This document shows, in pieces, positions 1 through 64,000 of a stretch of 64,000 nucleotides of DNA. Position 1 is the first letter of the stretch. Every line of letters begins with the position of its first letter. The notes under the pieces are model-generated. The model was not told the origin of the DNA. It worked only from the letters and a program-made list of their open reading frames with translations, and ran no database searches. Both the position numbers and the translations under genes were made by a program. This DNA is from Phycisphaerales bacterium (GTDB taxonomy: Bacteria; Planctomycetota; Phycisphaerae; Phycisphaerales; UBA1924), in contig DASPKU010000015.1 in NCBI GenBank assembly GCA_035627955.1, forward strand, positions 124,001-188,000, given 5' to 3'.

Positions 1-3000
1 CTCATCGCGGGTCAGCTCCTCCTGCTTCTTCGCGTTCAGGCGCGAGAGCTCCGCATCGCGCAGGGCCGGCTTCCGCGCGATCAGGTTGTACTGCTCGACC
101 CTCAGGTGGTCGCGCTGGCTGCTCTTGCCCAGCCACGCCTGGTGCTCGACAGGGTACTTCGCCGTCTCCAGCTCCCGCAGCATCTGCAGCGCCAGCTCCG
201 GCTTGTTCAGCTGCGAGCCCAGCAGGTCCGCGGCCTTGTCCTTCAGCACCGCGTTGTCGGGCTGCGCCGCGATCGCCTTCGTCAGCACCTCCTCGAGCTC
301 AGCGATCAGGCCGTTCTCCATGAAGAACGCCACGCCCCGGTCGAGGTTGCTCTTGGCCTGCTGCCCGTAGCCGTAGCCGTAGTACGAGCTGTAGTACTGC
401 GAGTAGGCCGCGCTCTGCATGGCCGACGAGTAGCTGCCGTAGCCGCCGGCGTTCTGCTGCGTCTTGTCCTCGCCCACCCCCGCGCTGAACAGGCGGGCGG
501 CGACGCTGGCCGCGCCCGCGCGGTCGCCGCTGCGCAAGAACGCCGTCGCCAGCTTCTCGATGTTCCACACGTTGCCAGGCTCGAGGTCCAGCAGCCGGCG
601 TGCCGCGGCCAGCGCCTCGGGCGTCTTGCCCGCCGCCTCCAGCGCCGCCACGAGGTTGCGGTGCAGGGCGTAATCGTCCGGTTTCTGCCGGATGCCCTCC
701 TCGAGCACGTTCACGGCGTCCTCAAGCAGGCCGTTGTTCTTGAGCAGCGTGCCCGCGTACATCTTGTGCTGGATCTGCTTCCACAAGCGGCGGGCCTGCT
801 CCACCTGCCCGCTCTCAAACTGCGTCTTGCCCAGTTCGCCGAGCACGTAGTCGCGGTCGATCTGCGGGAACCGCAGCACCTTCTGGTACCCCTCGATCGC
901 CTCGTCAAACTTCGCCAGCCGCCGCAGCAACTCGGCCCGCGCCAGCGACAGGTCCACGTCGCGGGCGTTGTGCCGCAGGACCATGTCCAGCAGCTCCATC
1001 GCCCGCCCGTACTCGAACTCGCTCACCAGCAGCTGCGTGAGGGCCCGCGCCACCAGCGTGTTCTGCGGGTCGGTCTGCACCTGCTGGTGCAGCTCGTCGA
1101 TGAGCTCCTCGAGCGTGCCCAGCTGCGTGCACGTCTCGTGCAGCTTGGCCAGCGCCTCCTGCGCGCGGTCCATGTCGGTGCGCTGCAGGGCCACCGCCTT
1201 GAACGCCGCGGCCGCCTCCTCGTACCGCCCCGCGCCCGCGAGCGCCTTGCCGTAGTCCAGGCGGGCCTCGTGACGGTCGGGCTGGGCCCGAAGGGCCTTC
1301 TCGAAGTACGGCAGCGCACGGTCCGCCTCCTCCATCCGAACCATCTGCTCCGCCACCGCGCACTGCGTGGCCACGTTGGTGGGGTCCGCCGAGGCCATCG
1401 ACTCCAGCGTCGTCACCGCGCCGGCCTTGTCGCCCGAGCGCACCTTCACGTCCACAATCGCCTCGTAGAACTGGCGGGCCCGCTGCGGGTGCATCTGGAT
1501 CAGCTGCGTGTACGTCCCGATCGCCGCGTCGATGTCGCCCGTCGCGTCCTGCAGCTTCGCGAGCTGCGTCAGGGCCTGCTCGTGCCCGGGCTGCACCTTC
1601 AGCACCGCGTCCAGCGCGGCCCGCATGGTGGTGAAGTCCCGCTGCGTGTCCGCGGCCTTGGCCAGGATCAGCCACGCCATCACGTCGTCAGGCTTCGCAC
1701 TCGTCCGCTCCTTCTCCGCCTTGACCAGGTCGTCGAGCTTCTGCGCCGAGGCGTACATCGAGACCAGCGTCGACACCGCCTCCGCCTGCTGCACCGCGCC
1801 CTGCGCCTTGTCCACCAGTGATCGCCGCACGGCCAAGGCCTGCTCCAGTTGCCCGCTGCTGATGAGCAGCTCGGCCTTCACCGCCGCGTACTTGGCCTGG
1901 TCGGGCGCGATCTCGCACGCCTTGCTGATCGCGGCGAGGGCCGCGTCGAGCTTGCCCAGGCTCCGCAGCGCCCCCGCGAGCGCCGCCTGCACAGTCGCGT
2001 CGTTGGGGCTGGCCGCTCCCAGGCGGTCCAGCGCCGCCGCGCTCTTCTCCTGATCACCCTTGAGGAGCCACATGCGGCTCAGCGCGATGTAGGGGTCGGC
2101 CTGCTTGGGCTGCACGGCGATCGCCCGCTCGTACGCCTCACCCGCGTCGTCGTACAGCTCGTACGCCTCGAACAGCGCCCCCAGCCGCAGGGCCAGGGTG
2201 GGGTCATCGACCTTGGAACACAGCACCTGCCGCCACTGCCCACGGGCACCGTCGACCTGGTGGTTGTTCGCGAGGAACTGCCCGTAGCTGATCATCAGCT
2301 CGGTGTCCTGCGGGTGCTGGCCGATGGTCCGCTGGTACTCCGCGCTCGCCCCCCCGATGTCGCCCGCACGCTCCAGGAACTCCACGCGCTTGGTGCTCAG
2401 CGCCAGGTCCTTGGGGAAGAGCTCGACCGCCGTCGCGAGGGTCTGCTTGCCGTCCTCGACCTTGCCCATCGCCCCTTGCACATCGGCGAGCAGCACGCGC
2501 ATGCCCGTCTGCTCGGGGGCGCGCTTGATCTGCGCCTCGCAGTACTTCGCAAGCTCGTCCAGCTTGTTGGACGCCCGGTAGAGCGTCACCACCCGCTCGT
2601 GCAGCTCCTTCTGGAGCCAGTGGTCGCTCGCAAGCAAACCGATCGCCTCGACGTAGCTCGCAATCGCCTCGTCACGTTTGCCCAGCTTCTCCTGCGCGTT
2701 GCCCAGCTCGCGCAGCACCTCGCACTTGCGGTCGATCTCGTTGCCCACCAGCTTGAGCATCTCGCGGTAACGCTTCACCGCGCTCTCGTGCAGGCCGCGC
2801 TGGGTGAGGGCCGTGGCCACCGCCTTCTGGTGCAGATAGTTCTCGGGGAACTTCGCGGCCAGCGTCTCCAGGGCCGCGGCGGCGTCGTCCTTCTTGCCCG
2901 CGCGGAGGTACAGGTCCGCCAGCGCCTCGCCCAGCCGGATCTGCTCGGACACGCTGCTGGCGAGGCCCTGCGCCTCTTTCAGCACGCGCTCGGCGCCCTC

Positions 3001-3606
3001 GTTGTCGCCCGTGCGCTGGTACACCTCGGCCTTGAGCACCAGCAGCTCGCTGTTCTGCTTGGCCAGGTCCGCCGGCAGCCGCTCGATGCCCTTGAGCGTC
3101 TCGCCGGCGCCCGCAGCGTCGCCGGCCCGCAGCTGCAGTCGCGACAGCACGATCTTCAGCGCCACCTGATCCGGCAGCGCGGCCACCTTCGCCTGGTACT
3201 CCTTGATCAGGTCCGGCAGCTTGTTCCGCTTGAGGGCATCCTCCACCAGCCCGTTGAACGCCGGCCCGTGGAAAGGCCGCCGCTGCAGCAGGCTCTGGAA
3301 CCGCGCGATCGACTCCTCGCCCGAGAGCTCCTGGCTCTTCTCGCCGGGGGCCGTGACCTTCGGCTTCTCGCCCTGATCCTGCTTCTGGCCTTCATCCTCG
3401 GGCTGCTCACCCTCGGCCTCCTGGGCCTGCTTCATCAAAGCTTCGAGCTGCTGCCGCATCTCGGGCGTGAGCTCGGGCATCTCGTCGTCCTGCTGCGCCA
3501 ATGCCGCGGGCGCGAGCACCCCCAGCGTGCCGGCCAACGCGTAGATCCACGCCGCGCGCACGGACACCCCCGACGCCCCATCCGCCCGCATCGCCCGATT
3601 CAGCAT
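1..3606 (-). CDS. Large exported TPR-repeat protein (3' part outside the window)
   Basis: An uninterrupted minus-strand frame runs from the ATG at 3606-3604 to the window edge: 1202 codons with no stop, so the C-terminus is missing. Residues 1-36 form a signal peptide (hydrophobic core AWIYALAGTLGVLAPAALA). Residues about 40-85 are acidic and Gln/Lys-rich, and the rest is a long run of TPR-like helix pairs with recurring A-x-Y-x-x-A/G-L and P-x-x-x-x-A patterns. A Tyr/Ser/Gly patch (SSYYGYGYG) interrupts the helices near residues 1055-1080. TPR arrays are protein-interaction scaffolds; here probably periplasmic or secreted. The partner is unknown. It is divergent from the zinc-ribbon gene. 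An alternative start lies five codons downstream. Long plus-strand frames across it are antisense shadows rich in Arg, Leu and His. Confidence 0.88.
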   Translation of the reverse strand, partial: MLNRAMRADGASGVSVRAAWIYALAGTLGVLAPAALAQQDDEMPELTPEMRQQLEALMKQAQEAEGEQPEDEGQKQDQGEKPKVTAPGEKSQELSGEESIARFQSLLQRRPFHGPAFNGLVEDALKRNKLPDLIKEYQAKVAALPDQVALKIVLSRLQLRAGDAAGAGETLKGIERLPADLAKQNSELLVLKAEVYQRTGDNEGAERVLKEAQGLASSVSEQIRLGEALADLYLRAGKKDDAAAALETLAAKFPENYLHQKAVATALTQRGLHESAVKRYREMLKLVGNEIDRKCEVLRELGNAQEKLGKRDEAIASYVEAIGLLASDHWLQKELHERVVTLYRASNKLDELAKYCEAQIKRAPEQTGMRVLLADVQGAMGKVEDGKQTLATAVELFPKDLALSTKRVEFLERAGDIGGASAEYQRTIGQHPQDTELMISYGQFLANNHQVDGARGQWRQVLCSKVDDPTLALRLGALFEAYELYDDAGEAYERAIAVQPKQADPYIALSRMWLLKGDQEKSAAALDRLGAASPNDATVQAALAGALRSLGKLDAALAAISKACEIAPDQAKYAAVKAELLISSGQLEQALAVRRSLVDKAQGAVQQAEAVSTLVSMYASAQKLDDLVKAEKERTSAKPDDVMAWLILAKAADTQRDFTTMRAALDAVLKVQPGHEQALTQLAKLQDATGDIDAAIGTYTQLIQMHPQRARQFYEAIVDVKVRSGDKAGAVTTLESMASADPTNVATQCAVAEQMVRMEEADRALPYFEKALRAQPDRHEARLDYGKALAGAGRYEEAAAAFKAVALQRTDMDRAQEALAKLHETCTQLGTLEELIDELHQQVQTDPQNTLVARALTQLLVSEFEYGRAMELLDMVLRHNARDVDLSLARAELLRRLAKFDEAIEGYQKVLRFPQIDRDYVLGELGKTQFESGQVEQARRLWKQIQHKMYAGTLLKNNGLLEDAVNVLEEGIRQKPDDYALHRNLVAALEAAGKTPEALAAARRLLDLEPGNVWNIEKLATAFLRSGDRAGAASVAARLFSAGVGEDKTQQNAGGYGSYSSAMQSAAYSQYYSSYYGYGYGQQAKSNLDRGVAFFMENGLIAELEEVLTKAIAAQPDNAVLKDKAADLLGSQLNKPELALQMLRELETAKYPVEHQAWLGKSSQRDHLRVEQYNLIARKPALRDAELSRLNAKKQEELTRDE

Positions 3607-3858
3607 GAGCAAACCCCTTGTGAGCGCCTCGCGGGCGCCGCGTGCTACTGGCCGACCAGCCTACGTGAAGCGCCCGCTCCCACCAATCCGTTCAGCAACA
3701 ATCCGCAACCTACGAACACAGACACCGCGACGTTCATCTTGGTTTCGCAATCGCAGATGGGCTTTGCCGTTGCGTCGGCTGACGCGGGCCCACCGCATTC
3801 ATAACTCAACAGGGCGCAAGAGTTGCACACAAACCCCAACCCGTTACAGTCAAAGCAC

Positions 3859-4584
3859 ATGCAGCCCCGCTGCAAATCCTGCGGCTACTCGCTCGCGGCC
3901 CTGTCCGCCGGGCCCTGCCCCGAGTGCGGCACTCCCTTCGACCCCGCCGACCCTTCCACCCTCTACCACCCCGCGCAATCTCTCATGGCCTGCGTCGCCC
4001 TCCGCCCTGCACGCTGGCTGCTCGTCCTGCACGGGCTCGTCGCACTCCCCTACACCCTGATGCTCGACAGCCCCAGCCGCCTCAAGGACGAGGAACTGCT
4101 CCCGCTCGATCTATTGGTCATCTTCTTCCCGGCGCTCGCCTGGATGCTCGGCTTTGTGCCGCACCTCGGCGGGCGCTGGCTGCTCCGCGCCCGGCACATC
4201 CCGCGCCCACGCTGGTCCAAACGATGGCTGGTAACGCCCGCCCTCATTGCGTGCATCATCACCGCTCACCGCCAGAACCTCGTGTGGAACGTGCGGTGGT
4301 GGATCGCCCGACCAGCGCTGGAGCGGTACATCGCCGATCCCGCGGCCGCGCCGGCGCGGATTGCGGGGTACGAGGTGGTCGAGATCGAGCGCCTGGAGGG
4401 CGGCGCCACCGTGCTCCACCTGGGCTGGCCCGACACCCTCTACTCCGATGGCCACCCGCAGCTCATCCATATCCCTCAGGGTGCACCCGACCCCAAGCGC
4501 ACGTTCCCATTCGGCGCCCGCTACCCGGTCCCGCGCAACGCCGACCTGGGCCACGACTGGTACGCTTGGGTGGACGAGACGTAA
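3859..4584 (+). CDS. Zinc-ribbon membrane protein of unknown function
   Basis: A 241-residue protein. It opens with a zinc ribbon: a CKSCGYSL knuckle at residues 5-12 and a CPECGTPF knuckle near residue 23, a combination frequent in planctomycete membrane proteins. Hydrophobic segments follow around residues 50-75 and 90-110 and near 130, then a soluble C-terminal region. The frame is open from 3823, but the ATG at 3859 sits directly before the zinc ribbon and is preferred. The function is not known; zinc binding is inferred from the cysteine pattern alone. It stands alone between the divergent TPR gene and terC. Confidence 0.7.
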   Translation: MQPRCKSCGYSLAALSAGPCPECGTPFDPADPSTLYHPAQSLMACVALRPARWLLVLHGLVALPYTLMLDSPSRLKDEELLPLDLLVIFFPALAWMLGFVPHLGGRWLLRARHIPRPRWSKRWLVTPALIACIITAHRQNLVWNVRWWIARPALERYIADPAAAPARIAGYEVVEIERLEGGATVLHLGWPDTLYSDGHPQLIHIPQGAPDPKRTFPFGARYPVPRNADLGHDWYAWVDET

Positions 4585-4638
4585 GTCCCCGCCGCTACTG
4601 CTTCTTCAGCTCCAACCCTCCTCTGTGCCTCTCCGTGC

Positions 4639-4676
4639 TTGTCACTCCGCCACTCGGTCAGTCCGTCACTTCCCCC
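4639..4676 (+). repeat. GTCACTCCG-type short repeat, upstream copy
   Basis: The gap before terC holds a run of GTCACTCCG/CACTCGG/GTCCGTCACT units. A similar run lies in the gap after terC (6005-6043). It follows a CTCTGTGCCTCTCCGTG element related to those at 14930-14980 and 16201-16240. It has no coding sense. Confidence 0.55.
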
Positions 4677-4840
4677 CGCCCTACACTCCGCCCACGTGTC
4701 GGGGAGTAGCCCCCCGCCGGTCACCCGGTGGGCGGAGACGGCCGTCAGCACGGGGTCTGGGTCCAGGCCCCCGGCCCCTCCAGGCAGCGCCAGGCAAGAC
4801 CACACGACCTGTGGTCTGATTGCGCCCGGAGGTCCCCCGC

Positions 4841-5980
4841 GTGTTCGAACTCTCACCGATTTTCTGGCTCTGGTCGGGTTTCGTCGTCTTCATCCTGGCG
4901 ATGCTCGCCATTGACCTGTTCGTCCTCAACCGCGAGGCCCACGTCATCCGCGTGAAGGAGGCGATGGTCTGGACGTGCGTCTGCATCGCCCTCGCCCTCA
5001 TCTTCAACCTCGCCGTGTACTTCATCTACAAGCACAACTGGCTGGGCATCGCCGACCAGTTCCTGGCGACGCACAAACCGGAAGCCGGCCTGACCGATGT
5101 GGTGGCGTCGGGCCACAAGATCGGCATGAAGGCCGCGGGCGAGTTCCTGGTGGGCTGGCTGATCGAGTACTCGCTTTCGCTGGACAACATCTTCGTGATC
5201 GCGGTCATCTTCGCCCACTTCCGCGTGCCGCTGCAGTATCAGCACCGCGTGCTCTTCTGGGGCATCCTGGGCGCCCTCATCCTCCGCGCCATCATGATCC
5301 TCGCGGGCGCCGCCCTCATCTCCCGCTTCGAGTGGATCATGTACCTCTTCGGCGCCTTCCTCATCTTCACGGCCATCAAGCTGCTGGGCAGCGATGAAGA
5401 GCCCGACATCGAGAAAAACCTGGTCCTCCGCTGGGGCCGCAAGCTCATGCCCATCACTAAGGGCTACCACGAGCAGAAGTTCTTCGTGGTGGAGGCGGGC
5501 CGCAAAATGGCGACGCCGCTGTTCCTGGTGCTGCTGGTGGTCGAGGCCACGGACGTCGTGTTCGCGGTGGACTCAATCCCCGCGATCTTCGGCATCACCC
5601 GTGACCCCTTCCTGGTCTTCACGAGCAACGTGTTCGCCATCCTGGGCCTGCGCTCGCTCTACTTCGCCCTCTCCGCCCTCATCCGCAAGTTCGAGTACCT
5701 CAACTACTCCCTCGCGGCCATCCTCGCCTTCGTCGGCGTCAAGATGATCATCGAGCAGCACCCGCCCGCGTGGGCCAACAACATCATCGGCGACCTCACC
5801 GGCTACCACTGGACCAACGTCCACGTGCCCATCCCCGTCTCGCTCGGCTTCATCGTGCTCAGCCTCACCGCGGGCGTGGTCCTGTCGCTCCGGGCCGCCA
5901 AGGCCCATCCCGAAGGCCCGCCGCCTACGCCACCCGCCCCCGAGGTGGTCGACGAACCCCAACCCAAGATCCCGCAGTAA
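4841..5980 (+). CDS. TerC/Alx-family integral membrane protein
   Basis: About 379 residues from the GTG at 4841. An upstream TTG at 4820 is in frame, but the GTG has a strong GGAGG at 4828-4832 with 8-nt spacing, which decides the start. The protein has about nine hydrophobic helices and the TerC signatures: an acidic SLDNIFVIAVIF segment in the first half and EATDVVFAVDSIPA in the second, with conserved Asp/Glu inside membrane helices. TerC/Alx proteins are linked to tellurite resistance and to Mn(II) export or metal homeostasis. The C-terminus is a Pro/Glu-rich cytosolic tail. No ter operon partners are present; the neighbour downstream is a PGPGW protein. Confidence 0.93.
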   Translation: MFELSPIFWLWSGFVVFILAMLAIDLFVLNREAHVIRVKEAMVWTCVCIALALIFNLAVYFIYKHNWLGIADQFLATHKPEAGLTDVVASGHKIGMKAAGEFLVGWLIEYSLSLDNIFVIAVIFAHFRVPLQYQHRVLFWGILGALILRAIMILAGAALISRFEWIMYLFGAFLIFTAIKLLGSDEEPDIEKNLVLRWGRKLMPITKGYHEQKFFVVEAGRKMATPLFLVLLVVEATDVVFAVDSIPAIFGITRDPFLVFTSNVFAILGLRSLYFALSALIRKFEYLNYSLAAILAFVGVKMIIEQHPPAWANNIIGDLTGYHWTNVHVPIPVSLGFIVLSLTAGVVLSLRAAKAHPEGPPPTPPAPEVVDEPQPKIPQ

Positions 5981-6004
5981 TCCCGTGCCGTTCTGATACC
6001 GATC

Positions 6005-6043
6005 CTCACTTTGTCACTCCGTCACTTTGACACTCGTCACTTA
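6005..6043 (+). repeat. GTCACTCCG-type short repeat, downstream copy
   Basis: Units CACTTTGTCACTCCGTCACT and GACACTCGTCACTT fill most of the gap between terC and the next gene. It is a direct-repeat partner of the run at 4639-4676, so terC is flanked by related repeats. Confidence 0.5.
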
Positions 6044-6050
6044 GCCCCCC

Positions 6051-6647
6051 TTGACCAACGAGCATCTTGAAATCCTGGCCTGGTTCGGCATCGGCGTGCT
6101 GGTCACCATCGGCCTGCTCGCCATCGCCTCGGCCCTCAAGCTCAACCGCCTCACCACCGAGCAGGCCACCCGCTTCGTCAACGTCGGCCTGCGGCACATC
6201 AAGCGCTTCATCATCCTTGTAGTCGGCGTGACGGTGATCCTCGCCGGCATCGTCATGCTCATCGGGCCCGGCCCCGGCCTGGTGGTGATCCCCATCGGCC
6301 TGGCCGTGCTCGCGACCGAGTTCCTCTGGGCCCGCCGCCTCCTCAAGCAGTACAAGAACTACGCCGTCAACCTCAAGCAGCAGGCCGACAACAACGAGGT
6401 CTCACGCCCAAGGCCCCTCCTCGCGGCCTTCGTCATCCTCGCCACCATCGCCGCCGTCCTGGCCCTCATCTTCCTCCGCGAGCTCCCCTGGAAGCCGGTC
6501 ATGGCCGTAGCAGGCCCCATCTTCGGTGCCGAGGTCTTCTGGTGCGTCCTTATGTTTCAGCGCTGGCGCCGCCTGCGCACGCCCGCCTCAGCGCGACCCA
6601 CCCCACTCCTCCCACCTTCACACCAGCCGCCCGCAGAACGGTGCTGA
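6051..6647 (+). CDS. PGPGW-type transmembrane protein
   Basis: 198 residues from a TTG at 6051; no ATG or good Shine-Dalgarno sequence is nearby, so the start is tentative. The diagnostic segment near residues 68-95 contains IGPGPGLVVIPIGLAVLA followed by TEFLWARRLLKQYK, as in the PGPGW family of small predicted membrane proteins. Hydrophobic helices lie near residues 9-28, 52-90, 122-140 and 150-165. The family has no established function. It lies 70 bp downstream of terC on the same strand and may be co-transcribed. Confidence 0.78.
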   Translation: MTNEHLEILAWFGIGVLVTIGLLAIASALKLNRLTTEQATRFVNVGLRHIKRFIILVVGVTVILAGIVMLIGPGPGLVVIPIGLAVLATEFLWARRLLKQYKNYAVNLKQQADNNEVSRPRPLLAAFVILATIAAVLALIFLRELPWKPVMAVAGPIFGAEVFWCVLMFQRWRRLRTPASARPTPLLPPSHQPPAERC

Positions 6648-6737
6648 TCGCCGGACTCTGACACAAACTTTGCGACGATCTCCTGCTTGCGGTATGCGCC
6701 GATATTGCTACGGTGGCCGCCTTTCCGGAGCCGCCCC

Positions 6738-8315
6738 ATGCGCCCGTCCAGCGATCTCGTCGTTCGCCTCACGCCAGCCCTGCTCATCACCCTGACCGCC
6801 GCGAGCGCTCAAGCGCAGTGCAGCCCCGGCTGGGTTCCAGGCGTCTCCGCGCCCTTCAGCACCACCGTCCGTACCACCGGCGTCCTCCCCAACGGCGACG
6901 TGCTCGCTGGCGGCAGCTCCGGCACGATCGGAACCACACCCATCCACCGCCTCGCCCGCTATAACCCGTCCTCAGCCACATGGTCCAACGTCGGCCCGAC
7001 CGCGGCGAGCAATGGCGCAGTCTGGGCCGCTCAGCCCCTTGCCACCGGCGACATCATCGCGGCTGGCACCTTCTCACAGCTCGGCGGCGTCACGGTCAAC
7101 CGTGTGGGCCGATACAACGCCGCCGCTGATACCTGGTCCGACCTCGGCTACGGCACCAACGGCGGCACCGTCCTGGCCATCCTCCCTATGCCCAACGGCG
7201 ACTTCTACATCGGCGGCAACTTCCAGCGGGTGGCCGGCGTTCTCCGGCAGCATGTCTCACGCTGGAACGCGGCCAACGGGACCTGGGCCAGCCTCAACAC
7301 GGGCATGAACAGCTCATTCGATGAAGTCCAAGCCCTCGCCCTCGCGCCCGACGGGACCATCATCGTCGGCGGCGCCTTCCTCACGACGACCGGCGTGCTG
7401 GGCTCGCCACGGATCGCCCGCTATCACCCCACCACCAACTCATGGTCGGGCCTGGGCAGCGGTGTCGATAACGCCGTCATGGATATCGAGGTCCTTGCGA
7501 ATGGCGACATCATCGCCGCCGGTTACTTCGCGACCGCCGGCGGCATGCCCGTGAACCGCATCGCCCGCTATTCGCCTTCGACGAACCTCTGGTCCCCTGT
7601 GGGCGCAGGAGTCAACGCATCGGCCAGCCCGTACATCAAGGACCTCTGCCGCCTGCCCGACGGGACGCTCGCTGTCGGCGGCAACTTCACGCTCGCCGGG
7701 GGCCAGGCCGCAGCGCACATCGCCCGCCTCGACCCGGCCACCGACACATGGTCCAACATCGGGACCGGTCTGGCTTCTGACATCGAGCACATGGCGGTGA
7801 CCGCGTCCGGCGACCTGGTAATCGTCGGCAGCTTCGGGTCCAGGATCGTGCAGTGGTCCTTCGGAGGCGCGGCCCCCACGATTAACGAACCGCCCGCTGA
7901 CCTCACGGTCTGCACCGGCTCCGGCGCCTCATTCTCCGTCACGGCAACCGGGGCCTCGTCGTACCAGTGGCGCTTCAACGGGTCCGCGATCGACACAACG
8001 CTGAATCCGTCGGGCGCGTCGGCAACCCTCGTGATCCCATTTGCAGCCCCGGAGCACCAGGGCCAGTACGACTGCGTCATCACCGGCGCCTGCGGCTCAG
8101 CCACGAGCAGCGCTGCCACGCTGAGTGTTCACTCCGCCGACTTCAACAACGACGGCGACATCGGCACCGACGCCGACATCGAGGCCTTCTTCGCCTGCCT
8201 GGGTGGCGCCTGCTGCCCCACCTGCGGCACCTCCGACTTCAACGCCGACGGTGACATCGGCACCGACGGCGACATCGAGTCTTTCTTCCGCGTCCTCGGT
8301 GGCGGTCCCTGCTGA
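6738..8315 (+). CDS. Secreted seven-repeat beta-propeller, Ig-like and GC-type dockerin protein
   Basis: 525 residues from the ATG at 6738, chosen because GGAG lies just upstream and a signal peptide ending ASAQAQC starts there (the frame is open from 6687). Seven repeats of about 48 residues follow, each with a GDxxxGGxF strand and an RxxRYxxxTxxWSxLG strand, as in secreted propeller proteins. Near residues 375-465 is an Ig-like domain (YQWRFNGS and GQYDCVIT). The C-terminus has two EF-hand-like dockerin segments (DFNNDGDIGTDADIEAFF, then DFNADGDIGTDGDIESFF) separated by a CLGGACCPTC link and ending LGGGPC. The dockerin is expected to bind calcium and anchor or assemble the protein outside the cell; no cohesin is present here. 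It is convergent with the protease gene. Confidence 0.9.
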   Translation: MRPSSDLVVRLTPALLITLTAASAQAQCSPGWVPGVSAPFSTTVRTTGVLPNGDVLAGGSSGTIGTTPIHRLARYNPSSATWSNVGPTAASNGAVWAAQPLATGDIIAAGTFSQLGGVTVNRVGRYNAAADTWSDLGYGTNGGTVLAILPMPNGDFYIGGNFQRVAGVLRQHVSRWNAANGTWASLNTGMNSSFDEVQALALAPDGTIIVGGAFLTTTGVLGSPRIARYHPTTNSWSGLGSGVDNAVMDIEVLANGDIIAAGYFATAGGMPVNRIARYSPSTNLWSPVGAGVNASASPYIKDLCRLPDGTLAVGGNFTLAGGQAAAHIARLDPATDTWSNIGTGLASDIEHMAVTASGDLVIVGSFGSRIVQWSFGGAAPTINEPPADLTVCTGSGASFSVTATGASSYQWRFNGSAIDTTLNPSGASATLVIPFAAPEHQGQYDCVITGACGSATSSAATLSVHSADFNNDGDIGTDADIEAFFACLGGACCPTCGTSDFNADGDIGTDGDIESFFRVLGGGPC

Positions 8316-8365
8316 TCACCAATAGGAACCCCGACCATTAGGAACCCCGACCGTCAGGGAGGGAT

Positions 8366-8386
8366 ACAGCCGCGCCCCGCGGCTGT
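8366..8386 (+). repeat. Perfect hairpin of the CAGCCGCG family
   Basis: ACAGCCGCG, loop CCC and CGCGGCTGT form a perfect 9-bp stem downstream of the propeller gene. Related hairpins lie at 21245-21265 and 62790-62810, suggesting a dispersed extragenic palindrome. Confidence 0.6.
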
Positions 8387-8418
8387 GCCCCCAACCGCAC
8401 GAATCGCTCGAACGAAAA

Positions 8419-8446
8419 GAGGCCCGGCGCACCCGCGCCGGGCCTC
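8419..8446. terminator. Bidirectional intrinsic terminator between convergent dockerin genes
   Basis: A perfect 12-bp stem (GAGGCCCGGCGC, loop ACCC, GCGCCGGGCCTC). On the minus strand it is followed by CTTTTCGTT, and on the plus strand by GTCATTT. It lies between the stops at 8315 (+) and 8481 (-). Confidence 0.75.
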
Positions 8447-8480
8447 GTCATTTCCAGTTTCAGTTCTCACTCTTCGGTTC

Positions 8481-11030
8481 TCAGCACGTCCCCCCGCCCA
8501 GCACGCGGAAGAACGCCTCGATGTCCTGGTCCGTGCCGATATCACCATCGCCGTTGAAGTCGGCACTGCTCGTGCACGGCGGCGGCGGGCACGTCCCGCC
8601 CAGGCACGCGAAGAACGCCTCGATGTCCGCGTCCGTGCCGATGTCCCCGTCGCAGTTGTAGTCGGCCGTGCCGCAGCCGCCCACGGCCACGCTGGACAGC
8701 GTCAGCACGCCCGCGCCCGTGCTGCCGGCGTACCCGCCGACGCGGATGAGGTACTCCTGCCCGGCCGTGACGTTCCACTGCGTCCACGAGTGCAGCCCGC
8801 TCGATGTGGTGCAGTTCACGCTGCCGTCGTCGTCGTTGCACGTCAGCACCGACCCGCCCGCAACCGGGCACGACGCCCCGTACACCGCCAGGTCCGTGTC
8901 GTAGCTCGAGCCGCACAGCGCCGCCGTGGCCACGCCGTCCACCGTCGCGGTGTAGCGGTACCACAGGTCGCTGCTGATGTTGGGGTCGCTGAAGAAGTTG
9001 CAGTTCTCCGGCTCGCTGGGGCCATCGGTGGTCGCCCCGCACGAGTTGTACGTGTACACCCCGTCAGCCACCGGCGTCGCGCTCGCGCAGTTGTCGTTGG
9101 GCACGCTCCGCCGCACCTCCATGCCCCAGGTGCCCGAGGCCCCGTTGTAGCCCGAGAGCCGCACGTAGTAGGTCGTGCCCGCCGTCAGCGCCGCGCTGAA
9201 CCACGAGTCGCGGATGTTGCCCGACGCGCAGTGGGCGTTGAAGTCGTCGTCGTTGCACGCCAGCTGGTTGGCCGTGGTGCCCGGGCAGGCGCTGTGCAGC
9301 GACAGCACCGGATCAAAGCTCGAACCGCACGTGGTGAACTCGTACACGTCCGAGCACGTGGGCGTGAAGCTGAACCACACGTCCTTGCCAGTCTGGAAGC
9401 CGCAAGAGGTGCCGCCCTCGTTGTTGGCGGTCGTGTTGCTGCCGAACACTGGCGAGTTCACCGCCAGGGTCAGGGGGCTGCCGCAGGTGTCGTTGCTCGG
9501 CGCCGCGGCCGTGATCGTCACCTGCTGGGCATCCCACGTGTCCGTGTCGTTGTTGCTGGTGTCCACATCGCCCGGCGCATCCAGCTCCACCCCGATGAAG
9601 TACGTACCCGGCGCCACACTCGCCGGGATGAACGGCCCCGGCACGTTGAACGTCACGCTCGACATGGGGCCGAAGTCCCATGTGTAGTTCCACGTCCCTA
9701 GCAGCGTGTCACTGGCGCTGATGTTGTTGTTGCTCGAGAGATACACCCGCAGCGTGTACGTCTGGCTGCCCGGGTCGGCGTTGCTCGCGTTCGTGAGCAG
9801 CACGTTGGTGCCGCCCGGGAAGCTCGTCCCCGCCTGCGCCGTCGTGGCCGCCGTGCGGAAGCGCAGCGTCTCGGGGTCGAACCCCGCCCCGCGCGTCCCG
9901 GTGATGAAGCCGCCCATGTCGGTGACGAACTGCTCCCACAGCTTGGCGTACTGGCCCTGCGTGCTGCGGTTGCTGTTAGAGCAGATCGCATGCACCAGGC
10001 GGCTGGAGCCGTCCATGTAATACGCCCCGCTCCCGCTCATCCCGCCCCACACCGCCGTGGTGCAGCCCGCCGAGGTGTTGAACCGCAGCTGGTTGCCCGG
10101 GCATGAATCCCACGTGCCCGACAGGAAGTACATCGTCGTGCCCGTGTGCAGCCCACCGCCGCATGTCTGGGCCGGGTAGCTGAAGTTGTTGTACGTCCGC
10201 CCCTGGATCGTTCCGCAGTCAAAGCCCCACGCCCACCCGAACGAACCCGTCAGCGCCCCCGCCGAGCGGTCCGTGCAGCGGATCAGCGCCACGTCGTTCT
10301 CGAAGCTCCCGCTGTTGATCCAGGTGTTGCTCGCCTGGTAGAACGTCCCGCTCATCCAGCCGAAGTTGTTGATCACCTCCGTCCCCGTCGGCGCGGCATA
10401 GGGCCCGTTCACGCTCACGCCGTCCCAGCCCGGGTACACGTAGATGATGTCCGCCCAGTTGTTCACCGTGCGCGTCGTGCCGCCGCTGTCGGTGAACGTC
10501 CGCATGTACACGCAGTGCGACGCCGTGATCACCACGCCCGGGTCCTGCATCGAGCCCGAGCCCGCGAACCACCACTGGTTGCCGCCCGTGTCTGTGAACC
10601 GCATCGCGATCTTGCAGTTGGGCGAGCGCGGGTAGCTGTCCAGGCTCCCCGCGACGGTCATGCTGCCGAAGCCGCTCAGCGGCTCGGCGTCGATCGGCGT
10701 CGCGGCCGTCGCGGGCAGCATCCCGCCCCCCATCCCGCCCGACAGCCCCGATGGCGGCATCACCGGCAGCACCATCTGCTGCCCCGTGCGCGCGTCGTAA
10801 ACCGTCGACCCGGGATGGAACGCGCCGGGCGCTTCCGCGGGCTCGGGCATGGGGATCGGCGGGATCAGGTGCAGCGGCGGGTGCTGCGGCAGTGGCGCCG
10901 GCGCATCTCCAATCCCCGGCTGCCCAGGGCCATGGTCCCCGCCCACAGGGTCGATCACCTGCGCGTGACCAGCGCACGCCAGCAGCACACCAGCGCACAC
11001 ACCAACGCGTGCGGACACCCGGGTCGTCAT
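8481..11030 (-). CDS. Secreted trypsin-like serine protease with GC-type dockerin
   Basis: 849 residues. A signal peptide (cleavage after CAGHA) and a Pro/Gly-rich propeptide-like region (about 25-110) precede a trypsin-fold protease domain with the catalytic triad visible: His172 in ITASHC, Asp246 in ENDVALI and Ser332 in GGMSGSG. It resembles V8/glutamyl-endopeptidase-like exoproteases, but specificity cannot be read. After about residue 380 come a CARDB-like beta domain and two pre-peptidase-C-like beta domains (one with DVWFSFTPTCSDVYEFTTC, one with DLWYRYTATVDG). The C-terminus is a two-segment dockerin whose link is unusually rich in Pro (CLGGTCPPPPC). It is probably secreted and cell-surface attached. 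It is convergent with the propeller gene across a shared terminator. Confidence 0.92.
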   Translation of the reverse strand: MTTRVSARVGVCAGVLLACAGHAQVIDPVGGDHGPGQPGIGDAPAPLPQHPPLHLIPPIPMPEPAEAPGAFHPGSTVYDARTGQQMVLPVMPPSGLSGGMGGGMLPATAATPIDAEPLSGFGSMTVAGSLDSYPRSPNCKIAMRFTDTGGNQWWFAGSGSMQDPGVVITASHCVYMRTFTDSGGTTRTVNNWADIIYVYPGWDGVSVNGPYAAPTGTEVINNFGWMSGTFYQASNTWINSGSFENDVALIRCTDRSAGALTGSFGWAWGFDCGTIQGRTYNNFSYPAQTCGGGLHTGTTMYFLSGTWDSCPGNQLRFNTSAGCTTAVWGGMSGSGAYYMDGSSRLVHAICSNSNRSTQGQYAKLWEQFVTDMGGFITGTRGAGFDPETLRFRTAATTAQAGTSFPGGTNVLLTNASNADPGSQTYTLRVYLSSNNNISASDTLLGTWNYTWDFGPMSSVTFNVPGPFIPASVAPGTYFIGVELDAPGDVDTSNNDTDTWDAQQVTITAAAPSNDTCGSPLTLAVNSPVFGSNTTANNEGGTSCGFQTGKDVWFSFTPTCSDVYEFTTCGSSFDPVLSLHSACPGTTANQLACNDDDFNAHCASGNIRDSWFSAALTAGTTYYVRLSGYNGASGTWGMEVRRSVPNDNCASATPVADGVYTYNSCGATTDGPSEPENCNFFSDPNISSDLWYRYTATVDGVATAALCGSSYDTDLAVYGASCPVAGGSVLTCNDDDGSVNCTTSSGLHSWTQWNVTAGQEYLIRVGGYAGSTGAGVLTLSSVAVGGCGTADYNCDGDIGTDADIEAFFACLGGTCPPPPCTSSADFNGDGDIGTDQDIEAFFRVLGGGTC

Positions 11031-11290
11031 ACCGCCTCCTTGTACTCAAGTACCCCTGGGACTGGCACGCACCCGCGCACCACGAGGGCCGCAACCTACC
11101 GCCGCCTGCGCCTTCATGCAAAGGAAATCCCGGCGCCCCCACCACTCATCCACACCTGCGTTTTCATCTCTGCTGCGCTCCAACCCCCGTACCCACAAGC
11201 ACGTCCAGCCGGTCATCCCATCTTTACAGGCCTTTCATCGCGAGCGCCGCCCGCACCGGTACGCTCCGGATCGCACCAGGAGCGCCCCCC

Positions 11291-11689
11291 ATGCCCGAAG
11301 AGACCCGCACCCGCAACAACACCCGCAAGCACACCGAAGCCGGCGAGGGCAGCCGCGCGGCCTCCGCCACCAGCACCGCCCAAAGCCGCCGCATGACCGA
11401 CCGCCTCGATGAGTCCGGCGCCCCTGTCCTCAACAACAACGACGGTATCGGTCGCGCCGGCAACCCGGCCTCGCCGCCTGTCACCGGCGCTTCCCTCGGC
11501 CAGAAGATGGGCAACGCCCAACTCGACCCCGAGACCGCCATCCTCGAAGAAATCCGCATCAAGGCCTACGAACGCTGGCTCACCCGCGGACAGCAGCCCG
11601 GCTCCGCGGAAGAAGACTGGCGCGAAGCCGAGAAGGAGGTGCGGGGAAAACTGTGGAGCCGCGGGAGCGGGACCGAGCCCGGGATCTGA
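11291..11689 (+). CDS. DUF2934 domain protein
   Basis: 132 residues from the ATG at 11291, with AGGAG at 11278-11282. The first 90 residues are Arg/Ser/Thr-rich and look disordered. The last 45 contain IRIKAYERWLTRGQ and an EEDWREAEKEV helix, the pattern of DUF2934, a short domain found in planctomycetes and proteobacteria with no defined role. It stands alone between a divergent protease gene and a dockerin gene. The frame is open far upstream (from 10751), but that part is antisense to the protease. Confidence 0.8.
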   Translation: MPEETRTRNNTRKHTEAGEGSRAASATSTAQSRRMTDRLDESGAPVLNNNDGIGRAGNPASPPVTGASLGQKMGNAQLDPETAILEEIRIKAYERWLTRGQQPGSAEEDWREAEKEVRGKLWSRGSGTEPGI

Positions 11690-11924
11690 GCCCGCGCGCC
11701 GTTGACGGAGTGCACCTCTCCGCCGCGCCCGAGCCCGATCTCGACTTCATCCACCCCAGTGGCCTGACAGTTCGCACGCTTATCACACCCCGCTGGCAGC
11801 GATCCGCCAGCCTCCCACGCACCTCCCGCGTTGTCCAATAAACCCTGGATCCAACGCGCCTTCGGTCCAGCCATACGCGTACGTCTTGCAATCGGCTTCG
11901 CCGGTCCGGTACCCTGCGCAATGA

Positions 11925-14132
11925 ATGAAGATCATTGCTTCCCTTCTCGCAGTCACCCTCCTCGCCACGCTCACGGCCCGCGCCCAGAACTGCTCGGGCT
12001 GGTCACCGATCGGTGACCCTGCGCCGCGGGTAGGCGCGTCCTTGGCTTTCGATGCGGCGCGCAGCTGCGTTGTCATGTTCGGTGGCAGCAGCGGTGGCTC
12101 CGGCATCGGCGCCTACTCGAGTGAAACCTGGCAGTTTGACGGGCGCGACTGGACGTTCCGCACGCTCGAAGGCCCGCGCCGCACCTCCTACGCCCTCATG
12201 GCCTATGACCCCGTTCGGCAGCGCACCATGATGACGGGCGGTACGGCCGTCCAGATCTTCGGCCAGCCCGCGCCCGATCAGCGCCAGACGTGGGAATGGG
12301 ACGGCTCAGAGTGGACGATGCGGGGCCTCGCGCCAGTCCATCTGTCCGGCGGCATTGACTACATGCCCGGCGTGGGGATCGTCGTCATCCGCCCCAGCAG
12401 TTCCGCGAACAACACCTCCGAAGCCTACCGCTGGGATGGCACGGGCTGGACGCTCCTTTCCCAGCCGCTCCCCTACTTCAGTCCGCCAATGAGCTGCGCT
12501 TACGACCCCAACCGCGCGGCGATGATCATCGCCGCGGGCAACGGCACCTTCGCATGGGACGGCGCAACCTGTACCCAGATCGCTCCCGCGACCCCGGCCT
12601 ACCCGCGGTCGATCCGCTACATCCCCGCCCGAAACACCGTCATCGGCTTCGTGTTCTCTGGCCCGGTCATTTACGAGCTCCGGCCCGCCGGCTGGACCGC
12701 GATCACCGGACCCACGGGCATGAACGTCTCCGATCCCAGCCCCTCGGCGCCGCTGCCCGACGGTGGCCTGCTGATCTTCGGCGGCGCCGCCACCAGCGAC
12801 TCGCGCGTCAACTGCTGGCGGTTCGATGGCACAACTATCTTCCCCATCCCACGCCGAGGCCCCATCGGCACCGAAGCACCCGCCATGGCCTACGACAGCG
12901 ACCGCCATGTTTCCGTTGCGTTCAGTGGCCGGCACGGTCTGTCCCAACTCCTCGACACTACCACGTGGGAGCTCCGCGGCGAAACTTGGCTGCTCCGCGC
13001 CTCCTCGGGCCCGCCCGGCCGCTTCGACGGCTCCATGGCCTACGACCCTGTCGCCCGCCTGTGCCTACTCCAAGGCGGCAACGCCAACGCCGTGACATGG
13101 TCATGGAACGGCCAAACGTGGACGAATCTCGGAGGCTCCGGCCCCACCGGCGACGGGACCATGACCTGGGACAGTGCCGCTCAGAAACTGGTGTACCACG
13201 TCAACAGCGACGCCCGTCCGTGGACCTGGAACGGAACGACGTGGGTCGGCGCCTCTCCCTACACGCCTGTGATGGGCTCACAAGCAGGCGTTGTTTTCGA
13301 CGCCGACAGGGGATACTTTATCGCAGTCGCCCGCGCCGCCAGCTTCGGCACCTACCGATGGACCGGGTCCGCGTGGACCACCCTCATCAGTCCCCGCCAG
13401 ACCTCCGAGTACCAGCCCCTCATGGTCTACTCACAGCGCCTCGGAGGCGTCCTCCTGTTCGGTGGATTCAGCGGACTCAATAATGACGGCGGCTACCCCA
13501 ACCGCACCTACTTCCTCGGCTCCACCGCGAGCAGCTGGGTTGACCTCAACCTCCGGGGACCCTTGGGTCGCAAGTACGCCGGGTTCGTCGACGATACCGC
13601 CGCTGAGCGCATCATCATGTACGCCGGCCTGGCCAACCTCCACACCCCGCGAGATACCTGGAAGTTCGCCAGCGGTCCGGCCGCGGTCGCGATCCAGCCC
13701 CAGCCCGCAACCGCGCCGCAGGGATCAGCCGCCGAACTGTTCATCATCGCCAAGGGCGGCGGCGTCATCAGCTACCAGTGGCGCCGCAATGGTCAGCCGC
13801 TCGCCGACGACACCCGCATCTCGGGCGCCCGCACCGACACCCTCGTGATCGCATCCCTCGGCAACACCGACGCGGGCGACTACGACATTGTCGTCACGAA
13901 TGCCTGCGGGACGGATACCAGCGTCACCGCGACGCTCACCGTCACTTGCCAGAGTGACTTCAACGGCGACGGGGATATCGGCACCGACCAGGACATCGAG
14001 GCCTTCTTCGCCTGCCTCGGCGGCAGCTGCTGCCCCACATGCGGCACGGCCGACTACAACGGCGATGGCGACATCGGTACTGATCAGGACATCGAGTCCT
14101 TCTTCCGCGTCCTCGGTGGCGGGGTTTGCTGA
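11925..14132 (+). CDS. Secreted kelch-like, Ig-like and GC-type dockerin protein
   Basis: 735 residues from the ATG at 11925. An overlapping ATG at 11921 is out of frame. The signal peptide ends LTARAQNC. Residues 25-585 contain repeated kelch-like blades (AFDAARSCVVMFGG, YDPVRQRTMMTGG, YSQRLGGVLLFGG with W-x-W-N-G strands), as in galactose-oxidase-type propellers but without obvious catalytic Cys/Tyr. Residues about 590-670 form an Ig-like domain (YQWRRNGQPL, DAGDYDIVVTNACG). The C-terminal two-segment dockerin is canonical (DFNGDGDIGTDQDIEAFF, link CLGGSCCPTC, DYNGDGDIGTDQDIESFF, end GGGVC). It is convergent with the RtcB gene. Confidence 0.9.
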   Translation: MKIIASLLAVTLLATLTARAQNCSGWSPIGDPAPRVGASLAFDAARSCVVMFGGSSGGSGIGAYSSETWQFDGRDWTFRTLEGPRRTSYALMAYDPVRQRTMMTGGTAVQIFGQPAPDQRQTWEWDGSEWTMRGLAPVHLSGGIDYMPGVGIVVIRPSSSANNTSEAYRWDGTGWTLLSQPLPYFSPPMSCAYDPNRAAMIIAAGNGTFAWDGATCTQIAPATPAYPRSIRYIPARNTVIGFVFSGPVIYELRPAGWTAITGPTGMNVSDPSPSAPLPDGGLLIFGGAATSDSRVNCWRFDGTTIFPIPRRGPIGTEAPAMAYDSDRHVSVAFSGRHGLSQLLDTTTWELRGETWLLRASSGPPGRFDGSMAYDPVARLCLLQGGNANAVTWSWNGQTWTNLGGSGPTGDGTMTWDSAAQKLVYHVNSDARPWTWNGTTWVGASPYTPVMGSQAGVVFDADRGYFIAVARAASFGTYRWTGSAWTTLISPRQTSEYQPLMVYSQRLGGVLLFGGFSGLNNDGGYPNRTYFLGSTASSWVDLNLRGPLGRKYAGFVDDTAAERIIMYAGLANLHTPRDTWKFASGPAAVAIQPQPATAPQGSAAELFIIAKGGGVISYQWRRNGQPLADDTRISGARTDTLVIASLGNTDAGDYDIVVTNACGTDTSVTATLTVTCQSDFNGDGDIGTDQDIEAFFACLGGSCCPTCGTADYNGDGDIGTDQDIESFFRVLGGGVC

Positions 14133-14207
14133 CCCGGTAGGGCACACTCGAACCCGAAGGACCTGCGGCCGGGCTTCGCTCGCGGTGGCCACGCCGCGCG
14201 GAGAACA

Positions 14208-15479
14208 TCAATCCTCCGCCCGCTCCCCCTCAGGCGCCATCTTCACGAGCCTGGGATCAAACCGCGCCAGCACCTCCACAAGGTCCTGCTGCGCCGCCAT
14301 CACCTGATGGATGTCCTTGTACACGCCCGGGCTTTCATCCGCGCCCGCGCTCAGCACCGTGATCCCCTGCTCCGCCAGCGTCTTCCGTGTCCCGCTCCAC
14401 GTGAACTGCGACCGCGCGGCCGTGCGCGACATCACCCGCCCCGCGCCGTGCGAGGCCGAGTGCAGCGAGGCCGCGTTGCCCTTCCCGCGCACGACGAACC
14501 CCGGCGTCGCCATCGAGCCCGGGATGATGCCCAGCACGCCCGCACCCGCCGGTGTCGCCCCCTTGCGGTGCACGACGAGTTCCTCCTCGCGCCCGTCGAT
14601 GACGTGCCTCTCCTTCCACGCGAAGTTGTGGTGGTTCTCGATGTCCGCCAGCACCTCCACGCCCAGGTTCTTCGCGATTGCTTTGTGGATGCACGCATGA
14701 TTCGCGGCCGCGTACTGCCCCATCAGCTCCATCGCCGCCCAGTACTCGCCCCCCGCCTGCGAGTTCAGGTCCAGCCACGCCAGCTGCCGCACCTCGCTGG
14801 GCAGGTTGGGGTTGAGCTCCATCGCCAGCCGCGAGTACGTATCGCACACCGCCGCGCCCGTGCCGCGCGAGCCCGAGTGCGTGAGCAGCGCGGTATACAC
14901 GCCGGGCGGCAGCATGCTCTGATTGCCAGCCTGTTCCCCACTCCGTGCCCCCCGTGCCTCCGTGTTTGGTATTCCCTCCGTTACCGTCAGAGTGCCGAAC
15001 TCCACGAAGTGGTTGCCGCTGCCGCTGGTCCCCAGCTGCTCGCGGGCCTTGTCCTTGTTCTTCCGCGTGATGTACGTGATGCCCCAGTCCTCATCCAGCA
15101 CCTCGTGCGACCGCGGCTTCTCGAACCTGGCGCCGATGCCAAAGCGCGTCTCCTGCTCAATCGCCCGCGCCAGCTTCTCGCGCCGGTGCGGCTTTTCGAG
15201 GTCCTCGGGCGGGATGTCCAGCACCGTCATCTTCATCCGGCACGCGATGTCGACGCCCACGGCGTACGGGATCACCGCGTTCCGCGTCGCCAGCACGCCG
15301 CCGATGGGCACGCCGAACCCCACGTGCGCATCGGGCATCAGCGCCGACGCGACCGCCACGGGCAGCCGACGCGCGTTCTCCATCTGCGCCAGCGACTGCG
15401 GCTCGAGCCCCTCGCCCCAGATGGAGATCGGGACCGGGTCAATCAACGGGATCGGGTTTTCAGGTTCGCGCCGTGCCAT
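14208..15479 (-). CDS. rtcB: RtcB-family RNA-splicing ligase
   Basis: 423 residues. RtcB ligates RNA 2',3'-cyclic phosphate to 5'-OH ends using GTP and Mn(II). Its motifs are all present: PDAHVGFGVPIGG, the metal Asp77/Cys80 in VGVDIACRM, His157 in GSGNHFVEFG, His201 in HSGSRG, ENHHNF (His283/284), RKGATPAG with IPGSM, and His344 in SASHGAGR, equivalent to the guanylated histidine. The family sequence GVDIGCGM is changed to GVDIACRM. Residues about 167-190 (14930-14980) are an in-frame segment whose DNA matches a dispersed CACGGAGGCACGG-type repeat, in a loop between GNHF and HSGSRG. No archease or RtcA is adjacent. Confidence 0.95.
   Translation of the reverse strand: MARREPENPIPLIDPVPISIWGEGLEPQSLAQMENARRLPVAVASALMPDAHVGFGVPIGGVLATRNAVIPYAVGVDIACRMKMTVLDIPPEDLEKPHRREKLARAIEQETRFGIGARFEKPRSHEVLDEDWGITYITRKNKDKAREQLGTSGSGNHFVEFGTLTVTEGIPNTEARGARSGEQAGNQSMLPPGVYTALLTHSGSRGTGAAVCDTYSRLAMELNPNLPSEVRQLAWLDLNSQAGGEYWAAMELMGQYAAANHACIHKAIAKNLGVEVLADIENHHNFAWKERHVIDGREEELVVHRKGATPAGAGVLGIIPGSMATPGFVVRGKGNAASLHSASHGAGRVMSRTAARSQFTWSGTRKTLAEQGITVLSAGADESPGVYKDIHQVMAAQQDLVEVLARFDPRLVKMAPEGERAED
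14930..14980 (-). repeat. CACGGAG-type dispersed repeat inside rtcB
   Basis: On the minus strand this reads CCAAACACGGAGGCACGG followed by CACGGAGTGG. The CACGGAG core also occurs in non-coding DNA at 4621-4640 and 16201-16240. Here it is translated in frame within rtcB. Confidence 0.55.
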
Positions 15480-15544
15480 GCAGCACGGTATGGCACGTCT
15501 TCATCTGATCGAGCTGACCCAGTAGACCTATCTGACCTAGGTGC

Positions 15545-16180
15545 TCATCCCCCCGGCTTCATCCGCGCTACCAGCTCCCGCAGCTCCCCGATCTGCTGCG
15601 GCGTCAACTCCACCTTCACTGTCGCAAACTCAAACACCACGCTCCCCGCCGATGCGGCCGCGATCATCGCCTCCGTCGGCACGCGGAACCGCACCAGCTC
15701 CTCGCTCCCGCCCACGTACGCGTCGCCCTTCGCGGGCCCTTTCAGCTCGGTCGCATTCCCATCCACCACGATCCGTCCCGGCGCCCCCGAGAAGGCCAGC
15801 ACCCCCGTGCCCCCCTGCACGCCGAAGCTCCCATCGACCGCACCCTCGGGCTTGTCCGCCGCCCGCACCCGCCCCTTGTGGCTCGAGGTCAGGTACATCG
15901 TCGCCCCGCTCACGCCCGAAGCCCCACCCCCGCTGAGCTTCAGCCCCGTCCACTTCAGCGTGATCGCCGTGCGGTCCGCCGCCCCGTCGTACGTCACCGA
16001 CATCGCTGCCGGCTGCACCCCCGACGACGCCGGGTAGCTCAGCTTCACCAGTTCCGCATCCCGCGCCTTCTTCGCGGCTTCTTTCTCTGCCCTCTCGTCC
16101 GTATCCCGCCTGCACGCGGGCACTCCCGCACACATCACCACGAAGAACGCACAAAATAGAGCCGCAAACGCACGCCTCAT
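15545..16180 (-). CDS. Predicted exported protein or lipoprotein of unknown function
   Basis: 211 residues from the ATG at 16180 (MRRAFAALFCAFFVVMCAG, then VPAC). The frame is open to 16294, but the signal peptide sets the start. The VPAC box suggests lipid attachment, though Pro at -2 is unusual. A short Lys/Glu/Ala-rich helix (EKEAAKKARDAEL) follows, then a beta-rich domain, ending in an amphipathic stretch (LTPQQIGELRELVARM). No family is recognised. It is the last gene of a minus-strand run of CYTH, DUF4956 and pseudopilin genes, 71 bp after the pseudopilin; co-expression is inferred. Confidence 0.7.
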   Translation of the reverse strand: MRRAFAALFCAFFVVMCAGVPACRRDTDERAEKEAAKKARDAELVKLSYPASSGVQPAAMSVTYDGAADRTAITLKWTGLKLSGGGASGVSGATMYLTSSHKGRVRAADKPEGAVDGSFGVQGGTGVLAFSGAPGRIVVDGNATELKGPAKGDAYVGGSEELVRFRVPTEAMIAAASAGSVVFEFATVKVELTPQQIGELRELVARMKPGG

Positions 16181-16200
16181 CACACTCCTCCACACCCCCG

Positions 16201-16240
16201 CTCCGCGCTCCTCCGTCCCTTCTCCGTGCGCTCCGTGTTC
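16201..16240 (-). repeat. CACGGAG-type dispersed repeat between pseudopilin and lipoprotein genes
   Basis: The gap holds CTCCGCGCTCCTCCGTCCCT and CTCCGTGCGCTCCGTGTTC on the plus strand, the same CTCCGTG core as in rtcB and near 4621. No coding sense. Confidence 0.45.
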
Positions 16241-16251
16241 TGCCTTCTGAT

Positions 16252-17169
16252 CTACTGCGGCCGCCACCCCGCCCGATCCGCCAGGTTCGACCACCGCCGC
16301 ATGTCGCTCAGGTCATCAGGCACGACACTCTCCACATGCCCATCAAACATCACGATGGCTGCACGCCCGAAGTGCCGGAAGTCGACGTGCCCATAGTCCG
16401 ACGGCTCACGCCCACGATCAAACGCACCCTCCGGCGCATCCCACTCCGACCAGGTCGGCACCTGATTGATCTCACGGCTCGCCCGCCACGGCCCCTCGAT
16501 GCGGTGCCGCCCCGGGATCACCCGCGTGGTCTCCACCGGGTGATAGCCGCGGCTGGTCGCGAACACCAGCAGCTTGTCCGGGAACCGCGGCTCGTCCACC
16601 TTCGTCACGTAGAACTTCCCCCACCGCGTGATCGACGGCTGGTGGAACCCGCCGCGCCGCTGATCGCCCCCCACCCACGTCGTGTTCATGCCGAAGCTCG
16701 GGCTCTGCGCGAACATCCACTGGAAGCCGTCGCGCGTCATCGGGCTGTCGGGCAGCTTCGAGAACTCCGACCGCAGCGACCGGTCCACCACCAGCGCCTC
16801 CTGCGAGTACCCCAGGTACGGCGCCAGCCGCCACGGGTACCGGCGCGCCACGCTCCCTTCCAGCGGCGCCGCGGCCGTGTCGTTCGAGAACACCCGGATC
16901 TGATCTACGCTGAACCCCGGCGTCACCCACTCCAGCGGCAGGAACCCCGGGAGCACGCTGCCCCGCGCATCGCTCGCGTACGCCGCGAACGCCACGCCCG
17001 TCTGCCGGATGGCCGCGCTCTCGCGCGTGTTCGCGCCTGTCTGCCGCGCGCGCCCGATCGCCGGCAGGGCGATGGCCAGCAGCAGCGCCACGATGCTGAT
17101 CACCACTAGCAGCTCGATCAGCGTGAAGCCCGCCCCTCGCCCCGGTGTTGTTGCCCGTGCACGCGCCAC
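16252..17169 (-). CDS. Type II secretion/type IV pseudopilin-like protein
   Basis: 305 residues from a GTG at 17169, with AGGAG in the leader overlapping the upstream stop. The prepilin signature is clear: basic leader, Gly, then FTLIELLVVISIVALLLAIA, with Glu at +5 of the mature protein. The globular part ends with MFDGHVESVVPDD, the DGH-type C-terminus common in planctomycete pseudopilins that are processed and displayed outside the cytoplasm. It follows the DUF4956 gene by 8 bp and is probably co-transcribed. Planctomycetes encode many such solitary pseudopilins, so a link to the CYTH/CotH genes is not assured. Confidence 0.9.
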   Translation of the reverse strand: MARARATTPGRGAGFTLIELLVVISIVALLLAIALPAIGRARQTGANTRESAAIRQTGVAFAAYASDARGSVLPGFLPLEWVTPGFSVDQIRVFSNDTAAAPLEGSVARRYPWRLAPYLGYSQEALVVDRSLRSEFSKLPDSPMTRDGFQWMFAQSPSFGMNTTWVGGDQRRGGFHQPSITRWGKFYVTKVDEPRFPDKLLVFATSRGYHPVETTRVIPGRHRIEGPWRASREINQVPTWSEWDAPEGAFDRGREPSDYGHVDFRHFGRAAIVMFDGHVESVVPDDLSDMRRWSNLADRAGWRPQ

Positions 17170-17177
17170 GTGAGCTC

Positions 17178-17870
17178 CTACGCGTCCACCCGCGTCCCCG
17201 CCCGCAGGTCCACACTCTGTACGCCCGCCACCGTGTTCAGCTCCCCGACCAGCGTGCCCGCGCTGCCGGCATCCGCCAGCCGCAGCAGGTACGTGAAGTC
17301 TGTGGCCGCACCCTGCCGCGCGGTGGTCACCCCCGTCAGCCGAAACCCCGCGCTCCGCTGCCGCAGCACCCCCTCCAGCCCCGCGCTCGCCTGCCCCGCC
17401 CCCATCCGCACCACCAGCGTGTGCGAGTCCTCACCCGACGTGACCGCGGCGCCGCCGCCCCGCGCCGACAGCACCACCGCGGCCGCGCCCACGATCGGCA
17501 CCCCCACCGCCGCCACCATCGCCAGCCCCGTGCCCACGGCCATGCCGGTCACCACCGCGAAGATCACGAACGCCGTGTCGCGCGTGTCCTCCACCACCGT
17601 GCGGAAGCGCACGATCGACAGCGCCCCTACCAGCCCGAACGCGCGTGCCACGCTGTCCCCGATCACCATCGTCACCATCGCCAGCAGGATCGTCAGCAGC
17701 ACCAGCGTGCCCACCAGCGTCCGCGCATCCCGCGCCAGCCGCCCATGGCTCAGCCTGTAGATCACCGCGATCACCGCCCCGAACCCCGCCGCCGTCCCCA
17801 GCCGCACCGCCATCGTGCCCGCCGACAGCGGCGACTCCACCACCACTGCTTGCTGGAGCCACTCAGGCAT
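17178..17870 (-). CDS. DUF4956 membrane protein
   Basis: 230 residues from the ATG at 17870, overlapping the end of the CYTH gene by 8 nt, so translation is probably coupled. There are about four hydrophobic helices in the first 140 residues and the family signature IVRFRTVVEDTRDTAFVIFA, followed by a soluble ferredoxin-like domain. DUF4956 proteins are regularly encoded next to VTC/CYTH polyphosphate-polymerase-like and CotH-kinase proteins, as here. The role is unknown; a membrane partner for the CYTH enzyme is an inference from that association. Confidence 0.88.
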   Translation of the reverse strand: MPEWLQQAVVVESPLSAGTMAVRLGTAAGFGAVIAVIYRLSHGRLARDARTLVGTLVLLTILLAMVTMVIGDSVARAFGLVGALSIVRFRTVVEDTRDTAFVIFAVVTGMAVGTGLAMVAAVGVPIVGAAAVVLSARGGGAAVTSGEDSHTLVVRMGAGQASAGLEGVLRQRSAGFRLTGVTTARQGAATDFTYLLRLADAGSAGTLVGELNTVAGVQSVDLRAGTRVDA

Positions 17871-18720
17871 CCGCCACCCCCACCCCCGCGCCCACGCTCG
17901 CCACGGGCACGACACCCGCCCCGTTCACCGCCGCCACTTCGCGCGACAGGTCCACGCCGAGCTCCGGCGCGAAGGCCCGCACGCACGCGCGGTACTTCGA
18001 CACCCCCACCGCCTCCAGCCGCATCGCCGCGACCACCTGCTTCAGCACCGACGGCATCGCGTTCTCGAACTTGAACTCGCACACCACGCGCCCTTCCAGC
18101 ACCCGGCGCGCCTCACCGCCCGCCTCCACCGACCACGCCGGGCACAGCACGCCGTCGATCTCGCGATCAAACGTCACCCGCACCGGACCCTCGCCCGTCT
18201 CGCCGTACAGCGCCCGCCGCAGGTACGTCACGCGGCAGACCGGCCCGAGCTCCAGCGCCCGCAGCTCCCGCGTGAACCACGCGTGCCCCGCGTCCCCGCC
18301 GCCGCCCTGCACGACGCCCTCGAGCTCCGCCAGCCCCGCCGTGCACCGCCGCTTGCGCACCTTGCCCTGACGCGAACGCTTCCGCTCCAGGTACACCACG
18401 CTCTCCGCCCCGTACCGCCGCACGCGGTACTTGCGGTTCCGCATCGCCTCATCGCGGAAGAACACACCGAAAGCCGCGCTGTCGCACGCCAGGCTCGTGA
18501 TACGGTACGAACCGCCCGGCGCGTGCCCGCAGTAGGGGTCAACCCGCAGGGAACCCGCCAGCCGCGCCTGCACCTCCGACGCCGCGGCCTCGTCCAGCAG
18601 GAACTTGATTTCGTACGCCGACCACGAACGCCGCACACCCCCTGCGCGCAGCGACGGCGAGAGACTCTCCCCGGTCCCGTCAGCGCCCCCCGCCCTGCCG
18701 CTGTCATCCGCGATCGTCAT
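17863..18720 (-). CDS. VTC-like CYTH domain (polyphosphate polymerase-type) protein
   Basis: 285 residues from the ATG at 18720 (the frame opens at 18768). The CYTH/VTC tunnel pattern is visible: YEIKFLLDE near the start, YRITSLACDS (position of the usual YFDT strand), RKYRVRRYG, VYLERKRSRQGKVRKRR with alternating basic residues, VTFDREIDG, and CEFKFENAMP near the end. VTC domains polymerise polyphosphate from ATP or bind anionic chains. The acidic/basic strands look intact, but activity is not assured. It is first in the minus-strand run and divergent from CotH (204 bp between the starts). Confidence 0.88.
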   Translation of the reverse strand: MTIADDSGRAGGADGTGESLSPSLRAGGVRRSWSAYEIKFLLDEAAASEVQARLAGSLRVDPYCGHAPGGSYRITSLACDSAAFGVFFRDEAMRNRKYRVRRYGAESVVYLERKRSRQGKVRKRRCTAGLAELEGVVQGGGGDAGHAWFTRELRALELGPVCRVTYLRRALYGETGEGPVRVTFDREIDGVLCPAWSVEAGGEARRVLEGRVVCEFKFENAMPSVLKQVVAAMRLEAVGVSKYRACVRAFAPELGVDLSREVAAVNGAGVVPVASVGAGVGVADA

Positions 18721-18923
18721 ACACAGGCCCGGGTTCGGCGGGACCACCGAACAGAACAAGATCATCAACCCACCGCCCCAACAAGATATCGTAAAACGTC
18801 GCTCTTCGCGGTAGATTGCCGCAAGTCACACACTTTCGCCGACCCGCCCCCACGGTTCCTGCGGAAGTCCACGCAATCACGCAGGGGCACGCCCGTTCTT
18901 CGCCCCCACCCGGAGTCCGCAAA

Positions 18924-21212
18924 ATGCCGTTGCCCCGCTCCCTCCTGCCTGCGCTCGCCTCGCTCTTCCTTGCCGCCGCCGCGTGCGGGCAGGACCTCTA
19001 CGACACCACCGTCCTCCGCACCTACGCCTTCACCTTCACGCAGAGCAACTGGGAGACCCTGCTCCGCCAGAACTACCAGTCGCAGACCAACCTCGCCGGC
19101 TCGCTCACCGTCGACGGCATCACCTACCCCAACGTCGGCGTCCGCATCCGCGGCAACACCTCCTACACCGCACTCCCCGCCGGCAGCCAGAAGTTCAGCC
19201 TCAACGTCGACCTCGACTTCGTGAACCCGCAGCAGACCCTCTACGGCTACCAGGCCCTCAACCTCAACAACGGCTTCCATGACCCCACCTTCTGCCGCGA
19301 GGTGCTCTACAACAACTACGTCGCCGAGTTCATCCCCAACCCCCGCGCCTGCCACGCGCTGGTCACCATCAACGGGCAGAACTGGGGCGTCTACATCAAC
19401 GTGCAGCAGTTCGACCAGGAGATGCTCTCTGGCTTCTTTGCCGATACCTCCGGCCTCCGCATCAAGTGCGCCAACAACCCCAGCGGCCCCGGCCTCCGCT
19501 ACAACGGCTCGACCCAGACCGGCTACACCGGCTACGAGATCAAGGACCCCGGCGGCCTCGCCAACCCCTGGCAGCCGCTCATCAACGTCTGCAATGCCCT
19601 CACGAACACAACGCTGACCAACTGGGCGACGCTCGACCAGCAGTTCGCCGTGGACGCCTCCATCTGGTCCGTCGCCCTCGAGAACATGCTCACCGACGAC
19701 GACAGCTACGTTCATAAGGGCGCCGACTTCGTCCTCTACCGCGACCCCGCCGACGGCCGCATGTACCTCCTCCAGACCGATGCCAACGAGACCTTCACGC
19801 AGACGACCGCCTGGCCGTACAACCTGAACTTCGGCGCCATCACCAAGCCCGTGCTCAACCGCATGCTCGCCGTGCCCGAGCTCCGCCAGCGCTACCTCGC
19901 CCACTACCGCACCGTCAAGCAGAACCTCAACTGGGCCTACTTCGAGCCCCGCGCCCTCGCCCTCCGCGACCTCATCTCCGCCCACGTGCAGGCCGACCCC
20001 AAGAAGCTCTACTCCCACGCCCTCTTCCTGCAGAACTTCAACACCGCCGTGACCATGCCCTACAGCGGCCTGGCCGGCGGCACCGTGCCCGGCCTGCAGG
20101 AGTTCGTCACCGGCCGCAACAACTTCCTCAACGCCACCGCCGAGCTCGTCGCCCTCGGGCCAACCATCAACTCCATCAGCGTCGTCGACACCACGCCCAA
20201 CCCCGGCGACAACGTCACCATCACCGCCAACGTCTTCCCGCAGCCCGGCAGCGGCGTCTCCCGTGTCGACCTCTTCTACCGCCCCGCCCCCACCTCCCAG
20301 TACCTGCGCCTGCAGATGACGGCGCTGGGCGGGGGCAACTACGCCGCGACCCTGCCCCTCAACTCCACCCCCGGCCGCCGCATCTCCTACTACGTGCAGG
20401 CCACCGCGAGCAACACCTACAGCTCGCTCTCCTTCCTCCCCGCCCGCGCCGAGTACGCCCCGCTCTCGATCGACTACACCTTCGGCCCCAGCGGCGTCCG
20501 CTTCACCGAGTTCATGTACTCCGGCGGCTCGGGCGAGTTTGCCGAGATCACCAACCTCTCGGGCGCCCCCGTCAGCCTCAATGGGTGGATGTTCGACGAC
20601 GACTCCGCCCCCCGCGGCGCCCTCGACCTCTCACCCCTGGGCACCCTCGCCCACGGCGAGTCCGCCATCATCACCGACGTCAGCCCCGAGTCCTTCCGCC
20701 TCGCGTGGAACCTGCCCGCCACCGTCAAGGTCATCGGCGGCCTGGGCGTTACCGGCGGCGGCAACCTCGCCCGCAACGGCGAGCTCAACCTCATGAACGC
20801 CTCCGGCGGCCTCGTGGACCGCCTCGTCTACGGAGACCAGACGTTCCCCGGCACCATCCGCACCCAGTTCAGCAGCGGCCAGACCTGCCCCGCCAACCTC
20901 GGGCAGATCGAGGTCGCCGCGTGGACGCTCTCCGCCCTGGGCGACGACTTCGGCTCCACCATGTCCATCCACGGCGACCGCGGCACGCCCGGCAGCTACG
21001 ACACCAACGCCTGCAACCCCTGCTCCTCCGACTTCAACGGCGACGGTGACGCCGGCACCGACCAGGACATCGAGGCCTTCTTCGCCTGCATCGGCGGCCA
21101 CTGCTGCGACACCTGCGACCCCTTCGGCAGCGACTACAACCGCGACGGCGACGCCGCCACCGACCAGGACATCGAAGCCTTCTTCCGCGTCCTGGGCGGC
21201 GGCAGCTGCTGA
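18924..21212 (+). CDS. CotH-kinase family exoprotein with lamin-tail domain and GC-type dockerin
   Basis: 762 residues from the ATG at 18924 (GGAG at 18912; the frame opens at 18816). The signal peptide ends AAACGQ. The CotH kinase domain covers about residues 25-380: IRGNTSYT, KFSLNVDLDF, LNLNNGFHDPTF, the YINVQQFD strand, and DDDSYVHKGADFVLYRD with an NETF metal-site-like segment. CotH is a secretory-pathway protein kinase. After a beta domain (about 415-510) comes a lamin-tail domain (GVRFTEFMYSG to LVYGDQTFP), then a two-segment dockerin (link CIGGHCCDTC, end GGGSC). It is divergent from the CYTH and DUF4956 genes, a conserved genomic partnership. Confidence 0.92.
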   Translation: MPLPRSLLPALASLFLAAAACGQDLYDTTVLRTYAFTFTQSNWETLLRQNYQSQTNLAGSLTVDGITYPNVGVRIRGNTSYTALPAGSQKFSLNVDLDFVNPQQTLYGYQALNLNNGFHDPTFCREVLYNNYVAEFIPNPRACHALVTINGQNWGVYINVQQFDQEMLSGFFADTSGLRIKCANNPSGPGLRYNGSTQTGYTGYEIKDPGGLANPWQPLINVCNALTNTTLTNWATLDQQFAVDASIWSVALENMLTDDDSYVHKGADFVLYRDPADGRMYLLQTDANETFTQTTAWPYNLNFGAITKPVLNRMLAVPELRQRYLAHYRTVKQNLNWAYFEPRALALRDLISAHVQADPKKLYSHALFLQNFNTAVTMPYSGLAGGTVPGLQEFVTGRNNFLNATAELVALGPTINSISVVDTTPNPGDNVTITANVFPQPGSGVSRVDLFYRPAPTSQYLRLQMTALGGGNYAATLPLNSTPGRRISYYVQATASNTYSSLSFLPARAEYAPLSIDYTFGPSGVRFTEFMYSGGSGEFAEITNLSGAPVSLNGWMFDDDSAPRGALDLSPLGTLAHGESAIITDVSPESFRLAWNLPATVKVIGGLGVTGGGNLARNGELNLMNASGGLVDRLVYGDQTFPGTIRTQFSSGQTCPANLGQIEVAAWTLSALGDDFGSTMSIHGDRGTPGSYDTNACNPCSSDFNGDGDAGTDQDIEAFFACIGGHCCDTCDPFGSDYNRDGDAATDQDIEAFFRVLGGGSC

Positions 21213-21222
21213 TCCTGGGTGG

Positions 21223-21243
21223 AGCACTCACTCCGTGAGTGCT
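21223..21243 (+). repeat. Perfect hairpin just after the CotH gene
   Basis: AGCACTCAC, loop TCC and GTGAGTGCT form a 9-bp perfect stem, 10 nt after the stop. It is the first of three consecutive hairpins. Confidence 0.6.
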
Positions 21244-21244
21244 T

Positions 21245-21265
21245 ACGGCCGCGCCTCGCGGCCGT
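21245..21265 (+). repeat. Perfect hairpin of the CAGCCGCG family, second copy
   Basis: ACGGCCGCG, loop CCT and CGCGGCCGT form a 9-bp perfect stem. It has the same geometry and core as 8366-8386, with a paired substitution (A-T to G-C at the third base pair) that keeps the stem. Confidence 0.6.
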
Positions 21266-21287
21266 CCGTTCGACTCCTCGCAACACA

Positions 21288-21317
21288 AAGGGCCCCGGCA
21301 CTCACGCCGGGGCCCTT
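21288..21317. terminator. Bidirectional intrinsic terminator between CotH and PutA genes
   Basis: AAGGGCCCCGGC, a 6-nt loop and GCCGGGGCCCTT form a perfect 12-bp stem followed by CTCGTTT on the plus strand. It lies between convergent stops at 21212 and 21389. Confidence 0.75.
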
Positions 21318-21388
21318 CTCGTTTCCTGTCTTGTCTGCCTGTCTTCTGCCTTCCTCCGCGCCCCCGCGTCCTCCGCGAGAGACCCGCC

Positions 21389-24300
21389 TCACAGCTCCGG
21401 CGCAAACCCACGCCGCATCGTGTTCTCCGCGCAGGCCCTGGGCTCCACGAACTGCAGCAGGTAATCCGCCCCGCCCGCCTTGCTGCCCACGCCCGACATC
21501 CCGAACCCGCCGAAGGGGTGCCGCCCCACGAGCGCGCCGGTGATCCCGCGGTTGATGTACAGGTTGCCCACCCTGAACTGCCGCTTCGCAAGCTCGATGT
21601 GCGACGGCTTCCGCGTGAAGACACCGCCGGTCAGTTTGTACACCGACGAGTTGGCGATGTCCAAGGCCTCCTCGAACGTCGACGCGTGCATCACCGCCAG
21701 CACCGGCCCGAAGATCTCCTCCTGCGCGATCGCGTGCTGCGGCTTCACACCGCTGAAAATGTGCGGCCCCACATAGCTCCGCAGCGCTTGCACCGCCCCG
21801 CCACCCCGGGCCGCGTCCGCCGCCCCATCATTCAATCCAACGCGATCAACAAGCCCCCCGGGCACCTCGCCCGCGAGTTCGAGCGTGCACTCGCGCTTGC
21901 CGATCTCGATGTACTTGTGCACCTTCGCCAGCGAGTCCGCGTCGATCACCGGCCCCATGTCGGTCCCCGGCATCACCGGGTCCCCCACCACCAGCGCCCG
22001 CGTCGCCTCCACCAGCCGGCGCGTGAACTGCGTGATCGCCGGCCCCTCCGGCCCCTCCTCGTCCACCACGATCACCCGCGAGCACGCCGAGCACTTCTGG
22101 CCCTGGAACCCGAACGCCGACTGCCGCACCGCCAGCACCGCCTCGTCAAAGTCCGCCGAGGTATCGACGATCAGGGCGTTCTTCCCGCCCATCTCGCACA
22201 CCACCTTCTTCACGTGCTCGAGGTTGTTCGTCGCCGCGGCGTTGGGCCCAAAGGGCGAGGGCGGCGCGGCCGCGTTCAGAATGTCCAGCCCCACCGCCTT
22301 GCTGCCCGTGAACGCGATCAGGGCCACGCGCGGGTCCCGCACCAGCGCCGCCCCCGTCGTCTCCCCCGGCGCCGGGCAGAACTGCAGCACATCCTTCGCC
22401 AACTTCCCATCCACCCCTGCCTGCTTCATCGCCTCCTGCAAAATGTCGAACATGATCGACGCGATCCCCGGCGTCTGCTCCGCCGGCTTCACCACCACCG
22501 TGTTCCCCGTCACCAAGGCCGCCGTCGTCATCCCGCAGCAGATGGCCAGCGGGAAGTTCCACGGCGAGATCACGACCGCCACGCCCCGCGGCTGGTACCA
22601 GACCTCATCCAGCTCCCCGATGAACCGCCCCATCCGCGACCGCTCGAACAGCGGCACCGCCAGCCGCGCGTAGTACTCGCAGAAGTCGATCGCCTCGCAG
22701 ACATCCGCGTCCGCCTCACGCCACGTCTTCCCCGCCTCCTTGATCATCACCCCAGCGAGCCCGTCCCGCTGCTCGCGCATCAACGCCGCGGCCTTCGTCA
22801 GCACGCTTGCCCGCACCCTTGGCTCAACGTCCCGCCACGCCGGGAATGCCTTGTGCGCCCGCGCCACCATCTCCGCCCCCTGCTGCGGCGTGCGGTCGTT
22901 CGCCACCCGCGGCACCGTCGCCCGCGCGATCGCCGCCGCGAAGTTCGCCCGCTGCTTCGCATCCGCGAAGTCCCGCATCGGCTCAGAAAAGAACGGCCGC
23001 CCCTTCGCGCTCCCCTCGCCCACGCCCTTCACCGCCGGCGTCAGCATGTGCCGCTCGGGGCTGCTCAACTGCTCCTGCTTCACCGCCGCGGGGTTTGCGC
23101 TCACCGGCGCAGCGGGAGCCCTCAGCAGCGCCCCCGCGTCCGCATTATCCATGAACCCCGCCTTCAGCCAGCTCTCGTTGCTCGTGTTCTCCAGCAGCCG
23201 CCGCACGAGGTACGCCATCCCCGGGATCATCTCCCCCACCGGCACATACTCCCTGATCCGCAGCCCCATCTCCGCGGCCGCGAACTTCAGCTGGTCCGCC
23301 ATCCCGTGCAGCATCTGCAGCTCAATCGCACTCTGCGGCAGCCCGCGCGACTCCAGCCCCGCCAGCGCCGCCGCGATCGACCGCACGTTGTGCGACCCCA
23401 GCGCCAGCTTCACCCCATGCTCCCCGCGCTGCTTGGGGCACCCATCCAGAAACACCTCCGTCATCCGCTCAAAGCACGCGTCAGTCTGCCACTTCTCCGC
23501 CCACACCGGCACCGGCCAGCCGTGCAGCTCGGCCTTGATCGTCTCCGCGTCCCAGTACGCGCCCTTGACGAGCCGCACCGTCACCACCTTCTTGGCGCGC
23601 TTCGCCCACTCCACCATCCGCCGTGCATCCTCGACGCCGCTCTTCAAATAAGCCTGCATCGCCAGCCCGGCCTGGAAGTCACCCCCGCGGTCCACCTTCT
23701 CCACGCACCGCTGGAACAGCTCAATGGTGAGGTCCTTGAACTGGTGGTGCTCCATATCAAAGTTGACGAACACCCCGCGGTCCCGCGCCACCTCCAGGAT
23801 CGGCACCAGCCGCTTCATCAGCTCCTGGATCGAGCCCTCCGTATCAATCGGGTCGCACCGCGCCGTCAGCGCCGAGATCTTGATCGACACGTTCACCCGC
23901 GGGATCGCCCCCAGGTGGTCGCTCTCCAGCCTCGGCTGGCTCCTCCACCCCGCCACCTCCGCCGGCAGGTTCCTGATGAGGTCCAGGTACTTCGCGGCGT
24001 ACCCGTCCGCCTCCTCATCGCTCACGCACGTCTCGCCCAGCAGGTCCACGCTGAACGCCACCCCCTCGTCCCACATCTGCTTCAGCCCGCCCACCGCCGA
24101 CGCCGCGTCCTGCCCCGCGATGAACTTGCCCGCCATCCCGTTGATCTGCTGCTTGATCACCGCGACCGCGGCCCCCTTGGCCAGCTTCCCCGCCTTCATC
24201 GCCCCCGCGATCACCCCCGGCACCGTCACCCCCGGCTGCCCCAGGTAGTCCTCCAGGTGGTCATAGATCGCCTCGCTGGACCGCAGCATCGGGAACGCAT

Positions 24301-24610
24301 CCACGAACCGGAACATCTGCACCTTGAAGTTCGGGTCCTTCATGGACCACTCCATCAAGGCATCGCTGTAAAACTTGGCGCTGAGCACCCCCGACTTGTG
24401 CCCCCGCGCCCGCCGCAGCATCTCCGACCCCAGCTCAAAGATGCGGCTCTCTCTCGACGACGCCAACGAGCCGGGCCCCCCCAACGAGCCGGAAGCGTGA
24501 GCGCCCGGTGCTCCCCCACCCCCACCACCGGGGCCACTGGGCACCACCACCGTCTGAGGCTTCTGACCAGACTTGTCCGACGACGAGTTCTTGCGGGAAA
24601 ACAGGGCCAT
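21389..24610 (-). CDS. putA: Bifunctional proline dehydrogenase / L-glutamate gamma-semialdehyde dehydrogenase
   Basis: 1073 residues. It converts proline to glutamate in two FAD- and NAD-dependent steps. A Gly/Pro/Ser-rich N-terminus (about 1-50) without a DNA-binding RHH domain precedes an alpha domain. The proline dehydrogenase barrel is next, with ISIKISAL, VRLVKGAYWDAE, GSHNVRS, QMLHGMAD and the flavin/proline-site segment YVPVGEMIPGMAYLVRRLLE. The aldehyde dehydrogenase domain follows: SPWNFPLAI, TVVVKPAEQTPG, FTGSKAVG, the catalytic Glu region EMGGKNALIV and the catalytic Cys in GQKCSACS. It ends with an HPFGGFGMSGVG segment. It is thus a non-regulatory PutA. It is a single gene, convergent with CotH. 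Confidence 0.95.
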   Translation of the reverse strand: MALFSRKNSSSDKSGQKPQTVVVPSGPGGGGGGAPGAHASGSLGGPGSLASSRESRIFELGSEMLRRARGHKSGVLSAKFYSDALMEWSMKDPNFKVQMFRFVDAFPMLRSSEAIYDHLEDYLGQPGVTVPGVIAGAMKAGKLAKGAAVAVIKQQINGMAGKFIAGQDAASAVGGLKQMWDEGVAFSVDLLGETCVSDEEADGYAAKYLDLIRNLPAEVAGWRSQPRLESDHLGAIPRVNVSIKISALTARCDPIDTEGSIQELMKRLVPILEVARDRGVFVNFDMEHHQFKDLTIELFQRCVEKVDRGGDFQAGLAMQAYLKSGVEDARRMVEWAKRAKKVVTVRLVKGAYWDAETIKAELHGWPVPVWAEKWQTDACFERMTEVFLDGCPKQRGEHGVKLALGSHNVRSIAAALAGLESRGLPQSAIELQMLHGMADQLKFAAAEMGLRIREYVPVGEMIPGMAYLVRRLLENTSNESWLKAGFMDNADAGALLRAPAAPVSANPAAVKQEQLSSPERHMLTPAVKGVGEGSAKGRPFFSEPMRDFADAKQRANFAAAIARATVPRVANDRTPQQGAEMVARAHKAFPAWRDVEPRVRASVLTKAAALMREQRDGLAGVMIKEAGKTWREADADVCEAIDFCEYYARLAVPLFERSRMGRFIGELDEVWYQPRGVAVVISPWNFPLAICCGMTTAALVTGNTVVVKPAEQTPGIASIMFDILQEAMKQAGVDGKLAKDVLQFCPAPGETTGAALVRDPRVALIAFTGSKAVGLDILNAAAPPSPFGPNAAATNNLEHVKKVVCEMGGKNALIVDTSADFDEAVLAVRQSAFGFQGQKCSACSRVIVVDEEGPEGPAITQFTRRLVEATRALVVGDPVMPGTDMGPVIDADSLAKVHKYIEIGKRECTLELAGEVPGGLVDRVGLNDGAADAARGGGAVQALRSYVGPHIFSGVKPQHAIAQEEIFGPVLAVMHASTFEEALDIANSSVYKLTGGVFTRKPSHIELAKRQFRVGNLYINRGITGALVGRHPFGGFGMSGVGSKAGGADYLLQFVEPRACAENTMRRGFAPEL

Positions 24611-24724
24611 TGGGGGGGTGACCTCTGAGGGGTTCTGTGTGCGCGGTAGGACCGGGGGGGATCATAGGGGCGGGCAAAAACGAAAGCCCCTCTGGGTGCG
24701 CGAGCGGCACACGAACAGTTGTAG

Positions 24725-26131
24725 TCAGGCGTCCGAGAAAGCCCGAGCCCAGTTCTCTAGATAGCCTTGGGTACCCGGGGGACCGACGAACTGCGCCAGG
24801 GCGAGGCAGTTCCGCCACGACGCCGCGTTCGAGGTGATTAGTTCCGAGCGCTTCTTTGGGTCCATGCCCGCGATCGCGGTGCGTTCCTTCAGCCTATTGA
24901 TGAGGAAGTGGTAGCGGCACATCTTGGCTGCGGCAGGTGTTTGAGTGTCGCGCTGGGACTCTTCACGCGCCCTGTGGAGCTCGCCGAACGATTTGAACCC
25001 CCCTAACCCCTCTGGCCCCCCAATGACGCCTTTGCAAATCTGACAGCTGCACACCTTATCCAAAAAATCCTGCTTCGAAGCAATACCAACGTTGGGGTAG
25101 CACCGCTGAATCTCAGCCACGCCAACTCGTTTATGGATTGCGGGGAGGTAGTACCTCACCGTCGGAGCGGCCGCACCGATGACCTGCGCTACTGGTTTGC
25201 GCTCACCGTATCCCACGCCATGACTGACGCCGGTAAGCCCATCGTGTGCCAAAAGCATGCTGAAGTAACCACCGTGGAGATTGAACACCGCCATGTGGCC
25301 GGCAAGCTCCCGGATGAACGACCGTAAGGCGACAGCACGATCGGCACTGGTTTCCAATTCGTCGAATCCGTCAAACCACAACCAGACCCCAGCGACGCCT
25401 GTTCTCTTCAACCCATCGGATAGTGCCTTTAGATGGCTCGGGCTTCCGAGGATCGCCTCGCTCGTGCAAAGGATCGCATGTGCTGGGGCGGAACTCTTCA
25501 GCCTGACGGTTCGTTGGATGAGATCGAGCGCGTCAGGGATGGCCTGATTAGCCCACTTCTCGTGGATGAAGAAGTAGGGCGCGAAAACGGCCGCAGGCCC
25601 ACAATCGTCCCCAAACTCAGCCTTTAAAAGGTCATCCTCTGAGATGATCTCCCGCACGCGTTCCAATTGGTACCGGACCACTGTCCGGCACATCTCATCC
25701 CGATTCTCCGGCGCAATCACTGAAACGTCGATTGCTGTGCACGACTTGCCATCGCCGACGGCTGTCCGAAACGCATTTCCGAGTCGCTCCGCGAGGTCAG
25801 CGTACGAATCCTTCACCGATTTGACCTTACGCTTGGAGCCACGCGACTCTAACCGTTCCGATTTCAGCGACTCAAGATCGACACGCTTTGTCCTGGTGTC
25901 CGGGTCGATGTAGGGGCCGAAGCAGTAGGTCATCGGGTCGAGGTAGTACGGCAAGTTCTTCTTGGCACGCTGCCGCAGCGCGAAGATGAGGCTGGCCGTA
26001 GCTGCGGGGGTGATCTCGAGCAAGTTCCCGCCGAACATGAACCCATCGAGACTGCCCGCGAGCATCTCGAAGTATTCTTTCTCCGCGTGCGAGCCGAGCC
26101 GGAGAACGACCTTTGGCGGGGCGATTGCCAC
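24725..26131 (-). CDS. TIM-barrel/TGT-like protein with a Cys-x-Cys-x2-Cys motif (fourth gene of the unusual operon)
   Basis: 468 residues from a GTG at 26131, directly after the stop of the upstream gene. No confident family. Strand-helix alternation suggests a TIM barrel: DGFMFGGNLLEITP near residue 29, AAVFAPYFFI, AHAILCTS, GVWLWFDGFDELE (248-260), AVFNLHGGYFSMLLAHDG, GVSHGVGYGERKPV and RYYLPAIHKRVG. CSCQIC (Cys361, 363, 366) plus CRYHFLINRLKE (His408) resembles the zinc site of tRNA-guanine transglycosylases, but the spacing to the His is longer and the catalytic FDC segment is absent. It could be a divergent base-exchange enzyme of the TGT/DpdA type or an unrelated barrel. Codon use is less GC-biased than in the neighbours. 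Confidence 0.75.
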   Translation of the reverse strand: MAIAPPKVVLRLGSHAEKEYFEMLAGSLDGFMFGGNLLEITPAATASLIFALRQRAKKNLPYYLDPMTYCFGPYIDPDTRTKRVDLESLKSERLESRGSKRKVKSVKDSYADLAERLGNAFRTAVGDGKSCTAIDVSVIAPENRDEMCRTVVRYQLERVREIISEDDLLKAEFGDDCGPAAVFAPYFFIHEKWANQAIPDALDLIQRTVRLKSSAPAHAILCTSEAILGSPSHLKALSDGLKRTGVAGVWLWFDGFDELETSADRAVALRSFIRELAGHMAVFNLHGGYFSMLLAHDGLTGVSHGVGYGERKPVAQVIGAAAPTVRYYLPAIHKRVGVAEIQRCYPNVGIASKQDFLDKVCSCQICKGVIGGPEGLGGFKSFGELHRAREESQRDTQTPAAAKMCRYHFLINRLKERTAIAGMDPKKRSELITSNAASWRNCLALAQFVGPPGTQGYLENWARAFSDA

Positions 26132-26545
26132 TCACACTTCCCCTTGAAGGAGCGAAACGTAAAACTCGCGGTACTGCGCGTCCAAGACGTTTGATCTCTT
26201 TGGCTCTATCACTGTAACACACCGCGGTCCGGGGCGCACGCCGATGAGACCGACACCGTGGCACTCAAAGAGCGACTTATCAACCCGTTCGACAGTTGCC
26301 ATTGGCAAAGCAACGTAAACGAAATCTGCACAAAGCTGGTAGATCAGCGCCTGCTGGAATGCCCTTGACCATCGCGTGAGTTTCAGCTCGATAGCGGTGG
26401 TGGTGTCTTGCGCCTTCGAGTACGCGTATAGGTCCATGCTGTACTCATAAAATTGCACCTCCTGCTGAACGCGCCGAAACCCACGTCTTCGAAGGCTTGC
26501 ACGCACGGGCTTGACGAGCGAGGACTCCTTCTTGAATGATCTCAT
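26132..26545 (-). CDS. PD-(D/E)XK nuclease-like protein (third gene of the unusual operon)
   Basis: 137 residues from the ATG at 26545, overlapping the upstream stop as ATGA. The frame opens further upstream, but that part is antisense-like to the two-TM gene. Residues 33-70 carry a nuclease-fold core: Asp38 in YSMDLYAY, Glu53-x-Lys55 in TTAIELKLTRW, then Gln65 and Tyr69 in AFQQALIYQ, followed by a strand ADFVYVALP. This matches small PD-(D/E)XK endonuclease-like proteins such as VRR-Nuc or MmcB relatives. Metal-dependent nuclease activity is inferred from the motif only. It sits between a membrane protein and the TGT-like gene. Confidence 0.75.
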   Translation of the reverse strand: MRSFKKESSLVKPVRASLRRRGFRRVQQEVQFYEYSMDLYAYSKAQDTTTAIELKLTRWSRAFQQALIYQLCADFVYVALPMATVERVDKSLFECHGVGLIGVRPGPRCVTVIEPKRSNVLDAQYREFYVSLLQGEV

Positions 26546-27156
26546 ACGAGGCTCTCCTCCGTCTCCAACCTGTTGCAACTTGCCGCAAGAAAGGGGATGC
26601 GGATGATGAAGGCCGCGACGGGGGCGACCGACAGGACCAAGAACACCCAGAGCCAAGACACCGTCGGAAGGCCGATCACCCCTTTGCTGAACATGAGGAA
26701 GAGACCAAGCGCCGCGCCGGCACACACGCACCAGAGCCCGATCATCGTTCTACAGAAATTCCAGTGGGCCTTAATACTGGTGCGGACCGCGACCGCACGG
26801 TGGTACCGGTCAAGGTCATCGGAGGATGCGTCCAAGAACGACCGGACAGCCTCCTGGAACTGCGTGCTTTCGATAGAGAAAACCTTGTTGATGTCGGCCT
26901 CTTCAAGTGGGTTCCCATCGGGGCCAACAAGCGCGACCTTTGCAGCCGAGCCTCGACCCGTTGCCACGAACGGTTTCATGGCCATACCCAAGGCGGTGGT
27001 CAATTTGCCACGGCTCAGGGCACAAACGGCGTCGGCCCGCTCCACAGTGGGCCGGACGAACTTGTCGCCGATGATCGCATAGGTCGCCGGCAGTGAAAGC
27101 ACGAAGCTGCCCAACTCGATCTGGAGTCCCAGGTCGGACAGTTCCTGCGACGTCAA
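26542..27156 (-). CDS. Two-TM membrane protein (second gene of the unusual operon)
   Basis: 204 residues from a TTG at 27156 that overlaps the stop of the upstream gene (TTGA), so translation is coupled. The first 130 residues are soluble and mixed alpha/beta. A C-terminal helical hairpin follows (MIGLWCVCAGAALGLFLMF and WLWVFLVLSVAPVAAFII) with a short cytosolic tail. No family is recognised. In defence-type operons such proteins often act as membrane anchors or effectors; here that is only inference from context. Confidence 0.72.
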   Translation of the reverse strand: MTSQELSDLGLQIELGSFVLSLPATYAIIGDKFVRPTVERADAVCALSRGKLTTALGMAMKPFVATGRGSAAKVALVGPDGNPLEEADINKVFSIESTQFQEAVRSFLDASSDDLDRYHRAVAVRTSIKAHWNFCRTMIGLWCVCAGAALGLFLMFSKGVIGLPTVSWLWVFLVLSVAPVAAFIIRIPFLAASCNRLETEESLV

Positions 27157-27773
27157 CGTCTGCCCCCTTTCGCGAGCACTTTATCACGGATCTCCGATTC
27201 ACTCGTCCACCCCTCACGTTCGTACTTCGTGTACACGTGGTAGAGCAGATCCTGCAACGAGTAGTTGCCGAACCTTGACTTGACCTTCCGAATTCCGTCG
27301 GCGAACGGCGCTGTCGATGGGTCTTGCAGGAGCCGCTGGACAAGCGCTGTCCCTTTTGGCGTTAAGGTGTACCGCCGTTCCTCGAAGGTGTCAGCCGTCG
27401 AGGCAGTGTCTCGCGATGGCGCGCTCACGAATGGTGCAGCTTGGGGACCCATGAGTTGCTCGAATGAAAGCTCCTCAAGTTCGACCGCCTCAGCCTCGCT
27501 CGCCTCCCCTTGGATGTCGCTCTTGATCAAGCCGAGGTTTTCTAGTAGCTCCAGCTCGTCGTACAGCTTGCGGGAATAGGGACCCGCCTTGTAGGGCTTG
27601 AACTCGAATCCAGTGCTTACCTCTTCGACACCCGCTTCCTTCCAAAGCAGGAACAGGAGCTTCTGCAAGCGAGTGATGCCGCTCACCCCCTTTGTGGACA
27701 GGCCTGACCCCTCGAGTCCAAGCAGCATGAGAAGCATCGCTTGTTTTGAGATCGCCGGATTCCCAGTGGGCAT
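27153..27773 (-). CDS. YwgA/SocA-like winged-helix protein (first gene of the unusual operon)
   Basis: 206 residues from the ATG at 27773, with GGAGG in the leader. The N-terminal pattern is GITRLQKLLFLLWKEAG, then FKPYKAGPYSRKLYDELELL and LGLI. It resembles YwgA-like proteins and the SocA/Panacea (DUF4065) domain, which occurs in toxin-antitoxin and defence loci. A Glu-rich linker (about 85-105) and a winged-helix-like second half (RRYTLTPKGTALVQRLL, with NYSLQDLLYHVYTKYE) follow. It opens the four-gene unit and may be a regulator or antitoxin-like protein; this is not shown by the sequence. Confidence 0.75.
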   Translation of the reverse strand: MPTGNPAISKQAMLLMLLGLEGSGLSTKGVSGITRLQKLLFLLWKEAGVEEVSTGFEFKPYKAGPYSRKLYDELELLENLGLIKSDIQGEASEAEAVELEELSFEQLMGPQAAPFVSAPSRDTASTADTFEERRYTLTPKGTALVQRLLQDPSTAPFADGIRKVKSRFGNYSLQDLLYHVYTKYEREGWTSESEIRDKVLAKGGRR

Positions 27774-28180
27774 TCAGGTACCTCCGCAAACCAAGGGCCC
27801 GCGCGGGCCGGACGGTAAATGGTAGGGACCAGAGTACCGGAGGAGCTACCTGGGGTGCAAGCCGACGGCCTCAACCCCCGCCCTACTGCCCCACCAAGTC
27901 CCCGTCCCCATCGCCCACGTCCCTTCCCCACGGCTCAAATTGGCCACCGCACACGACGATGGGGTGCGTGTGGGGTTTCGTGGGGGGCGAGGAAGCTGAC
28001 GAGCACGGCGGGCCTTGATGGGGGCTCAAGGGTCTTGCGCTGCTGGTCCTGTTGGGGGGGCGGGCGGTGCCAAAGGGGCAGGGCGGTCGCGGCCCCACAG
28101 CTCGGGCCCCGCTCCAATCGAGCCAGGGCGGGGCGGGCGGCGGGAACGTGCAGGGCCCCTCACCAGCAGGGGCTTGTCGA
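27774..28180. other. Non-coding gap upstream of the unusual operon
   Basis: 407 bp between the operon start and the end of the next minus-strand gene. It holds a 14-bp perfect palindrome (27796-27809), then a C-rich stretch near 27870-27930 and G-rich runs near 28030-28070. No supported ORF was seen; frames across it lack family features. Confidence 0.5.
27796..27809. promoter_or_regulatory. 14-bp perfect palindrome before the unusual operon
   Basis: GGCCCGCGCGGGCC is fully self-complementary and lies 23 bp upstream of the first start codon of the operon. It may be an operator for the winged-helix-like product, but a GC-rich palindrome of this size can also arise by chance. Confidence 0.3.
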
Positions 28181-29242
28181 TCAGGGCGCCAGCTGCTTTG
28201 TCTCGGGCTTGAGCTCGGCGATGATCGCCTGTGCAGCGGCCGTCTCGCGGGCCATGGCCTTGGACACCTCGGTCATCCGGTCTTCGAGGGCCTGGCGGCC
28301 CAGGGCGCTGGTGATGGCCATATCGGCGATGAGGAGCGTCACGAGCGGGAGCAGGGTGAAGCCGGCGTCGTACGCCATCCTCCACCGGCGCGCCACCCAG
28401 TCATCGCTGCGCTTCTTTTTGATGGCCGGGACGGCGTAGTCCTCCACCGCCTCGCCCAGCCAGAACCCGAGGATGGAGCCCACCAGCGGGGCGCTCAGAA
28501 TGTAATCCACCGCCCCGCCCACGACCACGGGCCCCAGCCGCAGGAGCTTCCCCTCCAGCTTTGAGAGCGCTACGAACACTTCCTCGGGGTCTTTCCCCCC
28601 GATCAGCCCCATCAGCGGGACCACGTCCTCAACAAGTCCGATCTGGAAGTTCGTTCCGGCGCGGCGGGCGGCCGCGAGCGCCTTCTGGGCCTCGAGGCCC
28701 TGCTCAAGAAACTTCTCGGTCGTGGCCGAGAACGCCCGCACCTCTTTGTCGCTGTGGCGGGCCGTGACGCGGAGACGCGCGATCTGCGACCGTGTGAGCT
28801 CTTCGGCGGCTTTGTCGACCTCATCCCACTGGTCGAGCAGCCGGGCCGTGTCCTTGCATTGGTTCGCGGCAAACTGGCCCAGCTGCGCCGCCTGCACTCG
28901 AGCGGTCGCGAGTGAGTCCGCACCATCGCCGGGGGCCTGCCTGGATTCCGCCGCGACCTTGAAGGCCAGGCACATCGACGCCCCGATCAACTGCAGGGTT
29001 GCATCGCGCTCCTTTGGAGACTTGATCTCAAGGGCGCGCTGCTGCAGGCGCGTCATGGTCGTTTCGATCATCAGGGCGTGCGTGGTGAACGTCTGCGCAG
29101 CCGCTTCCACTTCATCCCGCTCCTCCTGGTTCGCGGCGCCCGCCAGCCACTCCAGCCGCTTGGCTGGAAGGTCGGCGCGGTAAGCGGCCCAGAGCTGCTG
29201 CGCCACATCAAACGATTCGGACCCGCTGCCCTGTGCTGGCAT
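28181..29242 (-). CDS. Helical protein with C-terminal membrane segments, unknown
   Basis: 353 residues from the ATG at 29242, preceded by AAGGGGGG. The frame is open to 29644, but that extension only translates the 21-bp repeats. The first 210 residues are predicted helical and Ala/Glu/Arg-rich, possibly coiled coil. Hydrophobic segments lie near residues 235-275 (RLGPVVVGGAVDYILSAPLV, with GSILGFWLG) and 305-325 (FTLLPLVTLLIADMAI), and a helical tail ends it. No family is recognised. It lies downstream of a minisatellite and upstream of the unusual operon, with 407 bp between them. Confidence 0.65.
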   Translation of the reverse strand: MPAQGSGSESFDVAQQLWAAYRADLPAKRLEWLAGAANQEERDEVEAAAQTFTTHALMIETTMTRLQQRALEIKSPKERDATLQLIGASMCLAFKVAAESRQAPGDGADSLATARVQAAQLGQFAANQCKDTARLLDQWDEVDKAAEELTRSQIARLRVTARHSDKEVRAFSATTEKFLEQGLEAQKALAAARRAGTNFQIGLVEDVVPLMGLIGGKDPEEVFVALSKLEGKLLRLGPVVVGGAVDYILSAPLVGSILGFWLGEAVEDYAVPAIKKKRSDDWVARRWRMAYDAGFTLLPLVTLLIADMAITSALGRQALEDRMTEVSKAMARETAAAQAIIAELKPETKQLAP

Positions 29243-29306
29243 GTGCCCCCCTTTCGGCTGGAGTGTGCCGACATTGCACCACGAAGAGGGCCATTCTGCA
29301 AGCACG

Positions 29307-29495
29307 ACATTGCACACCGGCGCCCCGACGTTGAAACGGGGCGGTTCAACGTTGAGCCGCGGCCGCTCAACGTTGAGGTGCGGCTGCTGGACGTCGAGGT
29401 GCTCCTGTCGAACGTCGGGACAGGGCTGTTCGACGTTGAGAAGTGACTTCCCGACGTTGAGAAGCCGCGTCTCGACGTCAAGAAACGGTTGTTGA
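29307..29495 (+). repeat. Tandem array of nine 21-bp units (array 1)
   Basis: Units start at 29307, 29328, 29349, 29370, 29391, 29412, 29433, 29454 and 29475, with no gaps. Most begin ACGTTGA or ACGTCGA, and the remaining positions vary. The period keeps reading frames open and would translate into a seven-residue repeat (LNVE-type on the minus strand). It lies upstream of the 29242 start, in the leader or promoter zone. It is not a CRISPR, because there are no spacers. Array 2 (44562-44750) has the same period and copy number but a different unit. Confidence 0.85.
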
Positions 29496-29905
29496 ACAGG
29501 CCCGGATAACGGCGGGCGGGGCCTGCCGTGGGGCGCGGCGGCAGCGGTAAGGGCCTGGCGGGGCGGGGGTTGCGGGCGGGCGGCGGGGCGCGGCCGTGGG
29601 GCTCTCCGCCGGACGAGGCACGGCCCCCGGGCGGGTCGTTCCACCCGTGAGGGGCTCCGTGGAGCCGCCGGAAGGACGCGCCGGCGGCCTGTGACGACTT
29701 TGCCGGAATTCGCGAAGGAGACGAAAGTGAGGGGGCGGGAGCGCCGAGGTAATGGGTGCTGACGGCGTCCCTCCCCGCGGCCGGCTCTCGTGCAGGTCCG
29801 CAGAAGGGTGTGTTGGGGGCGATGAGGTCAGCTTGCGGCGCTGGGTCACCCATGACCGGGCCGCAGCATGACTCAAGCCAGGGCCACGCGCCCGGGAGGT
29901 TCGCC
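29496..29905. other. Non-coding gap between array 1 and the first FnIII-like gene
   Basis: 410 bp of very GC-rich sequence, with runs such as GGGCGGGCGGCGGGG and GTGAGGGGCTCCGTGGAGCC. No supported gene was seen. The plus-strand frame from 29756 is an upstream extension of the FnIII-like gene. Confidence 0.5.
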
Positions 29906-30607
29906 ATGGGGAATCAAGTCGTACCGTCTGACCGCCGCGACAAGATCCAGTGGTTCCGTGACCGCATCACGGCCTGGAGCGCGGCCAACACCAGCATCGG
30001 GCTCACCGCGGCCCAGTGCACCGCGATGGCGGCGGCCATCACCGCCGCGGAGAACAGCGAGCAGGAGGCGGAGGAGATCCGCGCCGCCAGCAAGGCCGCC
30101 ACCGTGAAGTTCTACGGCGACACCGCGGCGATGGGCAGCCTGGGCTCCTCGCTGGTCTCGACCATCCGCGCCTTCGCGGAGCAGTCGAGCAACCCCACCA
30201 ACGTCTACAACCTCAGCATGGTGCCCCCGCCGGCCGTCCCCTCGAGCGTCCCGGCCCCCGGCACGCCCACCGACTGGAAGGTGGAGCTGCTGCAGGACGG
30301 GTCGATCGTCCTGAAGTGGAAGTGCAAGAACCCCGCGGGCGCCAGCGGCACCATCTACGAGGTGCGCCGCGCCGAGCTGGGCAGCGACGACTGGCAGTTC
30401 ATCGGGGCCACCGGCGTGCGCAGCTTCAGCGACGCCATCCCCAAGGCCTCGCCCGGCGTCTCCTACCAGATCACCGCGGTGCGGAGCACCCGCCGCGGCA
30501 ACCCCGCCGTCTTCGACGTCCGCCTGGGCACCAGCGGCGGCGGGTTCTTCGCCACCGTCACCCCCACCAGCACGCCCGGGGAGAACACCACCAAGCTCGC
30601 CGCGTGA
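29906..30607 (+). CDS. FnIII-like domain protein, copy A
   Basis: 233 residues from the ATG at 29906, with GGGAGG a few nt upstream. Residues 1-100 are helical with Ala/Glu heptads, a Pro-rich linker follows (about 103-125), and residues 126-225 form a fibronectin-III-like beta sandwich (GSIVLKWKC, YEVRRAE, FSDAIPKASPG, YQITAVRS). It ends TKLAA. The copy at 46320-46988 has the same architecture and ending. No signal peptide is seen, so its export is unclear. It is followed by the 353-nt structured element also found after copy B. The frame is open upstream to 29756, but the ribosome site fixes the start. Confidence 0.82.
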   Translation: MGNQVVPSDRRDKIQWFRDRITAWSAANTSIGLTAAQCTAMAAAITAAENSEQEAEEIRAASKAATVKFYGDTAAMGSLGSSLVSTIRAFAEQSSNPTNVYNLSMVPPPAVPSSVPAPGTPTDWKVELLQDGSIVLKWKCKNPAGASGTIYEVRRAELGSDDWQFIGATGVRSFSDAIPKASPGVSYQITAVRSTRRGNPAVFDVRLGTSGGGFFATVTPTSTPGENTTKLAA

Positions 30608-30623
30608 GGTTCAAGGATGAACC

Positions 30624-30976
30624 TCTCGCGGAGGCGCGGAGGCGCTGAGCTGATAGCAGAAGAGAGAGAGAGAGAACGCCGACTGGTCGAAAGACCACCG
30701 CACGCGCCGGAGCGCGCGTTTGACAGGGCCGTTGCGCCATGTCCGGGGCAAGCCGTGAGAGCCCTTGTCACCCCGGAAGTCATGCCGGGGCGGGAAGCCT
30801 GGCGGTGAACGGGAACACACCGACCGGCGCGTCGAGGACCTCGGCGTCACTTTCAGGGGTTCATGGATGAGCCCCGCCCGATCCACGGCATCCAACCACC
30901 CGCGCGAGAGCGCGGGGCAAACCTGCGGCCGCGTGCGAGCTCCTCACCGAGAGCGCACGCGGCCGCGGGCGTTTGA
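30624..30976 (+). ncRNA. Conserved structured 3' element, copy A (candidate RNA)
   Basis: After the stop of copy A a region of about 350 nt is shared with 47005-47331. Visible stems: TGGTC-GAAA-GACCA (30684-30697), CGCGC-CGGA-GCGCG (30703-30716), GACAGGGC/GCCATGTC (30722-30743, one mismatch), an extra CCCGCGC-GAGA-GCGCGGG hairpin (30899-30916, absent from copy B), and the closing 13-bp stem at 30925-30966. Stem pairs change in a compensatory way between copies. It opens with a CGCGGAGGCGCGGAGGCGC repeat common in such genomes. Whether it is an RNA, a 3' UTR or a DNA element is undecided. Confidence 0.5.
30925..30966 (+). terminator. 13-bp hairpin closing element A
   Basis: GCGGCCGCGTGCG and CGCACGCGGCCGC pair perfectly around a 16-nt loop, followed by GGGCGTTTGAG. 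It is strong enough to act as a terminator, although the T run is short. Confidence 0.5.
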
Positions 30977-31186
30977 GCGGGGCATGCACGACCTCACGCG
31001 TGAGAACAGGCCCCGGGACCCCTCGCTCTTCCGCCTTCTCTCAGCCCACTGGTCGTACTTCCACGCGCACCACCAGGTCGCGCAGACGGCCGCCACGCCG
31101 ACAGGCACTACGACGGCCCACTTCGTCCCGGTGAGCAGGCCGATGATGAGCAGCGCCGCCAGGATGACGACGCACCACTTCTCCAT
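30944..31186 (-). CDS. Small two-TM membrane protein
   Basis: 80 residues from the ATG at 31186. Two adjacent hydrophobic helices (CVVILAALLIIGLLTG and WAVVVPVGVAAVCATWWCAW) precede a basic tail (RRRKSEG, SNARGRVRSR). The tail overlaps the right arm of the element A hairpin on the opposite strand. No family is recognised, and expression is unproven. The next minus-strand gene ends 41 bp upstream. Confidence 0.5.
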   Translation of the reverse strand: MEKWCVVILAALLIIGLLTGTKWAVVVPVGVAAVCATWWCAWKYDQWAERRRKSEGSRGLFSRVRSCMPRSNARGRVRSR

Positions 31187-31226
31187 GACGGCAGCCTACG
31201 CGATCCGGCCCGGGCCGCCGGGCCCC

Positions 31227-31676
31227 TCACGTTTCGTACTCCCCCGAGTCCCACGGCTCCATGAACGCCATGAAGTTGCCGGGCTGGAGCTCCACCACCC
31301 ACTCATCGTCCTCGTCCTCGGGCGCGCGGGCGATGAGGCCGAACTGCGTGCCGAAGCGCTCGACCGCGAAGGGCGCGACCCTGATGCGGCCGTGCCTGAG
31401 CGTGCCCAGCGACGCGAGCCACTGGTCGCGGAGCGCCGCGGCCCGGGTCTCGTCCAGCGTGGCCCGCGTGCCCAGGTCCTCGATCCGCGCCTCCAGCAGC
31501 GCCCCCTTGCGGTCAAAGAGGAACAGCGCCAGGAACTCCCGCCCGGCGCTCCCGTTCAGCGCCGGCTCGAACGGCGTCGTCAGGAAGAACTGCCGCCCGT
31601 CCGCCGTCTTCCCCACGTGCTCGGCGTGGTAATCGTCATGGTCGATCGCGATGAGCTTGGGCGGCTTTGCAGGCAT
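31227..31676 (-). CDS. Conserved hypothetical protein
   Basis: 149 residues from the ATG at 31676; the frame extends to 32171, but that part overlaps the neighbour gene. Soluble, mixed alpha/beta, with an N-terminal LIAIDHDDYHAEHVG, a central EFLALFLFDRKGALLEARI strand pair and an acidic C-terminus (APEDEDDEWVVELQPG). No Shine-Dalgarno sequence is seen. Function unknown. The upstream membrane gene on the same strand ends 23 bp before it. Confidence 0.6.
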   Translation of the reverse strand: MPAKPPKLIAIDHDDYHAEHVGKTADGRQFFLTTPFEPALNGSAGREFLALFLFDRKGALLEARIEDLGTRATLDETRAAALRDQWLASLGTLRHGRIRVAPFAVERFGTQFGLIARAPEDEDDEWVVELQPGNFMAFMEPWDSGEYET

Positions 31677-31699
31677 TGCAGGAGCATACCGCGGGCCGC

Positions 31700-32011
31700 C
31701 TAACCCCAGCCCCCCCACCACATCCACCACGGCCGCGGCCGCTGCCGCCGCGCCTTCCACTCCTTGAGCGTGGGTGGGCGGCCGAGCGGCTCCTGGTTCC
31801 GCGAGGACGGCGTGACGCGATCGAGCAGCCCCAGCACCACATAGAACACCAGCGCGAAGACCACGCCCCCAGTCAGCAGCCCCAGCACGCCCGACGCGGC
31901 CGGGCCGATCCGCCGCTGCAGCGACTCGCCGCCGAAGTACGCCAGCGCGAGCAGCCCGCCCCCCACCACCACGAGCAGCACCAGCCGGGCCTTCAAGGAG
32001 AGATGGGGCAT
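31700..32011 (-). CDS. Small two-TM membrane protein
   Basis: 103 residues from the ATG at 32011 (alternative at 32035). Two hydrophobic helices (LVLLVVVGGGLLALAYF and SGVLGLLTGGVVFALVFYVV) are followed by a basic, Trp-rich tail (KARRQRPRPWWMWW). No family is recognised. It probably forms a two-gene minus-strand unit with the downstream hypothetical gene. Confidence 0.55.
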   Translation of the reverse strand: MPHLSLKARLVLLVVVGGGLLALAYFGGESLQRRIGPAASGVLGLLTGGVVFALVFYVVLGLLDRVTPSSRNQEPLGRPPTLKEWKARRQRPRPWWMWWGGWG

Positions 32012-32152
32012 CACGGGAAGGGTACCACGCGGCACCTCGCAAGCCGTACCACCAACCGTTCTGCTTCGTGAACAAAGTAGTCCGCGGCACCGGAGGGGAT
32101 GCCGCCCGCCGCTTATCCTTCACCGATCCGTGCCAACCGGCGGTCCTGCTCG

Positions 32153-32668
32153 ATGCACCCTTTCTACGCAACCTGGATGCAGGAGGCCTTCGACGCGTCG
32201 GGCGTACCGAAGCGGACGCTCGCCATCGACGAGGCCACGGACCTGCGGGCCAGGGTTGAGGAGACCTTCGCGTCAGGCCGGCGCGTCTCCCACGGCTTCG
32301 CCGAGTCGGTCACCGCCACCGGCGTGGTCTTCCCGTGCGATCACAACAGCTGGCGGCAGCTGTCCCATGTCGTCGGCGAGCAGTCCTGCGTCATCTTCTT
32401 CGACCGCGATGACTTGACGGAAATGTTCGCGTTCAGCAACGGCGCCGAGCTCGAGTCATTCCTGAACGAGGGTGTTCACTTCGAGTTCTTCGTGGTGTCC
32501 CAAGACTGCGGCTTCCTGCTCACTCTGACCGAGGATGCGCTGGGCGGCTACGGAACCGCCCTTGAGCCAGTCGCCCGCCTGGCGCGCCAATGGCTCAAAG
32601 CGCACGGCGCTGACGGCGTGCTTTCCGTCGACAATCGCGACCACACCGACCACGGTCACGCTGAGTGA
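32153..32668 (+). CDS. Soluble hypothetical protein
   Basis: 171 residues from the ATG at 32153; an in-frame upstream ATG at 32099 gives an unlikely Pro/Arg extension. Mixed alpha/beta with VFPCDHNSWRQL, CVIFFDRDDLTEMFAF and EFFVVSQDCGFLLTLTED segments and an acidic/His C-terminus. No known motif. It is divergent from the small membrane gene at 32011. Confidence 0.55.
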   Translation: MHPFYATWMQEAFDASGVPKRTLAIDEATDLRARVEETFASGRRVSHGFAESVTATGVVFPCDHNSWRQLSHVVGEQSCVIFFDRDDLTEMFAFSNGAELESFLNEGVHFEFFVVSQDCGFLLTLTEDALGGYGTALEPVARLARQWLKAHGADGVLSVDNRDHTDHGHAE

Positions 32669-32785
32669 CTCGTGCGGCGTAAGGCGCTGCACGGGGACGC
32701 TTGTGCGGCGATGAACACCCGCTCGCTGACGCTCGGGGCTCGCGCATCACGCGAGGCGCAGGACCGAGGACCCACGACTGAGGAC

Positions 32786-33523
32786 CTAGGACTTCCTCTC
32801 CCGCCGCCGCCGCCCGCACACCAGCAGCACCGCCAGCGGCGCTAACGCCCCGGGCGCAGGCACCACGTTGAACTCCACGATGAACGGCATCACGTTCGTC
32901 TCCCCGATGTCGTTCCACTGCCCCGCCGTGCCCAGCGGCCAGCCGTTCACCGAGATCCCCGCGGCGTCCTGCCCCGCGGCCTGGAACAGGAAGTTGTCCG
33001 GCTCCGTGCGCCCGCTCTGGTTCGTGCCCCAGTTGTTGTACAGCCCGCCCACCGCCGAGCCGCCGGGCCCGCCGCTCCAGAACTGCGTGCCGTCCGCCCA
33101 CCGCCAGGCCCCCTCGGCCGCGCGGTCGTTGGCCCCGATCCACACGTACCGCCCGCCGCCGCCGTCGGCCGCCGTCCGCGTGAGCACGCCCTGATTCGCC
33201 AGGATCGACTGCACAATCCGCGTGTTCTCCGCCGCGCTGTCGATCCGCGCCAGGTACCCGCTCTGCCCGCCAACGCTCAGCGTCGCCGCGAACGCCGCCG
33301 CGTCCGCCCACGTCCGCGCCGACGAATCCGCGTACAAGCGGTACTGGTGCCCGTTGAACTCGAAGATGTCCGCCTGCCCAAACGCCGCCGACGGAGCCCC
33401 CGCTGAGGCCAGCATCAGCCCACCGACAATCAAGGCGACGTGCGACCTGCGGAGGCCGTTGGACGGTTGAGTGGTGCCGATGGTGTCAACAAGACCGCGG
33501 GTACGGAACAGACAGAACGACAT
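32786..33523 (-). CDS. C-type lectin-like exoprotein with PEP-CTERM-type tail
   Basis: 245 residues from the ATG at 33523, with AGGAG in the leader. The signal peptide (VALIVGGLMLASAG to AAFGQA) precedes a C-type-lectin-like domain (about 50-215): YRLYADSSARTWADAAAFAA, YLARIDSAAENTRIV, YVWIGANDRAAEGAWRWADG and EPDNFLF, with the WIG and WADG signatures but no disulfide cysteines. The tail is VPAPG, a hydrophobic helix (ALAPLAVLLVC) and GRRRRERKS, the layout of PEP-CTERM sorting signals removed by an exosortase. No exosortase gene is in the window. Confidence 0.85.
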   Translation of the reverse strand: MSFCLFRTRGLVDTIGTTQPSNGLRRSHVALIVGGLMLASAGAPSAAFGQADIFEFNGHQYRLYADSSARTWADAAAFAATLSVGGQSGYLARIDSAAENTRIVQSILANQGVLTRTAADGGGGRYVWIGANDRAAEGAWRWADGTQFWSGGPGGSAVGGLYNNWGTNQSGRTEPDNFLFQAAGQDAAGISVNGWPLGTAGQWNDIGETNVMPFIVEFNVVPAPGALAPLAVLLVCGRRRRERKS

Positions 33524-33705
33524 CGCGGGAACTCCTCACCCCTTAGCGTGGCGCCGCTTGTCTGTTCTCTCCTGCCGACCCGGGGGGCCAGCAGCAGGAG
33601 GATACCGCAAGCCCTCAAGGACGCAATCGTTTCCCGGCTCATCCGGCGCGACAATGCCCGGGCCATCGCTGTTCCCCGTGCCTCCCCCGGTATGCTGCCA
33701 CAACC

Positions 33706-34263
33706 ATGCCGCGTCCCAAACGCTCCCCACCAGTCGCCGCGCCGCCCACGTTTACTCCCGCGGAAGACGTCAACGCCATGTTCTTCAAGCGCTCGCGCCA
33801 CAGCCCCACGCCCGGCGACCTCTTCGCGGTCAACATGTGTGGGAAGCGCTGGGTCATCGGGCGCGTCATCAGCAACAACGCCGTCGGCCTCACCGCGAAC
33901 GCCAACCTCCTCTACTTCTACCGCATGGAGGTCGAAGACCCCTTCGACCCCACGGCCACCAAGACCCCGATCGCCCCCGACCTGCTCATCCCGCCCGAGA
34001 TCACCAACAACCTCGGCTGGACGCGCGGCTTCTACCTCCACCTCCGCAACGTGCCGCTCCAGCCCCAGGAGCTCCTCCCCCGCCACGTCTTCAAGAGCGA
34101 GGTCTATGCCGAGAACGACCCTCGCCGCTTCATCGATGAGTATGGGAACCCCACGCCACCGCCAGAGCCCGGCCTTTTCTGCGGTATGAGCGGCCTCTCC
34201 AGCTATACCTTCATCGATGACGCCCTCAGCATCGCCCTGGGCATCCCTCCCAAGAAGGATTGA
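33706..34263 (+). CDS. Imm26-like protein, first of a tandem pair
   Basis: 185 residues from the ATG at 33706. The core PGDLFAVNMCGKRWVIGRVI followed by NLLYFYRM matches the GD-x-F-x-x-x-x...GR pattern of the Imm26 family, immunity proteins associated with polymorphic toxins. A second half with FYLHLRNVPLQPQELL and a Pro-rich loop (TPPPEPGL) is shared with the next gene. It ends 3 nt before that gene. No toxin is adjacent, so immunity is inferred from the family only. Confidence 0.68.
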   Translation: MPRPKRSPPVAAPPTFTPAEDVNAMFFKRSRHSPTPGDLFAVNMCGKRWVIGRVISNNAVGLTANANLLYFYRMEVEDPFDPTATKTPIAPDLLIPPEITNNLGWTRGFYLHLRNVPLQPQELLPRHVFKSEVYAENDPRRFIDEYGNPTPPPEPGLFCGMSGLSSYTFIDDALSIALGIPPKKD

Positions 34264-34266
34264 AGC

Positions 34267-34836
34267 ATGGCCCGCCCTCAGCGCGCAAAGACTCCGGCGC
34301 CCACGCTCACGCCCCATGAGCACCTCAACATGATGGTCATCAGGCGCTCGCGCCACCAGCCCGAGCCGGGGGACCTCTTCGCCCTCAACATGCGCGGCGA
34401 GCGCTGGGTCATCGGGCGCGTCATCAACAACAACGCCGTCGGCCTCGCGCCCGGGGCCAACCTCCTCTACTTCTACCGCATGGAGGTCAAAGACCCCCTC
34501 GACCCCACGGCCATCACGACCCCAATCACGCCTGACCTGCTCATCCCGCCCACGATCACCAACGACCGCGGCTGGACCACGGGCTTCTACCTCCACCTCC
34601 GCAACGCACCGCTCCAGCCCCAGGAGCTCCTCCCCCGCCACGTGTTCAAGAGCGTCCTGTTCCCCGAGGACGACCCGCGTAGCTTCGTCGACGAATACCA
34701 GAAGCAGACGCCCCCGCCAGAACCCGGCCTGATCATCGGCCGCGCGGGCCTCGCCAGCTACTCGATCATCGACGTTTACCTCAGCCGCGCCTTGGGCATC
34801 CCCGAGCCCAAGGACCCCGGCGGGCCTTGGCCGTGA
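34267..34836 (+). CDS. Imm26-like protein, second of a tandem pair
   Basis: 189 residues from the ATG at 34267, three bases after the previous stop. Strongly similar to the upstream gene across its full length (PGDLFALNMRGERWVIGRVI, NLLYFYRMEV, LLPRHVFKS, TPPPEPGL), so it is a recent tandem duplication with divergence mainly at both ends. As with its partner, a role as an orphan immunity protein is an inference. Confidence 0.68.
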   Translation: MARPQRAKTPAPTLTPHEHLNMMVIRRSRHQPEPGDLFALNMRGERWVIGRVINNNAVGLAPGANLLYFYRMEVKDPLDPTAITTPITPDLLIPPTITNDRGWTTGFYLHLRNAPLQPQELLPRHVFKSVLFPEDDPRSFVDEYQKQTPPPEPGLIIGRAGLASYSIIDVYLSRALGIPEPKDPGGPWP

Positions 34837-34925
34837 GTTCGTGCGGCTGCCGCCCGCAGTAGTACGGCCGACACCGAACGCCCTCGCGACGCCGCGCCAC
34901 CGCCCACGCGGGCTCACGAGCCCCG

Positions 34926-35759
34926 TCACTCCACCGTGATCGCCCGCCCCTTCCACTCCCGCACAAACTCCGCCATCGGCACCGACCGCGTGCCCTCCAG
35001 CGGGTCACCGATAATGACGCGCTCGCTGTCCGCATCCATCACCGGCACCATGTGCGAGACGAAGAACCCCCAGTCCATCTGCACCAGGCAGGGCTTCGCG
35101 GCCGCGATCAGCCCCGCCGCATCCATCCGCCCATAGGCCGCATGCAGGCGCTCGCCGGTCGCCGACTGGTGCGCATCGAGTTTGGTCCGCAGCGCCAGCA
35201 GCGCCCGCGAGTCCGTGGCCCCGCCGCCGATCTCGGTGTACGACAGGCGCGCCATCTCCGCCTCGTCAGCGGGCACGCCGCGGGCTTGCAGCAGCGTCAC
35301 CATCGACGCCGCCACGCACGTGTACCCGGTGCTCTGCCGGCACACACCCGCGCCGTCGATCTTCGTCCCCCCCACGCCCCCCCGCGCCTCCTCGCCGACA
35401 CCGCCCCCCGCCGGCCACACCATCCACGCCCCCGCCTTCACGAAGTACAGCCCCACCGCCGCCGACAGGACCAGCAGCATCCGCCCGTCCCGCTTGTTGG
35501 GCACCTTCCCCGCCACGATCCCGAAGAACAAGGTCGCCGGCACGATCATCGCCGTCAGCTCGGTGCACACGACCGTGCGCACCCCCAGCAGCGCCACCGC
35601 GTCCGGCGTGAACACCCGGATGAGCGGCCAGCACGCCATCACCACCGTCGCCGCGATCAGCACGGTGAGCCACACCCCGCGCCCCCGCCGCCCGACCCAC
35701 GGCGCCGCCAACGCCGCCGCGAGGGCGAGCACCACCTGAATGACAAACGCAGCAATCAC
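34926..35759 (-). CDS. Membrane protein with C39-like cysteine peptidase domain
   Basis: 277 residues from a GTG at 35759; the longer frame only re-reads the dockerin DNA of the neighbouring pseudogene. The N-terminal 120 residues have about four hydrophobic helices. The C-terminal domain begins near 138 with RQSTGYTCVAASMVTLL (Gln142, Cys148), followed by HMVPVMDAD (His236) and GDPLEG (Asp252), the Gln/Cys-His-Asp order of C39-type peptidases, which cleave double-Gly leaders or bind them. It stands alone and may process or sense peptides. It is convergent with the Imm26 pair. Confidence 0.75.
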   Translation of the reverse strand: MIAAFVIQVVLALAAALAAPWVGRRGRGVWLTVLIAATVVMACWPLIRVFTPDAVALLGVRTVVCTELTAMIVPATLFFGIVAGKVPNKRDGRMLLVLSAAVGLYFVKAGAWMVWPAGGGVGEEARGGVGGTKIDGAGVCRQSTGYTCVAASMVTLLQARGVPADEAEMARLSYTEIGGGATDSRALLALRTKLDAHQSATGERLHAAYGRMDAAGLIAAAKPCLVQMDWGFFVSHMVPVMDADSERVIIGDPLEGTRSVPMAEFVREWKGRAITVE

Positions 35760-35820
35760 GCGCCGAGCATAACGCAACCACCGCCATGCACCCAATGACG
35801 CCCTGAACCGAACGGCAGTC

Positions 35821-38045
35821 TCAGCACGCCCCCCCGCCCAGCACGCGGAAGAAGCTCTCGATGTCCTGGTCGGTCCCGATGTCCCCATCGGCGTTGAAGT
35901 CCGAGCTCCCGCACGTGGCGCAGCAGTCCCCACCCAGGCACGCGAAGAAAGCCTCGATGTCCTGGACGGTGCCCACGTCACCATCGCCGTTGAAGTCCGA
36001 CGAGTTGATGGTGAGCGTGGTCATGTTGCTGATCACGCCGCCGCAGGCATTCGTGACGGTGCACGAGTAGTCGCCCCGGTCAGCGCCGGTCGTGTTCAGG
36101 ATCATCAGCGTCGCGCCAGTCGCCCCCGCGATGCGGTTCGGCTCATCCGCGAGGGGCGCGTCGCCCTTCATCCACTGGTAGTTGAGCAGCCCGGTCCCCG
36201 CGGCCAACACCGCAAAGCTCGCCGAGCCCCCAGCGCACACCGTCTGAGCCCCGGGCTGCGCGGTGAGCGACGGGGCCGTGCACGAGCCCAGGCTCCACGT
36301 CTCGTCGCTGTAATCGCCGGTGCTCCCGCCGAAGAGAACCACTTCGGCGCGGGCAGCGTCGTACACCATCGGGAAGTGCGACCGCGCCGCGGGTCCACTG
36401 ACCACACGCTGCGTCCAGGCCGTCCCGTTCCACTCCCACGTCTCGCCGTCGTAGACGCCCGTGCTGCCCCCGAACAGCACGGTCACGCCGCGGAGCGTCG
36501 TACGCCATCCCATGGCCCCCGCGTGGCGAGGGGCCGGCGACCTCGCGCTGTGTCCAGGTGGTACCGTTCCACTCCCAGGTCTCGCCGTTCAGCACGTTGC
36601 TGGCGGTTGAACCACCGAAGAGGACGGTCACGCCGCGCGCTGCGTCGTAGGCCATCGCGTGGCCCGCCCTTGGCGAGGGCCCGGCCACGGCTCGCTGGGT
36701 CCAGGCGGACCCGTTCCATTCCCAGGTGTCGCCGGTGTATCCGGAGGTCGTATTGCCGCCGAAGAGCACAACGCGCGCACGCGCCGAGTCGTAGGCCATC
36801 GCGTGGAAGATCCGCGCCAACGGGCCGCTGGAGCCCGTGGACCAGGTGGTCCCATTCCACAGCATGGTGGCGTTGGTCATGACGCCGTCACTGGTGAAGC
36901 CCCCCATGACAACCGTCACGCCGCGGGCCGCGTCGTACGCCATGGCGTGCCCGTACCGATCCTGGAAACCGAAGTTCGACTGCTGAACCCATGAGGAGCC
37001 ATTCCATTCCAAGACCTGGCCGGTGATCTGAGTGAGCTGGCCATTGGGGACAATCCCTCCGGTGACCACGGCAACGCCGCGGGCCGTGTCGAACGCCATC
37101 GCGTGCCCCCACCTCCCGGTCGGCCCGCGGATCGCCCGCTGATTCCAGGCCGTCCCGTTCCACTCCCATGTCTCGTCGAAGGACCAGTTGTAATGCCCCC
37201 CGAAGAGGACCATGAGCCCCCTGGCCGCGTCGTAGGCCATGGCGTGGCCCCACCTCAGCCATCGCGCTGCTCGCGCGCGCCGAGGGCCCGGTGACCACCC
37301 GCTGTGTCCACGTGTTCCCGTTCCACTCCCAGGTTTCGCCGTTGCGGACGCTCGCGCCGTTGGTGTAGCCACCGAAGAGAACCGTCACGCCACGGGCCGA
37401 GTCGTAGGCCATCGCATGCCGGTGCCGCGCCGATGGCCCGATCGGGCGCGAGGTCCAGGCCGTCCCGTTCCACTCCCAAACCTGGTTGTTGTAGATGCTG
37501 CTGCCCGCGCCCCCGGCGTCGCCCCCGACCAGAACCGTCACGCCGCGGGCCGAGTCGTAGGCCATCGCGTGGTAGAACCGAGGCGACGGACCGCCGACCA
37601 GCCGCTGGGTCCAGGTCTCCCCGTCCCACTCCCAGGTCTAGCCATTGCGGCCGCTCGCGGTCTGTCCACCGAAGAGAACAGTCACCCCGCGTGCCGAGTC
37701 GTACGCCATCGCGTGCCAGCGCCGCGCCGAAGGGCCGCTGACCAGCACCTGTCTCCACTTCGTCCCGTTCCACTCCCAGGTCTCGCCGCTGCGGATGCCG
37801 TTCCCGTCATCACCCCCGAAGAGGACGGTGACGCCGCGGGCCGAGTCGTACGCCATCGCGTGCCCGTTCCTCCCGCTGGGCGGCGCCACCTTTTCTTCTT
37901 CCTGCCACACCACCGACTGCCCCCGCGCGGCGGTTTGTCCCATCACGCACAGCACGAGCAGCACCGCGCCCAGGAGCCGAAGCACGGGACACGAAAACAC
38001 ACGGTCGGTAAGGGTGGATCGCATGGCGGGCAGCCTTCCACGCAC
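35821..38045 (-). pseudogene. Decayed kelch-repeat GC-type dockerin protein gene
   Basis: Three reading frames join into one ancestral protein of about 740 residues: signal peptide (LLGAVLLVLCVMGQTAARGQ), eleven kelch blades (GHAMAYDSARGVTVLFGG with ETWEWNG), an Ig-like domain (YQWMKGDAPL, DRGDYSCTVTNACG) and a two-segment dockerin. Three lesions break it: a GAG-to-TAG stop at 37638-37640 (NG-stop-TWEWDG), a shift near 37245-37280 (GPSARASSAMA) and a shift near 36500-36510 (AYDAP). The first dockerin segment also has GTVQDIE in place of GTDQDIE. Blades before and after each lesion are intact, so decay looks recent; assembly error in repeats is an alternative. Confidence 0.85.
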
Positions 38046-38097
38046 GCCCGGTGCTTACCACAGTAAATGATCCGGCTGGCGAGGACGCCGATGCCGC

Positions 38098-38169
38098 TCA
38101 GTACGCCGCCGCCCCCGCCCTGAAGATGCTCTCGACGTCCTGGTCCATCCCGATCTCACCATCGCCGTT
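38098..38169 (-). pseudogene. Orphan dockerin half-domain (gene fossil)
   Basis: Read on the minus strand this is NGDGEIGMDQDVESIFRAG, then AAAY and a TGA at 38100-38098. It aligns with the second dockerin segment of its neighbours (NGDGDIGTDQDIESFFRVLGGG) but has lost the start Asp, the Thr and the terminal Cys. Nothing that could encode its N-terminal part remains; the plus-strand PIG-L gene begins about 100 bp away. It is interpreted as the remnant of a deleted exoprotein gene. Confidence 0.7.
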
Positions 38170-38270
38170 GCCTCACCGCGATGTCCACACCGCGCTCGCC
38201 ACACGGTGTCCGCGCCATCAGCCGCAACTCACTCCTACCCCACCGGGCGCGTCGATACTCGCGGCACCCC

Positions 38271-39104
38271 ATGGACCTCCGCAGCCTCGCCCACGCGCTC
38301 CAGCTCCCATTCATCCCGCGGTCCCCCTGCCTCGTCGTGGCCCACCCCGACGATGAGACGCTCGGCGCCTCCACACTCCTGCCGGTGCTCGGCCACGCCG
38401 CATTCGTGTTCCTGACCGACGGCTCACCGGCAGACGGGAACGACGCGGCACGCCTGGGCCTCACTCAGACCGCATACGCGGCCTGCCGCCGCGCCGAGCG
38501 GGACGCGGCTCTCTCCCTCGGCTGCTGCCGCCCTCCAGCCACCCGCGAGCTGAATCTCCGCGACCAGACGGCCAGCCTGCACCTGCCGGCGCTCGCGCAA
38601 ACGCTCGCCGACCACTTCGAGAAGACTCGGTGCGACCTCGTGCTTACGCACGCCTACGAGGGCGGCCACCCCGACCACGACGCCGCTGCGTTCTCTGTCC
38701 ACGCCGCCGTGCGCCTGCTCACCCGCCGGGCGCCGATCATCATTGAAATGGCGCTCTACCACGCGGCCGCCGGCGCGTTCACCTCCAACAGCTTCATCCA
38801 TGCAGCCGGAGCCTTGACCGTGCACCTCACCGCGGGCGAACAGGCCCGCAAGCGGCGGCTGCTGGCCTGCTACAACTCCCAGGCCGGCACGCTCGCACTC
38901 TTCAGCCAGGTGCAGGAGCAGTTCCGGTTGGCCCCCCAGCACGACTTCACACGCCCCCCACACCGTGGACCGCTGCACTATGAGTCTCAGCCCTGGGGCA
39001 TGACAGGCCCGCGCTTCACATCCCTCGCCCGCGCGGCCCTGACGGAGCTCGGCTTCGAGGGCGACAACCCGGCGAGTGTCGCTCAAGCGGAGGCGGCATG
39101 CTGA
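38271..39104 (+). CDS. PIG-L family N-acetylglucosaminide deacetylase
   Basis: 277 residues from the ATG at 38271. Zinc-site motifs are complete: AHPDDETLG (His25, Asp27, Asp28) and GGHPDHDA (His133, Asp135, His136). PIG-L enzymes remove acetyl groups from GlcNAc-type sugars in GPI, mycothiol, bacillithiol and glycoconjugate pathways. The stop overlaps the start of the next gene by 7 nt (ATGCTGA), so it is the first of a coupled four-gene operon with a glycosyltransferase-acyltransferase fusion, a GNAT and an unknown protein. The substrate is not known. Confidence 0.9.
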   Translation: MDLRSLAHALQLPFIPRSPCLVVAHPDDETLGASTLLPVLGHAAFVFLTDGSPADGNDAARLGLTQTAYAACRRAERDAALSLGCCRPPATRELNLRDQTASLHLPALAQTLADHFEKTRCDLVLTHAYEGGHPDHDAAAFSVHAAVRLLTRRAPIIIEMALYHAAAGAFTSNSFIHAAGALTVHLTAGEQARKRRLLACYNSQAGTLALFSQVQEQFRLAPQHDFTRPPHRGPLHYESQPWGMTGPRFTSLARAALTELGFEGDNPASVAQAEAAC

Positions 39105-41125
39105 CTGTGCTCAGCGTCGCATTCCCGTTCGTACCCGTCGCGCCCGACGCTCCAGGCGGCGCCGAACAGGTGCTGGCGATGCTCGACGCCGCGCTCGTGG
39201 ACGCGGGCCACCGCTCGCTCGTCATCGCGTGCGAGGGCTCCAACGTCCGGGGCGAGCTGGTCGCAACGCCGCGCCCGCGCGACGGCGAGGACCGCGACCG
39301 GGCATGGACCTACTACCAGCAGACAATCTCACGCGTCCTCGCACGCGAGCCCGTCTCCATTGTCCACTACCACGGCCTGGACTTCCACGCCTACCTCCCG
39401 CCACCGCCACCCTCAGGCCCGCCCACGCTCGTCACACTCCACCTCCCCACCGGCTGGTACGACCCGCGCGTAAAGGACCTCGCCGGTCCCCACGTCTACC
39501 TCCACGCCGTCTCGCGGTCGCAGCACGACGAATGCGCCTGGCGCGAGCGTCTCCTCCCGCCGATCGACAACGGCGTCCGCACCGATGTCCCTTGGTCCCT
39601 GGACAAGGGCCGGTACGCACTCATGCTCGGGCGCGTGTGCCCGCAGAAGAACCAGCGTGACGCGATCGCCGCCTGCACCCGCGCCGGCGTTCCGCTGCTC
39701 ATCGCAGGCGATGTGCTCCCCTACGAGGAGCACCGCCGCTACTTCGCCACAGAGGTCGCCCCACAGCTCGGCCGCGGCGCCCGATTCCTCGGGCACGCCG
39801 CCGGCGAGTTCAAGCACCGGCTGCTCTCGCGCGCCCGGTGCGTGCTGATCCCCTCGACGCAGCCCGAGACCAGCTCGCTCGTCGCGATGGAGGCTCTCGC
39901 CCACGCCACCCCCGTGATCGCCTACCGCCGCGGCAACCTCCCGCACATCCTCCGCGACGGCGTCACCGGTCTGCTCGTCGACTTGCCCGAAGAGATGGCC
40001 GGGGCCATCGCCGGCAGCGACCGGATCAACCCGCGTGACTGCCGCGATGACGCCGCCCGCCGCTTCTCAGTCTCGCGTATGACCGCGCAGTACCTGGATC
40101 GCTACTCGCAGCTCGCCCGCGCACCCAGTCGCCACCGCCCGCGTGCAAGGCCGCAGCACGCAGTGCTCACTTCGCTCGAGGAGCTGCGTTCTCTGGAGCC
40201 GGAATGGGCAACCCTCGCGGCGGCCGACGCGCGGGCGACACCGTTCCAGCACCCCGCGTGGCTCATCCCATGGGCCGAGCACTTCGCACCCGGCCCCCTC
40301 CGTGTTGCTACGGTGCGCAGCCGCGAGGGTGAGCTGCGGGCCCTGGTCCCGATGTACCGCGACCGACACTCAGACCAGCTCCTCCCCCTGGGCATCGGAA
40401 ACTCCGATTACCTCGACGCGCTCTGCATGCCCGGGGCCGACGCCGACGCCCTCGCGGCCTTGCACCGGCTGCTGGAGGGCGGCGCCGACCAGGCCCTCAT
40501 CCCACAGCTCCGGTCATGCTCTCCCCTCGCGGCCTCGGAGTCGACCGAACCGGCGGAGCCCTGCGTGGTGCTCGACTTCACCGGGCGTGCGCTTGCCGAC
40601 GTCCTCCCCGCCAAGATGCAGCAGAACCTGAGGACCATCACCCGGCGTGCGGTCCGCGCGGGCGTCACCACGCACCGTCTTGGTGCACGCGACGACGCCG
40701 CAGCTTCACTCTTCGAGCTCTTCCGCCTCCACCGCGCACGCTGGGAGGCGCGCGAACAGAACGGCGTGCTGGCGGACCCGCGCGTGCAGTCGTTCCTGCG
40801 TGACGCCGCGCAGCGGCTCCACCAGGCCGGCATGCTCCGACTGGTCCTCGTAAAGTCCCCTCAGGCCGTCATCGGCGCGGCCCTCGGGCTCGCCGACCCC
40901 CACGCCCGCGTCGTGTTCTACTACATCGGCGGCTTCGATCCAGCCCACGCCGAGCTCAGCCCCGGAACCCTCGCCGTCAGCGCACTGATCCACGATGCAC
41001 ACGCGGCCGGGGCCGCCCGCTTCGACTTCCTCCGTGGGCTGGAGCGCTACAAGTTCCTCTGGGGCGGCCGCGAGGCCCCGACCCGCTCGCTCTGTGTGCG
41101 AGCGCGCCGGAGGGTTGCCGCGTGA
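39098..41125 (+). CDS. GT4 glycosyltransferase fused to a FemAB/BioF2-like acyltransferase
   Basis: 675 residues. The first 345 form a GT-B glycosyltransferase of family GT4: an N-terminal GGAEQVLAMLDAAL, a DNGVRTDVPW segment, LMLGRVCPQKN, and the donor-site motif PETSSLVAMEALAHATPVIA (about 257-276). From about residue 350 a GNAT-superfamily acyltransferase of the BioF2/FemAB-like type follows (FQHPAWLIPWAEHF, LPAKMQQNLRTITRRA, RLHRARWEAREQNGV, FYYIGGFDPAHAELSPG, FDFLRG-LERYKFLWGG). Fused sugar transfer and N-acylation suggest assembly of an acylated aminosugar after deacetylation by the upstream PIG-L. Overlaps on both sides indicate translational coupling. Confidence 0.9.
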   Translation: MLTVLSVAFPFVPVAPDAPGGAEQVLAMLDAALVDAGHRSLVIACEGSNVRGELVATPRPRDGEDRDRAWTYYQQTISRVLAREPVSIVHYHGLDFHAYLPPPPPSGPPTLVTLHLPTGWYDPRVKDLAGPHVYLHAVSRSQHDECAWRERLLPPIDNGVRTDVPWSLDKGRYALMLGRVCPQKNQRDAIAACTRAGVPLLIAGDVLPYEEHRRYFATEVAPQLGRGARFLGHAAGEFKHRLLSRARCVLIPSTQPETSSLVAMEALAHATPVIAYRRGNLPHILRDGVTGLLVDLPEEMAGAIAGSDRINPRDCRDDAARRFSVSRMTAQYLDRYSQLARAPSRHRPRARPQHAVLTSLEELRSLEPEWATLAAADARATPFQHPAWLIPWAEHFAPGPLRVATVRSREGELRALVPMYRDRHSDQLLPLGIGNSDYLDALCMPGADADALAALHRLLEGGADQALIPQLRSCSPLAASESTEPAEPCVVLDFTGRALADVLPAKMQQNLRTITRRAVRAGVTTHRLGARDDAAASLFELFRLHRARWEAREQNGVLADPRVQSFLRDAAQRLHQAGMLRLVLVKSPQAVIGAALGLADPHARVVFYYIGGFDPAHAELSPGTLAVSALIHDAHAAGAARFDFLRGLERYKFLWGGREAPTRSLCVRARRRVAA

Positions 41126-41610
41126 GCCAGTCCATCGATGCACACGTGCGGCACTGCCTCCGGGGCGACCTGCGGCAGCTGGAGTTCGGGCACGCCTTCG
41201 CCCACGACCGCGCCCTCATCCGACAGATGTTCCGCCGGCACCTGCGCGGCGACTGCTGCTTCCTGGTGGTCGAAGTGGCCGGCGTTCCCGCCGGACAGGC
41301 GTGGGTGGAACTGCCGCTCGCCCCGGGCGGCGTCGGCGCGCTCTGGGCCGTGCGCGTGAGACCGGACATCCGCGGCCTGGGGCTCGGCTCGCTGCTCGTG
41401 CGGGCGGCACTCGGCGCGCTCGTCAGCCGCGGCGCCGCCACCGCCGAGCTCGAGGTCGAACCGCACAATGACGGCGCCATCCGGTTCTATGAACGACTCG
41501 GGTTCCGCATCGAACCCGGCCCGCCGCTGCGCCAGCCCCCCGGTCCGGCCCTCCGCGGCCTGCTGGTCATGCGTCGACCTCTCTCCGGCCCCGCGCAGGA
41601 GGCCGCGTGA
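41122..41610 (+). CDS. GNAT-family acetyltransferase
   Basis: 162 residues from a GTG at 41122 overlapping the previous stop as GTGA. The acetyl-CoA site is visible as VRPDIRGLGLGSLLVRAAL (residues about 83-101) and the C-terminal NDGAIRFYERLGFRI is typical of GNAT enzymes. It probably acetylates an amine of the product of the operon. The next gene overlaps its stop by 4 nt. Confidence 0.88.
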   Translation: MSQSIDAHVRHCLRGDLRQLEFGHAFAHDRALIRQMFRRHLRGDCCFLVVEVAGVPAGQAWVELPLAPGGVGALWAVRVRPDIRGLGLGSLLVRAALGALVSRGAATAELEVEPHNDGAIRFYERLGFRIEPGPPLRQPPGPALRGLLVMRRPLSGPAQEAA

Positions 41611-42476
41611 ACACTCCGCTCACTGTGCGCTGGACCATCGGCGACGTCGCCCCCCGCGGCTTCGAGGCCCTCGCACTCTCAGTCCAAGGCGCCACCCGTG
41701 CATTCGGTGACGCCGCGGAGTACGTCGTGTGCGTGAACACCCTTGAAGTCGCGGAGGCACAGCGACGCACCGGACCCGTACCGCCGCGCGTTCAATGGCG
41801 GCCGGTGAGCATCGAAGACATCCCGACCGAAATCCAGCGTGCCTTCGGACGCGCCCTTGCTGAGGGCGCCGCCTGGAAACTGGCCCCGCCCCGCGTAAGC
41901 CCAGACGCCCTCGAGCTGGCGCTGGACAACGACTGCATCCTGTGGGACCTGCCCGAAACGCTTCGACACTGGATCAGCGATGCCAAGGCAGGCGGAACGC
42001 GCAGCATCTTCGCGACGGACAGCACCCGCGCCTACGGCTCCTTCGACGCGTGGTGCCCGCCCCCCGCCCACCCGCCGCTCAACGCGGGGCTCAGAGGAGT
42101 ACCCGCCGCGCTCGACTACGAAGAGGCGCTCGCTGCGACACTCTCGCGCCTGCCCAAGGACGCACGCCTCGTGTCCGAGCTCGACGAGCAGGGCCTCCAG
42201 GTCGCGGCCGCGATGTTCGGTGGCATGCCTCTCGCCGTGCCCGCCCCGGACCTCACCATGTGCTCACCCTTCCACCCCCACACCCCGCGACCGGGGCGAT
42301 GCGGAGCGCACCTCGTGGGGCTGAACGCGCGCCACATACCCTGGAACTACTACGACCGCCCCGCCGACGAGGTGATGGCCGAGCACTGGGAACGCCTCCG
42401 CCCTGAACTCCGCGCCCGCGTGGCCGAAGGCTCGACAACGACGGATGCGAATCACATCCGGTCCGTCCGCCCCTGA
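41607..42476 (+). CDS. Predicted glycosyltransferase-like protein, last gene of the PIG-L operon
   Basis: 289 residues, ATG overlapping the previous stop (ATGA). No family is firmly recognised. The region LELALDNDCILWDLPETLRHW (about 101-121) has a DND motif like the DxD of GT-A enzymes, next to a GTRSIFATDS segment. The C-terminal half has PDLTMCSPFHPH and AHLVGLNARHIPW. The context of three sugar/acyl enzymes favours a carbohydrate role. It ends 15 bp before the convergent dockerin gene. Confidence 0.6.
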   Translation: MNTPLTVRWTIGDVAPRGFEALALSVQGATRAFGDAAEYVVCVNTLEVAEAQRRTGPVPPRVQWRPVSIEDIPTEIQRAFGRALAEGAAWKLAPPRVSPDALELALDNDCILWDLPETLRHWISDAKAGGTRSIFATDSTRAYGSFDAWCPPPAHPPLNAGLRGVPAALDYEEALAATLSRLPKDARLVSELDEQGLQVAAAMFGGMPLAVPAPDLTMCSPFHPHTPRPGRCGAHLVGLNARHIPWNYYDRPADEVMAEHWERLRPELRARVAEGSTTTDANHIRSVRP

Positions 42477-42491
42477 CCGCGAAAGCACCGG

Positions 42492-44183
42492 TCAGCAGCT
42501 CCCCCCACCCAGCACCCTGAAGAAGCTCTCAATATCCGCATCGGTCCCGATGTCCCCGTCGGCGTTGAAGTCCGCCCCGCCGCTGTAACACGTCTCGCAG
42601 CAGTTCCCGCCCAGGCACGCGAAGAACGCCTCGATGTCCGCGTCGGTGCCGATGTCCCCATCGTTGTTGAAGTCCGCGGTCCCGCACCGGGGGACTGTCG
42701 CCGTCAGCACGGCGTACGACCCGTCGCTGAAAATCGCCCGATACGCGACCACCCCGCTGTCCGAAAGGCCGGTCGCGCGTCCATCCTCCCCCCCGCCGCC
42801 GCTCTGGAACCCGATGGCTGTCGGCGTTCGCACAATGCCCGGCGCGATCGTGAGCGGCACGCCCGTTCGCGCGACCACGTCCATGCGCCCGTGGGCCCCG
42901 ATGCACACCAGCACCCGGTTGTTCGCCGAGCTAATCCCAGGGCCCGCCACGTCCACCATCAGGGCAACCTCCCCCGCCGCATTCATGGACGGGTCCCAGA
43001 GGTTGGAGGTGGTGACCCCCGGCGGCAAGCCGGGCAGCGATTGCCCGTGCCCCACCACGCCCGACACCTGCCCGTCAGCGCTCACGCGCCAGAGTTCAGC
43101 GCTCGCGTTCGTGCTGGTATGGCTGCTGAAAAGAACGGCGCCCGCGCGGTTCATCACACGCACACCTGCGCCGCGCAGTGTCACCCCCGGACGCCCGGGG
43201 GCGGGGTCCCCCGTGGTGACCAACCGCGTCACCACGCCCCCCCTCACGTGGAACAGAGCACCCGTCGTCGGAAGCTGGTTGGGCATACCCAACGCGGCGC
43301 TGAACGCGAGGTCGCCCGCCTCGTTCGCCGCCTTCCGCTCATCGAACGAGCAGTAGACCAGCCCGCCGGGCGCCGGTGAAGAGACCAACGCCACCTCTGT
43401 CATCACACCGTTGTGCAGCGTCCACAGGCCCGCCCCAACCTGGTTCGACGGCGCGCGGTACCTCCCGCTGAACAGCACGCCCCCAGACTCCGAGACCGCG
43501 GCCCCGTTCACACCATACTCAACCGACTCCAAAGTCCCGGTGGGCACTGCAAGCGTTCCCGGAGGGAACCTCGGCGGCGGCGCGGTCGGGGTTTCCTGCG
43601 TCGGGTACGAGAAGCCCGAGTCGTCGGTAACCACCAGCGTCAGCAGTCCGGCATCGCCGAAGTAGAACCGCGTGATGCCCCGGAACTGATTCTCCTGCAA
43701 CACCGGGTAGTTGTTGGATTCACCGGCCTTGGCGAGGACGCCGGTGCGGTTTGACCACAGCCCACTCACCGTGGCATTGGGCGACAACCCGTCGACGAAG
43801 GCATGGAACGCGAGCACTCCGGAGCGAGAGAGCGCCAAGAGACTGAACTGGCCGTACACCCCTTGCGCAAAGCCAACCGCGGGATCGCCGCGACGCACCA
43901 TGACTTGGTTCCCCTGGAGAGTTCCGAGCCAGAGCCCTTGATCGTTGGCCGCGGTGACCCCCGGACCCGCGATTCTCGCCCCGAACGCCACATTGCCCGC
44001 GGCGTCCACGCAGGGAATTCCCGCGGTCAGGTACGTCAGGTCCCCCATGCCCGGGCCCAATGGGCCGGTCACGCCGGAGAGCGCACGCGGTTGGCTCGGG
44101 ATTGTCTGCGCCGGGCCCGCGGCGGACGAACACGCAAGGACGAGGGCGACCATCCGGCGACGGGCGGCGAGAATACAGGTCAT
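42492..44183 (-). CDS. Secreted beta-propeller-like GC-type dockerin protein
   Basis: 563 residues from the ATG at 44183 (the frame opens at 44222), with GGAGC and a T-rich leader. The signal peptide (MTCILAARRRMVALVLACSS) ends near AAGPAQT. The body is repeated beta segments with FGARIAGPGV, VRRGDPAVG, LAFHAFVDG, GGVLFSGRY and LMVDVAGPGIS, a pattern of planctomycete DUF7453-like propeller proteins whose role is unknown. The C-terminal dockerin is complete (DFNNDGDIGTDADIEAFF, link CLGGNCCETCYSGG, DFNADGDIGTDADIESFF, end GGGSC). It is convergent with the PIG-L operon. Confidence 0.85.
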   Translation of the reverse strand: MTCILAARRRMVALVLACSSAAGPAQTIPSQPRALSGVTGPLGPGMGDLTYLTAGIPCVDAAGNVAFGARIAGPGVTAANDQGLWLGTLQGNQVMVRRGDPAVGFAQGVYGQFSLLALSRSGVLAFHAFVDGLSPNATVSGLWSNRTGVLAKAGESNNYPVLQENQFRGITRFYFGDAGLLTLVVTDDSGFSYPTQETPTAPPPRFPPGTLAVPTGTLESVEYGVNGAAVSESGGVLFSGRYRAPSNQVGAGLWTLHNGVMTEVALVSSPAPGGLVYCSFDERKAANEAGDLAFSAALGMPNQLPTTGALFHVRGGVVTRLVTTGDPAPGRPGVTLRGAGVRVMNRAGAVLFSSHTSTNASAELWRVSADGQVSGVVGHGQSLPGLPPGVTTSNLWDPSMNAAGEVALMVDVAGPGISSANNRVLVCIGAHGRMDVVARTGVPLTIAPGIVRTPTAIGFQSGGGGEDGRATGLSDSGVVAYRAIFSDGSYAVLTATVPRCGTADFNNDGDIGTDADIEAFFACLGGNCCETCYSGGADFNADGDIGTDADIESFFRVLGGGSC

Positions 44184-44561
44184 AAAAAAAGCTCCGGCAG
44201 GTCCCGGCGTAGAGCATACCACGCCCTATAGCGGCGGATGGCATGACCTTCGGCCTGCCACCACCTCTCCGCTTCGAAATGTGGTCCTGCGGGACTGCCG
44301 GACACGCAGCGGCCCACAACTCCGCGCGCCAAGACATTACCTTCACAGTGCCGAAGGTGATGGCACGTCGCCCACCCCGATCCCCCAAACCCCGCCGTCC
44401 ACTGAGTGGCCAGGGAGAGCCCGACCCCCACGAAGGAAGCGCCGGCCCTGAGGCCGTCTCGGCTGCGCGGCGTCACCTCGTCGCAGTTGTTCCGCTGATG
44501 CAAAAGGGGCTCGCCGCCCCTCTTGCGACTCCCTGCCCGGATGATTGCGGGGGGCCGTTCC
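44184..44561. other. Non-coding gap upstream of the dockerin gene at 42492-44183
   Basis: About 380 bp holding the leader of the dockerin gene, including a run of A residues at 44184-44190, then GC-rich DNA up to array 2. The plus-strand frame 44243-44827 across gap and array has no family feature and is not called. Confidence 0.4.
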
Positions 44562-44750
44562 GTGTCGACACTGAGGCGTTCCGTGTCTGCGCTGAGGAGT
44601 TCCGTGCAGACACTGAGGGGCTCCATGCAGACACGGAGGCGTTCCATGTAGACACTGAGGAGTTCCGTGTCTGCACGGAAGAGCTCCGTGTCGACCCTGA
44701 GGAGTTCCGTGTCGGCACGGAAGAGCTCCGTGTCGACCTTGAAGAGCTCC
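44562..44750 (+). repeat. Tandem array of nine 21-bp units (array 2)
   Basis: Units start at 44562, 44583, 44604, 44625, 44646, 44667, 44688, 44709 and 44730. Each begins GTG or ATG and has the form (G/A)TGTCGACACTGAGG followed by a GTTCC or CTCC end. Its period equals array 1 (29307-29495) but the unit sequence differs. Open frames exist on both strands (seven-residue repeats such as FRVDTEE on plus). It lies just downstream of the SIR2-like gene and upstream of the dockerin gene. Confidence 0.85.
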
Positions 44751-44802
44751 CTTTGGACCCCGCCGGGCCCCCACCACCGTTTTCACGGCGGGAGGAGCGG
44801 GA

Positions 44803-46014
44803 TTATCGGCCACGGAGTCCGCGCTGATAGACCACACGGTCCTCGGGGACAACCTCCCCCCGCAGGACTGCCTTGACCTGGTTCCGGTTTTTCACCTCCT
44901 TGACGTAGTGGTCAGAGGCGTCTGGGACCCATCCACCCTCCAACGCGGCCGTGAGGTGAACGCGTTCCCACGGCATTGCGTGCACCTCCCAAAGGCCTTG
45001 GTGCTGGGGATGCGCCAAGAGCGGATGGATACGCTCGGCAATCTCGTACGCCGCTGGGTCCACAACGATGATCCGTTCGATGCTCACGTTCCGATGAAGC
45101 GAGGTTGCCATGAAGTACCTCATGAACGTGTCGGATTCGGGGAAGCTGTACCCGATGAACACGAGCACCTGCGCCTGGCCTAGAGCGTCCGCGGCGTGCT
45201 GCCACTGTTCCTGAACAGCGTCAAAGAAGGCGGACTTAAGCACGGTTGGCGGAATGATCACGGTGTGCTCGGGAAAGCACCATGACTCGGCGCCGCGGTC
45301 CCATCTCCGGCGGTGGAACTTCTCCTGTTGAGCGTTGTATTCCGAACCTGTGATCCGGTCATCGACGCGGAAGTCCATCCCGTCGTTAAACCAGTTCACA
45401 GACCCGTGGAGCTTGAGCAGAGTGAGCTGCCGCCCGGCTAGATTGCGGTTGTGCCCAAGCTTCCCAGAATAGAGAGAGCCTAAGCGCGGCTCCTGCTCCC
45501 GTTTCGGGTGCACGCATGCGGCCACGACCGTCGGAGTCATACGCACTGCAATCTCGTTTGCGGCAGCCGCCGCCTCGACGTTCAGGTCGTAGTTCGTGGT
45601 GATCACCGTGAGCTCGTTGTCGTGCTCCAGGACGTTGCTCAGCAACGGGCCGACCCCGGAGTTCATCTCGCGGTGGTTAGGTGAATAGACGAGAGCGATT
45701 GCCTTGCGCACGAGTGCAAGCGCGGCTGCTGGTGTGGCGTAGTGGCCCGCGCCCGGGAACGTCAGCGTGGGCTTGGAGAGTCGCATCAGTTCCAACAGCG
45801 ACGCTAGTTGCTCGATGTTCCGTGCGGACCCGCCAACTAGGGCCGAGATGTCCGTGCAATGCGCTTGAATCGCGTCGAACGCTCGCAGCTCGTCATTACT
45901 GAGCAGGCCAGATGACCGCAGGTAGCCGTTGAAGCTCGACATCGCCGGGTACCCATCTCGGACGGACAGGCCAGCGCCACAGAACGCCACCACTCGCTTT
46001 CCACTCACGCTCAT
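44803..46014 (-). CDS. SIR2-like NAD-dependent protein
   Basis: 403 residues from the ATG at 46014, with AGGA seven nt upstream; a GTG three nt further upstream is less well placed. SIR2 motifs: VAFCGAGLSVRDG at the N-terminus, TTNYDLNVE (Asn141, Asp143), KLHGSVNW (His203) and VFIGYSFPESDTFMRY near residue 290. SIR2-like proteins outside sirtuin metabolism are frequent in anti-phage systems, where they deplete NAD, often beside a second gene. No partner is adjacent here; the neighbours are a minisatellite and an FnIII-like gene. NAD hydrolysis is inferred from family membership. Confidence 0.82.
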   Translation of the reverse strand: MSVSGKRVVAFCGAGLSVRDGYPAMSSFNGYLRSSGLLSNDELRAFDAIQAHCTDISALVGGSARNIEQLASLLELMRLSKPTLTFPGAGHYATPAAALALVRKAIALVYSPNHREMNSGVGPLLSNVLEHDNELTVITTNYDLNVEAAAAANEIAVRMTPTVVAACVHPKREQEPRLGSLYSGKLGHNRNLAGRQLTLLKLHGSVNWFNDGMDFRVDDRITGSEYNAQQEKFHRRRWDRGAESWCFPEHTVIIPPTVLKSAFFDAVQEQWQHAADALGQAQVLVFIGYSFPESDTFMRYFMATSLHRNVSIERIIVVDPAAYEIAERIHPLLAHPQHQGLWEVHAMPWERVHLTAALEGGWVPDASDHYVKEVKNRNQVKAVLRGEVVPEDRVVYQRGLRGR

Positions 46015-46319
46015 CACGGCATCCTAGAGGAAAACGGTAGCGAGCTAACCACCGATCCCTGCTCGTCTTGCGCCATTTGATCGGTGCACACGGAAAAAAA
46101 CGCAGAGTCGGACTAATCCCACCCCCCGCGCTTCCCGATGCCATGTACGTCGCCGCGGCGGGGAACACAAGGCTCCCACAAGGACCAACCCCGCCGACAG
46201 CGACCGAAGGCCTGCCCGGGCGTGTTGCCCGGGGGGAACGGGCCGGGCGTGTTTTCTGTGTCTTGGCCGCTGCGGGTTCTGTGTGTGCCGCGCTCGGCCC
46301 TTTCTATGAGGAGTAGGCA
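46015..46319. other. Non-coding gap before the second FnIII-like gene
   Basis: 305 bp. It holds CCCGGGC-GTGTT-GCCCGGG (a short hairpin near 46217-46235) and GTGTTTTCTGTGTCTT, then the leader of the FnIII-like gene with GAGGAG upstream of 46320. No supported ORF. Confidence 0.4.
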
Positions 46320-46988
46320 ATGCCTACCACAATCGCAGAGCTGCTTCAGTGGGCGGGATCGCACCGGGACCTCTGGGTTTTGAACCAGGCGCAAATCGGA
46401 TTGAGTGCTCCGCAGGTCCAGGCCTTCAAAACCGTCGCCGACGCGTTCATCGCGGCAGAGGCGGCGGCGGTGAAGGCACGGGAGGCGGCCAAGGCCGCGA
46501 CCCTCGAGCTCAACGACGCCATGGCCGCGGTGCGGACGCTGGGCGGCGGCTACATCAACCTGATCCGCGCCTACGCCGAGACCACCAACAACAACCAGGT
46601 CTATGTGCTCAGTGGCGTCGATCCCGTGTCGCCCCCCGGCCCCCAGCCGATTCCGAACGCCCCCACGAACTTCTCCGCCACCGTCACGCCCGAGGGCTGG
46701 ATCGTGGTGTCGTGGAAGGCAAGCCAGCCGGCCAGCGGCGTGCAGTACCGCGTGCAGCGGCGCATCAACGGCGAGGCGAACTTCACGCTCGTGGGCACGG
46801 TCGGCAGCGTCAAGAAGTACGAGGACAAGACCCTGCCCTTCGGCGTAGACCGCGTGGACTACATCGTGACCCCGGTACGCAACAACATCGTGGGCCCCTC
46901 GGGCAACACCTTCAGCCTCCAGTTCGGCGTTGGCGGCGGCGGCAACTTCGCCATCACCAACGCGACCGAGACCAAGCTCGCGGCGTGA
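46320..46988 (+). CDS. FnIII-like domain protein, copy B
   Basis: 222 residues from the ATG at 46320, with GAGGAG upstream. Same plan as copy A: a helical Ala-rich region (1-95), a Pro-rich linker, an FnIII-like sandwich (about 115-205: GWIVVSWKASQP, YRVQRRINGE, YIVTPVRNN), then a Gly-rich stretch and the shared ending TKLAA. Sequence identity with copy A is modest in the helical half and clearer in the beta half. No signal peptide. The 3' element at 47005-47331 matches that after copy A. Confidence 0.8.
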   Translation: MPTTIAELLQWAGSHRDLWVLNQAQIGLSAPQVQAFKTVADAFIAAEAAAVKAREAAKAATLELNDAMAAVRTLGGGYINLIRAYAETTNNNQVYVLSGVDPVSPPGPQPIPNAPTNFSATVTPEGWIVVSWKASQPASGVQYRVQRRINGEANFTLVGTVGSVKKYEDKTLPFGVDRVDYIVTPVRNNIVGPSGNTFSLQFGVGGGGNFAITNATETKLAA

Positions 46989-47004
46989 GGCCCGGGAGGC
47001 AATC

Positions 47005-47331
47005 TCACGCGGAGGCGCGGAGGCGCTGAGCAAAGGCAGAAGAGAGAGAGCGGGAGAGAGGGAACGCAGACTGGTCGAAAGACCACCGCACGCGCCGGAG
47101 CGCGCGTTTGACCGGGCCGTAGCGCCCGGTCCGGGGCAAGCCGTGAGAGCCCTTGTGACCTCTTCGTTGGAGGCGGGAAGTTCGGCGGTGAAGGATCGCC
47201 GCCGCCGGCGCGTCGGGAAACCGGCGTGGACATGAGGGGTTGACGGATCAGCCCCGCCCGATCCACGGCATCCAAACCTGCGGCCGCGTGCGAGCTCCTC
47301 ACCGAGAGCGCACGCGGCCGCGGGCGTTTGA
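47005..47331 (+). ncRNA. Conserved structured 3' element, copy B (candidate RNA)
   Basis: Matches 30624-30976 in order and in most bases: TGGTC-GAAA-GACCA at 47072-47085, a CGCGC-type stem next, GACCGGGC/GCCCGGTC (47110-47131, 8 bp fully paired), a GGGGC...GCCC stem, the GATCCACGGCATCCAA stretch and the closing 13-bp stem at 47280-47321. The hairpin with a GAGA loop in copy A is missing. The fourth base pair of the GACC stem is C-G here and A-T in copy A, a compensatory change. Confidence 0.5.
47280..47321 (+). terminator. 13-bp hairpin closing element B
   Basis: GCGGCCGCGTGCG/CGCACGCGGCCGC, identical stem and loop to 30925-30966, followed by GGGCGTTTGAGTG. Confidence 0.5.
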
Positions 47332-47333
47332 GT

Positions 47334-47400
47334 GAAACCGGAAACCGGAAACCGGAAAGCGGAAAGCGGGAGGCGGAGAGCGGAGAACGCAGAGCAGGAG
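47334..47400 (+). repeat. GGAAACCG-type 8-bp tandem repeat
   Basis: Runs of GAAACCGGAAACCGGAAACC decay to GGAAAGCGGGAGGCGGAG. Directly after element B, in a convergent gap with no gene. Confidence 0.6.
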
Positions 47401-47459
47401 CAGAGTGCCGAACTCACGGCCTCCCGCCTCACCGTCTAACGTTTCACCCTCTCACGCGC

Positions 47460-48845
47460 TCAGCACGCCCCCCCACCCAGCACCCTGAAGAAGCTCTCAA
47501 TATCCTGGTCCGTCGCCGCGTCGCCGTCCCCGTTGAAGTCGCTGCCGCCCGCAAAGCAGGCCCCGCAGCAGTCGCCCCCGATGCACGCGAAGAACGCCTC
47601 GATGTCCTGGTCGGTCCCCGCGTCGCCGTCGCCGTTGAAGTCCGACGTGCCGCACGCGGGCGGCGCGCCGAACCCCGTGTCAAACGCCCACAGGTGCCCG
47701 TGCCCCGCGATCCGCTTGTAGCCCGCCACGTACAGGCGCGTGCCGTCGGGGCTGATCGCCGGCGGGTGCACCTCCAGGATGTCATCCGCCAGCCGCGGGA
47801 ACTCGTACCGCCAGATCAGCGAGCCGTCGCTCGTCCGCCGCGCCTGCACCTGCGAGAGTGTCGCCGTGTCCGGGTACCCGATCCCCGCGTGGCTCGTGAT
47901 GTAGAACGCCGAGCCGTCGGGCGAGAAGACCGGCCGCCACACCCACGTGCCCGCGTTGAACTGCTCGGTCGTCCACAGGTGCTCGCCATCGGGCGAGTAC
48001 TTGCTCAGCGTGTGGTAGCCGCGGTACACGTAGATCGCCCCGTCGGGCCCGCTGGTCGTTGAGCCCTCAGGGTACTGCCACAGCACGCCGCCATCCGCGT
48101 CGAACGCGTAGCCCATGGTCACCACGCCGCCCGTGGGCTGGTGGATCCCAACGTAGTCGCTGCGGCTGGACGCGATCCGCCACTCCACGTTCCCATCCAG
48201 ATCCATCGCTACCAGCCCGCCCGTGCCGCCGAACGGGGCATTCGGGTACGGGATCTGCCCCGCACGCACGTAGAACCGCCCGCGCTCATCGTCGAACTGG
48301 TTCAGGTTGATGCTCGGCGTCTTGAACCCCGGCACCCGCCAGCGGTGCCACCCGTCCCGGTGCACCGACCACGCCGGCCCCGGCGCGTTGTACCCGCCCG
48401 AGCACGTGCCGTAGATGTTCCCATCCGGCCCCACCTCCGGCCCCGACTCCAGCCACGCGCACCCCTGCGGCAGCGGCAGCGTCCACACGATCTCGTTGTC
48501 CCGCGTCATCCGCGCATGGTGCGGAACCCAGAACGGGTCCTCCGCCGTCCGCGTGTTGACGTACTCCGTCGTGTAGATCGCCCCATCACGCCCGATCGTC
48601 ACCTTGTCCCCCGCCGTCTCCCGCACCCACCGCAGCTGCCCCTCCTGCGTGTACGACCGCAGCCCCCGGTTCATCCAGTACACCGTCCCATCCGGCGCGG
48701 CGTCCGCCCCGTCCCACGCCCCGTACGCGTACGCGTGCACGATCACGTCCTGCCACACGATCTCACCCGGCTCCCCGCGCGCCGCCGCCGCCGAGACCGC
48801 CGCGCCCACGACCGCCAACAGAACGCCGGGTGTGCCACTCTTCAT
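47460..48845 (-). CDS. PQQ-like beta-propeller GC-type dockerin protein
   Basis: 461 residues from the ATG at 48845, with AGGAGA in the leader (the frame opens at 48920). The signal peptide (VLLAVVGAAVSAAAARGE) is followed by a propeller with W-x-G-x-D and DGxIY/DGTVYW strands (DGTVYWMNRG, IGRDGAIYTTE, DGNIYGTCSG, DGAIYVYRG, DGSAFYITS), of the type found in WD40/PQQ-like exoproteins. The two-segment dockerin has links CIGGDCCGACFAGG and a GGGAC end. It is convergent with copy B of the FnIII-like gene. Confidence 0.88.
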   Translation of the reverse strand: MKSGTPGVLLAVVGAAVSAAAARGEPGEIVWQDVIVHAYAYGAWDGADAAPDGTVYWMNRGLRSYTQEGQLRWVRETAGDKVTIGRDGAIYTTEYVNTRTAEDPFWVPHHARMTRDNEIVWTLPLPQGCAWLESGPEVGPDGNIYGTCSGGYNAPGPAWSVHRDGWHRWRVPGFKTPSINLNQFDDERGRFYVRAGQIPYPNAPFGGTGGLVAMDLDGNVEWRIASSRSDYVGIHQPTGGVVTMGYAFDADGGVLWQYPEGSTTSGPDGAIYVYRGYHTLSKYSPDGEHLWTTEQFNAGTWVWRPVFSPDGSAFYITSHAGIGYPDTATLSQVQARRTSDGSLIWRYEFPRLADDILEVHPPAISPDGTRLYVAGYKRIAGHGHLWAFDTGFGAPPACGTSDFNGDGDAGTDQDIEAFFACIGGDCCGACFAGGSDFNGDGDAATDQDIESFFRVLGGGAC

Positions 48846-48953
48846 GCCAGGTCTCCTGAGCCCACTCCCCATGCGACATCCGCGCACCGCGATGCGCAGC
48901 CCGGCACGATGACCTCGCACGCAGGCTCCTCAGGCGCACGACCGATGACCGAA

Positions 48954-48998
48954 GCCGGGGACCTGGAACCTGGGACCTGGTACTTGGGACTGAGGACC
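48954..48998 (+). repeat. GGGACCTGG-type dispersed repeat
   Basis: CCGGGGACCTGGAACCTGGG and ACTTGGGACTGAGGACC lie in the gap before the next gene. A related run (ACTGAGGACCTAGGACTTCC) is at 32772-32791, downstream of the C-type-lectin gene. Confidence 0.4.
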
Positions 48999-49005
48999 GC
49001 CCCCC

Positions 49006-49380
49006 TCACCCCACCGCCACCTTCCGCAGCGACACCCCCGCCCCCGTCGCCATCAGCCCGCCCACCGCCGTGCACGCCGCGGCCCCCGCCCACAACCACC
49101 CCGCCACCTCCCGCTCGTGCTCACCCGCGCTCCCCCGACGCGCCGCCCCCGACCCTCCCGCCGCCACCACCCGCTCCCGCGCCTCCCGCTCAAGCGCCAA
49201 CGCCCCCCGCCCCAGCCTGTACGCCGCGACCAGCAAGCCCACCGCCACCGCCAGCATCACGAGCCCCGATACCACCAGCCGCGCCGGCGTGTTCACCCGC
49301 GACGGCTCCCCCGCCGCGTACTCGATAACCTCTGCCGCGTCCGGCCTGTCCTCCGCTCCCTGATCGACGCGCGCGCTCAC
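49006..49380 (-). CDS. Small two-TM membrane protein
   Basis: 124 residues from a GTG at 49380 overlapping the previous stop as GTGA (a GTG at 49389 is also possible). Hydrophobic helices lie near residues 33-52 (LVVSGLVMLAVAVGLLVAA) and 90-112 (VAGWLWAGAAACTAVGGLMA), with a basic/Ala-rich loop between. Unknown family. It is coupled to the PEP-CTERM protein gene upstream. Confidence 0.55.
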   Translation of the reverse strand: MSARVDQGAEDRPDAAEVIEYAAGEPSRVNTPARLVVSGLVMLAVAVGLLVAAYRLGRGALALEREARERVVAAGGSGAARRGSAGEHEREVAGWLWAGAAACTAVGGLMATGAGVSLRKVAVG

Positions 49381-50210
49381 CGCGCACACGCCGCGCGCCG
49401 CCGCCGCGTCGCGAAGAGCGCCCCGCCCAGCATCACCCCCACGCCCCCCGGCGACGGCACGAACTCCATGCCTCGCACATCAATGCTCACGCCCGTCAGG
49501 TTCATCACCTGCTGGCCGAGGATCTGCCCGGTGTGGTGGTCGAGGTGATAAAGGGTGTTGCCCCCGCTGGCCAGTCGCGCCGCCATGAGCGTCTGCCCCG
49601 GACCAGTAAACAGCGTCTGCAGAACGAAGAAGCTCGTACCCGGCGCCGGGTTCCCCACCGTCGCCCAGCCCGACCCCGGCGTGTAGCGCGAGAGGAAGGG
49701 CTGGAAGCCGTTGTTCCCGGTGGCATACAGCGCACCGTCCGGCCCGTACCCCAGCCCCTGCGTCGGACCCGGCGTGGGCGCCACCAACGTCGCCGCTCCG
49801 GTGCTGCGGTCCACCGAGTGGACCCCGGTGTTGTTGATCACCAGCAGCTCGCCCTGCGGACTGAGTGCCATCCCGCTGATGAAGTTCAGGGTCGTCTGCA
49901 CCCGCCCAGGCAGATACTCGTTGGTGGCCGGGTCAAAGGTGACGATCTGGTCCGCACGCCCGTTTTTGGCGCTCACCACCAGCAGCCGCCCCAGGCCGTC
50001 CTCCGTCATCGCGTTGGCCGACTGCGTCGAATCACCAAAGGCCGCGACCTGCGTCCCCGCGAGGGTCGTCGCGTTGATCTCGAACATGCGCCCGTTCGCC
50101 CACGACACCGCGTAATACCGGTCCCCCTGCAAGCCACCCGCCGCACCCCCGGTCACACCCGCCACCGCCATCAACGCCACAAAGGCGCCCACTCGCGCAA
50201 TATGCTGCAT
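49377..50210 (-). CDS. Secreted beta-propeller-like protein with PEP-CTERM-type tail
   Basis: 277 residues from the ATG at 50210, with GGAGAGA upstream. Signal peptide MQHIARVGAFVALMAVAG. Repeated YYAVSWANGRMFEIN, LGRLLVVSAKNGR, GELLVINNTGVHSVDRSTG, DGALYATGNNG, NTLYHLDHHTG strands describe a six- or seven-bladed propeller (SMP-30/NHL style). The tail is FVPSPGGVGVMLGGALFATR followed by RRRAACAR, a PEP-CTERM-like signal with the PEP replaced by PSP. Confidence 0.75.
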   Translation of the reverse strand: MQHIARVGAFVALMAVAGVTGGAAGGLQGDRYYAVSWANGRMFEINATTLAGTQVAAFGDSTQSANAMTEDGLGRLLVVSAKNGRADQIVTFDPATNEYLPGRVQTTLNFISGMALSPQGELLVINNTGVHSVDRSTGAATLVAPTPGPTQGLGYGPDGALYATGNNGFQPFLSRYTPGSGWATVGNPAPGTSFFVLQTLFTGPGQTLMAARLASGGNTLYHLDHHTGQILGQQVMNLTGVSIDVRGMEFVPSPGGVGVMLGGALFATRRRRAACAR

Positions 50211-50321
50211 CGTTGTCTCTCCAGCTCCCCTTCCGGGGAGGCTGGTACACAATACCGCCCACGCAAGGGGGCGGATGCAGGATTTTCCGGGCTGACGATG
50301 ACCGCCGGCCCCCTCACCGCA

Positions 50322-51662
50322 TCAGCAGCTCCCCCCACCCAAAACCCTGAAGAAGCTCTCGATGTCCTGGTCGGTCCCGGTATCGCCATCGCCATTGAAG
50401 TCGGCGCCGCCCGCGTAGCACCACGCGCAGCAGCTCCCGCCCAGGCACGCGAAGAACGCCTCGATGTCCTGGTCGGTCCCGGCGTCACCATCCCCGTTGA
50501 AGTCGCTCGTCCCGCACGCGGGCGCCGCCACCAGCCGCTCGGTCAGCGTGAACGACTTCGTCCCGTTGCTCCAGTTCCCAACCGCCCACGCACCTCCGCC
50601 GGGCACCCGCGTCAGCGCGTTCACCACCCGCGATGCCGCCGTCGGTACCGCGCCAGGCTGCACCTCGCTCCACACGCTCCCGTTCCAGTGGTAGTACACG
50701 CTCGGCAGCGCCGTCGCCGCCCACACGTCATCGCTCGCCAGCGCCACCAGCCTCGTCACCGTGGCGCTGCTCGCGCTCACCGGCCCCGGCACCACCGACC
50801 ACGACGACCCGTCGTAGTGCATGAACAGCGGCGCGCTCCCCGTCTTCCCCGCCGCCCACAGGTCATCGGGCGCGACGCCGTCGATGCACCGCAGGTACGT
50901 GTCGAACCCGTCCGTCGCCGGGTTGCTCACCGTTGACCACGCCGACCCGTTCCACCGGAACACAAACCCGCGCCACGGCTGCCCATTCGAGAGCCCATAC
51001 CCCACCGCCCACACATTGCTGCTCGAGAACCCCTTCACGCCCGTCACATAGGTCGTCCGGTTCGCCGGGTTCGGCATCGGCACGTCCGTCCACGTCGACC
51101 CGTCGAAGTGCAGCGCCATCGTCACGCCCGTGCCCAGGCCGTCCCCAAAGCCGTTCGCGTGGCCCACCGCCCATACATCACTGTCCGAGATCACGCACAG
51201 GTCCGCCACGCTCCCGCCCCGCGCGCCGTACGGGTACTCGCTCTGCGGCCGCAGCGTCGCCGCGCTCACCACCCACCCGCTGCCGCTCCGCCGCGCGAAC
51301 ACCGGCCGGTTGCTAGTCAGGGGGTTCTGATCATCCACATCCCCGCCCAGCCACAAAGTGCCCGCGGGCGACGCCGCGCACGCGATGAGCGAAGGGTTGA
51401 TGCCCATCCCGCGGAAGCTCGGCGGCGCCACCGCTGCCCAGGCCCCGTCAAACCGCAGCACCAGGGGCAACGTCACGGTCCCGCCGCTCGCCCCCACCGC
51501 CCACGCCTCGCCCGCCGACACCGCCGACACCGCCCGCAGCGAGTTCACCGTCGCCCCAGGGCTCGGCGAGCTCACCAGCTCCCACGCCCCCTGCCCAAGG
51601 CACCGCCCCGCCAGCACCACAACCGCACCCGCCGAAACCACGCCGATGGTCCGCGCCTGCAT
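50322..51662 (-). CDS. Secreted beta-propeller GC-type dockerin protein
   Basis: 446 residues from the ATG at 51662, with GGGAGG upstream (the frame opens at 51728). The signal peptide ends VVVLAGRCLGQG. The body repeats strands with VWAVGxxxG motifs (GEAWAVGASGG, DVWAVGHANG, NVWAVGYGLSNG, DLWAAGKTGS, DVWAATALPS, GAWAVGNWSNG) and W-N-G-S-x-W strands, a propeller pattern. Dockerin: DFNGDGDAGTDQDIEAFF, link CLGGSCCAWCYAGG, DFNGDGDTGTDQDIESFF, end GGGSC. Confidence 0.88.
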   Translation of the reverse strand: MQARTIGVVSAGAVVVLAGRCLGQGAWELVSSPSPGATVNSLRAVSAVSAGEAWAVGASGGTVTLPLVLRFDGAWAAVAPPSFRGMGINPSLIACAASPAGTLWLGGDVDDQNPLTSNRPVFARRSGSGWVVSAATLRPQSEYPYGARGGSVADLCVISDSDVWAVGHANGFGDGLGTGVTMALHFDGSTWTDVPMPNPANRTTYVTGVKGFSSSNVWAVGYGLSNGQPWRGFVFRWNGSAWSTVSNPATDGFDTYLRCIDGVAPDDLWAAGKTGSAPLFMHYDGSSWSVVPGPVSASSATVTRLVALASDDVWAATALPSVYYHWNGSVWSEVQPGAVPTAASRVVNALTRVPGGGAWAVGNWSNGTKSFTLTERLVAAPACGTSDFNGDGDAGTDQDIEAFFACLGGSCCAWCYAGGADFNGDGDTGTDQDIESFFRVLGGGSC

Positions 51663-51823
51663 GCCCAGCCCTCCCCGAGTCGGGCACCCGATCGCGCACT
51701 CCACAGGTGCATGCGACACAAAGGTCAACTATCAGTCAGCCCTCGGCACGAACTTTTTTAGCGCGCTACGCGCGGCACAGCGCATACTGCACCATCCCAT
51801 CAGTATTCCAGGAGGCCACCCCG

Positions 51824-52465
51824 ATGCGTTGCAGCCCCCGCGTCATCGCCGTCTCCGTGCTCCTCGCCGCTGCTGCTACCGGGGCCGACGCCGCCATCAT
51901 CCACCGCGTGTTCTCAACGCCCCTCGATGCCGACAACAACTCCCTCGACCTGACCGGCGACGGCATCCACAACGTCGGCTTCTTCATGTTCGGTCCCGGC
52001 CCCTTCCAGGTGCACGAGCACCGCCTGCTCGCCCACTCGTTCCATCCCACCAGCGACCTCGTGAGCCCACGCCCCGGCTTCGGCGCCACCATCGGCCCGG
52101 CCTCCACCTTCGCGTCCGACGTCACTCTCGGCCACAGCCAGCACGAGCACATCACCGCCCAGGACGGCCCCATCCTCTGGTCGCACTGGATGCCCGGCTC
52201 CCCCACCACCGCCAACCCGTTCGGCTACATCGGCCTGCGCACCTACGACTCTCAGGCACAGCCGCACTTCGCGTGGGCGCGATACGAGCTCGTCTCACTC
52301 ATCGAGGGCCAGCCGCTGGTGGACTACAGCTACTTCCGCGCCCGCATCCACGAGGTCGCGTGGGAATCCCAGCCCGGCACACCCATCACCGTCGGCGCAA
52401 TCCCCGCGCCCAGCGCCCTCGCCCCGCTCCTGCTCGCCCAACTGATCGCCCGCCGCCGCCGCTGA
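51824..52465 (+). CDS. Exported protein with PEP-CTERM-type tail
   Basis: 213 residues from the ATG at 51824, with AGGAGG at 51810-51815 (the frame opens at 51707). The signal peptide ends GADA. A beta-rich body (IIHRVFSTPLDADNNSLDL, FGPGPFQVHEHRLLA, YIGLRTYDSQAQPHFAWARY) leads to the tail IPAPSALAPLLLAQLIARRR, PEP-CTERM-like. Function unknown. It is convergent with the dockerin gene next to it. Confidence 0.75.
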   Translation: MRCSPRVIAVSVLLAAAATGADAAIIHRVFSTPLDADNNSLDLTGDGIHNVGFFMFGPGPFQVHEHRLLAHSFHPTSDLVSPRPGFGATIGPASTFASDVTLGHSQHEHITAQDGPILWSHWMPGSPTTANPFGYIGLRTYDSQAQPHFAWARYELVSLIEGQPLVDYSYFRARIHEVAWESQPGTPITVGAIPAPSALAPLLLAQLIARRRR

Positions 52466-52484
52466 TCAAACCGACACAGGCGGA

Positions 52485-53313
52485 TCAACACGCCCCCCCG
52501 CCCAGCACCCTGAAGAAGCTCTCGATGTCCTGGTCGGTCCCGGTATCGCCGTCACCATTGAAGTCGGCGCCGCCCTCATAGCACGTGTCGCAGCATGACC
52601 CGCCCAGGCACGCGAAGAACGCCTCGATGTCCTGATCGGTGCCGATGTCACCGTCGCCGTTGAAGTCGCTGGTGCCGCACGTGGGTGGCGCGTTCACCAC
52701 GGTGAGCGTCGCGGTCACGTTGTACTTGCCGTTGACGTTTTGATAGACAGTGAAGTTGCTCCAGCCGGCGCTCAGCTCGAACCGGTAGGTCCCCGGCTGC
52801 AGCACACCCTGGAAGTTGGCCGTGGGATCAGGGTTCGCCGAGCCCATCCACACCGCATCAGCGACGCCCTGCAGCACATCGGTCCGGTACACGCGCCCCG
52901 CCACGCCGCCGCCCGATTGGATCCCTGTCGAGGTCACGAGCGCCGCCGTGAACGTCACTTCCGTGGGACTCGCCACGCTGAACTCCACGACTGACGTGGC
53001 GTTGGCACGCACGAGGCTCGAGGTCGTGTTGGCAACGTACCGGACTTCGCCCGTCGCCGTGATCTGCGTGGGCCCGGCATCCGCCGTCATGATGGCGCGG
53101 GCCGACGCGGGCCAGCTCACGGATGTGTGGTCCGCCGAGAATGGCCCAGGCTCGTTGCTGAGCGTCTGCTGGAGGCCGCCATCGATGCTCCCGGCCGACC
53201 CCTGACTGGCGTGCGCCTTCACCTCCTGAGAGACGCTGGTGATGTTGAGCTGCCCCGCGGCAACTCCACCCAGGGCGCACGTGGACCGCGGCGATCATCA
53301 GGCACGTACGCAT
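52485..53313 (-). CDS. Secreted GC-type dockerin protein with a frameshifted signal peptide
   Basis: The ATG at 53313 has GGAGG in its leader and starts MRTCLMIAAV, a signal peptide, but continues out of frame. The mature part (CALGGVAAGQ, NITSVSQEVKAHAS) is in another frame, with the shift near 53270. The downstream frame from a GTG at 53222 has 245 codons: a beta-sandwich (about 50-175: VRYVANTTS, VVEFSVASPTEVTFTAALV, YRFELSAGWSNFTVY) and a two-segment dockerin (link CLGGSCCDTCYEGG, end GGGAC). One base insertion or deletion would restore a secreted protein. It could be a recent mutation or a sequencing error. Confidence 0.7.
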
Positions 53314-53509
53314 GGGGTCACCTCCGGAAGCCCCGAACGGGGCGTACCAGAGCTTACCAAGGATTTCGCCGGCCGGTTGCACCCAATCTATAAGAACCCA
53401 CCGCAGGGCTCATAACCCCGCACCACTCCCTTACTTCGCAAGAGCACCACACGCCCATGGATTGACCCCCGTGCTACGCTCGCCGCCTCGTATGAAAGGG
53501 AACGCAGCC

Positions 53510-54964
53510 ATGCCCACACGCACCGCCATCACCCCCGCCATCCTCGCCGCCCTCGCCGCCGCGCACGCCCAGGCGCAGTGCACGCCCAGCTTCAACAACG
53601 GCCCCGACCTGCTCGCCCCGGCCGCGTTCGCGATCGCCGTTGCCGACGTGAACATGGACGGCCGGCCCGACATCATCACCGCGCCCAACACCCCGGGCCC
53701 GCTGTCGGTCTTCCGCAACCTCGGCGGAGGGGTCTTCTCGCCGCGCCTCGAGTACGGTTTCATGTCGGCCAACTCCCGCCACATCGCCATCGCGGATATC
53801 ACGGTTGACGGCATCCCCGACGTCGCGGTGACCACCGATCAGGGCCTCGAGCTCTACTACAACTTCGTGAACACCTTCCACTACATGGGCATGGAGCACA
53901 CCGGCCAGCTGCGTCAGGTCGCCAGCGCCGACATGGACGGCGACGGCACCGCCGACCTCGTCACCGCCTGCGCCACGCCCTCGCGCGTCGACGTGCTGCT
54001 CAACCCGGGTGGCGGCTTCCTCCAGACCTTCTCCACAGCGATGCCCGTGCCGGCCAATGGCGTGCTCCTCACCGACTTCACCTTCGACGGCCGGCCCGAC
54101 GCCATCATCATGGGCGCCGGTAACACGGGCCTCTACGCGCTGTTCAATGACGGCAACGGGCACCTCATCAACCCTCAGCTGATCATCAACAATGTGGGCG
54201 GCAACGCCATCGCCGCGGCTGACCTCAACTCCGACGGCCAGGTTGACATTGTCAACATGCAGCCCAACTTCGCCCGAGCAAACGTCCTCGTGAACCAGGG
54301 TGGCGGGACGTTCGGGGCCGCGACGCCGATCAACACCTCCAGCTCCGGCCTCCAATGGCTCCCCGCCATCGCCGACATCAACGGCGACAACACCCCCGAG
54401 CTCATCCTTCCATACCTCAGCCGCGTGAACGTCTACCAGCAGACCGGCCCCTTCGCGTACGTTCAGCCACCGCTGCAGTTCCCCACCGGCGCTGGGGCGG
54501 CGCAGGTCGCAGTCGGCGACTTCAACGACGACGGCGCGCCCGACCTGGCCGTCTCCAATCCCACCGCGGGCACGATCCGGGTCCTCTTCAACGCGGGCGG
54601 AGGAACCATCAACCTGCACCCGCAGCCCGCCGCGGTCGAGTTCGGCGGTAACGCGTCATTCGAGATCGCGGCCACCACCACCGGCCCTGTCGCCACCTAC
54701 CAGTGGCGCCGCAACGGCCAGTTCCTCACCGAGGGTGACCATTACGCCGGGGTCCATACGAACCAACTCCACATCCTCTCGGCCACCGAGATCGAGGCGG
54801 GCACCTATGACTGCGTCATCAACGCGTGCGGGCAGGTCTACTCGAACCCCGCGACGCTGACCGTCACCGGTTGCCCGAGCGCCGACTACAACCGTGACGG
54901 CGACGTGGGCACGGACGCGGACATTGAGGCGTTCTTCCGCATCCTGGGCGGCGGGCCATGCTGA
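53510..54964 (+). CDS. Secreted FG-GAP/VCBS-repeat, Ig-like protein with a half dockerin
   Basis: 484 residues from the ATG at 53510 (alternative 53492). The signal peptide ends AHAQAQC. Seven or so FG-GAP/VCBS-like repeats follow (VADVNMDGRPDIITA, IADITVDGIPDVAV, SADMDGDGTADLVTA, AADLNSDGQVDIVN, IADINGDNTPELIL, VGDFNDDGAPDLAV), each with a D-x-N/D-x-D-G calcium loop. An Ig-like domain (YQWRRNGQFL, EAGTYDCVINACG) precedes the tail. The tail is a single EF-hand segment, DYNRDGDVGTDADIEAFF, directly followed by RILGGGPC, instead of the two seen elsewhere. Confidence 0.85.
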   Translation: MPTRTAITPAILAALAAAHAQAQCTPSFNNGPDLLAPAAFAIAVADVNMDGRPDIITAPNTPGPLSVFRNLGGGVFSPRLEYGFMSANSRHIAIADITVDGIPDVAVTTDQGLELYYNFVNTFHYMGMEHTGQLRQVASADMDGDGTADLVTACATPSRVDVLLNPGGGFLQTFSTAMPVPANGVLLTDFTFDGRPDAIIMGAGNTGLYALFNDGNGHLINPQLIINNVGGNAIAAADLNSDGQVDIVNMQPNFARANVLVNQGGGTFGAATPINTSSSGLQWLPAIADINGDNTPELILPYLSRVNVYQQTGPFAYVQPPLQFPTGAGAAQVAVGDFNDDGAPDLAVSNPTAGTIRVLFNAGGGTINLHPQPAAVEFGGNASFEIAATTTGPVATYQWRRNGQFLTEGDHYAGVHTNQLHILSATEIEAGTYDCVINACGQVYSNPATLTVTGCPSADYNRDGDVGTDADIEAFFRILGGGPC

Positions 54965-54982
54965 CTGACTGCCTCTCCTAAT

Positions 54983-55012
54983 CGAACCGGTCGGCGTTGG
55001 CCGGCCGGTTCG
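54983..55012. terminator. Bidirectional terminator between convergent dockerin genes
   Basis: CGAACCGGTCGGC and GCCGGCCGGTTCG form a 13-bp stem with one T-G wobble and loop GTTG, followed by CGTTTA on the plus strand. It lies between stops at 54964 (+) and 55029 (-). Confidence 0.7.
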
Positions 55013-55028
55013 TTCGTTTACTGGTCGA

Positions 55029-55679
55029 TCAGCACGCGCCGCCGCCGAGGACTCGGAAGAAGCTCTCGATGTCCTGGTCGGTGCCGGTATCACCGTCGCC
55101 GTTGAAGTCGGCGCCGCCGGCGTAGCAGGTCTCGCAGCAGGAGCCGCCGAGGCAGGCGAAGAAGGCTTCGATGTCCTGATCGGTGCCGAAGTCGCCGTCG
55201 CCGTTGAAGTCGCTGGTTCCGCAGTTGCTGCCGGTCTCGATGTCGATCTCAACGCGGCTGGTCATGGACCAGCTGCCGGAGACCTCGGGCGGGTCGTTGA
55301 GGCTCCAGAGGTGCCAGGCCCAAAGGCGCTGGCCCAGTGGGCCGTTGAGGTCGGTAGTGCTGATGGTGGCGGTGAAGGTGCCCTCGCCGAGCCAGTTGAG
55401 ATCGGCGCCGGTGACACCCCAGTAGCCGAAGGCGTCGTTGTCAACGGGGGCGAAGAGCTCCCAGTAAAAGTTCTCGGCCTGGAAGCCGTTGCTGGTGGTG
55501 AACTCGATGTGCAGGCGGGCGGCGACGATGGTGCCTTCGGTGGGGCCCATGAAGCGGAGCTGCTGGAGGTAGGTGCCCGGCTCCTCGGGGAAGAAGTCGA
55601 CGGTGTAGGTCGTGACGCCGGCGGTTGCGGGCGCGGCGAGCGCGGCCAGTGCGAGAGCGAGCGGGGCGAGGGAGCGCAT
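55029..55679 (-). CDS. Secreted beta-sandwich GC-type dockerin protein
   Basis: 216 residues from the ATG at 55679. Signal peptide MRSLAPLALALAALAAPATA. A beta domain of about 120 residues (VTTYTVDFFPEE, IVAARLHIEF, WELFAPVDNDAFGYW, TFTATISTTDL, WAWHLWSLND) follows; no family is recognised. Dockerin: DFNGDGDFGTDQDIEAFF, link CLGGSCCETCYAGG, DFNGDGDTGTDQDIESFF, end GGGAC. It is the shortest complete dockerin protein here. Confidence 0.85.
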   Translation of the reverse strand: MRSLAPLALALAALAAPATAGVTTYTVDFFPEEPGTYLQQLRFMGPTEGTIVAARLHIEFTTSNGFQAENFYWELFAPVDNDAFGYWGVTGADLNWLGEGTFTATISTTDLNGPLGQRLWAWHLWSLNDPPEVSGSWSMTSRVEIDIETGSNCGTSDFNGDGDFGTDQDIEAFFACLGGSCCETCYAGGADFNGDGDTGTDQDIESFFRVLGGGAC

Positions 55680-56018
55680 ATTCAGTGTTCCTTGTTTAGC
55701 GGACGCGGTGTTGCGTGCGCGGGTAGCGCGCCGGCGGTGGCCGCGGGACTCGGTTGGTGTTCGCGGCGGTCGGGCGCTGGTTGTTTCGGAAACGATATAC
55801 GCGTGGTTTCGCTGTGCGCTGCGGTGGTTTTGGGGGTTTTTGAAGGAGGGGTTGGGAATCGCAGGAAACGGTTCGGAAACGGTCGGAGTGGGGCAAAGAT
55901 TTTTTTGTGGGCGCGGTCCACGTGGGTTGGGAGCGCTGGTGAATGAGACTCATAGGAGTCATAGGACTCAGAGGAGTCATGGGGGTCATGAGAGGAGTAG
56001 GTGAGGTTGCGGCAGCGG
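55680..56018. other. Non-coding gap with CATAGGAGT minisatellite
   Basis: 339 bp. It has a G/T-rich stretch on the plus strand (TTTTGGGGGTTTTTGAAGGA), a pair of CGGAAACGG-like units around 55872-55890 and, at 55944-55996, a GAGTCATAGG-type repeat. No gene. Confidence 0.45.
55944..55996 (-). repeat. GAGTCATRG-type 9-10-bp minisatellite, copy 1
   Basis: GAGACTCATAGGAGTCATAG and related units tandemly repeated. Translated on the minus strand it gives SYDSYESH-type peptides. A second locus lies at 56988-57032 inside the next composite gene. Confidence 0.6.
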
Positions 56019-57515
56019 TCAGCAGGTGCCGCCGCCGAGGACACGGAAGAAGGCCTCGATGTCCTGGTCGGTTCCGGTGTCGCCGTCGGCGTTGAAGTCG
56101 GCGCCGGCTTCGGGGCAGCGTGGGCAGCAGTGGCCGCCGAGGCAGGCGAAGAAGGCTTCGATGTCGGCGTCGGTGCCGGTGTCGCCGTCGTTGTTGAAGT
56201 CGGCGGCGCCGCAGGGCGGGGGGAGGGTGAGGATGAAGCCGTGCAGGGCGTTGTTGTAGTAGCCCTGCCCGATGATTATGCGGCCGTCGGCGCTCACACC
56301 GCTGGCGAAGAGGAGGACCCAACCAGTGAGATCTACGCCGATCGAAGGCAAGTGTGTGTTGAGGTCCACGACTCCGAGGTAGCGCGACCACATCGTGGCG
56401 CGGTAGGAGTACGCCGTGCTCTCACATAGAAACCCTGTGTAGCCGACGATGACGCCGCCGTCGGCGCTGATTGCCTTCGGAGCGTTCTCGCAGGCGTCGG
56501 GAAGGAGCGGTAGAGGAGCGATGCGGCCAGCCTGCCAGATGGTGGCACGGAACCGGTAGTCATCCGATGGCCCTCGGCAAACTCCCACGATGGTCGACGT
56601 ATCTGCGCTGATCGCGAGAACCCATGACTCCTGAGTGCCGGGGAGCAGTCCGAGGTCCTGGATGCCCGTGCTTTCGGTCCAGCGGAAGGCGTGACAGTCC
56701 TCGTCGAAAGGGCCTGGGATGCCGGAGGAGCCCACGATGACCGAGCCGTCGGCGCTGATCGCGGTGGGGAGCGCGAACTGGCGGCCAGTCGGGGGCGGGA
56801 TGAGCTCGATGGACTGAGCGTGCGCACGTTGAGGGGCCAGAGCGGTGATGGAGAGTGCGAGCAGGAGGGCCGCGGCGGTGTGGTGGCGCATGCTGGGTGT
56901 ATCGGGTGTGCGTGGTGGGGAATGGGAGAGATTGGGGGTGGGGGGTTGTGGGCGCGGGGGTGGGGTGGGTGAGGGCGGGTGGGGGTGATAGGACTCATGG
57001 GAGTCATGGGAGTCATGGGAGTCATGGGAGGGATGCGAGTCGGGGGGCGTGGGCGCGGAGGGTGAGTTGGTGGTGGCGTGGGGCTCGGGGGCTTGCGCGC
57101 GGCTGCGGGGAGAAAACCCTCGCTGGCGCGTCGGGCTCGTTGGGGTGAGTTGCAGGCGCGCTTGGGTGATCGCGCGGAGGATGGTGGTGGCGCTGCGGCG
57201 GGATTCGGTGTTGTGGTGGTCGAGCTGTTTGGTGGGGTGGGGCGGGGGCGTGAGCAGACGCTCGAGGGTGGCGAGGGCGAGGTGCTCGAGGCGGGCGTGG
57301 GTGAGGGCGCGGTGGGCGGTGAGGTAGGCCGCGATGTCGGGGCGGGTGGTGAGGGCGAGGATGTCGGTGGGCGGGATGCGGGTCTCGGAGGCGGCGTGGA
57401 GGAGGTCGAAGTCGCTGAGGATGAGGGAGAGGACGAGGGCCTGGTCGGGAGGGGAGAGGGGCGGGAGAGGGATGTCGGATGTCGGAACTCGGATGTCGGA
57501 GGTGACGAGCGGCAT
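56019..57515 (-). CDS. Composite ORF: helical N-terminal protein joined in frame to a HAF-like GC-type dockerin exoprotein
   Basis: 498 codons without a stop, from the ATG at 57515 (GGAG in the leader). Residues 1-120 are helical (LVLSLILSDFDLL, RPDIAAYLTAHRALTHARLE, RRSATTILRAITQA) and look like an independent cytosolic domain. Residues 122-208 are repeats and low complexity, including the dispersed planctomycete TSPTRQRG element and the HDSHDSHDS minisatellite. From Met209 (56891) a signal peptide (RHHTAAALLLALSITALA, then PQRAHA) starts a second, secreted protein with HAF-like strands (IQDLGLLPGTQESWVLAIS, AISADGSVIVGSS, GVSADGRIIIG) and a two-segment dockerin (end GGGTC). Probably two genes whose separating stop has been lost; no clear ribosome site precedes 56891. 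Confidence 0.7.
   Translation of the reverse strand: MPLVTSDIRVPTSDIPLPPLSPPDQALVLSLILSDFDLLHAASETRIPPTDILALTTRPDIAAYLTAHRALTHARLEHLALATLERLLTPPPHPTKQLDHHNTESRRSATTILRAITQARLQLTPTSPTRQRGFSPRSRAQAPEPHATTNSPSAPTPPDSHPSHDSHDSHDSHESYHPHPPSPTPPPRPQPPTPNLSHSPPRTPDTPSMRHHTAAALLLALSITALAPQRAHAQSIELIPPPTGRQFALPTAISADGSVIVGSSGIPGPFDEDCHAFRWTESTGIQDLGLLPGTQESWVLAISADTSTIVGVCRGPSDDYRFRATIWQAGRIAPLPLLPDACENAPKAISADGGVIVGYTGFLCESTAYSYRATMWSRYLGVVDLNTHLPSIGVDLTGWVLLFASGVSADGRIIIGQGYYNNALHGFILTLPPPCGAADFNNDGDTGTDADIEAFFACLGGHCCPRCPEAGADFNADGDTGTDQDIEAFFRVLGGGTC
56988..57032 (-). repeat. GAGTCATGG 9-bp minisatellite, copy 2, inside the composite ORF
   Basis: ATGGGAGTCATGGGAGTC units; on the minus strand they read HDSHDSHDS within the composite protein. 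Confidence 0.6.
57115..57146 (-). repeat. Planctomycete dispersed repeat (CCCTCGCTGGCGCGTCGGGC type) in the composite ORF
   Basis: The plus strand reads ACCCTCGCTGGCGCGTCGGG then CTCGTTGGGG. In frame on the minus strand it gives SPTRQRGF. Elements of this type are known in planctomycete intergenic DNA and translated fragments; here it lies inside an ORF. Confidence 0.5.
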
Positions 57516-57580
57516 GGTGGGGGCTCCGGGCGGTGGCCGTACGGAACCCTACCTCGTGGTGGTCGCGCGGGCAATGGGGC

Positions 57581-57610
57581 TTGTGCGCATGTCCACGAGT
57601 TTGCGCACAA
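57581..57610. promoter_or_regulatory. Dyad TTGTGCGCA-N12-TGCGCACAA upstream of the composite ORF
   Basis: Two perfect 9-bp inverted half-sites with 12 bp between them, 66 bp upstream of the 57515 start. The length and spacing resemble an operator, though a weak hairpin is an alternative. Confidence 0.35.
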
Positions 57611-57743
57611 ACGTCGCCGATCAAGTGGGAAGTGGCTGTGGGGGTTGAGTTTGAGATTTTGCCGTGTGTGACGGGGGAGTATTTCAGCGAGGTCTGCGAG
57701 GGCGGCTACGTCGGCGGGCAGGAGATGGGATGTGCAAATGGAT

Positions 57744-57778
57744 GAAGGCCGCGCGGTGTGGGGTGGCGCGCGGCCTTC
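57744..57778. terminator. Terminator-like hairpin downstream of the PEP-CTERM gene at 57816
   Basis: GAAGGCCGCGCG and CGCGCGGCCTTC form a perfect 12-bp stem around an 11-nt loop, 37 bp after the minus-strand stop. On the minus strand it is followed by ATCCATTTGC. Confidence 0.6.
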
Positions 57779-57815
57779 GGTGGTGAAGCTGAGTTGTGTG
57801 ATCTGGGTTGTGAGA

Positions 57816-58355
57816 TCAGCGGCGGCGGCGGCGGGTGGCGATGGCGCCGCCGGCCATGAGGAGCGCGGTGGCGCCGGGGGTGGGGACGGTGGACATCCAG
57901 CCGTTGCTGATCATGCGGGTGGAGGAGTTGACGCCGCGGTAGACGTACTCGTAGGCGGCGAAGCTGACGGGCTCGGGGCCGCCGTCCATGAGGGTGTTGC
58001 GGACGGCGTCGGTGAGGTTGAAGGTGATGGCGAGGTAGTCGCCGGCGACGGGGCCGCCCCAGAGCAGCCAGCCGGTGTGCTGGTAGTTGCTGGCGTTGGG
58101 GTAGGTGCCGTTGATGGTGAGCGGGTAGTAGGGCGTGAAGATTGGGTCGTGGTGCTGGAAGGTGAAGCTCCACGAGAGGGGGTAGTAGATCGACACGTCA
58201 CGGTCGAAGGTGATGGAGCCGACGAGGTTGCCCTGCGCGGGGATGCTGGAGGTGTAGAAGTCCCAGGGCTGGTTGATGTACCAGGTGGTAGGCGCGGCAA
58301 GGGAGGTGGAGGCGGAGGCGGCGAGCAGCGCGGCGGCGATGGTGGAACGGATCAT
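57816..58355 (-). CDS. Exported protein with PEP-CTERM-type tail
   Basis: 179 residues from the ATG at 58355 (alternative 58376). The signal peptide MIRSTIAAALLAASASTSLA precedes a beta-rich body (WYINQPWDFYTSS, ITFDRDVSIYYPLSWSF, WLLWGGPVAGDYLAITFNLT). The tail is STVPTPGATALLMAGGAIAT followed by RRRRR, PEP-CTERM-like. No domain recognised. Next to a second PEP-CTERM gene on the same strand, possibly co-transcribed (69 bp gap). Confidence 0.75.
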   Translation of the reverse strand: MIRSTIAAALLAASASTSLAAPTTWYINQPWDFYTSSIPAQGNLVGSITFDRDVSIYYPLSWSFTFQHHDPIFTPYYPLTINGTYPNASNYQHTGWLLWGGPVAGDYLAITFNLTDAVRNTLMDGGPEPVSFAAYEYVYRGVNSSTRMISNGWMSTVPTPGATALLMAGGAIATRRRRR

Positions 58356-58424
58356 GATGTGTCTCTCTTCAGGCATTTGCGGTGTGCGGTGGTTCGTTGG
58401 TTTGAATGGTGCGGAGCGCGGTGA

Positions 58425-59543
58425 TCACTTGCGGCGGCGGCGGAGGGAGGCGCACAGGCCGAGGGCGAGGGCGCCGGCGGCGCCCGGCGCGGGGATGCTG
58501 CCGGTAAGGATCACGCTGCGGGTGACGTTGTCGGGGCCGACGGCGAGGCAGTAGATGCGCGAGCCGTCGTCGCTGATGTGCTGGGTGGTCGTGAGGCGCC
58601 ACCCGGCGGGCAGGAGGCTCGCGTAGACCTGGTTGAGGTCAAGCGTGGTGTCGGTGGCGAAGTGGTAGAGGAAGGCGCGGCTGGGGACGCCGGGGCCGGA
58701 GATGCCGCCGCCACCGAGCGTGCCCGTGAGGTTGAGGGCGGTCATGCCGCCGAAGTAGTTGGTGAAAGCGTTGGTGTAGTTGGGGATGAGGTGGGCGGTG
58801 CCGCTGGCGTCCCACCAGCAGGGGCGGCCGAGGGAGCTGATGTTCACGTTGCCACCGATGATGGTGCCGTCGCGGCTGATGGCGTGGTTGCCGGCGTCGC
58901 CGTGGGTGGCGCCGGGGAGGAGGTTGAGGGCCTGCACTGCGCCGGTGGCGTAGTTGATGCGGTACATGTTGGTGTTGTTGCCGCTGAAGGACGCGAGCAT
59001 GATGGCGACAGGAGCGTCGTCGGCGATGCCGCGGTAGGCGCCGGAGCTGCCGCCCTGGGTCGTGATGAGCTGAGAGACGTTGGTGCGGCTGCTGCCGTTC
59101 ACCGCCCAGATGTGGGTGGTGCTGGCGACCATGCCGTAAGTGCCGTTGGCGGCGATGTGGTAGGCCTGGCCGAGGAGGTTGCTGCCGGCGGGCTGGGGCA
59201 GGGGCGAGGAGGTCATCGTGTTGCTGACGGCGGTGGCGGGGAGCCACTGCGCGGGGGGCGTGCTGAGGGTGCCGCCGACGATGCGGGCGCCGTCGGTGGA
59301 CATGCCCAGGACGCCGGCCGTGCCGGCGAAGCCGAGGTTGGCGGTGGGGCTGACGTAGCGGAAGTCGCCGTTGTCGAGCTGACCGACGAAGGTGAGGCCG
59401 TCGGCGGAGATGTCGACGGTGCGGGTGAAGTAGCGGCCAACGGGAGCGCCGCCGGCGAGGCCCCAGGCGATAGGGGTGTAATCGGCGGAGGCGATGGCGG
59501 CGAGGCTGATAGCAGCCGCGGCGGCGGTGAACGACTTCAACAT
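58425..59543 (-). CDS. Exported HAF-like repeat protein with PEP-CTERM-type tail
   Basis: 372 residues from the ATG at 59543, with GGGAGAGA in the leader. Signal peptide MLKSFTAAAAAISLAAIASA. HAF-like repeats (VDISADGLTFVGQL, LGMSTDGARIVGG, AISRDGTIIGGNV, HISDDGSRIYCLA) match the propeller-like domain of the composite ORF. The tail SIPAPGAAGALALGLCASLR plus RRRK is PEP-CTERM-like. Role unknown. Confidence 0.8.
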   Translation of the reverse strand: MLKSFTAAAAAISLAAIASADYTPIAWGLAGGAPVGRYFTRTVDISADGLTFVGQLDNGDFRYVSPTANLGFAGTAGVLGMSTDGARIVGGTLSTPPAQWLPATAVSNTMTSSPLPQPAGSNLLGQAYHIAANGTYGMVASTTHIWAVNGSSRTNVSQLITTQGGSSGAYRGIADDAPVAIMLASFSGNNTNMYRINYATGAVQALNLLPGATHGDAGNHAISRDGTIIGGNVNISSLGRPCWWDASGTAHLIPNYTNAFTNYFGGMTALNLTGTLGGGGISGPGVPSRAFLYHFATDTTLDLNQVYASLLPAGWRLTTTQHISDDGSRIYCLAVGPDNVTRSVILTGSIPAPGAAGALALGLCASLRRRRK

Positions 59544-59709
59544 GCGGATATCTCTCCCTCTTCTCTCTGCGTGGCCGCGCGAACGTACGGCGGCGGGGGA
59601 GGTAGGAGGGAGGGGGCGCGGGTCTGAAAGGATTTCGTGGGTGGGGGGTGCTTATCGCCCCTTATGGACGGGAGGGGGCGAGGGCGTGAGGGTTGGTCTG
59701 CCTTTGGGC

Positions 59710-61523
59710 CTACTCGGGGCTCGCTCGCTTGTCGTCGGGCTGGCCGAAGAGTTCGGGGTGGAGGTAGGTGCCCTGATGCTCGGGGAGCTTGTCGGTGACG
59801 TCGGCCATGGGGTGGGCGCGGACCCAGGCGTCGTTGCGGGTGGCGGTCACGGTCCAGGAGACCTTGCTGTTGGGCGTGCCGCCAGCGATCGTGAACTGGT
59901 TGTCCTTGACCTCCGCGGCGATGTGCAGCATGGGGCCGGGGGCGCCGATAGGCGTCAGCTGGTAGCGGAAGTCCTTGTTGATGTCCTCGAAGTAGTCGGG
60001 GAGCGTGACCACCGCGCGGCCATCGGCCTCGAGCTGCGCGTTGCCGGTGTAGACGTTGAAGGGCTGAGGGCCCTCGGCGCAGAAGTGGTTGATGTGCTTG
60101 CTCGCGGGGTGGCGCGGGTGATCGATGACGAAGCTCTTGGTGCCGCTGGCGCCGAAGCGGCCGTCGGCCCAGACGGCCCAGCCGGTGGGGCTGTTGGGGC
60201 TGCGGCCGTAGACGCCGTAGGCGTTGCCGCTGGCGGCGGAGTTGAAGCCGTAGACGGCGCGGCCGTCGGGGCTGGCGTTCTGTCCGAAGATGGAGTAGTT
60301 GGCGCCGGAGGTGGCGGTGGTGAAGCCGTAGACGCCTCGACCGGTGGTTGACGCGGACTGGCCCCATACGCCGTAGTTGAGGCCCGACAGGCTGCTGCCA
60401 AAGCCCAGCACGCCCAGGCCCGTGGGCGAGCGGGACTCGCCCCGCACGCCGTTGGGTGCGCCGGTCAGGGCGTCGGCCCTTCCGAGGACGGCGCTGCTGG
60501 TCGGGGAGCTCGAGATGCCAGTGACGCCTGAGCCGGACCCCGTGGCGGACTGCTGGAAACCCAGCACGCCGTTGGCATCGGGCGCGGTGGTGACGCCCTC
60601 GACTCCGCTGCCGAGCGAGCTCGCGCCAGTCGTTGCGCCGTAGACGCCGATGGAACCGCCGCTGCCCTGCACGCCGATCGAGCCGCCGACGCCGTAGACG
60701 CCGCGGCCCAGGCCGGACATGGCCTCGCCGAGCAGCCCGTAGCAGGCAAGGTCGTTGGTGTTGATGCCGCGCACGCCGGCACCGAGGCGCGCAGAGGAAT
60801 GCGCCAGGATGGCATTGGACGTCTCGGTTGTCGACGTGTTCTCCACCCAGAGCACGCCGCCGCTGTTGCTGCCGCGGACCGTGAGTGGGTAGCTCGCGGT
60901 GCTGGTGCCGATGCCGACGTTGCCGGCGGTGTAGTACGCGGTGGAGCCGTTGAGGGTGAAGGGCGAGGCGCCGGCGGGGCCGGCTGGACCGCTGACGCCC
61001 TGAGCTCCTTGCGGCCCCTGAGCGCCGGCGACGCCCTGGGGACCTTGCGTCCCGGCGGCGCCCTGCGCGCCGGTTGCGCCCGTGACGCCTTGGGGGCCTT
61101 GGGGGCCGGTGGCCCCGATGGGGCCGGCGGGGCCCTGCGGGCCGGGGTTGCCGGAGAGGGCGAACATGGCGTAGGGCGCGGCGGCGATGCGCTGGCGGGG
61201 CGTGAGAGTTTCGCCGTTGACGATGATCTCGAGCCAGCGGGCGTCGCCGGTGAAGTGCGTGCTGCCGAAGTCAAGGTCGGCGGTGAAGCGGCCGGACTCG
61301 ACCAGCTGCGCGGGGCGGTGGACGGTGGCGCCGATCTGCGCGCCGCCGGTGGGGGTTGGGAAGAGCCTGAACACGAAGGCCTGCGGGCCCTGCACCGGCA
61401 GGCCCGCGGCCTGAAGCTCGCCCTGGTAGGTGATGGAGGTGGTCAGGCCCTGAGCGAGCGCTGGGGCCGCGCCGCGGAAAGGACGAGCGCAAGGACAGCG
61501 AGGGTGCGGTGGAGGGGACGCAT
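59710..61523 (-). CDS. Collagen-like and beta-repeat exoprotein with a frameshifted signal peptide
   Basis: The signal peptide [20 protein letters not shown] starts at 61523, but the mature protein ([20 protein letters not shown]) is in another frame, with the shift near 61470 (GCGGCGCGGCCCC). Residues of the mature frame: a beta domain, a collagen-like Gly-x-Y tract of about 65 residues ([19 protein letters not shown] and so on), then repeated G-V-Y-G-x-x and G-V-x-G strands, and a C-terminal domain starting [14 protein letters not shown] with [23 protein letters not shown] strands, as in many bacterial surface proteins. The longer ORF to 61680 encodes a Pro/His-rich upstream stretch and is not preferred. 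Confidence 0.7.
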
Positions 61524-61809
61524 GGGGGCTCTTTTCAAAGGGCCCCCGGTGTGCGAGGCAGGTGCAGCACGGTACGGGTTTGAGGGAGAAGAGCAAGGGG
61601 AAAGTCGAGAGAAGGGTCGCCAGCCGGGGGGCGGCGGCGGGAGGCATTAGCGGGCCGCGCCGGTGACACGGCTGGGTCAACGGCTAGCCTGCTGGTGTGG
61701 CGCAAGCACCGTTTGGTGAACGGAGAGCTTTCACGCCACACCTGGGCGAAGCCTCCCAAAAAGAACTTCGGTGTTGCGACTGCGGAGCTGATTGGCAACT
61801 GGGCGAGCC

Positions 61810-62622
61810 TCAGCGCTTAGGGCCGAGAATCTCTTCGAGAATCGCTTCAGACTCGGCTGGATCAGGCGGGGGAGACCACTCGCAGTAGACAGGTGCGGGA
61901 AGCTCCTTCTTCGTGATGACTCTCGCACCCGCCTCCACCATGCGCGAGACGATGAAGTCCTGGAACGGAGCGCCGGCGTCCAGCCAGAGTGTGAGCCCGC
62001 CGGTGGGGACATGCACAGGGCACGCACTTCCCGCATGGAGTGGGTCCACCAGAACCACATACTCGTCCAGCTTGGTCCAGTGGTCAGCGAAGTCACGCAG
62101 GAGTTTCGTTTTTTCTTCGGCGTACTCGTGGCGCACCGTGATGATGTGATCCTCCAGCCTTTTGAGGGCGTCGGTTGAGCGCCGCAGGAACCGCATCACT
62201 CGGCATGCCCGACGTGCCACGGTCCGCATTTCTGCTCGGAACTCCCACGGGTCACCAGCAATGGGTTCCGGATCCCAGCCCCACGGCCATCGTCCCGCAC
62301 AGGAGTCCGCCTCGTTGAGCGTCATGACCCCAACCGAAGGGACCTCGAGCGTCGCGACGATGTCTGTCCACAGCGGAGGAACCGAAGGTTGCTGATGGAG
62401 TTCGAGACTTAGCAGCGGTGATTCGAACCGCGCGGTAGTGGACGTGAGAAGGCGGAGCTCAAGCCCACAGCCGCGGAGAGAGGCTTGGAAGTTTGTCTGA
62501 ATCACTCGCCGCCAGAGGTCTTCCGGAACAGCGGTGTAGGGTGCGCCGCGACGCAGGCGGTGCCAGCACCACCTGCGGGTGCTGCGAAACATCCACCGCG
62601 GAATGTCGAGGAGGAAGCTCAA
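61810..62622 (-). CDS. Hypothetical protein
   Basis: 270 residues from a TTG at 62622; an ATG at 62592 would give 260, and neither has a clear ribosome site. An Arg/Trp-rich N-terminus is followed by mixed alpha/beta segments (LELRLLTSTTARFESPLLSL, RMVEAGARVITKKELP) and a long helix (RRSTDALKRLEDHIITVRHE). No known family. The acidic C-terminus reads PDPAESEAILEEILG. Stands alone between the collagen-like gene and fabI. Confidence 0.6.
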   Translation of the reverse strand: MSFLLDIPRWMFRSTRRWCWHRLRRGAPYTAVPEDLWRRVIQTNFQASLRGCGLELRLLTSTTARFESPLLSLELHQQPSVPPLWTDIVATLEVPSVGVMTLNEADSCAGRWPWGWDPEPIAGDPWEFRAEMRTVARRACRVMRFLRRSTDALKRLEDHIITVRHEYAEEKTKLLRDFADHWTKLDEYVVLVDPLHAGSACPVHVPTGGLTLWLDAGAPFQDFIVSRMVEAGARVITKKELPAPVYCEWSPPPDPAESEAILEEILGPKR

Positions 62623-62717
62623 CGCGCCCAGTATGGGTCAGTGTGCGTTGTGGGTCAAAGGAGACTCGCGAGGCGGAGGACGACCCCTCCGGGGTCAAGA
62701 TGATGCGCGGCTGGGAA

Positions 62718-62754
62718 CCGGGGGTGTCGCTCGCGGACTCGCTCCGACCCCCGG
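62718..62754. repeat. CCGGGGGT...ACCCCCGG dispersed inverted repeat
   Basis: Perfect 8-bp arms around TGTCGCTCGCGGACTCGC-type sequence, a repeat type frequent in planctomycete intergenic DNA. It lies in the 229-bp gap before fabI, 36 bp before the hairpin at 62790. Confidence 0.5.
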
Positions 62755-62789
62755 CTACTCACGAGGAGGCCTACGGCCTCGAAGGCAGG

Positions 62790-62810
62790 GCAGCCGCGAA
62801 GCGCGGCTGC
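62790..62810. repeat. Perfect hairpin of the CAGCCGCG family, third copy
   Basis: GCAGCCGCG, loop AAG and CGCGGCTGC form a 9-bp perfect stem. Same core as 8366-8386 and 21245-21265. Confidence 0.6.
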
Positions 62811-62851
62811 ATCGCTCCCTTACGGTCGCGGTTCCTATTCGCGCGGTCCTA

Positions 62852-63664
62852 TCAGCCGCCGATGATGTTGATCCCGCAGTCCACGTAGATGGTCTCGCCG
62901 GTGACGCCCTTGCTCAAATCAGAGCAGAGCCACACAGCGGTGTCGCCGACGTCCTGGCCTTCGACGTTGCGGCGGAGGGGTGCTTTCTGGGCGACGAGCT
63001 CGGGCATGGTGTCGGTGCCGCCGACGGCGGAGCTGGCGAGGGTGCGGAGGTAGCCGCCGGAGATGAGGTTGACGCGGATGCCGTCGGTCCCGAGCTCGCT
63101 GGCGAGGTAGCGGCCGGTGCACTCGAGCGCGGCCTTGGCGACGCCCATGACGTTGTAGCCGGGGACGACTTTTTCCGCGCCGTAGTAGGACATGCCGAGG
63201 ATCGCGCCGCCCTTGCCGCCCTGCTTCTCCTTCGCCATCAGAGGGCGGGCCCGCTGGGCCATCGCGAGGAGGGTGTAGGCGGAGATGTCGATCGCGGAGA
63301 GGTACGCGGCCCGGGGCGTGGTCACGAACTTGCCGGGCTGGAGGAGGTCGCGGTCGGCGAAGGCGATCGAGTGGATCACGAAGTCCAGCCGCTCGAAGCT
63401 CTGGGCGTAGTCGCTGAAGACCTTGTCGAGCTGCTCGTCGCTGCCGGCGTCGAGGGGGCGGAGCCAGGGGTTGGTTTGACCAAGCTCGGTGAGGCCGCGG
63501 CGGGTGCGGTGCTCGTTGCGGTCGCCGGGGAGGTGGGTGAAGGCGCAGGTGGCGCCGTGCTCGATGAGCGACTTGGTGATGTGCCAGGCGTAGGAGCGGT
63601 CGTTGGCGATGCCGATGACGAGGCCGTGCTTGCCGCGCAGGAGTTCGCTTTTGGTGGGGGTCAT
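62852..63664 (-). CDS. fabI: Enoyl-[acyl-carrier-protein] reductase
   Basis: 270 residues. FabI performs the last reduction of fatty acid elongation with NADH. Signatures: GIANDRSYAWHITKSL cofactor site, VIHSIAFA, and the catalytic set Tyr160, Tyr170 and Lys177 in SYYGAEK and YNVMGVAK, then GIRVNLISGG and TLASSAVGG. Length and motif order match the family. Divergent from the nadC-like gene, with a polypurine/polypyrimidine inverted repeat between. Confidence 0.95.
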   Translation of the reverse strand: MTPTKSELLRGKHGLVIGIANDRSYAWHITKSLIEHGATCAFTHLPGDRNEHRTRRGLTELGQTNPWLRPLDAGSDEQLDKVFSDYAQSFERLDFVIHSIAFADRDLLQPGKFVTTPRAAYLSAIDISAYTLLAMAQRARPLMAKEKQGGKGGAILGMSYYGAEKVVPGYNVMGVAKAALECTGRYLASELGTDGIRVNLISGGYLRTLASSAVGGTDTMPELVAQKAPLRRNVEGQDVGDTAVWLCSDLSKGVTGETIYVDCGINIIGG

Positions 63665-63704
63665 GGGGAGTCCTTGATTGTGAGCGGGAGTTTAGGGTGT
63701 CCAA

Positions 63705-63802
63705 GTGGAGGAGTAGAGGAGTAGAGGAGTGGAGGAGAAGGGGCGGCCGGGTGATCGACGGTGAATGCACTCCTCTACTCCTCTTCTCCTCCACTCCTCC
63801 AC
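63705..63802. repeat. Long imperfect inverted repeat of GAGGAGTA units between fabI and nadC
   Basis: Left arm 63705-63741 is GTGGAGGAGTAGAGGAGTAG and further GGAGGAG units; right arm 63769-63802 is its pyrimidine-rich complement. The 27-bp centre contains GGGCGGCCGGG. It lies in the shared promoter region. Confidence 0.6.
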
Positions 63803-63814
63803 TACCCTCCCGGC

Positions 63815-64000
63815 ATGGACCCTGCCAAGCTCGTGACCCCCCACCACTCGCCGGATGGTCAGCCTGTGGCGCCGGCCGCGCCGGGTGTTGATCTGAACAC
63901 GCTGCGGTTGCCGGAGCTGTACGCGGCGCTGGCGAAGACGGGGCTGGTGCGGCGGCTGCTGGAGATTGCGCGGGATGAGGATTTGGGGAGCGAGGAGTCG
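63815..64000 (+). CDS. NadC-like nicotinate-nucleotide pyrophosphorylase (5' part, cut by window edge)
   Basis: 62 codons from the ATG at 63815 to the edge without a stop. After about 25 Pro/His-rich residues comes VRRLLEIARDEDLG near the end, which matches the N-terminal helix of quinolinate phosphoribosyltransferases (usual pattern ALAEDLG...GDVTS). The GDVT motif would lie beyond the edge, so the call rests on this helix. Confidence 0.5.
   Translation, partial: MDPAKLVTPHHSPDGQPVAPAAPGVDLNTLRLPELYAALAKTGLVRRLLEIARDEDLGSEES

Follow-up and report, generated by a model that had tools for sequence, protein, structure and literature searches.

RESULTS

Two paralogous genes followed by the same 3' unit

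The window, a stretch of 64,000 nucleotides (contig C15:124001-188000) of the 4.26-Mb draft genome G000, contains gene A, which codes for a helical and FnIII-like protein, and its paralogue gene B (Table 1). The two proteins are 33% identical in a pairwise comparison, and a GC-rich unit of about 300 nt lies downstream of both genes. An earlier note on this DNA had reported that the sequences behind these diverged paralogues match, which alignment and blastn bear out: 230 of 264 aligned bases (87%) of the unit are identical, and a blastn search of the reported span against its own genome returns copy A itself (100%) and, along the entire span, copy B with 78% identity (E 2e-82). Mismatches between A and B are strongly clumped, with longest identical runs of 83, 44 and 28; the run of 83 spans a 25-nt indel and was matched in none of 20,000 shuffles. 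The right boundary of the unit is sharp, with similarity ending just past GCGTTTGAG, and there is no homology between the right flanks to anchor a conversion tract. Convergent neighbours common to both loci were discarded as an explanation, the genes to the right of A and of B being unrelated.

The reported span opens with 27 nt of a common repeat (CGCGGAGGCGC) found at dozens of sites genome-wide, so the unit proper starts near 30675. A and B thus share more than this repeat, namely the ~300-nt unit beyond it. The dispersed TCTCGCGGAGGCGCGGAGGCGC repeat also occurs at L057, L065 and L072, often as inverted pairs around terminators. A protein-coding unit was rejected because gaps of 5, 2, 1 and 25 nt break the frame and the mismatches follow no codon rhythm.

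Near A, the stretch 27153-27773 gives weak matches to the Panacea domain (SocA-like) and to PDC-M19A and may encode an antitoxin, and beside gene B lies a SIR2-like gene (44803-46017) that resembles defence-associated SIR2 proteins. A defence island with an RNA part was considered on account of these neighbours and set aside, as nothing ties them to the unit.

Table 1. Features of the two loci and of the low-copy unit of genus g23. Positions refer to the window unless a locus is named.
Feature	Position	Strand	Remarks	Basis
Gene A	29906-30607	+	233 aa, helical and FnIII-like, ends TKLAA	ORF read, family search
Dispersed repeat TCTCGCGGAGGCGCGGAGGCGCTGAGC	30624-30650	+	outside the unit; short copies at many places	
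Copy A of the 3' unit	about 30675-30976	+		alignment, blastn
Hairpin H1, TGGTC-GAAA-GACCA	30684-30697	+	identical in B	sequence
Left tagged hairpin CACGCG..CGCGCGTTTGA, copy A	30701-30723	+	pattern found only 4 times in the genome	
Hairpin H3, GACAGGGC/GCCATGTC	30722-30743	+	A-T becomes C-G in B, a compensatory change	
Proposed long-range helix P2, GCCGTG.GA/TCCACGGC	30752-30760 with 30882-30889	+	invariant (GCCGTG/CACGGC)	
Hairpin H5, CCCC/GGGG	30771-30790	+	CCTC/GAGG in B (C-G to T-A)	
Hairpin H7	30829-30847	+	contains two G-T wobbles; A-T becomes G-C in B if a gap is moved manually by one column	
Hairpin H8, GGGGTTCA/TGAGCCCC	30856-30875	+	contains one T-G wobble; C-G becomes G-C in B	
Hairpin CCCGCGC-GAGA-GCGCGGG	30899-30916	+	in A only	alignment
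Terminal 13-bp stem	30925-30966	+	identical in A and B	
Right tagged motif CACGCGGCCGCGGGCGTTTGA, copy A	30956-30976	+		genome pattern scan
Gene B	46320-46988	+	222-aa paralogue of gene A, ends TKLAA	
Copy B of the 3' unit	about 47064-47331	+		alignment, blastn
Left tagged hairpin, copy B	47089-47111	+		genome pattern scan
Core of copy B	47110-47273	+	matched by model R1	
Right tagged motif, copy B	47311-47331	+		genome pattern scan
Low-copy unit of genus g23	L097:220-420; L135:1910-2166; L136:219-403; L137:255-313			

Hairpins of the unit and their conservation

Structural elements (H1, H2, H3, H5, H7, H8, the terminal stem and a long-range helix) were found by hand and with RNAalifold. The GAAA-loop hairpin and the terminal stem of 13 bp (30925-30937 paired with 30954-30966) described in the earlier note are both present and unchanged between the copies; the reported switch from GACA/TGTC to GACC/GGTC is also real, though A has a G-A mismatch within that 8-bp stem. 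Four compensatory double changes were identified by hand, in H3, H5, H7 and H8, and two double changes fall in pairs found without alignment folding. Helix P2 is proposed as a candidate, no change between the copies bearing on its pairing. The 25-nt indel takes exactly one whole hairpin out of copy B.

The folding energy of the whole unit beats 200 of 200 shuffles in both copies (z -4.0 for A, -5.6 for B). Once the terminal hairpin is left out, the core reaches z values of only -1.4 (A) and -3.2 (B) on the + strand, and of +0.3 and -1.0 on the minus strand. Conservation of pairing was compared with a null in which one copy was held fixed and the observed substitutions were placed at random in 200 trials. 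On the + strand, 30 pairs are common to A and B versus null means of 5.3-5.9, a value reached in 0 and 1 of the 200 trials; the minus strand also exceeds its null (19 common pairs versus 4-6), so that by this measure an RNA is not separable from DNA hairpins. Covariation from alignment folding is not significant, with three double changes where column-shuffled alignments reach three to four, and the case therefore rests on the random-substitution null. Three G-T wobbles kept on the + strand would be A-C mismatches on the other, which favours the + strand. Judged from the two sequences, pairing has probably been conserved between A and B as + strand RNA.

Search for further copies and known families

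In its own genome, the only full copies returned by blastn are A and B; the other matches, of about 27-57 nt, comprise the dispersed repeat only. Neither blastn nor a covariance model trained on the two copies found a homologue in several hundred genomes of the family, order and class (150 and 200 relatives, 397 genomes from the class and 400 from the order; the sets overlap), with the proviso that the first pass of the model scores few candidates per genome and a strongly diverged relative could escape it. Two weak model matches, one lying with many pairs broken inside an apparent protein-coding ORF (G435) and one a 47-nt fragment (G335), were taken as chance, as were short blastn matches of 22-43 bp in relatives. 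Phage and plasmid collections gave no match to the unit, and a pattern scan of viral contigs was likewise empty.

Against Rfam 15, the window has no match at the gathering threshold and a permissive search gave sub-threshold matches only, in agreement with the earlier impression that the element resembles no recognised RNA family. The suggestion of a structured RNA or 3' UTR holds insofar as a structured element stands behind both genes; a class of such RNAs is not shown. The multi-hairpin fold and the compensatory changes recall candidate structured RNA classes from comparative genomics (PMC2864571), from which the unit differs in comprising two sequences in one genome, too few for covariation at the level of a class. 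Given two copies and no homologue in the relatives searched, a new class of structured RNA, taken strictly, cannot be claimed.

Distribution of the unit across the gene family

At least 19 members of the FnIII-like family were scored in G000, and the family search gave matches in 36 of 150 relatives. The A/B unit is absent behind all 16 other G000 members that were read; about 13 of these carry, as judged by eye, an ordinary GC-rich hairpin, in most cases trailed by a T-rich stretch, no further than ~150 nt from the stop codon. The unit begins where sister genes carry these terminator hairpins, after the same leader repeat.

Gene A groups with L057/L058 (support 100/99) and gene B, with strong support, with L067, L068, L072 and L026. 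The two are united in 0 of 200 bootstrap trees, and two separate acquisitions of the unit are needed. Upstream, A matches its sister L057 over 163 bp (79%); having upstream DNA as in L057 and a 3' unit as in B, the locus is mosaic, and the history of the unit is not that of the gene. Both the paralogues that lack the unit and the well-supported separation of A and B in the tree contradict the earlier proposal that a mobile unit travels together with the gene. It is the 3' unit that moved, and it did so without the gene.

Several other observations were made on the family. The C-terminus reads -[KR][LMIV]AA in 31 of 47 members read, with a close variant in most others, resembling the genome's own tmRNA tag ADRNYALAA and a ClpXP-type degradation signal. 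Nearly identical terminator-like blocks occur downstream of the non-sister pairs L067/L070 (38 nt) and L105/L106 (52 nt). A shared 3' region in G048 proved to be a many-copy repeat and was left out of the evidence.

A second low-copy unit in genus g23

The related genus g23 repeats the pattern with a ~180-nt unit unrelated to A/B: in G082 it lies directly behind three family genes, incomplete in one case, and also after what is left of a fourth. Its five genome-wide matches all fall at those four places (Table 1). The three proteins ahead of it are 26-37% alike, and the decayed gene ends GDQQAA. The unit is not exceptionally stable (z -1.3). At one G022 locus it is present in both orientations, which hints at a mobile repeat.

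DISCUSSION

The presence of the same strongly folding 3' sequence behind distantly related paralogues suggests non-coding DNA copied between gene ends. We lean, tentatively, towards a lineage-specific ~300-nt 3' module that displaced the ordinary terminator of two FnIII-like genes and was copied from locus to locus without the gene. The module would be transcribed as the 3' UTR of each gene, and its long GC-rich terminal hairpin would end the transcript or shield the 3' end from exonucleases. The ends of paralogous genes may have exchanged it through gene conversion or ectopic recombination. The g23 unit, which sits behind dissimilar family genes, also speaks for this reading. Like intrinsic (Rho-independent) terminators and 3' UTR stabilising hairpins, the unit offers a GC-rich hairpin, the 13-bp stem, where other paralogues carry a terminator. 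It is unlike intrinsic terminators in its length of about 300 nt, its many hairpins and its occurrence behind non-sister genes, and the terminal stem is followed on the + strand not by a strong U-tract but by GGGCGTTTGAG, with only TTT. A simple + strand terminator scan called none on the unit, so that a role as terminator is put forward here as a conjecture.

The main rival, unlikely in our judgement, is a non-autonomous mobile DNA, either cassette-like or moved by a single-strand recombinase acting in trans, with a CACGCG..CGNGCGTTTGA hairpin at each end. The pattern CACGCGN{3,9}CGNGCGTTTGA occurs exactly four times in the 4.26 Mb, at the left and right of both copies, and not once in a reversed control; the tag sequence at the unit ends is GCGTTTGA, and the motif may be a structural repeat or a recombination signal. 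The sharp right boundary and the two orientations of the g23 unit at one locus would also suit such an element. However, it has only two copies, both behind the same gene family, and no terminal inverted repeat of the kind expected of a MITE or DNA transposon spans the unit. No recombinase or transposase was found among the window ORFs scanned, and in relatives the tagged motif is scattered, at one or two per genome in 9 of 150 genomes, counting its own.

Two kinds of known element share part of this design. As in integron cassettes (gene plus attC), a folding repeat lies directly behind different genes and is more alike than the genes, and CAAAC/GTTTG stands at the ends of the right hairpin; unlike cassettes, the genes are dispersed, form no array, and mostly lack the unit. 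The core sites of attC are RYYYAAC and GTTRRRY; the unit reads GTTTGAG and GTTTGAC, which do not match these, GTTTGAG failing to fit GTTRRRY, and attC was rejected. REP/BIME palindromic repeats (PMC3733652) are likewise intergenic and palindromic, with a short tag beside the hairpin, but REPs are high-copy sequences of 20-40 bp; an assignment to them was dropped, as the unit has two copies, measures about 300 nt and is confined to a single gene family.

Quite unlikely, in our view, is neutral duplicated intergenic DNA, that is, a recent and functionless copy that folds through its G+C content of about 70%. The lack of homologues, the presence of just two copies and the unexceptional core fold of A would agree with it, as would the finding that column-shuffled alignments give equally many double changes under a fold optimised to contain them. 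Substitutions are strongly clumped, however, and keep pairing far more than random placement would; by our estimate, two chance insertions behind the family would have a probability of ~(19-39 genes x 300 nt / 4.26 Mb)^2, or 1e-6 to 1e-5.

We give the least credence to an independent small structured RNA gene downstream of A and B: the multi-hairpin fold with GNRA-like loops, the + strand preference and a variable hairpin lost whole in B would fit one, yet a simple scan found no sigma-70-like promoter, and the unit has neither an Rfam match nor a homologue in hundreds of related genomes.

Taken with the g23 case, one may ask whether FnIII-like families in this planctomycete group recurrently gain structured 3' units, low in copy number and specific to the lineage, which spread from one paralogous locus to another without the gene. 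We regard this generalisation as improbable; if true, it would imply a dedicated mechanism, by exchange or by cassettes, or else control of the whole family through its 3' UTRs. Should the A/B unit instead be a mobile element, the tagged hairpins that bracket it would point to an undescribed recombination signal. If it is the functional, swapped 3' UTR that we tentatively favour, bacterial gene ends would evolve as exchangeable modules, here within a rapidly expanded family.
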